Source: Laccaria trichodermophora (lineage: Eukaryota; Basidiomycota; Agaricomycetes; Agaricales; Hydnangiaceae). Taken from it: a DNA stretch of 64,000 nucleotides. Position numbers and translations under genes: made by a program. Location: positions 558,001-622,000 of the forward strand of contig JACTVC010000008.1 in the NCBI GenBank assembly GCA_018417955.1. The letters are read 5' to 3'. Below are positions 1 to 64,000 of this stretch, in pieces; position 1 is the first letter of the stretch; each line of letters starts with the position of its first letter. The notes beneath the pieces were generated by a model that worked only from the letters and a program-made list of their open reading frames with translations, was not told the DNA's origin and did not search any database.

Positions 1-1
1 T

Positions 2-208
2 TCGGCCTGTATTCAATACACTCGTCAAGGGTCGATGAGTATGCGCATATGGCAAGACGGCGATGGAGATAAACCAGGCTGCATGCCTCAAGGGCCTTCG
101 ATTGTCATTCCTTTGTGCACGCCCGGAGCTCCTCGAAACACAGCGACACTCAACTTGGACTGCCGGACACGTGTTGAGGAAATCCCTGACGTCGATTCGG
201 GAAAATAG
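2..208 (+). CDS. C-terminal end of the upstream (gag or gag-pro) ORF of the Gypsy element
   Basis: Frame 2 is open from the left edge to a TAG at 206-208. The visible peptide of about 68 residues contains MPQGPSIVIPLCTPGAPRN and ends in EEIPDVDSGK. No zinc knuckle or protease triad is visible in this part, so I cannot say whether it is gag or protease. It overlaps the pol frame (frame 1, open from 73) and ends directly after the heptamer GGGAAAA, as expected for a gag-pol junction decoded by -1 frameshifting. Confidence 0.55.
   Translation, partial: SACIQYTRQGSMSMRIWQDGDGDKPGCMPQGPSIVIPLCTPGAPRNTATLNLDCRTRVEEIPDVDSGK
199..205 (+). promoter_or_regulatory. -1 ribosomal frameshift heptamer GGGAAAA
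   Basis: In the frame of the upstream ORF the bases read G GGA AAA and are followed at once by the TAG stop. This is the canonical X XXY YYZ slippery form. A -1 slip moves ribosomes into frame 1, which stays open through pol to 4506. The first ATG of pol in the window lies well inside the frame (about 286), so frameshifting explains pol expression better than independent initiation. I did not identify the downstream stimulatory structure. Confidence 0.6.
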
Positions 209-3200
209 AGTCGGACGCGTACCCCGAGCCTGGTCAACACCAGGACGTGTCCGTACCAACTCTTGGGCGGTCTCTTCACTCATTAATGGGGACTTACGGC
301 TTTGATTCACCTCCGTTCATTTCTGATTTAGAACCACCTGATGCTTATGATTTGATTTTACAGAATATTGCTCATTGTTCCCCAAGAACTTCTCGGCCGC
401 TTCTAACGCCATGGACTCGGCGCGCTCTCACATACGAAAATAGCGCCCTCAAACTTCAAATGAGAACTAAATACAAAACAGTCGACAAGAAAGTTCGACC
501 AGTACCAAGCTACATGCCAGATCCGGCTGGGCAAGTCTTTCTCCCTGTTACAATTCCTTCACTACCGCCTCTCCCTCTAGACCCGCCTTCTATAGCAAAT
601 TTTCTCCCTACACGACGTCTCACGAAAGAACGACTTCAGAAGATAATCGACTCTGTGCCCAAAGACTTTCTTTTGTCCAGAGAAATTGACTTACTAGTTT
701 TTGTTCTACGGGCGCGAGATCAAGCTTTAGCGTTTGAGGATTCGGAAAGAGGTACATTTTCTGATAAATATTTTCCAGATTACGATATTCCGGTCATCGA
801 ACACGTACCTTGGGTTCAAGACCCTATAAGAATTCCTAAGGCTATCGAAGATACGGTGCGCCAAATGCTCCTTGACCAGAAAGCAGCCGGCAAGTATGAG
901 TATTCGACCGCTTCCTATCGATCTCGGATTTTCGCAGTGGGAAAACCTAAAGGAGGAATTCGATTAGTAGCAGACGTGCAAGAGCTTAATAGAGTTACGG
1001 TGCGCGATGCGGGTTTACCTCCGAGAACTGATGATTTTGCAGAAAGTTTCGTAGGACATGTAATTTATGGCCTAGCAGATTTGTTTTCGGGTTACGATGG
1101 ACGAAGACTCGGCATTACTTCCAGACCGCTTACGACTTTCAGTTCTTTGATAGGACCTCACCGTTCCTGTGTTCTCCCTCAAGGCGCGACCAACTCTCTT
1201 CCCGAATTTCAGCGTTGCACCACGCACACCTTACAAGATGAAATACCTAAAAATGGAGGAGTATTCGTTGACGACGTAGGCCTCAAAGGTCCAACCACGA
1301 CATATGGAAATATAGAAGTCGCACCCGGGATTCGTCGTTTTGTCTATGAATACGCTACAACATTCGACCGCTTTCTAGCACGTTTCATCGAGGCAGGAAT
1401 CACGGCTTCAGGAAAGAAACTTGTTCTCGCCACTCCACGCCTTCACATTGTAGGGACGATCGTCTCAAAAGAGGGATGGCATCTCGAGCATGGTTTGGTC
1501 TCAAAGATTCTAAAGTGGGGACCTCTGACTAGTGTCACGGATGTTAGATCGTTTCTAGGTACTGCAGGCGTTGGGCGGAGATGGATACGTGGGTTTTCCC
1601 TTATAGCAAAGCCTCTGACTCTTCTTACTAGGATTGCGGTCCAACGCGAATTTTATTTTTCCCCCGAGGCACAAGAAGCGCAGAACAAGTTGAAGCAATT
1701 GGTGTCTACGGCTCCTGTACTAATCAAGCTTGACTATGACGCTGCGAAACTTCTTGATCGCCTCAACCCTTCACCTAGACCCTCGGATCACGGACTGGTT
1801 ATTGTGGGTGTTGACTCTTGTCAAAACGGAGCAGGATGGATTTTGTATCAGATGGTTCAAAAAGAAAAACATCCGGTGATCTTTGGCTCGTGCACGTTCA
1901 GCCTTACTGAAGCGAATTATTCCCAACCCAAATTAGAATTATATGGAGTCTTTCGAGCGATAAAAGACCTTAGGCACAGAATTTGGGGGATCCATTTCCG
2001 AATCGACGTCGACGCAAAATTTTTAATAGAAATGGTCAAGCAACCCGACCTTCCCAACGCTCCAATGACGCGATGGATTTCCTATATCGCTCTTTTTGAC
2101 TATGTCATGCACCACGTTCCATCACAATCACACGTCGCAGAAGATGGGCTGTCAAGGCGGATCCGTGTTCCAGAAGATTCAGATGACGAGGACGCCGAGG
2201 AGTATTTGGACCGATTTATGGGCTCAGCACATTCCACACCTTCGTCTCTTTCTCTCTTTCAATTTGCTAATTCTTTGTCTTCAGAATCCCTTCACAGGTT
2301 TCGTCCTCTTCCTCTCGACAAAAATTTCTTGTTGGATTTATTGTCCACCATGCGTCGCACGCCAAAAACCCCATACGCTTCATTTTCCACTTCGACTTGC
2401 GCTAACGTCGTATCCTTTTTGTCTACCTCAGAGCCATCACAGTCTTTGAGAGAAGAAATTAGAAAGATCAAGAGCGTACCTTACGACCCTTCAGTCAGGG
2501 ATTCATCTAAAGGATCCCTTGTAAAGTATTCCCTTTTGTCAGTCACTGATAATTTTTCATACACAGGACGAGAATTCGAATTTCGAAGAGTCTGCACTGC
2601 TGAAGTCATCGACTGCGTCATGGAAGGGGAAACACGTACCTTCGAAATATTTTCTTACGAGCGCGCTTATATGTCTTCGTTGAAACAAGGTGCGTCTCCT
2701 CCGTTGATTACTGATAATCCTACCTCCCTAGATCTACTCGACGCGACACTACGAACGGACAACAGGATCAACTACGAAGACGTTCCATCTCAAATCGAAG
2801 TAACCTGTGCAGTTCATGCATACGGTGTCAAAGACAAGGATTCACCTGAGATGTGGGCTGAAATCATCTTGTACCTAAAGGACGACATCATGCCAGCGCG
2901 TTGTGAAGACTCTACTGAAAGAAAGTCTTTTATTCGGCAGACAAAGAATTTCTTTTTGCACGACGACGGTAGGCTTTGGAAATATGAACACAAAGGGAAG
3001 CTTCCTCGACTTGTAATTGTGGACGTTGACCGGCGTTCGTCTTTAATAGCAGAGGCACATAACAATGTAGGACATCGAGGTCGTGATGCGACCTACAAGA
3101 CCCTCTCCGAACGATACTACTGGCCGAATTTATATGACCAAGTCGCTTACTTCGTCCGCTCGTGCAATATTTGTCAGTTACGGTCAAAGTCACGCCCTAT

Positions 3201-4506
3201 CGTCGCCTTTAGTCCTACCTGGAGCACCGGAATCTTACGAAGATTTGACCTCGACACCATTCACATGCCCGACGGCCTCAACGGTCACAAGTATCTTTTG
3301 CAAGCCACCGACCCTGCCATGTCCTGGGTCGAAGCGCGTTCAGTTGCCAAGGCCTCTTCGGAAAACTGGGCCAAGTTCTTGTATGAGGAAGTCTATTCTC
3401 GATTCGGTTGCGTACTTCTATGCCTGGTCGACGGCGGGAAAGAATTTAGAGGAGCCGTTGAAATCCTTTTCAAGCAATACGGGATCGTCGTCGTGACCTC
3501 TACTCCCTACCACCCAGAAGGAAACGGACACGCCGAGCGCTCACATCAAACCCTCGCCAACTCAATAATGCGAGCCTGTGGTAAAGAAACATATCGATGG
3601 CCTCTATACGTACACGCGGGACTTTGGGCGATGCGTTGTTCGACTTCTAGAGTCACCGGGTATACCCCCTACTTTCTTCTTTATGGTCAACGTCCCTTCT
3701 TTGCTTTTGACTTTTCAGATAGAACCTGGGAGACGCTTGACTGGCACAAGGTCGCCTCAACCGAGGACCTGCTTGCGCTTCGAATGCAGCAGATCCTTCG
3801 ACGCGACAAGAAACTCGTCTTGGCTATGGAGGAGCAAAAGCGTACGCGTCAACGGGCTGTTGACGATTTCAATAGTAAGCATGAAAAATATCTTACTTCT
3901 GGCGATTTCATTTTGGGAACGTGGGTGTTGTTACACGAGACATGGTTAAATTCTCAGATGGGAAACAAGGGCGCATTAAGATGGACTGGCCCATACATTG
4001 TTCACCGGAAGCTTCACGATACCACGTATCAGTTACGAGAGCTAGATGGGACAGTCATTCGAGGTTCCGTTGCCGCTAATCGTTTAAAGATCTTTTATTA
4101 TCGTGAAGAGCATCAAACGGTTCGAACGGTCAATCAGTCGGAATACTCTCTTCACATCGCCGCAACTTCCTCAACTTCTGTTCACGCATCTACGTTGATT
4201 GGGACACTTAACCAGTCTAACCTTACGACCCCGCCTTATCCTGTTTCTGTCAAATTCGGCAAAGCGTTCTTCCCAAGCAATCTATCCCTTTCTTTCGCCC
4301 CTTCCCTTACTGTTCATAACATTGATGACTCACATATCCACCGTCGTGCTCTTCCAACGATTGCGGACCTTCAGCCCACGAAAAACACGTACATATCGGA
4401 AGTTCAATATCAATCGCGTTCCGAGGCAACTTCTCTTCGTTATATTGACTCATCAAATGTCGCCGATCTTCAAGCATGGGCACTCGAAACTATTCCGCTC
4501 CGCTAA
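199..4506 (+). CDS. pol: Gypsy pol polyprotein (reverse transcriptase, RNase H, integrase)
   Basis: Numbering from the GTG at 247, the protein has 1,419 residues. The reverse transcriptase occupies about 180-440, with GLADLFSGYDG, LPQGATNS and the catalytic FVDD box at 340-343. RNase H follows, with acidic residues near D523, E564 and D587/D589. The integrase has an HHCC zinc-binding module (H938, H943, C973, C976) and a DDE core (D1003, D1062, E1097, with the D-35-E spacing), then a GPY-type module (WTGPYIV) near 1246. I see no chromodomain at the C-terminus. All catalytic residues are present and the frame is uninterrupted, so the enzyme looks functional. No protease is visible, so it must lie upstream. 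The product would copy element RNA into cDNA and integrate it. Confidence 0.95.
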   Translation, partial: GKIESDAYPEPGQHQDVSVPTLGRSLHSLMGTYGFDSPPFISDLEPPDAYDLILQNIAHCSPRTSRPLLTPWTRRALTYENSALKLQMRTKYKTVDKKVRPVPSYMPDPAGQVFLPVTIPSLPPLPLDPPSIANFLPTRRLTKERLQKIIDSVPKDFLLSREIDLLVFVLRARDQALAFEDSERGTFSDKYFPDYDIPVIEHVPWVQDPIRIPKAIEDTVRQMLLDQKAAGKYEYSTASYRSRIFAVGKPKGGIRLVADVQELNRVTVRDAGLPPRTDDFAESFVGHVIYGLADLFSGYDGRRLGITSRPLTTFSSLIGPHRSCVLPQGATNSLPEFQRCTTHTLQDEIPKNGGVFVDDVGLKGPTTTYGNIEVAPGIRRFVYEYATTFDRFLARFIEAGITASGKKLVLATPRLHIVGTIVSKEGWHLEHGLVSKILKWGPLTSVTDVRSFLGTAGVGRRWIRGFSLIAKPLTLLTRIAVQREFYFSPEAQEAQNKLKQLVSTAPVLIKLDYDAAKLLDRLNPSPRPSDHGLVIVGVDSCQNGAGWILYQMVQKEKHPVIFGSCTFSLTEANYSQPKLELYGVFRAIKDLRHRIWGIHFRIDVDAKFLIEMVKQPDLPNAPMTRWISYIALFDYVMHHVPSQSHVAEDGLSRRIRVPEDSDDEDAEEYLDRFMGSAHSTPSSLSLFQFANSLSSESLHRFRPLPLDKNFLLDLLSTMRRTPKTPYASFSTSTCANVVSFLSTSEPSQSLREEIRKIKSVPYDPSVRDSSKGSLVKYSLLSVTDNFSYTGREFEFRRVCTAEVIDCVMEGETRTFEIFSYERAYMSSLKQGASPPLITDNPTSLDLLDATLRTDNRINYEDVPSQIEVTCAVHAYGVKDKDSPEMWAEIILYLKDDIMPARCEDSTERKSFIRQTKNFFLHDDGRLWKYEHKGKLPRLVIVDVDRRSSLIAEAHNNVGHRGRDATYKTLSERYYWPNLYDQVAYFVRSCNICQLRSKSRPIVAFSPTWSTGILRRFDLDTIHMPDGLNGHKYLLQATDPAMSWVEARSVAKASSENWAKFLYEEVYSRFGCVLLCLVDGGKEFRGAVEILFKQYGIVVVTSTPYHPEGNGHAERSHQTLANSIMRACGKETYRWPLYVHAGLWAMRCSTSRVTGYTPYFLLYGQRPFFAFDFSDRTWETLDWHKVASTEDLLALRMQQILRRDKKLVLAMEEQKRTRQRAVDDFNSKHEKYLTSGDFILGTWVLLHETWLNSQMGNKGALRWTGPYIVHRKLHDTTYQLRELDGTVIRGSVAANRLKIFYYREEHQTVRTVNQSEYSLHIAATSSTSVHASTLIGTLNQSNLTTPPYPVSVKFGKAFFPSNLSLSFAPSLTVHNIDDSHIHRRALPTIADLQPTKNTYISEVQYQSRSEATSLRYIDSSNVADLQAWALETIPLR

Positions 4507-4558
4507 GTTTCTCATGATTCTTTCATTTCATTTTTTTTATTATTTTCTCCCTCTTCCG

Positions 4559-4578
4559 AAATGATGAGGGCATCATTT
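4559..4578 (+). other. 8-bp perfect hairpin after pol
   Basis: AAATGATG and CATCATTT flank the tetraloop AGGG, about 50 bases after the pol stop. It lies where the polypurine tract and LTR start are expected, and the TG at 4562 is a candidate LTR start. Confidence 0.45.
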
Positions 4579-4598
4579 TAAATTTTCTCCCTATTGTG

Positions 4599-4631
4599 GA
4601 AGTGCGCCTTGTTCCATTCATGGCGCACTTC
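4599..4631 (+). other. 10-bp perfect hairpin in the presumed LTR
   Basis: GAAGTGCGCC (4599-4608) and GGCGCACTTC (4622-4631) form a perfect stem with a 13-base loop. In a retroelement this could be an RNA structure in U3 or the 3' UTR. No function can be assigned. Confidence 0.45.
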
Positions 4632-5174
4632 GCATATTTTTATTTTTTGTTATTTATGTTTTTGAGACGAGTCCTTTACTAAAAAAATCTTAAACACAGA
4701 GTTCAGTACTAGGTTGGACGTTAGACGTATGAGCCACGTGACGCATCGACCCACCTTCGCGTTCAACACTTTTCTTTTGAAGGGTTAGGACTTGATCAGT
4801 ACGCTTTCATTTTTTTTTGTCTTTGTATTTATTATTCTTTTAGTGTTTGTACTTTTGACGAAGTCCGTTGAACCGACGCTCGTTCTGAAGACTAGACGGT
4901 AGGGTAGAGCATCAACGCTCGGGATGTCCGCACTGAGGGCGGCAGTCGCGCACGCAAATAGACCTCTCCCGACGTTGTACGTTCCCCGAGTTATTCCTAG
5001 TCCGAGGATTGTGCTGAGGGAATGCGTGAGTGATGTCATTTTTATTTTTAATTCTTCTTCGTTTTTCTGTATCGAACTTAAAGACTTCTTTCTATTTTTA
5101 CTTTATCCCCAAAGTTTTGGTCAGGCTGCATGAGAGTACGTGCGTAGCCTTGTGATTTCGATATTTGTGTACAG

Positions 5175-5180
5175 TATAAA
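5175..5180 (+). promoter_or_regulatory. TATA box of the presumed LTR promoter
   Basis: TATAAA in the context ACAGTATAAAGGTGC, followed by a pyrimidine-rich stretch. It would place transcript starts near 5205, the U3/R border. Confidence 0.45.
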
Positions 5181-5650
5181 GGTGCCCTCCCACCTGTCGA
5201 ATGGAGTTGTCTTCTCCCCCTCACCTTTCAGTCTGAGCTCCAGTCGACCATTGACCTCCTAATAAGATTTTAAGAGTTTTTACGTCACATTCTCAAGTCA
5301 TTTTCAAGATTTCCGCTCTACGTGCTCGAAGTATCCTTTGTGATTCGTCGAAGCAACCTTCGTCGGCACGTTCCTAGACGCACTCGCCGCTAAGTACTTC
5401 ATTTAGCATCAACCTTTCTCTCTCCGCTTTTAGGCTTTCCCACACTTTCACGGCGCCTCCGTTCTCGACCTTCCCTTTGTCTTCATCATCTTTCCTCACT
5501 CGACGTACCCCTTGTACTTTTCGTGCAAGCCTTTCAAACATTCTTTCCGCTCTTCTCTTCTCCGTCTTTTTACACTGGTTCTACGTAGACGACCAGATCA
5601 CCTGTCCTTCAATTAAAATTCTGTTCTTCCACACCGTGATTGTGGGAGGG

Positions 5651-6112
5651 TGGATTGTCGAGGAAGAAATCCGAAATGTCTGCATAAGACATGCTTCGAA
5701 GGCTGGGAATAGTTTACATATGAATGTCCTATCTTATTGGAGATTTGACTGTACCTTTTGTGCAATCTAAGCAAGTATCCAGCTTATATAACATAAAATA
5801 AACCTAAAAGCAGGAAATAAACCCTTAATCTTGCAAATTTAAGCCAAGTATCCAGTATCTTGCTTTCCTGCGGCTCGCAAACACTTACAGGACACACTGC
5901 CGCAGCTCAGCGAAGTGTTCTGCAGGTTGCTTGCTTGTGTTGTTGCACGCTGTGTCGATATCATGAGGTTCGAGTCCTCCCTTCCTCCTCTTCCCTTTTT
6001 CTTTTTTCTTTTTCTTTTTCTTTTCTTTTTTAGCCCACAAACACCGGTATCTGGCCAAACTTTTAACTCTGAGCGCCGCGATGGAAGTTGCAGGACTACC
6101 ACATCGTAGGTG
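5651..6112. other. Intergenic stretch with a pyrimidine tract
   Basis: No coding signal. A short direct repeat (AAGC(C)AAGTATCCAG) occurs near 5770 and 5841. A long CT/T tract spans about 5976-6033. The ORFs over the tract are low-complexity Lys/Arg or Phe/Leu strings. Confidence 0.6.
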
Positions 6113-7569
6113 ATGCTGCTGGACAAAGATCTTGTGACAGCACTTCACCTTCCTGTAGGCTCTGACGACAAGGTACTGTCCGTGTTATAGATCTCATAAA
6201 CATCTTGACAGAACTGCAGGCAGCGAGCACAGCGATAATAGCTCTACTCACATCTGCTACACATGATGCCAAACCAAAGCACTCTCTTTCGGAGATACAC
6301 CATCTTATATTCAAGTCGGAATGCTCAGATCTTCTTGTACATTGTCTTGTTTAACACGTTATCTTGAATGTTGAAACAGAAATACAGGATCCGCTGAATT
6401 CGATTCCACTGCTTCTATCGTGCAATGACCCAGCTGCGACGGAGTTGTTATCTCTTATCGGAGAATGCTGCTCCGCGAAAGAGGTTGTCATCGCCGTTCA
6501 GGAAGCAGTTGAGAGGCTGGAGGTATCATTCAACTCCGATGACAATGCATGTGAAGAAATGGAGCAAAAGGTACCCCAACAGGCAGCTTCCTCGCCTGTA
6601 GTTTGCCTTTCTATTCTCACTGAGCTATACGCTGCTTGTGAGCTCTTTTACTGTTCGATTGATGGGAAAGCAACTCATGACACACAGCAATCCCAAGGCT
6701 GAAGCTGCGAAAGAAAACAGCCCTGGACACTCTTCGACCTTTACTTACTGAGCTAGAAACCGTGAATCTTATGGCTGGGTCCACGGCGTCCACTGAAGAA
6801 GGCTGAGCACTTATTTCTGCGACCCACTCTCTCTCCAGAAATTGTAACGCCTTTGTTTGCTATTCTACCTACCATAGCCAGCACCCACCCTGACCCACTT
6901 GTCAGACATCAAGCATTCTGAATCATCTCCTCTCTCCTCATACTCACCCAACCCGATCTAAGGATTCAGCTCCTTGCAGACCTTACTGGGGATTCACAGC
7001 TCCTGCAGATGCGTGTTGCAGCTGTGGGTCTCGTCAAAGAAGCAATCATAGAATCACTCTCCTCCGCGATGCCAAACCTTTTCGCATCCCCACTCTTTCT
7101 GGATGTCTTTGGCCCAATACTGTTTAGGCCCGATCCTCTGGATTTGTTCAATGGGAGCAAGGAACTTTCACTGGGTAGCTTCCAAGAATCAAGCGAACTT
7201 CAGCAGTTGGTAGAATGCTTAGCACTCTATTACGTCCTTCTACAGCACGATCACCAGAATCTGGTTCGTTGCCTCTGCTTCCTCTCTCAATGCATGCTGA
7301 AAGTATGATTCTTGTTCAGACGGGTGTGCGTGATAAAGATGTCTTATCAAGTGTTGAGAGCAGTCTTTTAGAACCATTGCATTCGATCTTGGCAAAGTGG
7401 ATGAACCATCTGTCTGTTTCTGGAAGTAAGTCAACCAGAACGGATTCTTGGGCCCATCTGAATGCTCATCTCAGGCCATATGCATGTTATAATGCCTGTC
7501 GTGGCTCTTCAGATGGGTCTTGAGAGGGTAGACACTGCCATATCCCAACTCCAATTTCCCAGAACTTAG
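6113..7569 (+). pseudogene. Decayed YAP-binding/ALF4/glomulin-family gene
   Basis: Translated pieces in different frames join into one helical-repeat protein: LLDKDLVTALHLPVGSDDK (about 6115), LINILTELQAASTAIIALL (about 6190), DPLNSIPLLLSCNDPAATEL (6390), PEIVTPLFAILPTIASTHPD (6835), QMRVAAVGLVKEAIIESL (7007), ASPLFLDVFGPILFRPDP and ECLALYYVLLQ. They fit, from memory, the basidiomycete proteins of the YAP1-binding/ALF4/glomulin family (cullin-ligase or stress-factor regulators); no search was possible. A 56-nt intron (7264-7319, GTTCGT to TTCAG) and a second one (from about 7429, GTAAGT, to CTCAG) are recognisable. The frame is broken several times, includes a TGA at 6919 where CGA fits, and the middle third seems deleted near 6710-6820. 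The final reading stops at TAG 7567-7569. Confidence 0.6.
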
Positions 7570-8078
7570 AGCATGCAAAAATACTAATGAGGAATGGTGG
7601 AACTCCATATGTACCATATCTAATCTGTTGACATGAAAATCTAAATAAAGAGTGAAAAAATCTATTTTCTCTTTCTGATGCTGTCTTTACCATGTCGGAT
7701 GCTCCACTCCTCCTCCATTCTCACCATCCCCCACCATAATGTCCCTCGACGACAAGGAAGATGTAGAAAAAGAAGGTGGTACATGGCAGCCTGTGATGGC
7801 AGTACATCAGGAAAAAAGTTAAGACCTATGTAGGTCTACATAGCCTATGTAGAAGCTGTAGGTATTTAGGTACCCCCCTACTATACTGGTCATTGTAGAC
7901 GCCGTCAACATTACTTAGGTTGCCATATTTGATGATAGGACAAAACCCCAATAGGCTGTTAGGTCACATAGTTCCATATAGAAAGTCTAAAAATGATAGT
8001 ATTCAGGTTGGCTATAGGGTATACAGGTATATGCTGGGCTAGATTGCAATTAGTAGTAATTGATACGCTACTTTGACA
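7570..8078. other. Intergenic region
   Basis: AT-rich, no supported gene. It contains a small imperfect inverted repeat built on CTACATAGNCTATGTAG near 7830-7860; a related motif recurs near 14425. Confidence 0.5.
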
Positions 8079-11000
8079 CTACTTGTCATCAGAAAACACC
8101 ATGGATTCCCATTCTTTCTTAGCTGCCTCGACATCATCTTCAGTGAATTGAATGGCCTGTGCCACCTCCGGGGCATCGGTGACTTTGGCATGTTTCCTGA
8201 AAGCGATGTGGATGAGGACGGGGAACAGCTTGTGCGACGATAACATACCTGGCCATTTTCAACATATGCTTGAGGAGGCGGGGAACAATGTCGGACTCCT
8301 TTGTCTTGTCGTCAAATACGATGAGTTGCTTGAGGTTTGTGGTGAATTTGGGCTTGTATGCTGCCATGGTGAAGGGGACATCAACATGTTTGCCAGTTTG
8401 CCACTCGTCAAGGCAATTTTCCACCTGCCAAAAAGGGATGAGGAGGTGCCACAATTGAAGGGATTAATGTGAACGTACCACCGTGATTGCAAGTGCCTTG
8501 GTCACCTTTGACAACATACCACCTTCAGAGAACTTGGGGTGAATAACACCATCATCGCTCTTGTTTTTGAACCAGGTTTTGTTGATGATTGATTGAAAAG
8601 CAGGGTGGCAGTAGATACCTTTGCGTTCCTACAAGTCCTACAGACGAAAGGATGGTAAAAGAGAAAAAACATAAAGAAATTGACGAACCTTGTACAAGAA
8701 GTTATTTCGAGTTTGGAGATCTTCGATAAGGTTCCTGATCTCACACTTGGGAGCATTGGGGTTGATCCCATAAGCTGCCTCAACAAGCAGTCGAGCAGTG
8801 GTCTTGAGATAGCCACGCACTTGGGATGCACGTGCTGTCATCTGTGGAATGTTAAGATAGATAGAAAGGATTGGTGGTGAACCATGCGCACCAATTTGAG
8901 TATATCCTCATCAAACTCAACACGGACTCCACATGCTGTACATGCCTCAACCCAAGCTGCAGTGGCGGCATCACGCTCCTCAAGATGGTCAGGATATGGT
9001 TGGACACCCCCGATTTGAGCGTGGTAGATGGAGATGGACTCTTCAAGGAGGGATTTGCTCAGTTCGTCGAAATCAGAAGCGCGAATATGCCCTCGCATTC
9101 CGCTTGTTTCCATTTTGTGTCACTTGATAATAACAGTGGTCGACGGTGCAGGGGTGACTGGACAATCCTTTCAAATGCGGGGGTTGGTGGCTGGCGTTAC
9201 AGCCTTAGTCTCCAGGAAGTTAGTAGTGAAGTGATAGATTGCACAGAATTACAATACTTTCCATTCCTCCACTGATTCCTACCGGATTCCGCGGATTCCG
9301 GCCAGAATCCAGGAATTCCGGCGGATTCCAGGAATTCCAGTAGGAATCCGACCGGAATCCGCAGGAATCCAACTGGAATAGACAGAAAATCTCATTATTT
9401 AGGTTATATTTCACTCTTCTATTTCAGACATACGTTTTGGAACAGGGGAATTGATGAAAATACACTTTAAATGTGACTTAATGTGCACTTATCAAGACCT
9501 CCTGAATTACTTATGCAATGTAGTCAACCAATCTATTATTCTATTCTATGTTGATAACTTAATCCTAAGAATTTCTTGTCACACTTAGATTTGAACAGAG
9601 AAAATTGTAGTATATTATATTCATTAGAACTACATAAATCTATTCTACAACATTGAGTGTTAAAGAACTACATACTCTACTACATGAGGGGGGGGGAGGG
9701 AGTGGTGGGGAGAGAGTGGTGGAGAGGAGAGATGGAGGGGGGATGGAGGGGAGGGAGTGATGAAGGGGGAGGGAGCAATGGAGGGGGAGGGAGGGGAGGG
9801 AGTGAAGGGGAGGGATGGAGAGAGGGAACAGGGGGGAGGGAAAAGGAAGGGGAGAGGGGAAAGGAAGAGGGAGGGATAGGGAAGAGGGTGGGCCGTCGTC
9901 GTCCGTTGACGTGCTCGTCGTCCGCTAACGTGCTCGTCGTCTGTTGACGTCGTCGTCGTCTATTGACGTGGGCGTCCGTTGACGCGGTCGTCGTCCGTTG
10001 ATGTGGTGGTGGTGTCGTCGTGGGCGTGTCGTTTGTTGGCGTGGCCCTCCATTGACGTGGTGAGGCGTGTCGTCGTCCGTGGGCGTGGTCATGGTGGTCG
10101 TGTGTTGACGTGGTTGTCCCTCGTCGTGTGCCTGGTGTTAGCAAGCTGGGTGGGACGAGCTTGGGACGGGGGTTGCTCACCTAGGACAACGAACGACGAC
10201 TTGCGTCGTTCGTCGTCTGGTTGCCACGTCGCTGATAGCGACGTGGCAACGTGTTGCCGCGCTCGTTTACTGGGGCTGGTGACGTGGCGTTGGGGCGTCG
10301 TTTCCCGCGTCGTGGCCGTGACGTTGTGTTAGAGGGTGGGGGTCGTGGTGAGAACGACGACGGACGTCGTCGTTCTCGTCGTCTTGTTGCCACGTCGCAA
10401 CGTGTCGTCGTCGTTACTGGTGATGTGGGCGTTGAGGCGTGGTGGTCGATCGGTGGCTGGTGTGCATGGTGGTGGCCGTTGGTGACGTGGTCATGTCGCA
10501 AGGTTGGTGGGCGTCGTGGACGATGGTGGTGGTGGTTGAGAGAGAGAGGGTTGTTTGCCGACGCTTGATTTGGGCATCAGGAATTCCGTTCTGTGTCGTT
10601 CCGGGAGCATTCCTTCCGGGTGATTCCTGGAACGATTTCGGCGGAATTTGAATTCCAGAAAAATTCCGCCGGAATGGTTTGATCAATTTGGCAGGGCCCT
10701 CTGCCAAATTTGATTCCTCCGGAATTCCAGGAATTCCGCGGATTCCGCCGGATTCCGGCAGGAATCAGTGGAGGACAATAAAGACCTCCAGAATTACATA
10801 CTGGTTTCACCAAGACGGCCTCAGTCATAGACCTTGGAAATGCTTCAAGATCAGGGTGTACTTGAGGGTACCTATATTCAGTCGGTTGTGGGTAGGTAAC
10901 ACCTGATAATTTCATCCCAAACTCGTCATCACTATCTGGGGAACAAACAAAAGTTAGACAATCATATGATCAGATAGGGAGAGACGTTCACCTTCAGCAT

Positions 11001-11751
11001 CCACGTGTCTCCTTTCTTTTGTATAGTAGGTACCGTCACCTTGGCCATAGAGGGAAACACTGTTGGGGCTATAGGGACCAGCTGCTGGGATGATAGATGG
11101 TGAAGCCTGAGGAGGTTGACTGCTGACCTGTCGAACAAGGTTCTTCGATGGTCCCCCCATTGGTACCTATGTAATGTGTAGCATAGAAATTGAGAGTGGG
11201 CATACGTTACATACTTTGAAGGAGGGGCTGACATTTTCTTTATTGATTGGAACACGATGGGTCAGCAGGCGACCATCACGCACAGATGTTTTGATGATTG
11301 GCTGAAGAGTGACTGATGTGAACTAGATTGAATAATTTAGTACAAGAAAAAGATAACACTGCAGAAAGAAATTGACCCCTTGACCATGCGCAGCAGGCTG
11401 GTTTTTGTCATCCTCGGACTCTGGTTCCAAGCCATCAGCATTGGCAGCTGCTGAAGGAGGTGCTGGAGCTTGTATCGGGATTGCCTGATAGCCCATGATT
11501 GCTTCCTGTGCTTGATGAGCACAGAGGGCTTGAGTGTATGCCTTGTCTTTGGCTGACGCCTGCTTGAGAGCCTTGTCGGTATCTGAACAAATGTTGAACC
11601 CAATGATTAATAATACATACAAGAAGTTTTACTTACCCAGCTGTTGTTGCTTCGATGATAGAGTGCAAGCACGTCCAGAAGAAGTTGATTCAACCACAAC
11701 AGGGGGGGCTGAAGTGGTTTTCAGAGTGGACGTGCGTAGACGAGGAGGCAT
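8079..11751 (-). CDS. DUF6532-like gene, ten or more exons, one intron carrying a DNA element
   Basis: Read on the minus strand from ATG at 11751-11749 to TAG at 8081-8079. Introns with good signals: 11636-11583, 11376-11323, 11214-11167, 10991-10936, a large one starting at 10801 (GTATGT), 8891-8842, 8688-8629, 8478-8425 and 8248-8197. The N-terminal half starts MPPRLRTSTLKTTSAPP and is Ala/Gln-rich and probably disordered. The C-terminal half (RASDFDELSKSLLEE, ASQVRGYLKTTARLLVE, ERKGIYCHPAFQSI, CLDEWQTGKHVDVPFT, AYKPKFTTNLKQL) matches my memory of DUF6532, a domain of unknown function in agaricomycetes. The large intron contains the 9252-10788 element. The exon start before MRGHIRASDF is unclear because a TGA lies just upstream in that frame, so the gene may be damaged there. 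Function unknown. Confidence 0.65.
9252..10788 (+). mobile_element. Non-autonomous DNA element, CAATACTTT-type, copy 1 (1,537 bp)
   Basis: The element begins CAATACTTTCCATTCC and ends GACAATAAAGACCTC. It is flanked by the 8-bp direct repeat CAGAATTA (9244-9251 and 10789-10796). The two ends are imperfect inverted repeats that differ in the outermost five bases (CAATA against GAGGT) and then share CTTT and CCTCCACTGATTCC. Inside are GGAATTCC-rich ends, an AT-rich segment (9390-9680), a purine G/A tract (9680-9890), a GTCGTCGT/TTGACGTGG-rich segment, a 13-bp hairpin (10220-10250) and a palindrome TTTGGCAGGGCCCTCTGCC near 10690. The reading frames are low-complexity and no transposase is visible. 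The 8-bp duplication is seen in hAT and in KDZ/Zisupton-type elements; the family is not resolved. Confidence 0.85.
10220..10250 (+). other. 13-bp perfect hairpin inside element copy 1
   Basis: GTTGCCACGTCGC and its complement GCGACGTGGCAAC flank the loop TGATA. The same hairpin recurs with one mismatch in copy 2 (about 61379-61409), and degraded forms occur in copy 3 and near 43530-43745, so it is a family character. Confidence 0.7.
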
Positions 11752-11842
11752 ATTGAGTAAAAAAACTGTGATGAAAGAGAGTAGAAGGGGAAAGAGCATG
11801 CTAATTTTTAGAAGATGAGGCAGGACAACATTGTGGTTCGAG

Positions 11843-11850
11843 TTTAAATA
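11843..11850 (-). promoter_or_regulatory. TATA-like box of the DUF6532-like gene
   Basis: On the minus strand TATTTAAA lies about 92 bases before the ATG at 11751. This is a plausible core promoter in the 276-bp space shared with the divergent Plavaka gene. Confidence 0.4.
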
Positions 11851-12027
11851 GGAGCAGGAGGTGGCAGTGTAGACTTTTCAACATCAACAAAGACGCGATT
11901 TCAGCAATGTGTCAGTAACGTGATTGGTAGCAATGTGTAACAGGGCAGAGGGTAACAGGGGCGGAGAGTCAATGTGTGAGACACCTAAGGATCAGCGTCA
12001 GCTCCAATTTTAATCTGTCCATCAAGA

Positions 12028-14223
12028 GTGCGTACTGCAAACATGCCTCCCTGCCAAACCCACTTGAGAAAGACGACAAGGGTCTGTGAGGATCCGCCTG
12101 AGCCGATTGTCACTTTCTGTGGATTTTGTCAAAAAGGCCCCTTTCCAAGTCTCGCAGGGCTAAAAAGGCACATTAACAATACACCAAACTGTCATCGCGC
12201 ACGTCAAGCTGAGTTTGGCCAGTATGCCGCAAGCATTTGGGATGACATACCTGCACCACCAGCTGGAGAACAAGTCCCAGAATCTTCTGGGACAAATAAT
12301 GAAGGTGCTCCCACCCCAGCTGAACATCCTGTTGAAGACGAGCCAGAAGTTGTTTTCCAGCTGGACCAAGACCTCGACGACATGGGTGACTTTGTTCTTG
12401 AACCACCAGAACCTCATGTTCCCAATGCACTGCCAAGAAGGTCAGAACAAGCAACAGTTGAGGAAGTTCCAGATGAAGATAACCCACTCCACGACGATGT
12501 CCGCTACGTCGAAGACTTTCCCAAGGCTGCAAAAGCAGGTGCTACATGGGGGCAAGGCACTACAATGTTCGAGAGAATACGCTGGGAGCAAGAGACAGAG
12601 GGTGATCCGATATGGGGACCATTCGCAGATGAAGCTGAATGGCAGTTAGCGCAGTGGTTACTGCAAAATGTGGGGCAAAAGCAGGCAGATGCTTACCTGA
12701 AGCTTCCTATTGTACGTTTTTTGTGTGAACATTTACATTGATCTCTGATGGAGTCTGTGTAATAGACACGCGATCGAACACAGCCATCTTACAAGAATAA
12801 CCGAGATTTCTTGAAGAAGCTTGATGCATTGCCCACTTGCAGGGATCTGTGGACATGTGAGATCATTACCGCACCAGGAAACTGCATCAATGATGATGGG
12901 AAGCCAATGCCTGCTGAGAAACTCGACCTTTGGCATCAAAATCCTGTTGAAGTCGTGAAGGACTTAATGGGCAATGAGAGTCTCCGAGAGGCTCTACACT
13001 ATGCACCCGAACGAGTTTTCAAAGATAAGGAGGGGACTAACCAGGTGTTTGATGAGACGTGGACAGCCGAGTGGTGGTGGGAAATTCAGGTATTTCAGTC
13101 CATCGCAACGAGCTGTCATTCAAGTGTTGAACATTTTCCAGAAAATGTTACCTGTTGGATCGACAGTCGCAGCACTCATTATATCAACTGATAAAACGCA
13201 CCTGACCAATTTTCGAGGGGACAAGAAGGCATGGCCAGTCTATCTTACCATTGGGAATATTGATAAGGAAAAGCGGCACAAGCCTACTGCCCATGCGACT
13301 GTTCTGATTGGGTACCTACCCATCGCCAAATTGGATAATTATACAGAGGCCACCTGCTCTCAGGAGGGTTATCAGTTGTTTCATTACTGCATGAAGAAGA
13401 TTTTAGCACCGCTTATTGATGCTGGGAATAACGGAGTATACGTTATGGTTTACCTGCCACCCATCTCCTTGCAGTCAACCCTGGCTTTCGTCGGGTGAAG
13501 CTCAAGGACATCGTCACCCAATTCCATGCCACAGACTTCCTTACTTCGGTCACTAGATTTATCTGACGCGCACATCCACCTCCTGAACAGCCAACCCTTC
13601 CAAACGCAACTGACGTGTTCGACATCTACAAACGGCTTTCAATTCATTTAAAGGACCTTGCCGCTGTTGGACACGTTGGCGCCTTGCAACGTGTCTGTGC
13701 AACGCCACTTACTCTGGGGCGGAAACACAACTCACCTGAAAACTTTGACACCGTTCTTGTCAGGAGTGAAAGTGAGAAGGGAAACCAGGCCACCAAGGGC
13801 ACATGCTTAGAAGGTACGTCAATCAATTATTACATGCTAAGACTTTATCTTATTCATACCTATCTGCCCACAGGACTTTGGGTAGCACAGATGCAAGTAA
13901 TTTTTACTCTCCCAGATCACTTGCGTCGTGACCACTCCCTTCCACGATACCTCGCCTATATTGAATGGTTCAACCTGCTGCGATCCCCCGATCCTGACTC
14001 AGGCCTCCGCTTTGTTACTCGCTCTTCCCACCACAATCAGCCCATTTCCGAGGTTGTGCCCCTTCGTGACGTCGTCTTAGGCTGCCATCTCATTCCAAAA
14101 TTCGGCACCAAGTTCTCTCCTGCCAAGTGGAATCACCTCGAAATCCTCGACAATTGGAAAACCTTTTCTCTCAACAAATATATTGATCTAGCTACGTTTT
14201 ACAAGCACCAAGTCTTTCACTGA
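12028..14223 (+). pseudogene. Plavaka-type transposase, internally deleted
   Basis: Exon 1 (to 12711) begins at ATG 12028 or 12043 and has a C2H2-like finger (CGFCQKG...RHINNTPNCH), an acidic linker and WGPFADEAEWQLAQWLLQN. Introns 12712-12765 and 13090-13141 have clean GT-AG ends. Exons 2 and 3 give WTAEWWWEIQ, LIISTDKTHLTNFRGDKKAW, PVYLTIGNIDKEKR and HATVLIGYLPIAKL, which I recognise as the core of Plavaka (CACTA-related) transposases of agaricomycetes. After YVMV near 13449 the frame breaks and the sequence jumps to the C-terminal part (HATDFLTSVTRF, a TGA, DVFDIYKRLSIHLKDL, FTLPDHLRRDHSLPRYLAYI, CHLIPKFGTKF), ending at 14221-14223. The central catalytic region of several hundred residues is missing, so the copy cannot be active. 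Confidence 0.8.
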
Positions 14224-14885
14224 CTGAGGATGTCATTTGACTTCGACCATTCCACGTCGATGACATCATTGAGACTTTTGGTACTATACCAGACTTCAGA
14301 TTGACCTCTCTGTGATGATGTATATTATTGTAGCCTATATATCTTTCCATGCTCTAAATCCAACTAAATGTTCCTACCATACCCTACAGAGGTTAGCGGC
14401 GACCTACAATGACCTATGAGAGCTACATAGTCTATGTAAATAAGGCCGATCTATCGTGTCAGACTGTTTTCCTGATGTAGCGTTGCTGCCGAGCAATACT
14501 TCCCCTCTGTACATGGACCGCTGGACTAGAAAACTCTTATCACATGGGATCGAATTGCAGGGTACGTCTTCCTTGCACTTTCTTCCACTGGGATGCAAAC
14601 TTTTGTTGTAGGGATTCAACCAGTGCCGGTGGAGGAATGTACAGATACCCAGTTCAGCAAAATCTTTTTCCTCTGGTTTTCGTGGAATGTCAATATCCTT
14701 ACGTGAGTCATTCGTTGCATACGGTAATGCAGTTTTGACAAAGTGATGGCCAGGTTCTCCGCTGGAACGTTGGGCCCTGCTATCTTTGGGCTTGGACTAC
14801 GCGACTCGTGTCTGACCATCCTGTTTTTCAACATCATATGTTGCACGCCGCCTGCTTACTTGTACATCATCCGTCTACTCCTGGC

Positions 14886-16770
14886 TAGGGCTGCGCACCG
14901 TCCATCTGATGGACACAGGCGTCTAATCAACGGGCGTCGACAGGGGCAGTTTAACCAGCAACCGTCCATCTGGGTCACCCAAGCAGAAGCAAATGGAGAC
15001 GGACTGACATAAAACGGCCGTCAACGGATGTAGACGGAAGTCAATTGTATTGACGTCGACAAATTTTAGTGATACATAGAATAAATGATATTACAAAGGT
15101 AAAAAAACAATTGTTACTATCTAGCAGTGTACTAGGGCGGCATTTCTCTGTGCGCGTGTCGTCTCTTAGCGATCACACGGGATGGAAACTAGCACAATGT
15201 AATAAACAGATGATCGATGAGTACTAGTACATACAAAGTAGAAATTTACTCAATACCTACCTACTACCGTCCACAATGAGATCGATCTTTCGGTCTTGGT
15301 GAGTCCTTTTGCTGAAAAGTTTCATTCCTAGTGCCAGTGATCAACTAGTGATAATTAGATAATAATAAAAAATTAAGTATCCGAAAATTCAGGGGCTGCA
15401 CGTACATGAAGAAATATTTGAAGGACAGGTCGCCGGTTTCAAAAAAAAAAGTTCACTGGGTATGTGGGGTTGGAAGGCGGTAGCGGCCTTGGTGCAATTC
15501 CCATTTCAAACTCCGCATATGCGGTGACGCCCATCTACCCCATTAACAAGGGGGTCTTAGGATTAAAAAAAAATACCCGGGGTCGTTTTTTTTTTTAAGC
15601 CCTAGGAGCTTGACCTACCTACCTACATAATCAGGCACATTTCCATATATGGTAATGTGACATCATCATCATGATCGCTTTGTCCCTCTACTTGTCCCAG
15701 ATGCCTCACAGGCCTCAGAAACCCAGTTTCCTGGAACAATGTCCAACAAAATGCAATCTAGGTGATACCAAAATGCAGGTGAGTGGTATAAAAGTTTTTT
15801 CATATGAAAAATAGTCTTACCCATTGCGTCTCACAACCAAGCTTCTTACATTCAAGAACCCCATCTGATAGGGGGTCCACCACTATCCTGCACAGGCATC
15901 CATTCAAGGCATCTGGCATCTGCCTTGGAACGCGCTTTCGTTTTGAACGCACAGTTTCATCCAAAGGCCTCTCTTCCACTGCTAAGTTATTGTTTGCAGC
16001 TATTACAGTGTCGCCAACATTGCAGACACTTGAAATTGTCACCAACAGCAGCCCAGGAACAGTGCACTAAACATCATGTGAGTACCTGCTCAGCTAAGTT
16101 TAGCTGATACTCACGCTGTCGTTCTCTGAGCCCACATCGTCATTGGTGATACTTGCCATGTCTGCCACCACTGGCAGCATCTCCTCACTTTCACCTATCG
16201 CTCCCTCAGTCTCCTCGTCACACTTTGGTCACACTCAACCATGAACTCTGAAGTACCAGTCATGTCCTCCCCACCTTCTTCTGTGATTATATCATCACCA
16301 TCTTCTCCAAAATCCAATCTTTGTTTTTCAGATCCAGAATCCGCGTTATTGCTCTTATGTTAAAACTTGGTTGAGAAAATTTAAGATTAGATAATATTTG
16401 TAAACTATGACATCATCCTCAAATATCATTGTTTTCAGGCTCATCTACATGTTTGGGAGCTTATTAGGACCTAGTAGGACTCAAATCCTGCAGAGGATGG
16501 CCTTCCAGGACCATTTCAAGATAATTTCATAAGGGGTTCCATTTTTTTTTAGGTGGCCTGCGGCCAACCTACCTACCCAACCCCTGGTCGGACTTTCAAA
16601 TCTTAACACCCCCTTGCCCGTTAACGCCCGTCACTCAACGGAAACAGACGGCCTTTCCCTGTACGTCTACCGTACGTCAGGAGACTTGCAACAGGCCCAG
16701 ACGGTACGGTGACGGTGCCCGTCTGATGGACCCGTCTATCCGTCTAAGACGGACACGGTGAGCAGCCCTA
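14886..16770 (+). mobile_element. hAT-type element, 1,885 bp, in the permease gene
   Basis: The ends are TAGGGCTGCGCACCG and, as complement of the right end, TAGGGCTGCTCACCG. They are flanked by the 8-bp duplication CTCCTGGC (14878-14885 and 16771-16778). TAGGG-type termini with 8-bp duplications are the hAT signature. Subterminal regions are rich in GACGG/CCGTC motifs (hAT subterminal repeats). Only a small coding remnant is visible inside, so the copy is non-autonomous. Confidence 0.88.
15800..16340 (-). pseudogene. Cys-rich coding remnant inside the hAT element
   Basis: On the minus strand 16045-15800 reads ...RPLDETVRSKRKRVPRQ, LNGCLCRIVVDPLSDG and ECKKLGCETQWVR, a paired-cysteine pattern resembling the end of a treble-clef or PHD-like finger. 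Upstream, about 16340-16150 gives an acidic stretch (DLDFGEDGDDIITEEGGED). It is too short for a transposase and is probably a C-terminal relic of the element's own protein. The exact family is not recognised. Confidence 0.4.
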
Positions 16771-17639
16771 CTCCTGGCATTTGAAGGTTGACGCAACAGT
16801 TAAGAGCAACATGGGGTCCTAAACTTGGGATGCGGCAGATGGTCATATCGCGATATTCATTTGGGTCTGTGGGCTTGGGCTGTAGGATTGATTCACCATT
16901 TTCTGACCCTCAATGATAGATACTACGGAATTATTATACCCTGCATCCTCAATCTTGTCAACATGTTTCGGTTCTCTATCCTCAACTGCATTCTTGGGGG
17001 GCAGGCTCTCGCAAGTGCAGGGAACGGAAACCTCAGCTGGACGTGAGCACCTTTGTCTCCCTCGTCAGATCAGAAGTCACAGCATCTGATGATTTTTTAA
17101 GCTTAGGGTGGGCATCGTGGTCATTGCTATCATCTCACTGCTGGTGTCGTTCTGTGGATACGAAGTTTTGAACTGGTAAGCCAAAGCTCACCCATTACCT
17201 ATGAATACTAATGTCAATTAGGTACGAGAAACATCAGGAGGCGCTGACTTGGGTCAGTAGTTACAAATACCCTTAGTATACTGAATACCTGGGTACACAA
17301 GTCCCCTAGTGCATAGTTCCCGTAGTCATCCTACTAATCTCAGTAGCACCAGTAGTTTCCTGAATTTGCTAGATAGCTCTACGTTGTGTGTGTTGCTCTG
17401 TGTCTACCGAAGCTACCAGGTGAACCAGCGCTCTGTAACCAAGTCTATTCATACGTTGTTTGCATTGTTTCTGATCTACAAAGGCTACTGGGTGTACAGC
17501 ACTACGTAGCTGGTCATTGTTTGAACCAAAATGGCAGTAGTGATCAGGAAGCATCAGGTGGTATTGTGTATTATGAGATAGGTATATCTATACACATTCA
17601 AACTTCTAGCCTAATCATGAACAAAGGAAGTGTGTAACA

Positions 17640-18240
17640 CATCTACTACCTGGAGACGAGGAGAGCACATGGAGAGCAAGGGGGGGTGTGAGTATGACGA
17701 ATGCCGATAAGAGATGAGGAGAGTAAGCACTGCCTGTAGATGACGAGAGAAAGGGGGTAGGGTGAGTACGATGAACACCGATGAGAGACGAGGAAAGCCG
17801 ATAAGAGATGAGTAAAGTGCGCACTGCCACGAGAAAGGGGGAGGGGGGAGTATGACAAACACCGATAAAAGACATAAGAGACAAGGACAGTACACACTGC
17901 CTGGAGATGAGAGAAGGGGGGGGTGAATACGATGAACATAGATGAGGGAGGTTGAAAGTACGCACAGACATGCTACACATACTTGAGGGTAGCGGTCAGC
18001 ACTGCCTGTGGATGAGACAGCAAATGGGATGTGAGTACAGCGGACATGAACGAAGACAGATGAAAGCGCGCACATGGAAACAAGGAGAGAAAGGGGGGTG
18101 AGTGTGAGTACGGCTAACACAGATGAGGGTGAATGCACACACAGACTAGAGATGAGCAAACAAAGGGTTGTGAGTGTGGAGAACGTGGATGAAGAAGAAT
18201 GGGACGCACTGACTGGAGATGAAGAGGACTTGGATGGAAA
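17640..18240. repeat. Degenerate 60-80 bp minisatellite
   Basis: Units contain GAGTACGATGAACACCGATGAGAG, written here only as the loose pattern GAGTA...GATGA...GAGA-AGGGGG, repeated about eight times with many changes. Both strands show long low-complexity ORFs that I treat as by-products. Confidence 0.55.
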
Positions 18241-18689
18241 GACTTCCAAGTTGGCGACGTGGTGGGAAGGAAGAACATTGGAATTCCGTGTTGGGGAATT
18301 CAAAAATCAACATCGTCACATGGTGTCGGAGTTTCAACGGACTTGAACGAATTGCAAACCAACCTGTCATTGCTCGCTCTCTCTTTCAAATCTTTGGCCT
18401 CTTCCCCTCTCAGCCCAAACTCTCCCGCCTTCCAATCCCTGTTCGCCCATCCGGGTTCCACTGTTCCAGAGCCAGCGCACATATCGACCGTATATGTGCC
18501 AGCCTCGTGGCGTATTTGTGCGACTCTTCAACTGACGACGACATCAAGGACGACCTGCATGATGCAAGGGAATGGAAGGAAGGCGGCTTGGTCTCACAGC
18601 GAGGAGTTATCAACGTCATTGTGTCCTTCAAGTGGTAAGCCCCAAACGTCGAAACATCACTCTCATCTCACTGACTGTTCACAATCATC

Positions 18690-18910
18690 GCCAGCGCGCG
18701 TCCATCATTCCTCTGGCTAAGATAATAAGGAGCTGCCCCCTTGCTCCAAAATTCAGCCACAAGATGCCTGATACTTGGACATTATCTACAGTTCTTGATG
18801 ACGCAACAAACTTTTATATCAATCCCTACCTTTGCCATCACGACTTTTTCCTTCTACGATATTTAGTTGATCTTGATGTATCTCGGAAGTCTTGTAGCCG
18901 CACAAAATAA
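18690..18910 (+). pseudogene. C-terminal fragment of a second Plavaka-like transposase
   Basis: The readable frame gives RASIIPLAKIIRSCPLAPKF, SHKMPDTWTLSTVLDDAT and NFYINPYLCHHDFFLLRYL, which resembles the last 70 residues of Plavaka proteins (compare the C-terminus at 14040-14223). The part further upstream (18260-18650) is not recognised and seems to have several frame breaks. Confidence 0.5.
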
Positions 18911-20002
18911 CATTTTTTTTCTTTTGAGCTTTATTCCTATTTTGCTCTTCTTAACTACTACTCCTTATGGGCTTGGGTTATTTCTTCTACCAAAGCTACA
19001 GGTTCCCGGTGAAAGAATATGGGGACTACTGACACTTGCCGAACAGATATTATGACTACTGACACTTGCCGGACAGCTACTCAGGCAATGTACATGCAAG
19101 GCCAACTACCCAGACACACTGTGGCTACTCCGTGCTACAGTGAAGGACCAAAAAGTACTAGCGCAATGGATTTTATCAAGAAACTACTTATAAATTCAGT
19201 GTTTCCTGATGAAGTATCATGGGTCCCAGTCCTGATCACGTTCATTATTGCCCTTGGAGTGGGAGGAAAACATTTGTCTAATCCTCCGCTTGCGGAACCT
19301 GCAACGGCAGCTGGTGTCCTTGGTTTCGCGGGCACCCTTGCTGGCTTTGCCATAATGTTCTCGAGCCTAAGTTCCAATTTTACTACTTACTACCAGTCGG
19401 ATGTCTCTGGGTAAGTTATCGCCGTGCTCACATGCCATGTGAGCCACGCTGACATATCGTCAGTTGGAGGATATTCGGGTACTCTTTTGCGGGGCTCTTA
19501 TTACCTATTGTGCGTTGCCATCCTGCATCTTCACGCTCCTCTCACGCCAACCCTTCTCTTGCAGGTCACTCTTCAGTGCCTTGGTGCTGCAGTAGTTATT
19601 GCGGCTCCTTCCATAACTGAGTCTTTCAGTGGCAGGCAACATTGCGGGAACATTTTACTCAATATCGCTGAACATCCAGATCTTTATTCCTCCCCTGGTT
19701 GTAGTTCCTCGATATGTATTCTCGCTAGTTGCTACAGCGATGTAAGTGCTTCCAATCACCTTCCTCACATACACTTACATTCTCTTTACAGAGTGATACG
19801 AATATCGATTGTAGGCGCACACAGGTTCTATGACACGATCACCAATTTTCTTGGGCTGATTGGGTACTGGGCCAGTGCCTTCATCGCTATTGTCATTCTG
19901 GAGCATCTTGTGATCCGACACAACAACCCAGCGGAGTATGACCTTGATGACTGGGACGCACCAAGAAAGTTGCCTTCGGGCATCACTGCTCTTGTTGCTG
20001 GG

Positions 20003-20603
20003 TAGTGATGTGCCGGCCTGGCCTGAAAGCCGCAAGCCAGCCCAAGCTGAGCCTTCTGAGGCCAAGCTCCGTGAAGCTGTCACAGGGCTTGGTGTGGCCT
20101 GCGGCTCAGGCTTCACTTCTTCAAAGCCCTGAGCCGTGGCTCAGGCCACGGCTTTGTGCAGCTGATAATTAGGTGTGTAAACAACCTCTAAGGTGAAAAA
20201 AAAAGACTGAGCTCACATCATTGCCTGACCTTGAGAATCAACATGAGAATTGACAGGTAACACCGCCAACAAAAGTCAATTGATGATTGATTTACCTGCT
20301 TGAATTGCACCACGTGAGCACTTTGCACTATCCCGCAAATCCAATCTCACCATATTCTGACAGTTCTTGCATATTGACTCATTTCAAGCTAAGTTGCAAA
20401 ATTCGATGATATAAAATGTTTATTAACCCATGTAACAGCTTTTCTTCTTACTCCTTGCTTACAGGCCGCGGCCTAAGCCCAAGCCACAGACGGCTTTGGC
20501 TGGCTTGGGCCCAGGGCTCGGGCTCGAGAAATCTCAAGCCCGAGCTCTCAAAAGCCAGGCCAAAGCCACGGCTTCCAGGCCAAGCCGGGCCGTCACATCA
20601 CTA
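20003..20603. mobile_element. hAT-like MITE, 601 bp, in the permease gene
   Basis: Ends are TAGTGATGTGCCGGCC and, as complement of the right end, TAGTGATGTGACGGCC. They are flanked by the 8-bp duplication TTGCTGGG (19995-20002 and 20604-20611). Subterminal GGCCTGGCC/AAGCC motifs are abundant on both sides. There is no coding capacity. Removal restores the permease reading ALVAGIASFGLV. Confidence 0.9.
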
Positions 20604-20996
20604 TTGCTGGGATAGCTTCGTTCGGACTTGTTATACCCTGTATGAGCCAGGTGTGGTTCACGGGTCCAATCGCCAAAATGACGGGGGATATTGGCTTTGA
20701 GGTTGCGTTTGGGGTCAGTGCAGTACTATACCTTCCTTTTCGTCGGCTTGAGATTAGAATACAGGGGCATGTGTGATATATATGTGCAAGACATGCCTGT
20801 GCATATTCACCGTCAATTTTAAGGGTTTTCAGCGAGATTTCGCAATTGCACATGGACGCAACATGGACGTCATGTTGTCAAAATGCTCCAAGTTGTTGCG
20901 GACGAAAACGTTTGTCACTTTTAGTTTGAAATGTTACGGTGCAACATCACCCAATAAAGGTCACCACTGGGTCCTCATTGGCCCGCAGGCTCCGGA

Positions 20997-21848
20997 ATGC
21001 GTCAGCTTCATTCAACCTCATATACGAAAGATAAATACACGGTTGAGCAACTGAAAAAGCTGAGTTCTCGTGCACGGCACGGGCCAGCTCATAAACAAGG
21101 TAAAGGGTGGGATTCACGGCGAATCATGATGCCAGGCAGTCAAAAAAGCTGCTTTGAGCTTAGAAACTCTTTCAATTCTTCGGAACGTGACCCCCTGTAC
21201 TGGTCATCCACTACTTTTGCCCACAAGTTCCTACGTATCGTCCTCCCGCCACCAATGGGTTCCCAGCCTAACGGCGTGTTTGAGTTGCTGTCCAAACACC
21301 GTTTGTTCCTCGTCAAAAGGTTTGTAGTAATCGGGCCCTGTCATATTTTGACGTTTACGGCGCAGGGCGGGTGGGCCATGGCTCCTAGGGGGCTGGGGTC
21401 AGAGACACGGGAACGGCTTGAATGGGGAGGGGACGTTCATGTCGTGTGCAATGGCGAAATTGGCTCCTTTCAGCTTCAAGTGGTTTTGCACACAACCACG
21501 CAAATCGATTGGGTCGAAGATTTGATGGACTCTGCTGCGGATGCTAGTAAGGAAGGACGCTATGATCGTTTCTTGTCGGAGGGTGCTGTGTTTTTGTGGT
21601 GGTTGGTGGGTTGTCGAGGAGGTTTGGTGGTGATTCGTTGGCTTTTGCCCAGTTTGTGGTGTTTTAGAGGTAGGGATAGAGAGCGGCGAGGGCGAGAGGA
21701 GGGAGAGGTTGAATACACGGCTGAGGCGCATGCAGGGGTTGAAAGGGTTCTTTCAGAGTTAGAGTCTTCGTCCAGGTCTGTCGCGTTTATTGGCATCCAA
21801 TATGGGTTCAACAAATCTGGGCCATGGCGCAGCTGCGATGTATGCTAA
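20997..21848 (+). CDS. Hypothetical protein ORF, 283 residues
   Basis: Open from ATG 20997 to TAA after 21845. The second half looks protein-like: LPPPMGSQPNGVFELLSKHR, a hydrophobic segment FLWWLVGCRGGLVVIRWLLP near residue 200 that could span a membrane, a charged stretch and an acidic C-terminal part (HAGVERVLSELESSSRSV). The first 75 residues look less coding, so the true gene may be a terminal exon with an intron before about 21190. No family is recognised. The antisense strand also has long ORFs here, which lowers confidence. Confidence 0.4.
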   Translation: MRQLHSTSYTKDKYTVEQLKKLSSRARHGPAHKQGKGWDSRRIMMPGSQKSCFELRNSFNSSERDPLYWSSTTFAHKFLRIVLPPPMGSQPNGVFELLSKHRLFLVKRFVVIGPCHILTFTAQGGWAMAPRGLGSETRERLEWGGDVHVVCNGEIGSFQLQVVLHTTTQIDWVEDLMDSAADASKEGRYDRFLSEGAVFLWWLVGCRGGLVVIRWLLPSLWCFRGRDRERRGREEGEVEYTAEAHAGVERVLSELESSSRSVAFIGIQYGFNKSGPWRSCDVC

Positions 21849-22300
21849 CTCATGAGGGTCATGAGAAATTAATAGCAAACGCCGCAGCGTTTAGACTAGT
21901 TTGAGGGGACGTGTGGAATGAATACTTCGAGATTAGGTGTTTGATTACGTCTGTGGAGATTGAATGAGTGCTTTGAACAAATATTTTTTCCCCAAGACAT
22001 ACTTTGCTTGGTAGGAGGTGTTTCGAAGAAGTATGTTTCAGGAGACGCGCTCAGCAGTGGTCGAATCCTCTCCCATAGAGCCCCACAAACAAAGCCGATG
22101 CAAAAGTCAACTTGTGCCTGTCAAAGAAGGTGAGTTGGGCCGTGAATGAAGAAGACAACGATGGGCTCACCAGTTCGGCAACATCAACTCCGATATTAGC
22201 CTCTCAGCGCATTTCACAATGATGACGAGCCTCACATCCTCCTTCTGCTTCCGTTTACCTGAATATGCATTGTGAACGGCGCGTAAGCCGTGCAGAAATC
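21849..22300. other. Intergenic region
   Basis: No supported gene, repeat or RNA. Confidence 0.4.
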
Positions 22301-22302
22301 CG

Positions 22303-22917
22303 TCAAAGGTGCATATCGACAACCAGGTCTATAGATTCGTTAGCTACCGCCATGATGGGAACAAAGAAAGCCATACTCGGGACGTCTCCACAATAAGATG
22401 TCAACCGATGAATCAAAAGCTGTCTGACCTCACGTTGATAAGATTTGAAGACCACGACCCTCCCTTTGCCTGTGGGCGCTCTTTCGAGCATCATTGTCAC
22501 TTATGAGCATCGAAGGCCTCGACAAAACTCAACCTCCCAGCACAGTTCACTGGCAAGGTCTGAGCCCCATCAGAACCTTCAATGACGACCGGTCATAAAC
22601 GAGTTGAGCTGCTATCCCATAAATTGCGTCGTGAAAGGTAGTTCAGAGATGGGGTAGCGTAAAGTGTACACCTTTCTGTGAGGCGTGGCTGGAGGTAGGA
22701 GAGTCTTCGTTTTGTTTTGAGAGAGCATACGGACGTCAATTCCTGGATCACAGAGTGTGTAGAGAGAGTCGAAGTTCTTGTGAGTGTGCGTCCCAGCGTC
22801 TTTGAGAAAGACGACTGACGGGATGTGGGTATGACCAGGGCAGAAGACGATGGAAACGAGTCGACGATACAATGATAAAGATCCAAGAACTATGGTCAGA
22901 TTGCGGTCATAGGGCAT
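22303..22917 (-). pseudogene. Unrecognised coding remnant, minus strand
   Basis: On the minus strand 22917-22612 reads MPYDRNLTIVLGSLSLYRRL, VSIVFCPGHTHIPSVVFLKD and HYPISELPFTTQF-like sequence; 22500-22303 gives KGRVVVFKSYQREVRQLLIH and SMAFFVPIMAVANESIDLVV. The two pieces are in different frames with stops between, so the gene is probably broken. The paralogue at 57437-57100 is more damaged. I do not recognise the family. It lies divergent to the NACHT gene and was duplicated with it. Confidence 0.4.
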
Positions 22918-24253
22918 TGCGGATGAGATGGCATGAGTGGGAAGAGAAGGACAGTTGGGTTGGCATGGAATGTGATGCTCCGGAGAAACTTGTCAAGTAA
23001 GATCTGCTGAATCTGAGGGTCGACATCCATCGGTAAGGGGACGTGGATGTCCGCGAGACCGTCGAGATCGTCTTATTACGTCTCCTGTGCCACTAACAAA
23101 CTCAACCCTCGCCAACGCTGTCTTCGTTCATGTTCTTCGAAATCGAGTTTAGACTTAGGGAGGGTGAGTCATCTCGGAGAGCTTGGATAAGAGCTTCTCC
23201 AGTCCGTTTACAATGCTAATCAACTCCAGCTGGAAGAGATGTGCGGGCCCGCTACACGAAGGCGATGGCGACTCTCTATGCCGTCCATGTCATTTCCAAC
23301 CAACGAGCCCGAGGCTCATCGACGTTCCAAGCCTGTAAAAGACGGCTAACAAAGGGAACTGGCCGTCTATCTGAGAAACGCAAACCGCGGAAATGATAGA
23401 GCGCGGTGGGCGCCTGCCTGAGGATCCCGAGGTGGATGACAGGCGAGATAGGACCAAGGTTGGGTTGAGGGAAGGGGAAGTTTTTGAGCCATCGCTGGGG
23501 GGGATGGTGATGGGAAAAGAGCTGGCCGTTGAACGTTGAGGGGGGGATGTCCGTGGAGATGGAGTTCTGGACAGTGCTTGGCCTTTTGCTCGCAAGTTTG
23601 GCGCAAGAGAGATACGTAATTTGGGGGAGTGTAGGAGGCGATTGTGAGGTGAATGGAGCTGGACGGCTGCTAATGGGGTGAGGGACGGATGTCGATTGTA
23701 GGAGACAGATATTTGACCAAGATTCACCTTTGGTTGCTGAAGCTTGAAGGGCCGACATCGAGGTATAATTATCGTGATCCGTCCGAGAAGTGGACTGCTA
23801 TTCAAACCGTTGAAGGCGAGTCAGAGAGTCATAGTAGTGACGAAATAGAAGGTCTTACACAGAGATTGTGACCTTCACCGGGCGAACTGGTCGTGCCCTG
23901 GAAATGTGAACCCATGCTTCAATCGTCAAGGCCCTGTCAATGTTGGACTTCGCCCCAGAACGCTCGCTTGCCCCAGCGGAGAGGTGGATCTCTGAAACCC
24001 GAGTTTTTGAGTGCGCCGGCGGAAAATGGAAACTTGTGGGGGCTGGTTGCAAGAGTGGTCCGAGTTGACGTTTGATCATGATGGAACAGGCTGTTGTGTT
24101 GAATTCGCTGTCGGGAATCTAATCGGGCGACGAAACTCCTCTGATCTCCGACTGATCACCTCTTCTTCATCGACTACGACGACCACGCAACCTATCGACT
24201 TCGTTAGCCTTCCGACTTTCCCAGTCTCCATATCACAACACGTCGTTCCGCTC
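22918..24253. other. Duplicated upstream region of the NACHT gene
   Basis: Ser/Pro-rich ORFs occur on the minus strand (for example 23276-23805) and have matches in block B (57795-58362), but the two copies differ by frame breaks and I cannot support a protein. The last few hundred bases before 24254 should hold the promoter of the NACHT gene; no clear TATA box was seen. Confidence 0.4.
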
Positions 24254-27200
24254 ATGGATTCTTCGTCATCCACCACGCTCCTGCCAAACGCTATCGGAAC
24301 CACCATATCTGGACAGCTCATAGCCGCTGGCCCCGATGTTGTTTTTCATGGCCCTCTGCCCGCTCCAAGTACGTCAAAGTTTTTTAATTCATCAATATGA
24401 CTCATGCAACTGATGATACATAGGTCTAGTGAGTTTGCTTAGGCCTGTCAGTAATGCTACACATACTCGCGCAGGTCACGTTGCTCGATGTGATCCTGGC
24501 ACTTGTTTGGAGGTAATTGCCCAGATCCGACAGCGGCTTGATGGCCATGACAATGAGAAGCGAGCCGTTGTCTGTTGGCTTAATGGACCAGCTGGCTATG
24601 GCAAATCTGCATTGGCGCAAACCATTGCGGAGCACTATGCTGCGGAGGGCCGCCTTCTAGGAAGCTTCTTCTTTTTGCGAGGGGCTGGTGAATGCAGCCA
24701 TATATCTCGCCTGATTCCTACTCTTGCCCATCAGCTCTCTCTCACTGTTCCTGGTGCAAAGCCATTCATTCAACATGCGCTTGAGGATGAGCCAGCCCTA
24801 CTTGGGTTGACTGTCTCTATGGCTCATCGACTTCAAAGACTTGTCATAGAGCCAATCCATCTCAACCCTTCACAAATCTCCTCTAGCTCTGTTGTTGTTA
24901 TTGATGCTCTTGATGAATGTGATGACAAAGCTGAGATGGCTGACTTCATTGATGTCCTGCTCAGTGCAACTTTTGGGAGGACACATTTTCCTTTCCGGAT
25001 TCTCCTCACCAGCAGGGTAGAGGAATATATTCGAAAAAAGTTTGATAGTTCTGAAGCTCATTTTTTACACCGTCTGGAGCTGCAGGATTTTGATGCTCAT
25101 CCTGACATCAAAATACATTCTCAGAGGGCATTTGATTCTATCTATAACCAAAATCGGCGAGTCATGCAGAAAATACAAAAGCCCTGGCCATCAACTGGAG
25201 AGCTCACTCTTCTTCTTGACAAGGCTGGTGGTTCATTTGCATTTGTTACTACATTACTCCAATGTGTTGGTGGAGATCCCATGCCACACAGAGCCTTGCA
25301 AAAACTTCTGGCATCAGATGCTAATGGCTTAGATTCACTCTATGAACAAGTTCTTGCTTCTGCTTCTTGGACAGAAGACTTCTGTCAGATTCTTGGAACA
25401 ATCATAGTTCTAACAGATAACAAATCTGTTTCCTTTCTCAGCTCTCTCCTCTCTCTTCAGCATGAGGACATCATTTGTAGGCTATTGCAAGTGCAGTCTA
25501 TTATCAAAATTCCTGGAGATGATGATAAGCCAATTATGCTCTATCACACATCTCTCCGGGATTTTTTGGCCATCCAATCACGATCAAAGCAATATTTTAT
25601 CAATCCTCCTCTGCAACATCTTCATCTAGCTGTACTGTCTTTGCAGCATCTGGTAAAACATCCTGTCAAAGACTTTTTTGAGGATGATTTGGCTGAGTAT
25701 GCTTCCCTTAATTGGCCACACCATATTCTTTTGGGATTCCAAAAGCAAGGATCAAATGTGGATGAAACAATCATGACCTCTTTGGTAACTCTCATAAAAA
25801 GCTTACTGATTTTTCACAGTAAAACATGGTATAATACTATACTGAATTTGAGGCCTTCTGAGATGGAAGGGATGTTAAGCTGTGTGAAGGATGGAAAGAT
25901 TTTGTTTCAGGTCAGTTATTGCAATTCTCTCAGATGGTTATCATTTCTTGACAGGTATAAGACATTGCAAGGGTCAATGATTACAAAGAATTTGATCAAG
26001 ATCTTTCAACAAGTCATTGATTTCTATGAAGTAAGAGTTTATAATGGAGATGTCTCAAGTTATTTATTGAGATCTTCCAACAGACAGTAAGTAACAGGAG
26101 TGTAATTCTGCTCACAAGTTAATCTGTAAGGTTAATAGGAGGTATGTGGTTCTATACAGTGATTAAGATGTATCAAAATAGCATATTGATTTGTTTTACA
26201 GGATGTAAGCCAAGTTATAACAAAATTTTATTGCTATTGATAAAGCACAGGAAGTAAGAACAAAACAATCATCAAGAGAAGAATAGATTTATTCTGATTG
26301 TTGTTTTTCTTGCAGAATGTATGTCTACAAATGGTTCAAGTTTTTATCTATTCTCATGGTTGTTATTAGTTTGTGGGCCAATATTTTGCATAACATGTCA
26401 CATCTTATCAGCAGCTGTCTGTTTCTTTCAGGAAGTAAGTGTTAACTGTTGACCTTGCTACTTGTACAGCTAATGTTCTTGTTTATGAATTCAGAAGGTG
26501 AAATATGGTCTATTTACATTGTCTCTGAATGAATACAAGGGATTTCTTTAGTGGGTAAGTTATTATTAAGTTTCTGAAATAACTATGTTCTGACTCAATT
26601 CTCTTCTACACCTACCATTTGCTAGATTGTGAGTTGTTCCCCTATTAACTATTAACTCATATGCTGACACATCCTCTGGCCTTTCCCTTTCTTGTGCACT
26701 GTTCTGGTGATTATGATGTGATTTTCTCTATTTCAGAAAGTATGCTTTCCTGCATTTGATTTTGCACCCTTCTAAAACATATGCTCTGGCCATTCTTTTA
26801 CAGAAGGTAAGTTGGTCTGGTTTTTGATATGCACTCTTCTGGTGAGACTGACTGTTGCCTGTCTTGTTTCAGGAGGTGAGTTGGCCTGTTTTTGATGTGC
26901 ACTCTTCTAGTGAGACTGACTGTGGCCTGGCTTGTTTCAGACAGTGAGTTGGCCTGGTTTTTAATGTGCACTCTTCTGGTGAGACTGACTGTGGCCTGTC
27001 TTGTTTCAGTTTGTGAGTTGGCCTGGTTTTTGATGTGCACTCTTCTAGTGAGACTGACTGTGGCCTGTCTTGTTTCAGTTTGTGAGTTGGCCTGGTTTTT
27101 GATGTGCACTCTTCTAGTGAGACTGACTGTGGCCTGTCTTGTTTCAGTTGGTGAGTTGGCCTGGTTTTTAATGTGCACTCTTCTGGTGAGACTGACTGTG

Positions 27201-29924
27201 GCCTGTCTTGTTTCAGGGGGTGAGTTGGCCTGGTTTTTAATGTGCACTCTTCTGGTAGGACTGACTGTGGCCTGTCTTGTTTCAGTCTGTGAGTTGGCCT
27301 GGTTTTTGATGTGCACTCTTCTGGTGAGACTGACTGTGGGCTATCTTGTTTCAGAGGGTGAGTTGGCCTGGTTTTTGATGTGCACTCTTCTGGTGAGACT
27401 GATTGTGGGCTGTCTTGTTTCAGAGGGTGAGTTGGCCTGGTTTTTAATGTGCACTCTTCTGGTGAGACTGACTGTGGCCTGTCTTGTTTCAGTTTGTGAG
27501 TTGGCCTGGTTTTTGATGTGCACTCTTCTAGTGAGACTGACTGTGGCCTGTCTTGTTTCAGTTGGTGAGTTGGCCTGGTTTTTGATGTGCACTCTTCTAG
27601 TGAGACTGACTGTGGCCTGGCTTGTTTCAGGATGTGAGTTGGCCTGGTTTTTTATGTGGATTATTCTGGTGAGACTGACTGTGGCCTGTCTTGTTTCAGT
27701 GGGTGAGTTGGCCTGGTTTTTAATGTGCACTCTTCTGGTGAGACTGACTGTGGCCTGTCTTGTTTTAGAGGGTGAGTTGGCCTGGTTTTTGATGTGCACT
27801 CTTCTGGTGAGACTGACTGTGGCCTGTCTTGTTTCAGATAGTGAGTTGGCCTGGTTTTCTTATATGCACTCTTCTGGTGAGACTGACTGGGGCCTGGCTT
27901 GTTTCAGGAGGTGAGTTGTCCTGGTTTTTAATGTGCACTCTTCTAGTGAGACTGACTGTGGCCTGGCTTGTTTCAGGATGTGAGTTGGCCTGGTTTTTGA
28001 TGTGCACTCTTCTGGTGAGACTGACTGTGGGCTATCTTGTTTCAGAGGGTGAGTTGGCCTGGTTTTTGATGTGCACTCTTCTGGTGAGACTGATTGTGGG
28101 CTGTCTTGTTTCAGAGGGTGAGTTGGCCTGGTTTTTAATGTGCACTCTTCTGGTGAGACTGACTGTGGCCTGTCTTGTTTCAGTTTGTGAGTTGGCCTGG
28201 TTTTTGATGTGCACTCTTCTAGTGAGACTGACTGTGGCCTGTCTTGTTTCAGGGGGTGAGTTGGCCTGGTTTTTGATGTGCACTTTTGTGGTGAGACTGA
28301 CTGTGGCCTGTCTTGTTTTAGAGGGTGAGTTGGCCTGGTTTTTGATGTGCACTCTTCTGGTGAGACTGACTGTGGCCTGTCTTGTTTCAGATAGTGAGTT
28401 GGCCTGGTTTTCTTATATGCACTCTTCTGGTGAGACTGACTGGGGCCTGGCTTGTTTCAGGAGGTGAGTTGTCCTGGTTTTTAATGTGCACTCTTCTAGT
28501 GAGACTGACTGTGGCCTGGCTTGTTTCAGGATGTGAGTTGGCCTGGTTTTTAATGTGCACTCTTCTGGTGAGACTGACTGTGGCCTGTCTTGTTTCAGTT
28601 TGTGAGTTGGCCTGGTTTTTGATGTGCACTCTTCTAGTGAGACTGACTGTGGCCTGTCTTGTTTCAGGGGGTGAGTTGGCCTGGTTTTTGATGTGCACTT
28701 TTGTGGTGAGACTGACTGTGGCCTGTCTTGTTTTAGAGGGTGAGTTGGCCTGGTTTTTGATGTGCACTCTTCTGGTGAGACTGACTGTGGCCTGTCTTGT
28801 TCCAGTTGGTGAGTTGGCCTGGTTTTTAATGTGCACTTTTGTGGTGAGACTGACTGTGGCCTGTCTTGTTTTAGAGGGTGAGTTGGCCTGGTTTTTGATG
28901 TGCACTCTTCTGGTGAGACTGACTGTGGCCTGTCTTGTTTCAGATAGTGAGTTGGCCTGGTTTTCTTATATGCACTCTTCTGGTGAGACTGACTGGGGCC
29001 TGGCTTGTTTCAGGAGGTGAGTTGTCCTGGTTTTTAATGTGCACTCTTCTAGTGAGACTGACTGTGGCCTGGCTTGTTTCAGGATGTGAGTTGGCCTGGT
29101 TTTTTATGTGGATTATTCTGGTGAGACTGACTGTGGCCTGTCTTGTTTCAGTGGGTGAGTTGGCCTGGTTTTTAATGTGCACTCTTCTGGTGAGACTGAC
29201 TGTGGCCTGTCTTGTTTCAGTCTGTCAGTTGTCCTGGTTTTTAATGTGCACTCTTCTGGTGAGACTGACTGTGTCCTGTCTTGTTTCAGTCTGTGAGTTG
29301 GCCTGGTTTTTAATGTGCACTCTTCTCACATACTCTCTCTTCTTACTTTTCTTAAGAAAGTATGTGGTCTTCCTGCATATCTTGTAAGTTTTATTTTGTA
29401 GCTTTCATTTTTCAATCTATATTTATTCAGTCATTGTTCTTTATCAGGTAATTAATGTTCAATCAATATCTTTTAAGGAGGTCAGTCAAGTTTAAGCATT
29501 CTGTAGACCAATTTTATAACATCTCTTCACTTCATTTTTTTAGAATGTAGGTTGTCCATTCACTCTCATTTCCATGACCCTGATATATGCTTATTCTAAC
29601 TCAGATTGTATGTTTTTATTTCTTGTTATAGAAGAATGCTCATGTTTTGTAGCTTGTATGTCTTTGATCCATTTCCAGATTCCAGCTCCCCTTTCAACCA
29701 TTCTTTTTGTTAGAAAGTATGTATTTCTTCACATTATTTAACCAGGTCACTTATTTCCAATATATAGTGGGCAAGTCAACTCTACTTTCTATCATTTTAG
29801 AATCTTTGATGTGATACAACTCTCCCATTTTTAGAGGGTATGCTTTTTTTCTTGCTGTTACCACTTACTCAATATTCATCTTCAAAATATACAGAGAGAC
29901 ACACAGCTATCTAGATTACAATGA
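24254..29924 (+). CDS. NACHT (STAND) NTPase with a 3' chain of one-codon microexons
   Basis: Exon 1 runs from ATG 24254 to 24368; intron 24369-24423; exon 2 runs from 24424 to 26030. Together they give 574 codons ending in phase 0. The NACHT domain has Walker A GPAGYGKS (residues about 93-100), Walker B VVVIDALDEC (about 195-204), the sensor-like LLTSR and the conserved YHTSLRDFL near 412. Such proteins are fungal NLR-like receptors, in several cases involved in non-self recognition or cell death. Usually the C-terminus is a repeat domain (WD40, ankyrin, TPR). Here 26031 starts an intron-like GTAAGA, followed by 55 candidate 3-nt exons (26084-29837) and a terminal exon 29895-29924 giving RDTQLSRLQ and TGA in the same phase. 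Predicted length if all are spliced: about 638 residues. Without splicing the frame stops shortly after 26086. The exon chain is an inference from splice-site spacing; the NACHT core is certain. Confidence 0.75.
26084..29837 (+). repeat. Array of 55 candidate single-codon microexons
   Basis: At 55 sites AG is followed by exactly three bases and then GT. Before the tandem array they start at 26084, 26139, 26202, 26251, 26316, 26370, 26432, 26495, 26552, 26626 and 26737; 37 lie between 26804 and 29292; then come 29357, 29478, 29544, 29605, 29653, 29714 and 29835. Donors are mostly GTAAGT, GTATGT or GTGAGT; acceptors are mostly TTTCAG, TTACAG or TTTTAG. Most intervening introns are 45-71 nt, the normal basidiomycete range; four are longer (about 108-118, 118 and 67 nt being ordinary or compound). 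Sixteen different triplets occur and none is a stop codon in the phase set by exon 2. Because every exon is one codon, skipping any subset keeps the frame. Confidence 0.65.
26807..29292 (+). repeat. 69-bp tandem array (66-nt intron unit plus 3-nt exon)
   Basis: Thirty-six consecutive units run from GT(A/G)AGTTGG to CTTGTTTCAG. Each contains the branch-site-like sequence GACTGAC about 25 bases before the AG and a pyrimidine run at the end. Most are exactly 66 nt (one of 65, three of 67). Variation within units is limited to a few positions (for example TTTTTRATG, CTRGTGAG, CCTGKCTTG), while the three bases between units take eleven forms: AAG, GAG, ACA, TTT, TTG, GGG, TCT, AGG, GAT, TGG and ATA. 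Longer blocks of about eight units (553 bp) are themselves duplicated. Confidence 0.92.
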
Positions 29925-30380
29925 GCCTATTTCTTTGCAAAATGTCAAGTTTTGTATGTATATTTATCTCTTTTATTTCTTGTTGTTCAACATCTCTATT
30001 CCTCTTAGTGGTTGCTACATCTCCTATACTAATGGTTTCTTTAACATGTTTATCATTGAGTAATGTAGATACCAAGGAGAAGCAAAAATTCTATGTACTC
30101 AGTTTCAGTTTCAGTCTCTTGTGGTGTATGTATATGACATATTCATTGCTGAGACTACCACCCTATAGCCTTGTGGCCTGGTTACTTACTGTCTGTTGGA
30201 AGATCTTGAAAAATTAGTGAAGATCCAATTTTAAACTCTTACTTCACAGAAATTAATAACTTGTTCAAATAACTTTATAAAAAATTTTGTAACAATTGAC
30301 CTCTGTCATATCTTATACATGTTTAGATTGTGATGACCATCTGAGAATTGCAGTAAGTGGCTGAAAACAAAGCCTTTCCA
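29925..30380. other. AT-rich region downstream of the NACHT gene
   Basis: A 98-residue hydrophobic ORF (29921-30217) is present, but without family resemblance and overlapping the proposed NACHT stop. I treat it as unsupported. The polyadenylation region of the NACHT gene should be here. Confidence 0.4.
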
Positions 30381-30770
30381 GAGGTCTTTATTGTCCATCA
30401 CAGATTCCTGATGACTGACAGCTATGGAGGTATCAATAGACCAGTTTCCACAATGCTCTGCTTAGTGATCCTGATTACTTTTGAAGTGAACCAAACAACA
30501 CCCCACACCCACCTGACCAGGAGTTTCCACACACCATACCTTTCTCATCTCCATGTGAAAACATTGCTTCATTTTCCAAGCTCTTTACACTCCTCCACCT
30601 ATTCCTACTGGACTCCCAGATTCCTACTGGACTGGAGTAAGACTGGGACAATTTTTATGTTGGCTGATTACACCATGCAAATTTTGTGTCCCCATTCTAG
30701 TGGAGTCCTAGTAAATTCCTACTGGAATGGTCCCAAACAACTAGGAATTGTGGATTCCTAAGGAATGGGT
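30381..30770. repeat. Degenerate relatives of the CAATACTTT-type element ends
   Basis: GAGGTCTTTATTGTCC at about 30382 equals the complement of the right end of the elements at 9252 and 60486. From 30590 a second motif block (CACTCCTCCACCTATTCC, then repeated ATTCCTACTGGA) resembles the left end. The two may be remnants of one decayed copy. No target duplication was found. A similar short block is at 47405-47560. Confidence 0.4.
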
Positions 30771-31040
30771 ACTCAGTGTCACAAAAAGTGACCAAGCACC
30801 ATGATGATGAATGGGCAGCTAATAGCAATTTTGAAGGCAAAGGGTAGCCATACACCATTTTAATTCATACCATATGTATATACATACATCTTCTCTCATA
30901 CACAAAATTTTTAGAGCTTTGGGTCATGTTCTTCAGTTCAAATTGACCATTTACAAAGGGGAGGACACTGTGGGCCCTGGCTTATATATCCATGGGGATA
31001 ATGTGAAGAAATTGGGTAAATATTAATAATAATGCTCTCT

Positions 31041-32931
31041 TTTACAGCTAACTGCATAATCGTAGACCACATCTGAAATTTCACTTTGCACCTTTGGTTG
31101 TGCATAAATCTGTTTTAGGCTGTGGCTATGTACACTAACTAGGCAAAAAGAATGTCCCATCATTTTTTGAGCAAAGTTAGTCATGTAACATAAAAACTGA
31201 ACATTTTGAGAACTACACTCTGGTGTATGAAACATAGCTAAAAGGGTGTAGATTGTACATACCAAGTCTGGGGATGAACAATTGAAAACTCAGGATAAGG
31301 CAGGGGATTGACTGTGACAAGTACTAAAAATGGGATGTAACAAAGTAAGAAATTCTGAATGACTGCAACCTACTGAGAGCAATTCACAACTTGAGGAAGA
31401 GATATTTTCAACACTGGATCTCCTTGCTATTGTTATGAGCTTTATAAAGTTTCTGGGCTAGAAAATTTTATATCCTCCTCTAAAAGGTAGATTTGAACTT
31501 GTTCTCCATTTTCTGTATTTTTTCACTCATGTATTTGTTGGAATAAGGGAAAATAACTCCCCATCAATGTTTGTAGTGTATGTGATACAAAAACTAGGTA
31601 GAAATGTTGAAATGAACATTGCATGATGTCTGTAGAAGCTAATTTCCAGAGTTTTTCTGGAAGTAAACAAGTATCTACAACATTGGTCCTTATTTTCTGC
31701 AAGAAGAAAAAATGCTACCATTTTTTGAATAGATCAATGGAGACTCAGGATGTATTTCAAACAATACTTGAAGTATAGCATGATAGCAAATAAATTTACA
31801 CTGGGTATAACCTGAAAAGTCCTCAATAAAAGTACATTTTGCATAGAGCAAGAAAGGTGTGGGTCTCAGATCCTAGTATGAATAGGACCTCTGTATATTT
31901 CTTTGGGATAGTCTTACTAGGCATGAGAAGTGCCTTGAGAAATATTTTCAGCCCCAATCCACTAAGAAAAATGTCAAGAGTTAGTCCAGGATGGTTGCTC
32001 TATGCAAAATGTACTTTTATTGAGGACTTTCCAGGTTATACCCAGTGTAAATTTATTTGCTATCATGCTATACTTCAAGTATTGTTTGAAATACATCCTG
32101 AGTCTCCATTGATCTATTCAAAAAATGGTAGCATTTTTTCTTCTTGCAGAAAATAAGGACCAATGTTGTAGATACTTGTTTACTTCCAGAAAAACTCTGG
32201 AAATTAGCTTCTACAGACATCATGCAATGTTCATTTCAACATTTCTACCTAGTTTTTGTATCACATACACTACAAACATTGATGGGGAGTTATTTTCCCT
32301 TATTCCAACAAATACATGAGTGAAAAAATACAGAAAATGGAGAACAAGTTCAAATCTACCTTTTAGAGGAGGATATAAAATTTTCTAGCCCAGAAACTTT
32401 ATAAAGCTCATAACAATAGCAAGGAGATCCAGTGTTGAAAATATCTCTTCCTCAAGTTGTGAATTGCTCTCAGTAGGTTGCAGTCATTCAGAATTTCTTA
32501 CTTTGTTACATCCCATTTTTAGTACTTGTCACAGTCAATCCCCTGCCTTATCCTGAGTTTTCAATTGTTCATCCCCAGACTTGGTATGTACAATCTACAC
32601 CCTTTTAGCTATGTTTCATACACCAGAGTGTAGTTCTCAAAATGTTCAGTTTTTATGTTACATGACTAACTTTGCTCAAAAAATGATGGGACATTCTTTT
32701 TATCTAGTTAGTGTAAACCATGATGCTGATATGCATGCAGGCTGCCTATTGCTCCACCATTTTGGTAGTTGCTCCAAATGCTCCAATCCTGCCTCACATG
32801 TCATAAGGGTGGAGCAGTTGGAACTTGCCAACTTGGAAGGGCATTCTACCTAATATGGTTGTTTGTACAAATAAAGGTGCACAAAGTAAAATTTAGATAT
32901 GGTCTACAATTATGCAGTTAGCTGTAACTAC
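31041..32931. repeat. Long near-perfect inverted repeat (fold-back)
   Basis: The left arm 31131-31851 and the right arm 31995-32715 are each 721 bp and nearly identical in inverted orientation, separated by a 143-bp spacer. The arms continue outward (31041-31130 against about 32870-32931) with about 150 bp of extra sequence in the right arm after 32715. The arms carry short mirrored ORFs (such as MVCTIYTLLAMFHTPECSSQ) that I do not consider genes. It could be a mobile fold-back element, a source of hairpin RNA, or an assembly artefact. Confidence 0.9.
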
Positions 32932-33589
32932 CAGAATTACTTGGAAGATGTTTAAAATCTTTTATTTCATTTTATCAATTTTTTTCTGGCAGAATTATTA
33001 AGGATTATGTGGGTGGATAAACATTGAAGAAATTTGGAGAAGAAATTTCTACAAAAGGCAACCATTTCTGTGCAGCAAATATGAGGAAGATACAGCAACT
33101 TCTGAATATGGCAGTATTCTTGGATCTCAGAACAATTGCCTGATGAGGCTATTTGTCCACATCTACCACCTGCTACCCTCTGTTGACTCTCCAACTATTG
33201 AATCCATCTTTCCAATATGTGTATTTCTCCTTTGATTGCCTCTGTATGGTAGCTGAGGCCTGAGGGTTTGATCAGTAGGCTTGACAGAGGCACCTGGTGA
33301 TATGGGGGGTAGAGCTGCACTTGCACAGAATCATGTTGTGAAATCACATATGTTTCCTTTTATCATATCATATTCCATTTGCTGACATTCTTGTCTAGGT
33401 TCTCCTTATCTCACACTGCATATTGAGTCAATCAGGCTCTAGTTTCTGCCTTTTCTCATTTCTGTTGCAATGTATGTTATATCTCATCTCTCTCCATCTG
33501 CCTTCACCTGTAGCTAGCATTCACCATGTAGGCATATACCCCACAGACAATGAGCACCCCTCCAAAACCATATATCTGCCTACATCAGA
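32932..33589. other. No supported feature
   Basis: AT-rich sequence with only short ORFs. No repeat or RNA was recognised. Confidence 0.4.
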
Positions 33590-33857
33590 CAAACTTCCCT
33601 ATCCCATCCACCCAAACTCAACTGCTTTATCCTCCTCTTGTCATCATCACCTCACACACCAAATCCTTGTAACCTTTCTGTCCATTCACAGGCATTCCAG
33701 ATGTCAGACCCATTAACTTTGCCGATTTGAGGGAAGAAATGTGAATTGAAGCCTTGAAATACTTAACTTCCAGCTCATTGAGTCTCTGAGGCTCTCCTTG
33801 CACTTCATCTTCCTTGACCATGGCTTTGTCCCAACTCTCACCAAGAACCATCAACAT
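33590..33857 (-). pseudogene. Fragment of an unrecognised, probably repeat-borne protein
   Basis: The minus strand reads GESWDKAMVKEDEVQGEPQR, LNELEVKYFKASIHISSLKS and SAKLMGLTSGMPVNGQKGYK, a coherent charged protein fragment that ends in stops on both sides. It looks like part of a larger dispersed protein, but I cannot name it. Confidence 0.35.
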
Positions 33858-34463
33858 GACTCTATCATGGGCTCCCTCCCCACCAGCAGCTCATGTTCAC
33901 CCCCTAAGCCAATTGCAGACAGAGGAATAGACAGGTCATCCTTCCTGCCCTCAGGTCTAGCACCAGTTTGCCTTGGAATACAGCAATATGCATGTGGACA
34001 AGCCTTGAACATTTGGACTCACCAAATTTTGTGATATAGGATTGGAAGGGAATGCCCAGAGGCCATAGTCAAACAGTGGTATATAGCTAGATTTGGATAT
34101 CTTCCATAATATATTGATCTTTTGTCTTGAACCACCACCTTGTCAGCAGTCTTGCCATCCTCTTGCACTACATGTAGTGCTTTGTATAACTGTACTTCCT
34201 ACAGTATGCATAATCATGTTGGGCCAGCTGAGTATCTTGTAACTGCTCATTGCTCACTCATGGGTGTTGATCCCAGATCCACCCATTCTTGCCTCCTCCT
34301 TCCCTCTTGGCTTCAGCTATGCGAGAAGTTCAGAGTGAACGCTTCACAAATTTAGTGCATGCATGGTTATCTGTGTTCATATCTTCACAGTGTTTGAGCA
34401 CAACTTGCTTGAAATGTGGAGTCTTGGTTCCAACCATTTTCATAACCAATTCCACCATGAGGC
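33858..34463. other. No supported feature
   Basis: Short ORFs only; nothing recognised up to the border of the next element. Confidence 0.4.
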
Positions 34464-35664
34464 GAGGTCTTTATTGTCCTCCACTGATTCCTGCTGGAAT
34501 CCAGTGGAATCCAGGGAATTCCTGGAATTCCAGAGGAATCAAATTTGGCAGAGGGCCCTGCCAAATTGATCAAACAATTCTGTGGAATTTTGAATGGAAT
34601 TCAAATTCTGCTGGAATGATTCCGGTGATCACCTGAAAGGAATGCTCACGGAACAAGATGGAATGGAATTCCTGATGCCCCAATAAACAAACAACACCAT
34701 CTCTTTCAACCACCACCATCATCACCGACGCCTACACACCACGTTGCCAATGTCCACCACCACGCACACCAGCCACAATGAGACAACGATGACGGCCATG
34801 ATGTGGGAGACGATGCCTTGACACCACATCAACAACCCCAGTAAACGAGTGCAGCAACACGTTGCCATGTCGCTATCAGTGACGTGGCAACCAGACAATG
34901 AACAATGATTTCGTTGTTCATTATCTTAGGTGAGCACCCCCCCCAAACTCGTCCCAACCCAGCTCGCTAACGCCATGCCCACAATGAGGGATGCACAGCA
35001 CGCCAGCACACCACCACGCCAACACAACACCACCATGACCATGCCCACGGATGACGCACCCCACCACATCAATGGACCGCCACCACATCAATGGATGATG
35101 CCCACATCAACGGACGATGACCACCATGTCAGCAGATGACGACGCCCATGTCAATGGATGATGAGCACATCAGCAGACGACAACGATGACAACAGACAAT
35201 GACCACATCAACGGATGATGACGACCATGTCAGCAGACGATGACGCCCACATCAATGGACGACGATGCCCACATCAACGGACAACAATGCCCACATCAAC
35301 GGATGATGACACCCATGTCAATGGACGACAACAAGCATGTCAGCAGGTGACACCCATGTCAATGGACGACGATGAGCACACCAGTGACGCCAACAAATGA
35401 CACACCCATGACGACACCACCACCACGTCAATGGACAATGACTGCGTCAACAGATGCCCACGTCAATGGACAATGACAACATCAACAGACAACAAGCATG
35501 TTAGCGGATGACGAGCACGTCAATGGACAACGATGGCCCACCCTCTTCCCTATCCCTCCCTCTTCCTTTCCCTTCTCCCCTTCATTTTCCCTCCCTCCTG
35601 TTCCCTCTCTCCATCACTCCCCCCTCTCTTCATCCCTCCCCCTCACTCCCTCCCCTCACACTCA
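34464..35664 (-). mobile_element. CAATACTTT-type element, copy 3, reversed and truncated
   Basis: Beginning with GAGGTCTTTATTGTCC at 34464, the sequence is the reverse complement of the right end and interior of copies 1 and 2: ATTCC-rich end, the AATTTGGCAG...CTGCC palindrome, the ACGACG/ATGACG-rich section and the CCCTCC/CTCC tract, ending near the ACACTCAATGT motif. The AT-rich part and the CAATACTTT end are missing, and a decayed Gypsy element begins close to the break. Many CpG sites are changed to TpG/CpA compared with copies 1 and 2, so it is an older copy. Confidence 0.7.
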
Positions 35665-35727
35665 ATGTCTCCTGTTTTTAAGCGTGGTGATTAGTTCTCA
35701 ATGGATATTAATATGCTGTGCAATGTA

Positions 35728-36468
35728 CTAACCCATGTCTGAATCGCCACAAGTAATCAGGCGACGCTCTTGGTATTCGAGACGAACTCCCTGGTGGTTC
35801 TTCCAGTCCCATCCGGTCCCCGGTCCCAACTGAAGCGTCTGTTGTCGAGCGGCTTGAATCCATTGAATAGCGAGACGTCCGATGGTTTGAAAATCGCGAT
35901 ACCAGGCGGTAAGATTCTCGCGCGTAGTATATCCGCAAAGGGGATTCAAGAAGTCGTGGTCCTGGATAGTTAGGATGTCGGGCCGTTGCATATTGATGCG
36001 GTCAAAATAAAATTGCGGGATGAATCGTTTAGCGGCGAATGGGATGGGGGAGTCGTCTTGAGCGTCCTGCAAGGCACATTCGGTAATGTACCTAGCCAGA
36101 CGGTGTAACGCCCAGAATAGGGACGTGGTGGTTGATGGGTCGAGGATGTATACGAGTTGTCCGTCAGGTTGGTTGATAGCGATGAAGTCGTTCACCGTAA
36201 GCTGATAGTTGAGGGGATTAATGTCTTCAGATAACGAGTCGGCGGAATTGAAAGGGACGAGATGCAGGTTGGGGGTGTTGGGGTTGTAGCGTTCAATCTC
36301 GGTAGCTTGCATGACGAGGTTGCAGTTGGAGAGGTTGGTGGGATAAGTGAGATGGTTTGACGATGTTGCAGTTGTCGGTGATCTTGTCGAATCTTTTATA
36401 GTCTTCTGGGGCCCACCTATTTTACCGACTTGAGTTTCTTCTTTTGGAGCTCCTTGAATTTCTCCCAT
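35728..36468 (-). CDS. Extra ORF at the 3' end of the Gypsy element, function unknown
   Basis: A 246-residue ORF overlaps the pol C-terminus by 52 bases in another frame. The first 40 residues lie over the pol end and are probably not original. From about MQATEIERYNPNTPNLHLVP onward the protein is coherent (SEDINPLNYQLTVNDFIAIN, WALHRLARYITECALQDAQ, FIPQFYFDRINMQRPDI, TAWYRDFQTIGRLAIQWIQA). It is not a known retroviral domain to me. An ORF after pol is unusual for Gypsy elements and could be an accessory protein or captured host sequence. Confidence 0.5.
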   Translation of the reverse strand: MGEIQGAPKEETQVGKIGGPQKTIKDSTRSPTTATSSNHLTYPTNLSNCNLVMQATEIERYNPNTPNLHLVPFNSADSLSEDINPLNYQLTVNDFIAINQPDGQLVYILDPSTTTSLFWALHRLARYITECALQDAQDDSPIPFAAKRFIPQFYFDRINMQRPDILTIQDHDFLNPLCGYTTRENLTAWYRDFQTIGRLAIQWIQAARQQTLQLGPGTGWDWKNHQGVRLEYQERRLITCGDSDMG

Positions 36469-37490
36469 TCATGTAGGACTTCTGGGGCGTTCTTCAAGTT
36501 TTGCTTTGTCTCCCAGGTATCACCTTCCGGTCCATAATTAGTATATCGTAGACGATAGATCGGTATCCTTCTTCCGTTCCTGCCTTTCCGTGTTCGCTCG
36601 GCTATGATCCTGTCAACTTCGTATTCAGGCAGCGCATCGAAGTTTAACCTATTCGTTTTTAACGTTGGTCGTTCTCCGAATTCGATTGGCGATTCCTGGT
36701 ACTTCTCCAGGTGCTCGATGTTGAGGACAGGATGCATTCTGTAGGATCCTGGCATACGTAGTCGGTAAGCTACTGCGCTCACTTTCTTCATGATTTCGAA
36801 GGGTCCCTCGTACCTTGCTAAGAGCTTGTCGCCCCGACCCTTCACATCCCTGAGTAAACCAAGGTTCCTTCGGTTTATCACAACCTTGTCCCCTTCTTCA
36901 AACTCCTGGTTGAGTCTTCCTTTGTCATATGCTTTCTTTTGATAAAACTGACCTAGGAGAAGCGCGTCCCTGGCCCTAGTTCTTTCCGCGACGAACCCTT
37001 CTACCAATTTAAGCACCTTGTCGTTCAGAATCTCCTGATCGCCTGTCGACTTTAGTGCATCTGTTCGATCGATGCTTGGTGGCTGACTTATGACAGTAGT
37101 GCCGGTTATCGGTTGAAATCCTTGTAGCAGGTATGCGGGACTGAATCCTGTAGCTGTGTGTGGTGAGGAATTGTAGGATAGTGCGAGCGCGTCTAACAGC
37201 TCACTCCAGTCGTCTCGATCAGGGCCGATATAGGCGCGAATGGAGATCTCCAAACCCTGGTTTAGAATCTCCGTTTGTCCGTCCGCTTGCGGATGATATG
37301 ACGTCGTCAGGGATCGTCTCATCCCCATCAGTCGGCAAACCTCTTTCCAAAAGTCGCCGCACCACCTTGTATCCCTGTCTGAAATAACTTGTCGCGGGAT
37401 GCCAAATTTTGAAATAACGTGCTTGAAGAATAGCCTCGCGGTTTCTTCCTCCGTAATTCGGGTTGTCGTTGGGTCCATTTCGGTATCCAA
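36417..37490 (-). pseudogene. Gypsy integrase (partial) with chromodomain
   Basis: The ORF begins inside the integrase core at DPTTTRITEEETARLFFKHV. It contains the second catalytic Asp (VISDRDTRW, about residue 38) and the Glu (HPQADGQTEI, about 74), but the first Asp and the zinc module are lost. A GPF-type module (YEGPFEIMKKVSAVAYRL) follows near 225-245 and a chromodomain near 290-345 (YEVDRIIAERTRKG, YRLRYTNYGPEGDTWE). Chromodomains direct such elements to modified histones. The 5' part was removed by the deletion that joins it to the reverse transcriptase piece. Confidence 0.85.
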
Positions 37491-37499
37491 ACGGCATTC

Positions 37500-39189
37500 T
37501 CCTAAATTGATATAATCCCCTATGACTTCGAAATGCTAGTTTCTCCCGGTCCTCGGGCTTAATGCTCAATTGCGTAAATCCGGCCAATGCGTCGAGTGTA
37601 GTAAGGTATTGGTTGCCTTCCAGCGATTGTAAGATTTCGTCTTGTCGGGGGAGTGGGAACTCGTCGGCTATTACTTGTTCGTTTAGTCTTCGGAGATCGA
37701 TCACCATTCGTGGTTTGTTATTTCGGTACGTGATAAATACGGGCGCTCCCCACGGACTCTTAGAGGGCTCGATTACCCCTAATTGGATCCATGCATCCAT
37801 TTGTTTGTCTATTACTTCACGATTAGCTGGAGAACTTTGGAATGGTGGAATGGAAATTGGCTTAGTGTTAGGCATAAGGGGTATGTCCACTTCTTCTGCG
37901 TAGTTGCCCAACCTTCCCTCGATTCCGAAGACTTCTTTGTGTAGTGTGATTATTTCCCGTAGCTCCTTTGTTTGGGTTTGAGTTAAGTTCGGGGAAATAT
38001 CCACTTCCTTTAACAATTGACTCTCCGTAATAAATTCCTCCGGTACTTCAGCGGTCTTTGGTCCCCCCTCTACCGGTGGTTCCGCTAAGACTTCGTCAGT
38101 GGAATAATCACGTCGCGATGCGTCGTGTAAAGTTCTGACTTCGCTTCTCGTTGTTTGCGCAAACGGATTCTTTCCTGTTGAAGTTCCTTCCGAATTAATA
38201 ACGCCTCGTAAAAGGTTCGCGTGGGCGTTGATACCTTCCATATCCTTGCCCGTGAACTGACTGACTTTGTCTAACCATGTCGAAGGATTATGCCCTTGAC
38301 TCACGACTTGCCCTGATGAAATCGTGATCGGTTTTCTAGAGAAGTTGGAGATGTATATAAATGGCGATTTCTTGGTTATTAGCATATCTGCGCATCCGTA
38401 CATATCTTCAGGTCCGCCGCTAGTCACTAATCGTTTCTCTATGAAGAGATGATCAGAATTATTAACGAAGTTTGCTTGTACCTTTACTAGCTTGGTTGAT
38501 TCTGGCGCTATACTGATGGATGAGGTTGCGCGCACATAGTCGTCCTTCGATCGTTGTACCAGTCGCTTCCTCGCCTTTTGAGCTTTCCTATGGATTTTAG
38601 CCTTGAGTACCTTGGAAGTGATGTCAGGCCACGTAAGGACCTTGAATGCGTGGCCGTCCTCATCAATTAGAGTTGTTGTGACGGAATTCTGAACTTCCTT
38701 CGATCGTCCTGATTTTCCAAATATTAACGAACTCCGGCCCTCCTCCCTAAGTAGCGAAATTGAATATTGATCAGCAAAGTCATTTCCGAGAATGAAAGGA
38801 GCCGACATTCCTTTGACGACATACGCTTCGACTCTGATGAGAACGGGTCCTTCCTCAGTTTCGAAATAGATGTCTACAGCAACGTACCCTGTTATTACCG
38901 CGTTTCCGGTGACTTGTATGAGATTTATACGTTGGCCCATTCTCAACTTCGGAGGTTTGAGTATTTGGTCGAGAGCCTTTTGAGAAATTAGGGTTATATC
39001 TGACCCTGAGTCGATGATGATCGGTATGGGCTCCACCTTCGGATCGTTCAGACTTCCTAAAGCTTCGGTAGCTCGTGCTCCGAGGAAGGAACATCCCGGT
39101 GGCCGAGCTGAATGCTTATGGAGTTCTACGATGGGTTTGTCGTTGGTTCCGTTGTTTTGAGTCAGTGTATGGAATGAATTGCTTTTCAT
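37500..39189 (-). pseudogene. Gypsy aspartic protease and N-terminal reverse transcriptase
   Basis: From ATG 39189 the ORF has a retropepsin-like motif IIIDSGSDITLI (catalytic D60) and flap-like region, a long spacer, then reverse transcriptase motifs (KPRMVIDLRRLNEQV, YLTTLDALAGFTQL, LYQFRRMPFGYRNGP). It stops being homologous right after RRMPFG-RNGP, before the YxDD box. The rest of the frame (to 37219) runs out of phase through integrase sequence. The catalytic centre is therefore missing and the element cannot replicate by itself. Confidence 0.85.
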
Positions 39190-39371
39190 TTCCCTGGACA
39201 GTTTTCTTTGGGTTCTACGATTGATGACAGGTTGTGGTGAATATTTTACGAATGAAGAATTTAGGGAAGGAGTGTCGAGATATGGATTCAGATTTTTGTG
39301 CCAGGATTCTGCCTCAGAATGAATTCGGTGGGATTTAATGGTGCTTACCCCCCCCAGCTTCGATGCTTCCC

Positions 39372-41231
39372 TTATGGCTGAGAGGGCTTCGGAAAATCCT
39401 GATTGTCGTCTGTATCTTCGCCATCGCTAAATCGTTCGTAGTATGCGTCATCATAGTTTTCTTGAGCCTGTTCTTCGTCTGCCGTCGTTGTAACCATGTT
39501 TGCCCTTGCTCGTTTTTCCCCCTTTCTAGCGTATTTGCAGTCTTTATCCCAGTGCTTGCTACTGCCGCAATGTCGACAGGGCCTCGCGCCTTTTTCTTCA
39601 GGCGTACCTCTGGGTGAGACGTTGGAATCGTCCTTTGGGTACTGAGGGTTCGAGGTTGCTTTGGACCATCCTACTAGATGTACGTGAGCGTTCCTGAATG
39701 GGTTATATGGATTTCGTTGAGAGGTATCCTTATCTTTGGAATAATTCTGACCTCCTTGCCGTGCGTATGAATTTTCTCCTCCGCTTAGCTTCATAAGCGA
39801 CTCCTCGTGGAATTTTACGGTTAACTGAAATTGTTCTAAATCCGGGAGTAAGTGAGGAGTGATAATCGGGGTCCAGTATGACGGAGTACCTTCCATGATC
39901 TCATTGATCAATTCCCTGTCAGTATAGTTATATACAAACTGTAAAAGTTCCAATTTCCTGATAACGTACTCACTGGGAGTCTCTCTCCCGTTTCCTGTAT
40001 CACGGTAAGATGCGCGATTTGCACGCGCTTTCTGTTTATCGAGGAAGGCTCGATTCATGAAATATTCTCCTATGGCGGCGCGCAGAGTACTCCAGTCTGT
40101 TTCGATCCTATCGCGTGTCTCGACGCTCTGGCTGTAATACCATATCTCAGCGGATCCCGTAAGGCATGTTGGCACTAGCGTACCTAGTTGTCTAAACACC
40201 ACTGACGATCGTTTGGCTAGACTATTGACTTTTAATAGCCAACGTCTAAGACTCTCGGGATTGCCATCCCAACTGGGAATAGCGTCTACCTTTAGTTTAG
40301 TGTCAAATTGCGCTTCAGAAGAGGGTTTGGTCGTGGAAGTGCATACGTCAGATTTGAGACCCGCAATAGCGTCAAATGGATTTTTCCGAGGATTTCCTTG
40401 CGGGACGGGTTGTCTTGGTCCTCCCTGAGGACCCTTATCTCCTCCCTCGTCGCCGCTATCGTCGCCGTCGGAATCTCCGGGGTCACCCCCTCCTCGTTGT
40501 TGTATATAAACTCCGGATTTGTGTGAGCGAGACTGGTCGGATGCGTTGTCTCCTACCTGCGAACCTTTGGTAGAGCCCGTTTCGAATCTAGCGTTTCTGG
40601 TTTCGTCGTCCTCCTTGAGAACGACTGGTTCTACATGATCAGTAGTCTGTTTGACGCCAAATAATTCCCTAAATGCGTGTGATGAGCTATGTTGAACAGG
40701 ATGACCGAATACGGACGTATTCACGTTTGCTCCTGATTGTCTGGCATGGGGTTTTGTCTTCTTGAGGTGCCCAGATATGCTGTCGGGCTCGCCTTCCAAA
40801 AAGGCCGGTTGGTAATTGTGTACGGTGGTAATCGTCGGAGCGTGGATTGTAGGTTTCCTGGGAGTCGCGGAAACAATCATTCGCTGTTCTGATTTCTGAT
40901 TCCTTTTCCCCTTGGTGAAATCATGATGCTCCGCCAGATACGCCAAAAAGTTTTCCACCTCGCGTCGAAAACAAGCCCCTAAAATTTCAAAGTCATTAGC
41001 GGTCCAGAATTCATCCGCTTTACCATTCAAACCCCATCTAGGCAAGGGGGGAAGACCCTCTCCATTGATGATAAGGTCCTCCTCTGCTTCGTTCCTACGC
41101 TGCTTGAGTCGCTGGTTTAAATTGATTAAAATGATCTTCTGTAAAGCGAAGCCGACTAGCTCTCCTCTGCTGTTAAAATGGTACAAATGAGTCAATAATT
41201 CTTTCAAAATGTCCATCTCTTCCTTGAACAA
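39372..41231 (-). CDS. gag: Gypsy Gag (capsid and nucleocapsid part)
   Basis: A 619-residue ORF with a disordered N-terminal half, a capsid-like part (LRRWLLKVNSLAKRS, GSAEIWYYSQSVETRD, SEYVIRKLELLQFVYNYTDR) and a CCHC zinc knuckle CRHCGSSKHWDKDC near residues 548-561, which in Gag binds RNA. It ends in an acidic tail. The frame differs from the protease ORF, so a frameshift or separate initiation would be needed. The ORF at 41783-41259 is probably the original N-terminus separated by a stop or frameshift. Confidence 0.8.
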   Translation of the reverse strand: MFKEEMDILKELLTHLYHFNSRGELVGFALQKIILINLNQRLKQRRNEAEEDLIINGEGLPPLPRWGLNGKADEFWTANDFEILGACFRREVENFLAYLAEHHDFTKGKRNQKSEQRMIVSATPRKPTIHAPTITTVHNYQPAFLEGEPDSISGHLKKTKPHARQSGANVNTSVFGHPVQHSSSHAFRELFGVKQTTDHVEPVVLKEDDETRNARFETGSTKGSQVGDNASDQSRSHKSGVYIQQRGGGDPGDSDGDDSGDEGGDKGPQGGPRQPVPQGNPRKNPFDAIAGLKSDVCTSTTKPSSEAQFDTKLKVDAIPSWDGNPESLRRWLLKVNSLAKRSSVVFRQLGTLVPTCLTGSAEIWYYSQSVETRDRIETDWSTLRAAIGEYFMNRAFLDKQKARANRASYRDTGNGRETPSEYVIRKLELLQFVYNYTDRELINEIMEGTPSYWTPIITPHLLPDLEQFQLTVKFHEESLMKLSGGENSYARQGGQNYSKDKDTSQRNPYNPFRNAHVHLVGWSKATSNPQYPKDDSNVSPRGTPEEKGARPCRHCGSSKHWDKDCKYARKGEKRARANMVTTTADEEQAQENYDDAYYERFSDGEDTDDNQDFPKPSQP

Positions 41232-41258
41232 ACCTTTCTGCCCTTTTCACGTTACGAC

Positions 41259-41783
41259 TCAATCATAGGAACTGTAAATAGGTCGACGAAGGGCCGCCTC
41301 CCCCAACTGTAACGCTTGGCGATGTCGTCCGGCTAACACGAAAATTTTCTCGGATCTATCGAGTCCAGTGTCAGTAACGGTTTCCCCGAATGAGGAGAAG
41401 GGCATACAAGCTGGGAAATCTACTCTTACCTCCTTGTAAGCTCCTCGATCAGGTAGATCTTCAAAATCAAATGGTGCTCCTACTTCTGTGAGATCCTCGA
41501 TATCAGAATTTCCAGGTTTGATCGATTCGGGGATCAGTGTTTGCTGATCACTCTCCTGAGCCGTTTGAAATTCGAATTCGTCAGGGACGTCCAATCCCTC
41601 AGGTATGTCCGGTGTGCCTGGAGTGAAGACATTTTGCGTATTTGTTTCCAACGTCGCTTCCCTTCCTCGAGGTGTGTCCGTTGTTCCAGAAGAGGGTTTA
41701 TTAGTTGAACCCTTGGTCATGCCTGCGAACTGCGAGTTGTTAGTCTTCCGGTTGGAACCAGATGGCTTCTTAGTGTTATCCAT
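41259..41783 (-). CDS. N-terminal Gag ORF of the Gypsy element
   Basis: 174 residues, starting MDNTKKPSGSNRKTNNSQF, low-complexity (Thr/Ser/Pro/Glu). It lies directly upstream of the Gag ORF and in another frame, with 27 bases between them. The composition fits a disordered Gag N-terminus. Whether the gap is a natural stop or a mutation cannot be told from one copy. Confidence 0.5.
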   Translation of the reverse strand: MDNTKKPSGSNRKTNNSQFAGMTKGSTNKPSSGTTDTPRGREATLETNTQNVFTPGTPDIPEGLDVPDEFEFQTAQESDQQTLIPESIKPGNSDIEDLTEVGAPFDFEDLPDRGAYKEVRVDFPACMPFSSFGETVTDTGLDRSEKIFVLAGRHRQALQLGEAALRRPIYSSYD

Positions 41784-42017
41784 GAAATCTTACTTGTTCG
41801 GTGCTTAGTATTCCACTGATAGAATGATGTATCGATCCTGGACAGGATTTTAAGATGGATCGAGTGGGTGCGAGGTCGAACTGATGATTTAGGATGGGTA
41901 GTGTGGGTGCAGCGTGTTCCGCCGGTTACGGAAGTATTGTACTTAGCCGAGATCTTGAGATCGGTTGCTTAGATACTTGCGTGAACATAGAGCTGTTCCC
42001 AATGTGTCCACCAATGT

Positions 42018-42550
42018 TAGAGTTCGAAGATTCTAACGTTGGTGTATTCCTGCGAATACAAGTTAGTTACTTCAAATATGATAAGAACTTACTAGTAGTC
42101 CTAGCTGTTTACGATTTGCGTTAATAGGTGGGAATAGCCCTAGATCACGTGAGTTCTTGGCCTACCTTTCGAGAGTTGACGAAGTGCGACACGAATCGGA
42201 ATCGTTAGTTCAAAGACTTTAACGGTTCGGATTTCTTAGTAGCTGATAGCGCTAAGCTTTACCAAGTACTAATTAAGTAGTCGCGCTTAGTCTTTCTCAA
42301 GATGCTAAGTTCACACGGTATTTGGGGTAAAATGTAAGAATACCATTCCTCCTCTGTACTTGTTACACTTAAATACCCTGCTACTAATTCTAGAACTTAA
42401 GGGAATAGTGTGGAATGTTCTACTAAGTTCTGACTTGTGCAGACGGTACCAGATCGAATGTCCTTGTTCGATGTTTGGATGTTTGGTTACGCTATGTTTA
42501 CCAAATAGTCCTAAATGCTCGTTTCGTGCTATGAAATCAAAGCGCATTGG
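42018..42550 (-). repeat. Possible 5' LTR and primer-binding site of the Gypsy element
   Basis: On the minus strand the sequence ...CTCTAACATTGGTGGACACA (about 42025-42006) resembles an LTR end followed by a TTGGTGG...GGGAA primer-binding site. Upstream there is AT-rich non-coding sequence. No second LTR exists for comparison, so the limits are approximate. Confidence 0.3.
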
Positions 42551-43178
42551 GATTCGGGTATATGCGCGCTACTTTAAATTGTAGCTAAAAGAAATTTATA
42601 GTATGTAACAATATAAACTGAGGAAGGAAAGGTATAAAATAGTAATTGTGTGAAAGGGAATGAGAGATATGGTAAGGTACTATAACACACACTCTCACAA
42701 ACAAGGGTGGGGACATTATACTTGCAGTGGTGACTGACCCACCACAATCGTTTATGGCACCACAATCCTGCCACAATCTCGTCACAATTCCATTATGGAG
42801 CCACAAACCTAGGTTCTGAATCATTGCATCACACTGCCCAATCAATGCCACAGGAAAAGTCATTTCTTTGTATTACTATACTACATACAGAAACACCATG
42901 TAATTACTGATGTAAAAACCAATTCGACAACCTTCAGCCATCCCAACCATGTTCCCAGCGACCGACTTTTTGCGAGATCTCTGTTGTTGTCGATGTCCAA
43001 GCTGCTGGTGCCAATCACGATAAGCGCTCACGAAACGGCTCAATCCATTGTCAATGACTTACCAGTTTATCTTGTCACATCCAAGTCACGTCAGCCATCA
43101 AGGGTAAGAATGCGATGGTGCTGAAGCTGAGTTCGTATGAGAATAGCTTCAAGTCACTAAATTAATGTAGTGTGAGCA
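42551..43178. other. No supported gene
   Basis: AT-rich sequence containing a CCACAAT-rich stretch (42735-42800). No clear terminal repeats were found. Confidence 0.4.
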
Positions 43179-43480
43179 TCAAAGATATAATCGGGCAGTA
43201 GAGGGAACGCATGGGTCCTCGAAGGAAGTCGTAGGCTGTGGCGAGATGCCCGCATTGTTAATCAAGTAGTCGGAACCATTGGGAAGGAGCATTCCAAATT
43301 CCTCTGCGGCTTTCTTGATGCTCGTGACAACGGTAACATTGAGCTCGACGAGAGGGAGGCAGGTCTTGTGGTATTTCGAGGTGAGCTCCTGAACGCCTTT
43401 GGTGCTGAGATTGCGTGCAGTGGCAATATGCTGAGGCCAACCGTTGACGGCGTCGTTGGAGGCAGTGTTGCCACATCGTT
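43179..43480 (-). pseudogene. Short-chain dehydrogenase/reductase fragment
   Basis: The minus strand reads TARNLSTKGVQELTSKYHKT, LPLVELNVTVVTSIKKAAEE and LPNGSDYLINNAGISPQPT. The NNAG motif and preceding D/N-V-T segment are typical of the NAD(P)-binding fold of SDR enzymes. The N-terminal glycine motif and the catalytic YxxxK part are absent, and the frame upstream runs into sequence resembling the hairpin region of the DNA elements. It is a gene relic. Confidence 0.65.
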
Positions 43481-44158
43481 GTTGTGGGGGGATTGATTGG
43501 GGGCAGTCAGACGATGGTTGTTGTTTGCCACGTTGCCATGCCACATCATCATCGGCGACGTGGCATACCTGGACAAGTGTGAGTATGGTTGTGCAAAGAT
43601 ATAGAGAGGAAGCACCTTGGATGTTGTCGCAAAGAATCTTGTGATGACCTGCTTCTCTTGTTAAAAAGGAGAGGGGAGGGTAGTCAGATGGCTCACCCCG
43701 TCGTTTGTGGTCCATTCTTGGTTGCCACGTCACCGACAGCAACATGGCCCCCTATGTCTTGTGTGAAAAGAGGAGAATGGGAGGGAGTTCAAGTTGCTGA
43801 CCTTGGAACATGGACAGTGACGAGGACATGCGTCATCATTGTCTGGTCGACGTGGCATGTCCGTTGATGTGCCAGGTCGCTGTTGTTGTTGTCATTGGGT
43901 AGGTCATTGTCATTGTCATTGAAGTGCAGTGGTGGTTGGGAGTGGGTTGCCGAATATGGTGGTGGTGATGTGGTGGAGGGGGACAACATGGGAAGAGAGG
44001 AGGAGGAAGAGGGAGGAAGGAGCTCAGCAGGAAGACTCAGAGAGTGGAGGAAAAGTTCACAAGTCCAAAAGCTCCCAAATTCGGATGGTCAACATGTCGC
44101 GTGATCGAAACTTACACATATGACAACAGATCCATGGCGTGAACGATTATCGTGATGC
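43481..44158. other. Region with degraded element-like hairpin motifs
   Basis: TTGCCACGT...GACGTGGCA motifs near 43530-43565 and 43720-43745 resemble the hairpin of the CAATACTTT-type elements, but no termini were found. The ORFs are short and unconvincing. Confidence 0.4.
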
Positions 44159-44166
44159 GCGTGCTT

Positions 44167-46189
44167 CAATACTTTACCCTCCCCAGGTTATTCCATGTGG
44201 AATCCATGGAATGGGGGGTGGACTGCAGAAATTCCAGATGGATTCCATGGAAGGGGGGATGGATTCCATGGAAGGGGGGGATGGATTCCATGGAATGGGG
44301 AATGGATTCCATGACTTTGGGGGATGGATTCCATGGAATGGCTGATGGATTCCATACTTCCCCCAGATGGATTCCATACTTTTTCACATGGATTCCATAC
44401 TTTTTCCACATGGAATCCATACTTTTTTCAGATGGAATCCATACTCTATTCTATATGTTCTATACCATTTTAAGGGTGGAATCCATATGGAATCCACATG
44501 GAATGACTTTATGAAATGATTCTAAGTTGAGCAGGAAAAATTGAAATGTATTAAATAGACTACACAATTTATTTTTACTATTCTCAATATTTAAGGGAGG
44601 GGGGAAGACAGGGGGAAGTGATGGAGGGGGGATAATGTAGTAGAGAGTGAGGGGGGAGGGAGGGGGAAGGAGTGATGGAGGAGAGAGGGAGTGGTGAAGG
44701 GAGGGAGTGGTGAAGGGTGAGGTGGGAATGGATGGAGGGGGGAGCAATGGGAGGGGGAGCAATGGAGGGAGGGGGAGAAATGAGGAGGGGGAGAAACAGA
44801 GGGAGGGAGGGGGGATGATGGAAGGGTGGTGGTGAGGAATGATGGAGGGAGGGGGAGCTCACCTGGGCTCGTCGTTGCCCATTTCTGTTGACGCGAGCGG
44901 AATCCTCCATGTGTAGGCACGCGTGCGTCGTCGTCAGTCATGGGTGGTGGGCTGTATTGGCATCCGTGGGGGTGGGTTGCCATTTCGTTCGTCTTCGCGT
45001 TGGCGTTGGCATTGCGCTCGTGGGTTTTCATTGTCGTGCATGGGCGTTCGTTGTCGCGTCGTGGGCGCTCGTGAGCAGTCGTTGTCGTGGGCGGGCGTTC
45101 GTGGGCGGTGGGGTCGTGTGGGGCAGTGGGCGTCGTTCGTGGGTGGGCGGATTTCGTCGTTGTCGTGTCATGGGCGGGCGTTGACGTTGGTGGGCGTTCG
45201 TGGTTGTGGCGTGACGTGGCACCGTCCTCAGTGTCGTGCCATTGTTGTCGTGTCTGCGCGCTCGTTTCTTTTCGTGGGCGCTCGTGGGCAGTGGGGGTCG
45301 CGTGGGGCCATGTGCGTTGTTTGTGGGTGGGCGGGCTCCTCGGTTGTCGTGTCGGAACGTCCCCGCGTCGTCGTCGTTGCCTCCCATCCGTGTGTCGTGG
45401 TACTTGGTTTGTTGTTGTCAAAAGGTGGACTGGGAGGGGTTACCCAGTCCACTTACCTGGGCTACAGTTGAGGCGGAACGTCCATTGACGTTCCGCGTCA
45501 TCGTTGTCGCCTCCCATCCATGTGACGTGGCGTTGCCACGTCGTGTGGCTCTTGCAATGGCGGGGTCGTTGTTGATGATGTTGCATGTCGTCGTGCGTCA
45601 TCAGCATCGTCGTCGTCGTCAGCGTGGTCGTCATCATGGTCGTGGTCGACGTCGATGTCACGGGCGGTCGTTGTGGCTTGAAACGGTGGGGTGGATGGTG
45701 ATGGTGGTGGTGGAAGGAAGAAACGACGTGGCATTGGCAACGCATCGTGTCACGTTTGAGACGCCACGTGACAAAAGGCGGTATATACATACCTTTACTT
45801 TATCCTATAATAATGCCTTTGTGGCTCAGTTGGTTTGAGCACTGCTAATATTGACGAGGCTGAGAGTTCAATTCCTGTAGATGTAAAATTTCTATTTTTA
45901 CTTAAATATAGTAAGGACACTATAAATACTGTATTCTAATGGTATAATGGTCATCCATGGAATCCATGTGGACTGCTCCATGGAATCCGAGGTGGATATG
46001 CCTGCATTCCATGTGGAATCCATATGGAATTAATCATTCCATGACCATTCCATGGTCATTCCATATGGAATCCATGAGATCTATGGAATAAGGAAATGGC
46101 TGGGTCCTCAGCCAACATTGATTCCATGGATTCCATATGGAATTATCCATGGATTCCATATGGAATAACCCGGGGAAGGTAAAAACCTC
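44167..46189 (+). mobile_element. CAATACTTT-type DNA element, second subfamily (2,023 bp)
   Basis: It starts CAATACTTTACCCTCCCC and ends GGGGAAGGTAAAAACCTC, with the 8-bp duplication GCGTGCTT on both sides (44159-44166 and 46190-46197). The end design is the same as in copies 1 and 2: the outer five bases differ (CAATA against GAGGT), then an inverted repeat (CTTTACC/TTTTTACC, CCCC, GGTTATTCCA). The outer 300 bp are made of GGAATCCATGGAATGG-like repeats instead of GGAATTCC repeats. The interior has the same order: purine tract (44590-44860), GTCGT/GTGGGCG-rich segment, and in addition a tRNA-Ile-like sequence. No transposase is encoded. Confidence 0.85.
45814..45885 (+). tRNA. tRNA-Ile(AAT)-like sequence, degenerate
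   Basis: The A box TGGCTCAGTTGG (45822-45833), the D arm pairing GCTC/GAGC, GCTAATA in the anticodon region as in tRNA-Ile, and the B box GAGTTCAATTCC (45864-45875) are in the correct order and spacing. Acceptor and anticodon stems do not pair well and a TTTTT run follows near 45895. It is more likely a tRNA pseudogene or SINE-like promoter captured by the DNA element than a working tRNA. Confidence 0.5.
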
Positions 46190-46197
46190 GCGTGCTT

Positions 46198-46514
46198 CTG
46201 CGTGGCTCAATTTATCTGGAGATCAAAATTATGGCGATGTGGTGCCAGATCTATCACTCCAGCCACACTCCGCCACATGATCACGACCTGCCACAGATTT
46301 GTGATTTTCCTGATGAGGGAGCCCACTGGTGATACGTACTCATGAGGTGAAGGGGCAATACGTGGCGGATTTCAAGGGGAAGTGCCGAAAGAGTCCAAGG
46401 TTCGTTTCATTCCCTTTGCTTTTCCCAGTTCTTCCAAACCCATACCACTACCACAGATTCATGTACCCCTTTCCTCTGATATGCTAGAGTCTGCAGCGTC
46501 ACGATGGAGGGATA
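46198..46514. other. Intergenic region
   Basis: No supported feature. Confidence 0.4.
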
Positions 46515-47160
46515 ATGCGCAGGGGGTATAGAGGTCTTGGCTTGGGTGCATTAGAAGAAAGATCAAGCTGCGCATCATCGCCGAACACACCCTGCCTTTG
46601 CGTCCCACTTTCACATTCTTTTCCGTCTGGAGAGCTTCCTCCTACTCCCACTCCCATGACCCATGCTCGCATAAGCCCCCCTCCAAGGTCTTGCATTACA
46701 GCAGAATGTCTTCGAGACAACCAGTCTTCAGTGTCCCCTCTCTTTATACAAGAAAGATTTCACAGTCTATCAACATGTAGTTGTAGGGCGATCCACAGGA
46801 AAACCGTGCAGGATCGCAATCAGGAGGACACTGGTCTCGAAACACCTCCGAGGTCTGAGCAAACACTGTACGTACCCCCACCTCCCTTTTTTTCTTCGTT
46901 TTTCTTTTCTTTTTCTTTTCTTTTTCCTTTTCCTTTTCTTTTCTTATATGTTTTGCTTTGATTAACCTTTTCTTTTGACTTTACAGTGCCGAGCATGTGC
47001 TAATGGACAGCGGGATCACTGTTGCACCCCCATGGTGTTCCAGGCGCCTCACGAACACCACCCAGCCTGCACCCACCATCTCCAGCAGGCGTTGCCGAGC
47101 AGGTGAACCGCGAAATGAGGATGAAAGCCAAGACAAAGACAACAATGAGGGCGAAGAGGG
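46515..47160 (+). CDS. Possible small Cys/His-rich protein, weak
   Basis: A first ORF (46515 to about 46868) is Ser/Pro-rich. A pyrimidine-rich intron (about 46866-46985, ending TTTACAG) would join it to a frame reading CRACANGQRDHCCTP and APHEHHPACTHHLQQ, which has a zinc-finger-like Cys/His spacing, before a TGA near 47104. The neighbouring frame gives an Asp/Glu-rich repeat (47110-47290). Without homologues I cannot choose; it may be non-coding. Confidence 0.25.
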
Positions 47161-47404
47161 TGGTGAACACGAGGGTGAAGAGGATGATGAGGGCAGAGAT
47201 GATGAGGGCAAAGACGATGATGTTGAAGACGACAACGGAGGCGACGACAACAATGGAGGCGAAGACAATGCAAACAATGCAAACAACCAGACAACCAGAC
47301 AACCACCAACGACAACCACACTGCCAATGACAACCACACCACCAATGACAACCAAACCACCAATGACAACCCAACAACCAACGTCAACCCAACAACCAAC
47401 CAAT

Positions 47405-47560
47405 ACTTATCACTCCTCCACCTATTCCTACTGGACTCCTGGATTCCTACTGGATTCCTACTGGATTCCAACAAAATTTCCAAAAAGGCATTTTCACATA
47501 TTTCTCCATTCCCCCTCCTACTGGACTCCAACTAGACTTAGACAAAATACCAGAAAGTGA
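47405..47560. repeat. Short ATTCCTACTGGA-repeat block related to element ends
   Basis: CACTCCTCCACCTATTCC followed by repeated GGATTCCTACTGGATTCC matches the block at 30590 and resembles the left end of copies 1 and 2. No flanking duplication was identified. Confidence 0.4.
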
Positions 47561-47700
47561 ATGCAATGCTTCAGATATTGGATTCCTACTGGAGTATCAT
47601 AGAATTTACTATTACAGAGTTCCCAGAGATCATGTGACTAATAACCAAGGTCATGTGACTAGTTTATGAGAGTCTACTTAATCTGTAGGACCATCTTACC

Positions 47701-50700
47701 TCATGTGTCATCTTCAAAATCAGATTCAACCTCTTCTTCCTCTTCCATATATGGTCTCTTCATCTGCTTTTCCATCATATACTGGCTGTGGTAAAACAAC
47801 ATAGAATGCAAAAACCAATCAAAGTTTCCCTGTGTCATCCTTTTCAGGATGGACTCAAAACCACCCAACCAGGCATTCAACTGTTCATAGGCCTGTTTTA
47901 ATATTTATTAATTCTTGTATTGCACCATACATCAATCGAAACTTACCTGTGTGTTAAATGCTCGCTTGTAGTATGGTCGACCATGTTTGTCTCTTTCGAC
48001 GACAACTAAATTTGGGGCTGAGCCATTCAATGGTGCAGGGTTACACCATTTGCGACAAATATAATCACCAACATGGTGATTAATGTAGTGGTAACTATCA
48101 ACAATGAACTGTGTTGTATGTTTCCAGATTCTGTCTCAGCTTCCATTGCTTATCGCTGTTCATAGTAGTAGACAAGCCTTATCAATACAGATGTAATCTG
48201 GACGTGATTCAGCAGTAGGATAAACTGACTCCAGAAAGTTAAGAATGTTTGTGGGAGATTCAGACTTAGGAAATTTAGCCCAGGCAATAACAACACCACA
48301 AGGAGCAGTGATTGTCTCAACACAATAAAACTGTGAAGGACTGAAGTAATGAGATCTTTCAATATCAGGTGTAGGTTCATCATGGTGTTGAGTATTTGGC
48401 TCTCTACCAGATTGCCAAGGCATTCTCTTATTAGGCCTTCTTAAAATTCGTCTAACACCTGATATGCCTGCAACACAGTAGAAGTGTCAGCGAAATGCAA
48501 AACACAACACAAAACCAAAATAAAAGCTTCGGAGTTGAATAGCATTGGTCTGAGTGGCTCTGAAAGTGTGAGACAGAGGTTCTTTGGTCTTCTCAAAATA
48601 GGTGATGTTGAGTAGACACTATCCCTAATATAAGAGAGTGTGTCTGAAGGAATATGCAGATTTAGGAGGAGGTTAAGGGACGATGCGAAGGATACGATGT
48701 TTCGGATTGTTATGGATGTGAATCATACGAGTGCACACGGTGTGCAAGACGATGGCAAAGGTTATAACAAGGTGCTGATACAATTATCAGCTGAAGACGA
48801 AATGCGAATCAAAGGGGTGAAGTAGAACTTGTTATTTCGAAGTACTATGATACTACAAATACATGAGTGTACAAATATTCGAAAACATTAAAAAAAAAGG
48901 TAATGTCAAAGGTACGAACAAAGATATAAAGGTCCAAAACATCAAACATAAAAGAAATAAGAAAAGAAGAGAAACGCAAAAGGAGAAAAAAATAGAATAT
49001 AAATGAAAAAGGAATGGTTAAAGGGGAACCAGGCACCCATTTATTTTGGAGAATGGAGGTGGGGAATAGCTGTGCTTGACAATTGATCCGAAGTCAATGC
49101 TAAATTTTGAAGAATAGATGAAGGATGCTGAATTGATGGGGAAGAATGGAGACCAGAGAAATGGTGGATGCGCGTCCTTGTGTAATAGAAATATTCAGAG
49201 ATGTGAATCAATGTGTTAGAAATGCTGAGAAATCAAGTGAATTGGTGTCCAAACGTTTCCGAAGGTGTTGCGAATGTTCTGCATGCCATGCATGGATAAT
49301 TCCAGATATTCCACATATGCATGCTTTTGTGCAGGAATATGTTTGGATATGTGATATAGTGTTCCTGGAATATGATGGGATACGAAGGGATGTGTGCCTG
49401 CAGATGTGCGAAGGTTCTCATAACTTGTAGCACATGTGTGGATAATTGTCGAATATTTGGGGAGGAAACAGCACTAATGGTATCTGAAAGTTCGCAAATT
49501 TGAATAAAAGGCTTGGGGATGCATATTGCATGTGCAGTAAGAATGTTCGCAAATTCCAAAGGAATATTTGGATTCTTCGGACTTACGGAGGCAGAACAGG
49601 CACGCACCTATCACACCAGATAAGGTATTTGAACTTCGGTTATAGGCATTTTTTGACCACTGTTCCTGATGAGCTGGAATTGTGCATGCCAATGATCCAA
49701 CCTTCTTTGTATTTGTACAACCCTTTATATGACACTTTGTTCCATATTCAGCTTCATGCACAGGACAAAATACACCTCCTTGAGCATTGCCAAGTGCTGA
49801 TGTGCAATCACCATATGCACAATGAGTTGGTCCCATTACAATTCCATCTACAACTACTATCTTAACAGGTGCATGATCAACATCCATAGGCTCATCATCT
49901 GAGTCCTCCTGCACACGAGATGCAAGCTCTCCTGCTCTTGCAGCATCTTGTGCAGCATCTGCTGCCCCTTCTCCAGTCAGAGAAGGTACAACTCTGTTCT
50001 CATCTCTACCAACTAAGGCAGCAGGATCATCACCAGTGAGAAAATCAGCTTTCTTTTTGTATTTTTGGGTACACTCAGAACAGGAGTGTTGACCTGCAGG
50101 AAAAATTATTCCATTTGCTCCCAGTTTACTGAATGCCTCACTAGTTACCTCATCAATGGACAGTCCATCTTTAAGAATCAAGGTCTGATCTGATACATCT
50201 GCTATTGTTCGTATAGACTCCTGAACAAATGCCTGCCAGACTTGATGACGTGAGATCTTTATTGGTTTTCCCTTACATAATTCTCCAAAAGTGTTATTCC
50301 AAAAGTCAGTGTAGGCATTTGCAGATGCATGAAAATTATACATTGCATTTAAAACAGCTGATGAAAAAATACGATCAACCCAAACATTCTGGCCCACTTT
50401 CAAGTATACAGCAGAGTTCAAGTACACTCGATCAAATGACCCAGTCTGTCCAACTACTCATTCACAATCAGCCGAATATTGGGTCTAACATTTTGGGCAA
50501 AGACCAGTAAGGACATAGCTTTTCTTATAAATGTCAGTGCCTTTTATCAATGTAACTTCAGGATTATCTCATGGTCGAACATTCTGGAGTAGTGACCATG
50601 GATCGCATGTCATTGTTTCACATTCAACTGCATCAGGGCATATCATAATAACAGGCTTGAGCTCATCATGGGATATAGGTTTCATTTTCCCTTTGAACTT

Positions 50701-50736
50701 TCCATCCTTGTCAATGGGATGTAACTGCAACATTTT
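47701..50736 (-). pseudogene. KDZ-transposon-associated CxC5/CxC6-type protein, pseudogene
   Basis: Read on the minus strand, the pieces MICPDAVECETMTCDPWS, YKKSYVLTGLCPKC, FDRVYLNSAVYLKVGQNVWV, CAYGDCTSALGNAQG, CHIKGCTNTKKVGSLAC, CVETITAPCGVVIAWAKF, FIVDSYHYINHHVGDYICRK and EQLNAWLGGFESILKRM match, from memory, the cysteine-cluster proteins (CxC5/CxC6) accompanying KDZ transposases in basidiomycetes. An intron at 47946-47893 is intact and the gene ends with TGA at 47703-47701. In-frame stops occur at 48162-48160 (TGA for a probable CGA), 48138-48136 (TGA for TGG) and several between 50580 and 50450. A solo LTR splits it (48460-49613), and the 5' end is cut at 50737 by the fold-back element. 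Confidence 0.75.
48460..49613. mobile_element. Solo LTR, 1,154 bp, inside the KDZ-associated gene
   Basis: Starts TGATATGCC and ends CCTATCA (TG...CA). CACC flanks both sides (48456-48459 and 49614-49617), a 4-5 bp duplication. Removing it with one copy of the duplication restores the reading NTLSGVRRILRRPNKRM across the junction. A related copy is at 58208-59290. Confidence 0.8.
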
Positions 50737-51699
50737 CACTTCAGTCACCCATTTTAGGGTACCCCCGAGGTATATGAATTCTTTGATTTAAGGGTACCTC
50801 AAGGGTACCCATTCCAGAGTGGTATGTGAGCACCATACCAATACCATGGTACCATGGAATGGAAAACTCATACCATATCCCACTTATACCAATACCAAGT
50901 TACCATACCATACCATGTCATGTTATACCATACCAGATGGTATGATACCATCATACCAAAGCTGTCACAGGGTGTCTGGGGTCCTTTTCCAAAATAAATA
51001 AATAAATTCTGCAGGCTGCAATACTGGTCCATTGGGTACCATTTTTTGTGGGGTGGTTCTCCATGTTTTTCTTGAGATATTGAACTACAAATTGAGGCTA
51101 GATAGTCCAAACCATCTATTGAAAATGAATTTAAATAGGCTTTATCCCAGCTTTTCTCATGCATCCAAAGCCATTTAATGATACATGTCTTTCCCAGTCC
51201 TTCCTATTTGAACAATATTCATCCAAATCAAACAATACCACATCTATTGGGATGAAGTGGTCATTGAGAAGCAAAGAAAAATGGAAAGGTTCTTCAGGTT
51301 TTTTCTAAGATTTCCAACTCCAAGTGGAGGCTAGATAAGTCAACTCCAACCTTTGGAAATCAGTTCAATTGAGGGTTTTTTCATTTCTAAAAAGCCATTA
51401 ATATGAATCCTCCCAATAATAGGTCAAATATATTTTGCCCAGTAGGGCCAATCAGGCAGTCCTACCTACTTACATAGCATGTACATATAGTATGGCCAAC
51501 AACAGCATATAATCTCAATTTTCTTAAAAAGTACATATGATGGAATCAGGTATTGTTGTCCTGAGTGTTTGGCCAAAGTCTTCTTTGTCATAATATTTGG
51601 TCCAATTTATTGAAGCTGAGTGAATCTGTCCAATCCAAAGTCTTCTTAATTGGAAATAGAATCAAGTCTTGTTGTCCTAAGAGTCTTCATTATCAAAAT

Positions 51700-52070
51700 A
51701 TCATACCATGGTATTGCACTCTCATACCATACCATACCATACCATGGTATTGCACCCTCATACCATACCATACCATACCATGGTATTGCACCCTCATGCC
51801 ATACCATGCACCCTCATACCATACCATGCACCCTCATACCATACCATGTACCCTCATACCATACCATGGTATTGCACTCCTATACCATACCATGTACCCT
51901 CATACCATACCATGCACCCTCATACCATACCATGCACCCTCATACCATACCATGTACCCTCATACCATACCATGGTATTGCACTCCCATACCATACCATA
52001 CCATACCATACACCATACCATACCATACCACACCATACCATACTATACCACACCATACCATGGTATCAGG
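51700..52070. repeat. ATACCATACC minisatellite, left arm
   Basis: Tandem ACCATACCATG units, many joined to GTATTGCACCCTC or GCACCCTCAT in ~20-bp steps. ORFs over it give only His/Tyr/Pro strings. Confidence 0.85.
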
Positions 52071-52194
52071 AACCATAATTTATTTTTATTTAAACAGAGG
52101 AAGTCAGAAAACCCTCATTTCGAAGTTTGTTTACATATATTTACCAATAGCTTTGACCAAAGTGATGCTAAAATTTTGTAGTGTCCACTTTGAT

Positions 52195-52740
52195 GTACGC
52201 ACTATTTCCAAATTGGGCCATTTCCTAATTGGGAAAAGCGTTACACTTTTTTCTGCCACACCTAATGTCAGGCACAGTGTGCAGTTAAGTTGGGAACTGT
52301 TTCCCACGCTCTTTGGGCCACTGGAGTTAGTGGCTAGCTTAGTGTTGTCACTGTTCATGACAATGTCCGCACTATTTCCTAATTGGGCCATTTCCTAATT
52401 GGGAAAAGCGTTACACTTTTTTCTGCCATATCTAATGTCAGGCACACTGCGCATTTAGGTCAGGAACTATTTCCCACGCTCTTTGGGCCACTGGAGTTAG
52501 TGGCTAACTTGGTGTTGTCACTGTTCAGGACGATGTCCGCACTATTTCCTAACTGGGCCATTTCCTAATTCGGAAAAGCGTTACACTTTTTTCTGCCACA
52601 CCTAATGTCAGGCACAGTGCACATTTAGGTTGGGAACTGTTTCCCACACTCTTTGGGCCACTGGAGTTAGTGGCTAGCTTAGTGTTGTCATTGTTTATGA
52701 CGATGTTCGCATATTTCCTAATTGGGAAAGTCATTACATA
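52195..52740. repeat. ~182-bp tandem repeats, left arm
   Basis: Three units from GTCCGCACTATTTCC to GTGTTGTCACTGTTC, each containing TTTCCTAATTGGGAAAAGCG and TTTGGGCCACTGGAG. Two units in reverse lie at about 55205-55570. Confidence 0.85.
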
Positions 52741-55196
52741 ATATCAGTTTGGTTTGTACTGTCCGCTTTTTCACTACAAAAGTTTGTAGTGTCCGCTTTT
52801 TGGACAACAAATATTTGTAGTGTCCGCTTTTTAGACTACAAAAGTTTGTAGTGTCCGCTTTTTTCATTACAATGCTTGTAGTGTGTGCTTTTTAGACTAC
52901 AAAAGTTTGTAGTGTCCGCTTTTTTCATTACAATGTTTGTAGTGTCTGCTTTTTAGACTAGAAATGTTTGTAGTGTCCGCTTTTTGGACTACAAATGTTT
53001 GTAGTCTTTGCCCGTTTCATTATAATGTTTGTAGTCTCCGCTTTTTTCATTACAATGTTTGTAGTGTCCGCTTTTTAGACTACAAATGTTTGTAGTGTCT
53101 ACTTTTTTCATTACAATGTTTGTAGTGTATGCATTTTAGACTACAAATGCTTGTAGTCTGCGCTTTTTTCATTACAATGTTTGTAGTCTAAAAAGCGGAC
53201 AGTACAAATATTTGTAGTATAAAAAGCGCACACTACACACATTGTAATGAAAAGGGCAAAGACTACAAACATTTGTAGTCTAAAAAGCGGACACTACAAA
53301 CATAATGTTTGTAGTCTAAAAAGCGGACAGTACAAACATTTCTAGTCTAAAAAGCGGACACTACAAACATTGTAATGAAAAAAGCGGACACTACAAACAT
53401 TGTAATGAAAAAAGCGGACACTACAAACATTGTAATGAAAAGGGCAAAGACTACAAACATTTGTAGTCCAAAAAGCGGACACTACAAACATTGTAGTGAA
53501 AAAAGCGGACACTACAAACATTTCTAGTCTAAAAAGCGCACACTACAAACATTGTAATGAAAAAAGCGGACACTACAAACATTTGTAGTCTAAAAAGCGG
53601 ACACTACAAACATTGTAATGAAAAAAGCGGAGACTACAAACATTATAATGAAACGGGCAAAGACTACAAACATTTGTAGTCCAAAAAGCGGACACTACAA
53701 ACATTTCTAGTCTAAAAAGCAGACACTACAAACATTGTAATGAAAAAAGCGGACACTACAAACATTGTAATGAAAAAAGCGGACACTACAAACATTATAA
53801 TGAAAAGGGCAAAGACTACAGACATTTGTAGTCCAAAAAGCGGACACTACAAACATTGTAATGAAAAAAGCGGACACTACAAACATTGTAATGAAAAGGG
53901 CAAAGACTACAAACATTTGTAGTCCAAAAAGCGGACACTACAAACATTGTAGTGAAAAAAGCGGACACTACAAACATTTCTAGTCTAAAAAGCGCACACT
54001 ACAAACATTGTAATGAAAAGGGCAAAGACTACAAACATTTGTAGTCCAAAAAGCGGACACTACAAACATTGTAGTGAAAAAAGCGGACACTACAAACATT
54101 TCTAGTCTAAAAAGCGCACACTACAAACATTGTAATGAAAAAAGCGGACACTACAAACATTTCTAGTCTAAAAAGCGCACACTACAAACATTGTAATGAA
54201 AAGGGCAAAGACTACAAACATTTGTAGTCCAAAAAGCGGACACTACAAACATTGTAGTGAAAAAAGCGGACACTACAAACATTTCTAGTCTAAAAAGCGC
54301 ACACTACAAACATTGTAATGAAAAAAGCGGACACTACAAACATTGTAATGAAAAGGACACTACAAACATTATAATGAAAAGGGCAAAGACTACAAACATT
54401 TGTAGTCCAAAAAGCGGACACTACAAACATTTGTAGTCTAAAAAGCGGACACTACAAACATTGTAATGAACAAAGCGGACACTACAAACATTATAATGAA
54501 AAGGGCAAAGACTACAAACATTTGTAGTCCAAAAAGCGGACACTACAAACATTGTAATGAAAAAATCGGACACTACAAACATTGTAATGAAAAGGGCAAA
54601 GACTACAAACATTTGTAGTCCAAAAAGCGGACACTACAAACATTGTAGTGAAAAAAGCGGACACTACAAACATTTCTAGTCTAAAAAGCGCACACTACAA
54701 ACATTGTAATGAAAAAAGCGGACACTACAAGCCTTTGTAGTCCAAAAAGCGGACACTACAAACATTGTAGTGAAAAAAGCGGACACTACAAACATTTCTA
54801 GTCTAAAAAGCAGACACTACAAACATTGTAATGAAAAAAGCGGAGACTACAAGCCTTTGTAGTCCAAAAAGCGCACACTACAAACATTGTAGTGAAAAAA
54901 GCGGACACTACAAACATTTCTAGTCTAAAAAGCAGACACTACAAACATTGTAATGAAAAAAGCGGACAATACAAACATTTGTAGTCTAAAAAGCGCACAC
55001 TACAAACATTGTAATGAAAAAAGCGGACACTACAAACTTTTGTAGTCTAAAAAGCACACACTACAAGCATTGTAATGAAAAAAGCGGACACTACAAACTT
55101 TTGTAGTCTAAAAAGCGGACACTACAAATATTTGTTGTCCAAAAAGCGGACACTACAAACTTTTGTAGTGAAAAAGCGGACAGTACAAACCAAACT
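52741..55196. repeat. Central ~30-bp minisatellite with an orientation switch
   Basis: Left of about 53187 units read GTTTGTAGTGTCCGCTTTTT; to the right they read AAAAAGCGGACACTACAAAC. They are interspersed with CATTGTAATGA or CATTTGTAGTC. The right side is about four times longer, so the array expanded after the inversion formed. Confidence 0.9.
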
Positions 55197-55689
55197 GATA
55201 TTATGTAATGACTTTCCCAATTAGGAAATATGCGAACATCGTCATAAACAATGACAACACTAAGCTAGCCACTAACTCCAGTGGCCCAAAGAGTGTGGGA
55301 AACAGTTCCCAACCTAAATGTGCACTGTGCCTGACATTAGGTGTGGCAGAAAAAAGTGTAACGCTTTTCCCAATTAGGAAATGGCCCAATTAGGAAATAG
55401 TGCGGACATCGTCCTGAACAGTGACAACACCAAGTTAGCCACTAACTCCAGTGGCCCAAAGAGCGTGGGAAATAGTTCCTGACCTAAATGCGCAGTGTGC
55501 CTGACATTAGATATGGCAGAAAAAAGTGTAACGCTTCACCCAATTAGGAAATGGCCCAATTAGGAAATAGTGCGTACATCAAAGTGGACACTACAAAATT
55601 TTAGCATCACTTTGGTCAAAGCTATTGGTAAATATATGTAAACAAACTTCGAAATGAGGGTTTTCTGACTTCCTCTGTTTAAATAAAAA

Positions 55690-56115
55690 TAAATTATGGT
55701 TCCTGATACCATGGTATGGTGTGGTATAGTATGGTATGGTGTGGTATGGTATGGTATGGTGTATGGTATGGTATGGTATGGTATGGGAGTGCAATACCAT
55801 GGTATGGTATGAGGGTACATGGTATGGTATGAGGGTGCATGGTATGGTATGAGGGTGCATGGTATGGTATGAGGGTACATGGTATGGTATAGGAGTGCAA
55901 TACCATGGTATGGTATGAGGGTACATGGTATGGTATAGGAGTGCAATACCATGGTATGGTATGAGGGTGCATGGTATGGTATGAGGGTGCATGGTATGGT
56001 ATGAGGGTGCATGGTATGGCATGAGGGTGCAATACCATGGTATGGTATGGTATGGTATGAGGGTGCAATACCATGGTATGGTATGGTATGGTATGAGAGT
56101 GCAATACCATGATAT
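55690..56115. repeat. ATACCATACC minisatellite, right arm (reversed)
   Basis: GGTATGGTAT units with GAGGGTGCAT and GAGTGCAATACC spacers, the mirror of 51700-52070 and slightly longer. Confidence 0.85.
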
Positions 56116-57099
56116 GATATTTTGATAATGAAGACTCTTAGGACAACAAGACTTGATTCTATTTCCAATTAAGAAGACTTTGGATTGGACAGATTCACTC
56201 AGCTTCAATAAATTGGACCAAATATTATGACAAAGAAGACTTTGGCCAAACACTCAGGACAACAATACCTGATTCCATCATATGTACTTTTTAAGAAAAT
56301 TGAGATTATATGCTGTTGTTGGCCATACTATATGTACATGCTATGTAAGTAGGTAGGACTGCCTGATTGGCCCTACTGGGCAAAATATATTTGACCTATT
56401 ATTGGGAGGATTCATATTAATGGCTTTTTAGAAATGAAAAAACCCTCCATTGAACTGATTTCCAAAGGTTGGAGTTGACTTATCTAGCCTCCACTTGGAG
56501 TTGGAAATCTTAGAAAAAACCTGAAGAACCTTTCCACTTTTCTTTGCTTCTCAATGACCACTTCATCCCAATAGATGTGGTATTGTTAGATTTGGATGAA
56601 TATTGTTCAAATAGGAAGGACTGGGAAAGACATGTATCATTAAATGGCTTTGGATGCATGAGAAAAGCTGGGATAAAGCCTATTTAAATTCATTTTCAAT
56701 AGATGGTTTGGACTATCTAGCCTCAATTTGTAGTTCAATATCTCAAGAAAAACATGGAGAACCACCCCACAAAAAATGGTACCCAATGGACCAGTATTGC
56801 AGCCTGCAGAATTTATTCATTTATTTTGGAAAAGGACCCCAGACACCCTGTGACAGCTTTGGTATGATGGTATCATACCATCTGGTATGGTATAACATGA
56901 CATGGTATGGTATGGTAACTTGGTATTGGTATGAGTGGGATATGGTATGAGTTTTCCATTCCATGGTACCATGGTATTGGTATGGTGCTCACATACCACT
57001 CTGGAATGGGTACCCTTGAGGTACCCTTAAATCAAAGAATTCATATACCTCGGGGGTACCCTAAAATGGGTGACTGAAGTGCTCAAGTTGATGGAATTT

Positions 57100-57437
57100 G
57101 AAGACCACGAGCCTCCCTTCGCCTGCGAGCGCTCTTTCAAGCATCGTCGTCACTTATTTTCACCAGTGAACATCAAAGGCTTCGATGAAACTCTAACTCC
57201 CAGCACAGTTCATGGGTAAGGTCTCAGCCCAACCAGAACCTTCAACCATGACCAGCTGTAAACGAACTGAGCTGCTACATCGTAGAACTGTAGATTGCGT
57301 CGTGGAGGACAGTTCAGAGATGGGGTAACGGAAAACGTGTGTCCCAGCGTCTTCAACAGAGATGACTGACAGGATGTGGGTATGACCAGGGCAGAAGACG
57401 ATGGAAACGAGTGGATGATACAGTGATCAAGATCCAA
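57100..57437 (-). pseudogene. Paralogue of the unrecognised fragment at 22303-22917
   Basis: The minus strand keeps SIVFCPGHTHI-like and FRYPISEL-like pieces in different frames, with a deletion relative to block A. Clearly broken. Confidence 0.4.
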
Positions 57438-58207
57438 GGAATACGGTCAGATTGCGGTCATAGGGCATCACAGATGAGACGGCATGAGTGGGAGGAGAAG
57501 AACAGATGGGTTGGCGTGGATTGTGATAGACAAGTGAGGTCTGCTGAGTTTGGGGGGTCGACATTCATCCAGGGGATGAAGGTGTTCGCGGAACCATCTA
57601 ACAAAAAAAAACCCACCCTCGCCGCCGCCGTCTTCGTTCACGCTCCTCACGAATTGTCGTGATTGTTGAGGAGCTCCAATGTCCGTTCGTGATGCAAATC
57701 AACTCCGGTTGGAAGAGATCTGCGGAATAGTATCTGCTAAACGGCGGCAACTCTCTGTCCCATCCCCGTCATTTCCAGCCAACGAGTCCGAGGCTCATCG
57801 TCGTTCCAGTCCCGACGGCTCAGAAAAGGAACTGGCCGTCTTTCTGAGAAACGCCAACCATGGAAATGCTAGAGCGCGGTGGGCGTCTGTATGAGGATTC
57901 CAGTGTACGAGAGGCGAGATAGGACCGAGGTTGGGTTGTGAAGGGGGAGTTTTAAGCCATCGCTGGGGGGATGGTGATTGAAGAACAGCTGGCGGTTGAA
58001 TGTTGAGGAGCGAATGAGCGCGGAAATGGGGTGGAGGGCAGTTGTGGATGGTGCCTTCTGCTCGCCTGTTTCGCGCAAGAGAAATACATAGTTTGGGGGA
58101 GTGGAGGAGGCAGGTGTGAGGTGGATGGGGTTGGACGGCTGCTAACGGGATGAGGAACGGATATTGATACAAGAAGACAGGGATTTGATGAGGTTCTTGC
58201 CCATCGG
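57438..58207. other. Duplicated non-coding region
   Basis: Matches 22918-23720 of block A. Ser/Pro-rich ORFs (57795-58362 minus) are not conserved in frame. Confidence 0.4.
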
Positions 58208-59290
58208 TGATATGCCTGCAACGCAGTAGATGTGTATGGAAAATCCAAAACACACCAGATACAAAACCTTCGGAAATGGTTAGCGTTGCTTTGAGTGGCT
58301 CTGAAAGACACGAGACGGAGTTCTCTGGGCTTCTCAAAACAGGAAAGGTGATGAGGACACAACTCCTAATGTGTGGGAGTGCGTCCGAAGGTGTGTGGGG
58401 AGTATGAGGATGTTAGGGACAATGTGAGCAGAGGGAATAATCGGAAAACGAATAATGCGAAGGTTGACAAGTGCACACGGTGTGCAGGACGATGGCAAAG
58501 AGTATAACGAAGTGCTGAAGCGATTATCAGCTGGAACGAGATGCGAATCGAGGGGTGAAGTACAACTTGTTATTTCGAAGTACTATGATACTACAAATAC
58601 ATGAATGTACTAATATTCGAAAATATTCAAAAAAAGGAAATGTGAAAGATAGAAACAAAGATAAGAAGTTCCGAAACATGAAACATGAAGATAGTAAGAG
58701 CAAAATCAGAGAAATGCGAAAGAAGTAAAAAAATGAATATAAAATAAAAGAAGAATAAGTAAGGGGTGGAAAGGCACCAATATATTCGGAAAATGGAGGC
58801 AAAGACTGGCTGTGCATGGCGATTGATCCTAGGTTAAAGCTAAACTCCAAATGTGCAAACAATAAGACTGGATTGATGGGAATGGATGAATGCCGGAGTA
58901 TGTGCCTGTGTGCATTCTTTCGCAATACAACTATTCGGGCATGTGTGAAGATACATCTGAAGTGGCGAGAAAGCGAAAGGGTAATTGTTGATGAGTCTGC
59001 GAATGTCTTGTGAACATGTGTGTGGAGATGTTGTCGAAATCCTCGCAAAGCTGTTGAATATTCGGAAGTTCGGATTTAAAGTGTGTACACATGATAGAAT
59101 ATTCGGGGTGTGTGTGTGGAAACGCGCGAATGGAACATCCTAAAGTTGGTGAAGACGTCTGAACGTGTTGTTGAATCAAATATAGGCAGGAGGGGACGCG
59201 TGTGGAGTAAGATTTGCAAAGTTGGTAGAATATTCGGAAATTCGTTCGGAAATTCGGGTTCACGTGCCTAGGATAAGCGCGCGCTCATCA
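58208..59290. mobile_element. Solo LTR, 1,083 bp, in duplication block B
   Basis: Starts TGATATGCCTGCAAC, ends GCTCATCA, with TCGG on both sides (58204-58207 and 59291-59294). It is homologous to 48460-49613 through most of its length and absent from the equivalent position of block A, so it inserted after the duplication. Confidence 0.8.
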
Positions 59291-60485
59291 TCGGCTCGTT
59301 TCGTAAAATGCCTTTGGCAGAATTCGCTCTTGTTTGCTGAACAGTCGACATCGGGGTATTTTCTGTCAGAGAAATTGGTTGCTATTCAAACTGTTAGATG
59401 CGAATCAGAGCGTCATAGTGGTGAGGAAGGTCTTACGGGGAAGGTTTTTGGAGGTTGTAGCCCGTTTGAACGTTCTATGAGCCCATGCTTCAATTGCCAA
59501 GGCCAGCTGATGTTGGATTTCGCCCCAGAACGCTCGCCTCAGGCCTCAGCGAGAGGTGCATTTCTAGAACCCAGTGACCCACAAGAGTTCGCTCAGTAGC
59601 ACAAGTTGATGTTGGTGGCATTTAAATTTAGAAGCAGAACGTCTGAAGGGGTTTCGTCTCCCGATTACAATTCCGACAGCGAATTCTCACAACTGATCTC
59701 CGACTGATCACCTCTTCTTCATCGACTACGACGACCACAAGACCTATCCATGTCTTTAGCCTTCCGACTTTCCTAGTCTCCATATTACAAGACGTCATTT
59801 CACTCATGGATTCGTCAAGAGCCGCACAGCTGCAAAACGCTATTGGAACCACCATATCCGGAAGAGCACAGCTCATAAACGCCGGCCGCGATGTTGTTTT
59901 TCATGGCCCTCCGCCAGTTCCAAGTACATCAAAGTTTTACAATCCATTAATACTGCTCATATAATTGATGACATGTAGGTCTAGCCAGCTTGCTTAGTCC
60001 TGTCAGCAATGCTACACACACTCGCGCAGGTCACGTCGCTCGATGTGACCCTGGGACTTGTTTGGAGGTCATTGCTCAGATCCGGTGGTGGCTCGATGGC
60101 CATGGTAATGATGAGCGAGCTGTTGTCTGTTGGCTTAATGGGCCAGCTGGCTATGGCAAATCGGCATTGGCACAGACCATTGTGGAGCGCTATACTGCAG
60201 AGGGCCGCCTCTTAGGGAGCTTCTTCTTTTTGCAAGGGGCTGGTGAACGCAGCCATATATCTCACCTGATTCCTACTCTTGCCCATCAGATCTCTCTCAC
60301 TGTTCCTGGCACAAAGCCATTTATTGAATGTGCTCTTAAGGATGAGCCAGCCCTGCTCGGGTTGACTGTCTCTATGGCCTATCGACTTCAAAGGATCATC
60401 ATAGACCCACTCTATCTCAACACTTCACGAACCTCCTATAGCTCTGTTGTTGTTATTGATGCTCTTGATGAATGTGATGATAAAG

Positions 60486-62007
60486 CAATACTTTCCATTC
60501 CTCCACTGATTCCTACTGGAATAGACAGAAAATCTCATTATTTAGGTTATATTTCACTCTTCTATTTCAGACATACGTTTTGGAACAGGGGAATTGATGA
60601 AAATACACTTTAAATGTGACTTAATGTGCACTTATCAAGACCTCCTGAATTACTTATGCAATGTAGTCAACCAATCTATTATTCTATTCTATGTTGATAA
60701 CTTAATCCTAAGAATTTCTTATCACACTTAGATTTGAACAGAGAAAATTGTAGTATATTATATTCATTAGAACTATTCTACAACATTGAGTGTTAAAGAA
60801 CTACATACTCTACTACATGAGGGGGGGGGAGGGAGTGGTGGGGAGAGAGTGGTGGAGAGGAGAGATGGAGGGGGGATGGAGGGGAGGGAGTGATGAAGGG
60901 GGGAGGGAGCAATGGAGGGGGAGGGAGGGGAGGGAGTGAAGGGGAGGGATGGAGAGAGGGGAGAGGGGGGAGGGGGGAGGGAAAAGGAAGGGGAGAGGGG
61001 AAAGGAAGAGGGAGGGATAGGGAAGAGGGTGGGCCGTCATCGTCCGTTGACGTGCTCGTCGTCCGCTAACGTGCTCGTCGTCTGTTGACGTCGTCGTCGT
61101 CCATTGACGTGGGCGTCCATTGACGCGGTTGTCGTCCGTTGACGTGGTGGTGGTGTCGTCGTGGGCGTGTCGTTTGTTGGCGTGGCCCTCCGTTGACGTG
61201 GTGAGGCGTGTCGTCGTCTGTGGGCGTGGTCGTGGTGGTCGTGCGTTGACGTGGTTGTCCCTCGTCGTGTGCCTGGTGTTAGCAAGCTGGGTGGGACGAG
61301 CTTGGGATGGGGGTTGCTCACCTAGGACAACGAACGACGACTTACGATGAACGACGACTTGCGTCGTTCGTCGTCCGGTTGCCACGTTGCTGATAGCGAC
61401 GTGGCAACGTGTTGCCGTGCTCGTTTACTGGGGCTGGTGACGTGGCGTTGGGGCGTCGTTTCCCGCATCGTGGCTGTGACGTTGTGTTAGAGGGTGGGGG
61501 TCGTGGTGAGAACGACGACATCCGTTGTCGTTCTCGTCGTCTTGTTGCCACGTCGCAACGTGTCGTCGTCGTTTACTGGTGATGTGGGCGTTGAGGCGTG
61601 GTGGTCGATCGGTGGCTGGTGTGCATGGTGGTGGCCGTTGGTGACGTGGTCATGTCGCAAGGTTGGTGGGCGTCGTGGACGATGGTGGTGGTGGTTGAGA
61701 GAGAGAGGGTTGTTTGTTCTTGACGCCCAAATCAAGCGTCGGTGTTTGCCGACGCTTGATCAAACACCGACGCTTGATTTGGGCATCAGGAATTCCGTTC
61801 CGTGTCGTTCCAGGAGCATTCCTTCTGGGTGATTCCTGGAATGATTTTGGCGGAATTTGAATTCCATCAAAATTCCGCCGGAATGGTTTGATCAATTTGG
61901 CAGGGCCCTCTGCCAAATTTGATTCCTCTGGAATTCCAGGAATTCCGCGGATTCCACCGGATTCCGCCGGATTCCGGCAGGAATCAGTGGAGGACAATAA
62001 AGACCTC
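60486..62007 (+). mobile_element. CAATACTTT-type DNA element, copy 2 (1,522 bp)
   Basis: Nearly identical in order and sequence to the element at 9252-10788. It is flanked by TGATAAAG (60478-60485 and 62008-62015). The empty site is preserved in block A (GATGACAAAGCTGAG at 24921), which proves the insertion. It lacks part of the ATTCC-rich left end and has an added TTGATCAAACACCGACGCTTG-like palindrome near 61735-61780 (named here only by position). Confidence 0.93.
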
Positions 62008-63167
62008 TGATAAAGCTGAGATGGCAGACTTCATTGATGTCCTGCTCAGGGCTTCTTCTGGGAGGACTTGTCTTCCTTTCCGAATTCTCCTCACAAGCAG
62101 GGTAGAGGAACATATTCGAAAAAAGTTTGATAATTCTCACTCTTGGTTTTTGCACTGTCTGGAGCTAGAGAATTTTGATGCTCGTCGGGACATTGAAATA
62201 CATTTTCGGAGTGCATTTGATTGCATCTATAATGAAAATTGGCAAATCATGCAGAGGATCCCAAAGCCCTGGCCATCAGCTCAAGATCTCATTACACTTC
62301 TTGACAAGGCTGGCAGTTCATTTGCATTTGCTACTACATTGATCCAATGTGTTGGTGGAGATCTCATACCACACAGGGCCTTGCAAAAACTTCTGGCATC
62401 AGGAGCTAATGGTCTGGATTTACTCTATGAACAAGTCCTCTCTTCTGTTTCTTGGACAGAAGACTTCTGTCAGATTCTCAGAACAATCATGGTTCTAAAG
62501 GATAACAAATCCATTTCCTTTCTCAGCTCTCTCCTCTCTCTTCAGCATGAGGAGGTCATTTGTGGGCTATTGCAAGTACAGTCCATTATTAGATTCCTGG
62601 AGATGATGATACACCAATTGTGCTCTATCACACATCTCTCCAGGATTTCTTGGCCATCCAATCACGATCAAAGCAATATTTTATCAATCCTCCTCTGCAA
62701 CACCTTCATCTAGCCATGCTGTCTTTGCAGCATCTGGTAAAACATCCTTCAAAAGACTTTTTTGAGGGTCATGTGGTCAAGTATGCTTTCTTTAATTGGC
62801 CACACCATATTCTGTTGGGATTCCAGGAGCAAGGATCAAATGTGGATGAAACAATTACAACCTCTTTGGTAACCCTCATTACAAACTTACTGATTTTTCA
62901 GAGTAAAACATGGTACAACACTATGCTGAATATGAGTTCTGGTAAAAGGGAAGGGATGTTAAGCTATGTGAAGGATGGAAAGATTTTGTTTCAGGTCAGT
63001 TATTGCAATTCTCTCAGATGGTTATCATTTCTTGACAGGTATAAGACATTGCAAGGGTCGATTATTACAAAGAATTTAATCAAGATATTTCAACAAGTCA
63101 TTGATTTCTATGAAGTAAGAGTTTATAACGGAGATGTCTCCAGTTATTTATTGAGATCTTCCAACAG

Positions 63168-63959
63168 ACAGTAAGTAACAGGAGTGTAATTCTGCTCACA
63201 AGTTAATCTGTAAGGTTAATAGGAGGTATGTGGTTCTATACAGTGATTAAGATGTATCAAAATAGCATATTGATTTTTTTACAGAATGTAAGCCAAGTTA
63301 TAACAAAATTTTATTGCTATTGATAAAGCACAGGAAGTGAGAACAAAACAATCATCAAGAGAAGAATAGAATTATTCTGATTGCTGTTTTTTCTTGCAGA
63401 ATGTATGTCTACAAATTGTTCAAGTTTTTATCTATTCTCATGGTTGTCATTAGTTTGTGGGCCAATATTTTGCATAACATGTCGCATCTTATCAGCAGCT
63501 GTCTGTTTCTTTCAGAAAGTAAGTGTTAACTGTTGACCTTGCTACTTGTACAGCTAATGTTCTTGTTTATGAATTTAGAAGGTGATATATGGTCTATTTA
63601 CATTGTCTCTGTATGAATATAAGGGATTTCTTTAGTGGGTAGGTTATTATTAAGTTTCTGAAATAACTATGTTCTGACTCAATTCTCTTCTACACCTACC
63701 ATTTGCTAGCTTGTGAGTTGTTCCTCTATTAACTATTAACTCATATGGTGACTCATTCTCCAGCCTTTCCATTTCTTGTGCACTGTTCTGGTGATTATGA
63801 TGTGCTGTTCCCTATTTCAGAAAGTATGCTTTCCTGCATTTGATTTTGCACACTTCTAAAACACATGCCCTGGCCATTCTTTTATAGAAAGTGAGTTGGT
63901 CTTGTTGTTGATATGCACTCTTCTGGTGAGATTGACTGTGGCCTGTCTTGTTTCAGAAT
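63168..63959 (+). repeat. Thirteen candidate one-codon microexons of the second NACHT gene
   Basis: AG-three bases-GT sites start at 63168, 63223, 63285, 63334, 63400, 63454, 63516, 63579, 63636, 63710, 63821, 63888 and 63957. They are collinear with the first thirteen of block A. Five of the thirteen triplets differ. The 69-bp array begins at the window edge. Confidence 0.65.
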
Positions 63960-64000
63960 GTGAGTTGGCCTGGTTTTTAATGTGCACTCTTCTGGTGAGA

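Follow-up and report, generated by a model that had tools for sequence, protein, structure and literature searches.

The 64,000-nt stretch of DNA analysed here (hereafter, the window) contains a NACHT gene whose C-terminal tail appears to be assembled codon by codon. We consider it very probable (about 0.88) that this gene belongs to a family of NACHT proteins, of the NOD-like-receptor type, in which the tail would be spliced from exons of exactly one codon each, 56 of them in this copy and all in phase 0. From the comparative patterns among related loci, we infer that these exons are spliced in vivo and that all of them are included.

The window gene lies on the forward strand and consists of three ordinary exons, a chain of one-codon exons, and a terminal exon with an in-phase stop. 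Exon 1 (24254..24368, 115 nt) encodes a short N-terminus, MDSSSSTTLLPNAIGTTISGQLIAAGPDVVFHGPLPAP, that is similar to the N-terminus of the Laccaria amethystina models P0001 and P0050. Exon 2 (24424..25910), the boundaries of which were taken from relatives, encodes the NACHT/NPHP3_N NTPase region (Pfam matches: NPHP3_N 2.7e-24, NACHT 1.2e-10) and closes with the residues LFQ. The 51 nt that follow (25911..25961, gtcagt...tataag) are read as a likely intron because their length varies among the 16 paralogs and because P0050 runs LFQ-TSQGS; the length happens to be a multiple of three in the window copy. Exon 3 (25962..26030) contributes 23 codons, TLQGSMITKNLIKIFQQVIDFYE, and ends in phase 0. 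The ordinary exons thus sum to 1671 nt, or 557 codons, with phase 0 at the last base. The original prediction had also arrived at a phase-0 end, but from two conventional exons totaling 1,722 nt and 574 codons, which our three-exon model replaces. Its terminal exon was located correctly, with nine residues (RDTQLSRLQ) followed by TGA in phase 0 at 29895..29924, and the complete predicted protein comprises 557 + 56 + 9 = 622 residues. A Pfam scan of this spliced protein (cut-off E 10, though filters remove most matches above 0.1) found no ankyrin repeats and, more broadly, no protein-level WD, ANK, or TPR repeats. The N-terminus encoded at 24254-24368 (NAIGTTISG...AGPDVVFHG) is a candidate for the amyloid-type signalling motifs that PMC9815663 describes in Agaricomycetes; amyloid signalling has been proposed for agaric NLRs with N-termini of this type.

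Between exon 3 and the terminal exon, direct reading, a regular expression, and a chain search identified 56 sites of the form AG-NNN-G(T/C) at 26084-29837, comprising 12 before a tandem array, 36 within it, and 8 after it. The 12 pre-array exons (26084..26806) read ACA GAG GAT GAA AAT TTT GAA AAG TGG ATT AAA AAG (TEDENFEKWIKK) and are separated by introns of 46-108 nt. The array itself (26807..29356) is a clean tandem repeat with a 69-bp period, in which introns of ~66 nt alternate with 36 variable one-codon exons (26873-29292; ETFFLGSRRFLDWRIEDRRFGRIEDFGRLRIEDWSS). The 8 post-array exons (29357..29837) are conserved and read AAA GAG AAT ATT CTT AAA TGG AGG (KENILKWR), with introns of 45-118 nt. 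Among these, the TGG at 29768..29770 was placed by alignment and is followed by a GC donor (gcaagt), a feature that recurs at all 16 family loci. This exon is the addition to the 55 sites of the original prediction, whose chain is confirmed; sites do occur both inside and outside the array, as had been claimed, but the split of 37 and 18 becomes 36 and 20 on recounting.

The chain of one-codon sites is a real feature of the sequence that exceeds chance. Before the array, the count of AG-N(k)-GT is 13 at k=3 and 1-8 at the other k (0 to 15); with introns of 42-80 nt, the longest chain there has 10 sites at k=3 and no more than 2 at other k up to 12. This pre-array chain of 10 compares with a maximum of 4 in 2000 Markov sequences, and the post-array chain of 5 with a maximum of 3 in 2000. 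An enrichment of the AG-NNN-GT spacing, which had been proposed as a check on the original prediction, is therefore seen over both other spacings and Markov sequences. Across 26-30 kb, the longest chains have 39 sites (k=3) and 38 sites (k=7), and no other k in the range 0-12 exceeds 2; the k=7 chain is read as an echo because the array donor GTGAGT has a second GT four bases on. In the other 4-kb bins of the window, on both strands, chains do not exceed 3, except at 60-64 kb (10), which is the site of a second family member. A branch-site motif was not enriched in the 12 pre-array (p 0.17) or 7 post-array introns (p 0.69) of the window gene.

The same architecture recurs in the source genome (59.0 Mb, 77 contigs), where a protein search listed 80 NACHT matches, several of which may fall in one locus. 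Flanks were examined at 16 loci, at C76:1094915, C1:1631693, and C13:634-635 kb, at a partial match on C20, and at four distant loci, L035-L038, with 1.5 kb of flank each, using a chain search whose scoring was set by hand and was blind to stop codons. At the 16 loci, which include the window gene, a chain lies downstream of the NACHT gene on the same strand, and two more diverged loci extend this paralogous NACHT family. NACHT exons are ~61-85% identical to the window copy at the protein level where they can be aligned in one piece, and the closest named proteins are from Laccaria amethystina, with up to 77% identity (best 120 of 328). The TGG-GC-donor motif is found once per locus in all 16 (12 exact, 4 with one mismatch), while elsewhere there are two matches with two mismatches, and a reversed control gives one. 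Every complete chain requires a GC donor for the conserved TGG; additional GC donors are found in g76_885 (three) and in g23_525 and g23_855 (one each). By sequence only, the longest chain in the family is that of g12_1261, with 96 one-codon exons by script and 7 by eye, or 103.

Chain integrity can be compared with the condition of the NACHT exon at each locus. Where the NACHT exon is open (eight loci), the chain is always unbroken and followed by a terminal stop, in a tally that counts g76_885 with its three extra GC donors and g12_1261 with its last seven sites by eye. The NACHT exon is broken by a stop or frame break in the other 8 of 16, and the triplets of these loci are still free of stops; the chain or terminal exon is also broken in five of these eight by hand tally (g76_321, g34_1141, g23_525, g34_292, and g76_620). 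The last of these is the second family member within the window (59972..64000, forward strand, cut by the window end), with a one-codon chain that starts with ACA at 63168. Its NACHT exon is interrupted by a repeat-rich insertion of ~1.5 kb (roughly 60495-62000), with inverted ends recognized by eye. In Laccaria amethystina, the model P0050 (K443DRAFT_683576) runs ...DFCE-T-VSNRR..., which looks as if exon 3 had been joined to the first one-codon exon (T) and the next donor then read through. The start of the chain seems, on this sequence comparison, to be present but misannotated in this second species.

Elsewhere in the window, downstream of the gene, the minus strand at 30228-30366 carries part of the exon 3 region in inverted orientation, ~77% identical; such a partial copy likewise lies downstream of five other C76 loci. 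Mirror-like tandem repeats occupy 51700-56100 in the TRF table (5-bp, 170-bp, and 31/61-bp arrays, then complementary ones), looking like a palindrome of ~4 kb. Similar G-rich and CGTCGTCCGTTGACGTG-type repeats recur in the same table at 9690-10060, 35060-35640, 44650-44810, and 60820-61200, suggesting copies of one transposable element.

Coding constraint is apparent in the absence of stop codons from the triplets. In phase 0, none of 631 triplets across the 16 loci is a stop, against 48.8 expected from column composition and a minimum of 32 in 5000 within-gene permutations; this set retains g34_1141, whose chain ends after 10, and g23_525, whose chain ends after 37. The claim that no triplet of the window gene is a stop also holds across the 16 loci. 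In the other phases of the concatenated triplets, stops are present (25 of 615 in phase 1 and 97 of 615 in phase 2). Where triplets are common by descent, the counts are not independent; the absence of stops persists when identical units are collapsed (0 of 554, 42.5 expected) or when each triplet is counted once per gene (0 of 277, 18.3 expected). A further 55 triplets, from the C1 paralog, the degraded C76 paralog, and the end of g12_1261, likewise hold no stops. The codons CAG, AAG, GAG, TTG, TGG, TCA, and TAT are all used among the 631, while TAA, TAG, and TGA never are. The spacing is equally specific: at the 16 loci, TTTYAG-N(k)-GTGAGT has 285 occurrences with k=3, a single one with k=0, and none with any other k up to 12, and the looser YAG-N(k)-GTRWGT has 461 with k=3, 9 with k=0, and at most 34 with any other k up to 40.

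Alignments of the regions flanking the array (16 loci pre-array; 15 post-array, with g12_1261 left out) show how triplets, splice sites, and introns are conserved. None of the 63 triplet columns has a gap; gaps affect 7 of 171 columns at splice sites and 242 of 1075 in the remainder of the introns. Identity is 0.92-0.95 for donors and 0.93-0.94 for acceptors, as opposed to 0.75-0.76 for introns. Post-array triplets are 0.86 identical, compared with 0.75 for their introns; pre-array triplets, at 0.72 compared with 0.76, are therefore conserved no better than the surrounding introns. Individual residues at both ends of the predicted tail are fixed. Position 2 is E and position 9 is W in 14 of 14 loci, a count that omits g76_321 and g34_1141 because their chains are broken, while I, L, W, and R near the tail end are found in 13 of 13 genes, omitting g12_1261, g34_1141, and g23_525 because their scripted chains fall short of the end. 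The tail consensus starts with TENENFKKW-K and passes through a variable middle to an end reading KETILKWR, followed by a RETQL-like sequence. Among the 15 loci examined for the terminal exon (all but g34_1141), 13 have a phase-0 stop after 5-9 codons, and the two that do not both have broken NACHT exons. At the conserved ends, 49 single-step codon pairs gave no significant excess of conservative substitutions (mean BLOSUM 1.14 vs 0.80, p 0.15). A coiled-coil or amphipathic-helix tail was considered and rejected, as there was no common period and none of 15 whole tails fell below p 0.13. Among 10 array parts, helical periodicity gave p 0.02 for g12_1261 and p 0.06 for g76_296, with nine above 0.05.

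The diverged C1 paralog (C1:1631693), with a NACHT region 48% identical and carrying an in-frame stop, has a chain and no tandem repeat by TRF. It holds 30 consecutive one-codon sites; 28 of the introns between them measure 47-69 nt and the remaining one 103 nt, and three of its TGG sites have a GC donor. The C1 tail has no significant DNA similarity to the three tails with which it was compared (blastn best E 0.059), while its predicted peptide, KEMQNWNNWIGPITPSWHNGIPKEIIIQWQ, agrees with the family consensus at 7 of 19 positions (p 6.5e-5), and none of 200000 permutations attained its frequency score. A branch-site motif is enriched in its introns (p 0.0035). The second diverged locus, C76:1094915, is degraded and has 9 + 9 sites; a decayed C13 relative has 3 and the partial C20 relative 2. 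At the four distant NACHT loci (33-35% identical), chains of only 1-2 were found in the 1.5 kb of flank of each.

Variation within the arrays is concentrated on the triplets. In the 10 loci with at least 6 modal-length units, pi is 0.38-0.87 in triplet columns, against intron means of 0.02-0.19, and 25 of the 30 triplet columns belong to the three most variable columns of their unit, the remaining five ranking 5th to 8th. The tandem units are thus near-identical at the DNA level only. Where units share identical flanking introns (~132 nt), the triplet differs in 30 of 54 pairs (56%), and where flanks have at most one difference, it differs in 85 of 119 pairs, 51 of these at all three bases. 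These pairs are non-independent, and the result rests mainly on two loci because g76_519 and g76_296 give 59 of the 60 pairs listed. Across the 13 loci whose array introns are 66 nt long, identity between the intron consensus sequences is 0.91-1.00. Codon vocabulary is limited: the CpG observed/expected ratio is 0.0 in the window array and both flanks (26032-29900), in comparison with 0.69 for the whole window, and C is the third base in only 1 of 631 triplets, which together would explain the limit. The absence of CpG at 26032-29900 is what methylation-driven loss in repeats would give.

These patterns also bear on other ways of reading the locus. One large intron (26031-29894), or a non-coding minisatellite whose repeat unit happens to carry splice-like motifs, would mean that the triplets never enter the mRNA. 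Such a reading accommodates the clean 69-bp periodicity of the array and the fact that joining exon 3 directly to the terminal exon, with the entire chain skipped, also keeps the frame because every chain exon is 3 nt. It is likewise in line with the protein database, which returned no spliced tail: a search with regions of the spliced protein found none among 65 candidates at E up to 10, and a profile of 10 tails, with 763 candidates, had a single match, P0121, which is genomic read-through. What it does not account for is that stops are missing in one phase only, that triplets are gap-free between conserved splice sites, that both tail ends carry conserved residues, and that the C1 paralog has its 30 sites with no repeat. 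The unit is not one without coding constraint, and we reject a minisatellite or single large intron on the phase-specific absence of stops, the gap-free triplets, and the repeat-free paralog, rating this reading as highly improbable; the view that simple minisatellite duplication is insufficient was well founded. With the tail read as coding, annotation probably misses such tails, since they were not found in the protein database searched. A mobile 66-nt intron inserted repeatedly between the codons of an older, continuous tail, in the manner of introners, would directly give near-identical introns around unrelated codons, and array introns are indeed far more alike between loci (0.91-1.00) than neighboring introns are (0.75-0.76). 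However, the array intron has 332 genome matches from 16 candidate places, and among the matches listed all are in these NACHT loci, with no near-identical introns in unrelated genes. Insertion would not be expected to produce exact one-codon spacing in one phase, the pattern also holds between introns of unrelated sequence, and duplicated blocks of several intron-codon units can be seen in the window copy. We consider such an invasion improbable.

The one-codon exons may instead be real and serve mainly as an alternative-splicing device, with varied subsets per transcript providing a repertoire within one individual. This overlaps with the explanation that we prefer and differs from it in where diversity arises. 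Every exon is 3 nt, meaning that any subset would remain in frame. Four papers (PMC3689799, PMC4986451, PMC10197012, and PMC9815663, citing Iotti et al. 2012) attribute codon-sized microexons of 3 bp, numbered as multiple, tens, or dozens, to the NACHT-ANK genes of Tuber melanosporum and describe their alternative splicing, and reviews ascribe a repertoire of this sort to the truffle family. Conserved donors and acceptors and invariant residues at fixed positions favor constitutive inclusion of the tail ends, and we regard splicing as the main source of diversity as unlikely.

On the preferred reading of a tail assembled codon by codon, a tandem array with a unit of one intron and one codon carries the middle of the tail. 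Recombination would draw on homology in the DNA repeat, which would then be spliced out, leaving a peptide without protein repeats; the introns are proposed in this role because those of the array are near-identical both at a given locus and from locus to locus, whereas the codons vary. Units and loci probably exchange sequence through the introns, with selection maintaining the diversity of codons. Any gain, loss, or exchange of units would alter whole residues and always keep the frame, as would the skipping of any one-codon exon, and differing codons inside near-identical introns could allow a receptor to change residue by residue. In fungal NLRs, the C-terminal repeats are described as hypervariable and exchanged (PMC4986451); by analogy, sensing would fall to the tail here, and a link between the tail and recognition diversity is plausible. 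Recombination as the motor, selection for diversity, and a role in recognition are what we infer from these patterns. A possible, tentative extension, to which we would give somewhat less than even odds, is codon-cassette diversification: with spliced-out introns as a recombination framework, units that are otherwise identical would swap individual codons as 3-bp cassettes. In this basidiomycete, the sequence and length of tails would then change without frameshifts and without repeats in the protein, perhaps by a route independent of the truffle genes.

The truffle genes are a precedent for this architecture, which the original prediction had taken to be undescribed; that part of its interpretation falls, while the one-codon phase-0 exons stand on the comparison of loci. 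According to the published descriptions, the truffle system resembles ours in an expanded NACHT family and in 3-bp exons said to diversify the C-terminal recognition part. It differs in belonging to an ascomycete and in being named for ANK, whereas no ankyrin repeat was found in the predicted window protein. Dozens of 3-bp exons are likewise present here at the level of genome sequence (56 in the window gene and 103 in g12_1261). The repeats of fungal NLRs (WD, ANK, and TPR), according to PMC4986451, share tandem units homogenized by exchange, few hypervariable positions per unit, and varying unit number, but in our family the conserved framework is the intron, and each unit would contribute just a single codon to the protein. 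The micro-exon genes of Schistosoma mansoni, as described in PMC10526429, also have chains of very short exons, mostly in multiples of three, that yield variable proteins; unlike here, their exons span 3-81 bp or, in another passage of that paper, 6-81 bp (mostly 15), their introns 0.1-5 kb, and the proteins are secreted. Fungal introner-like elements (PMC4457414) likewise involve multiplied similar introns, but the present ones were found, among the matches listed, in one gene family only and lie one codon apart. A 1-nt exon in Fusarium CYP621A (PMC12940212) and a 3-bp exon in Drosophila homothorax (PMC7392893) are examples of a tiny exon being spliced, as we propose, but each is single rather than part of a chain. 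Basidiomycete P450 genes have ordinary microexons (PMC1184071). In the open-licence literature, among the matches listed, we found chains of one-codon exons reported neither from Laccaria nor from any other basidiomycete. What is apparently new is the occurrence in a Laccaria-like agaric of up to 103 one-codon exons, with ankyrin repeats not found and homogenized introns surrounding differing codons.

Codon-sized NLR exons would thus exist in a mushroom lineage too, either as an ancient device or through a second origin, and some 100 consecutive one-codon exons would be an extreme case of splicing. More generally, the homogenization of introns around differing codons makes the generation of diversity in fungal NLRs testable.
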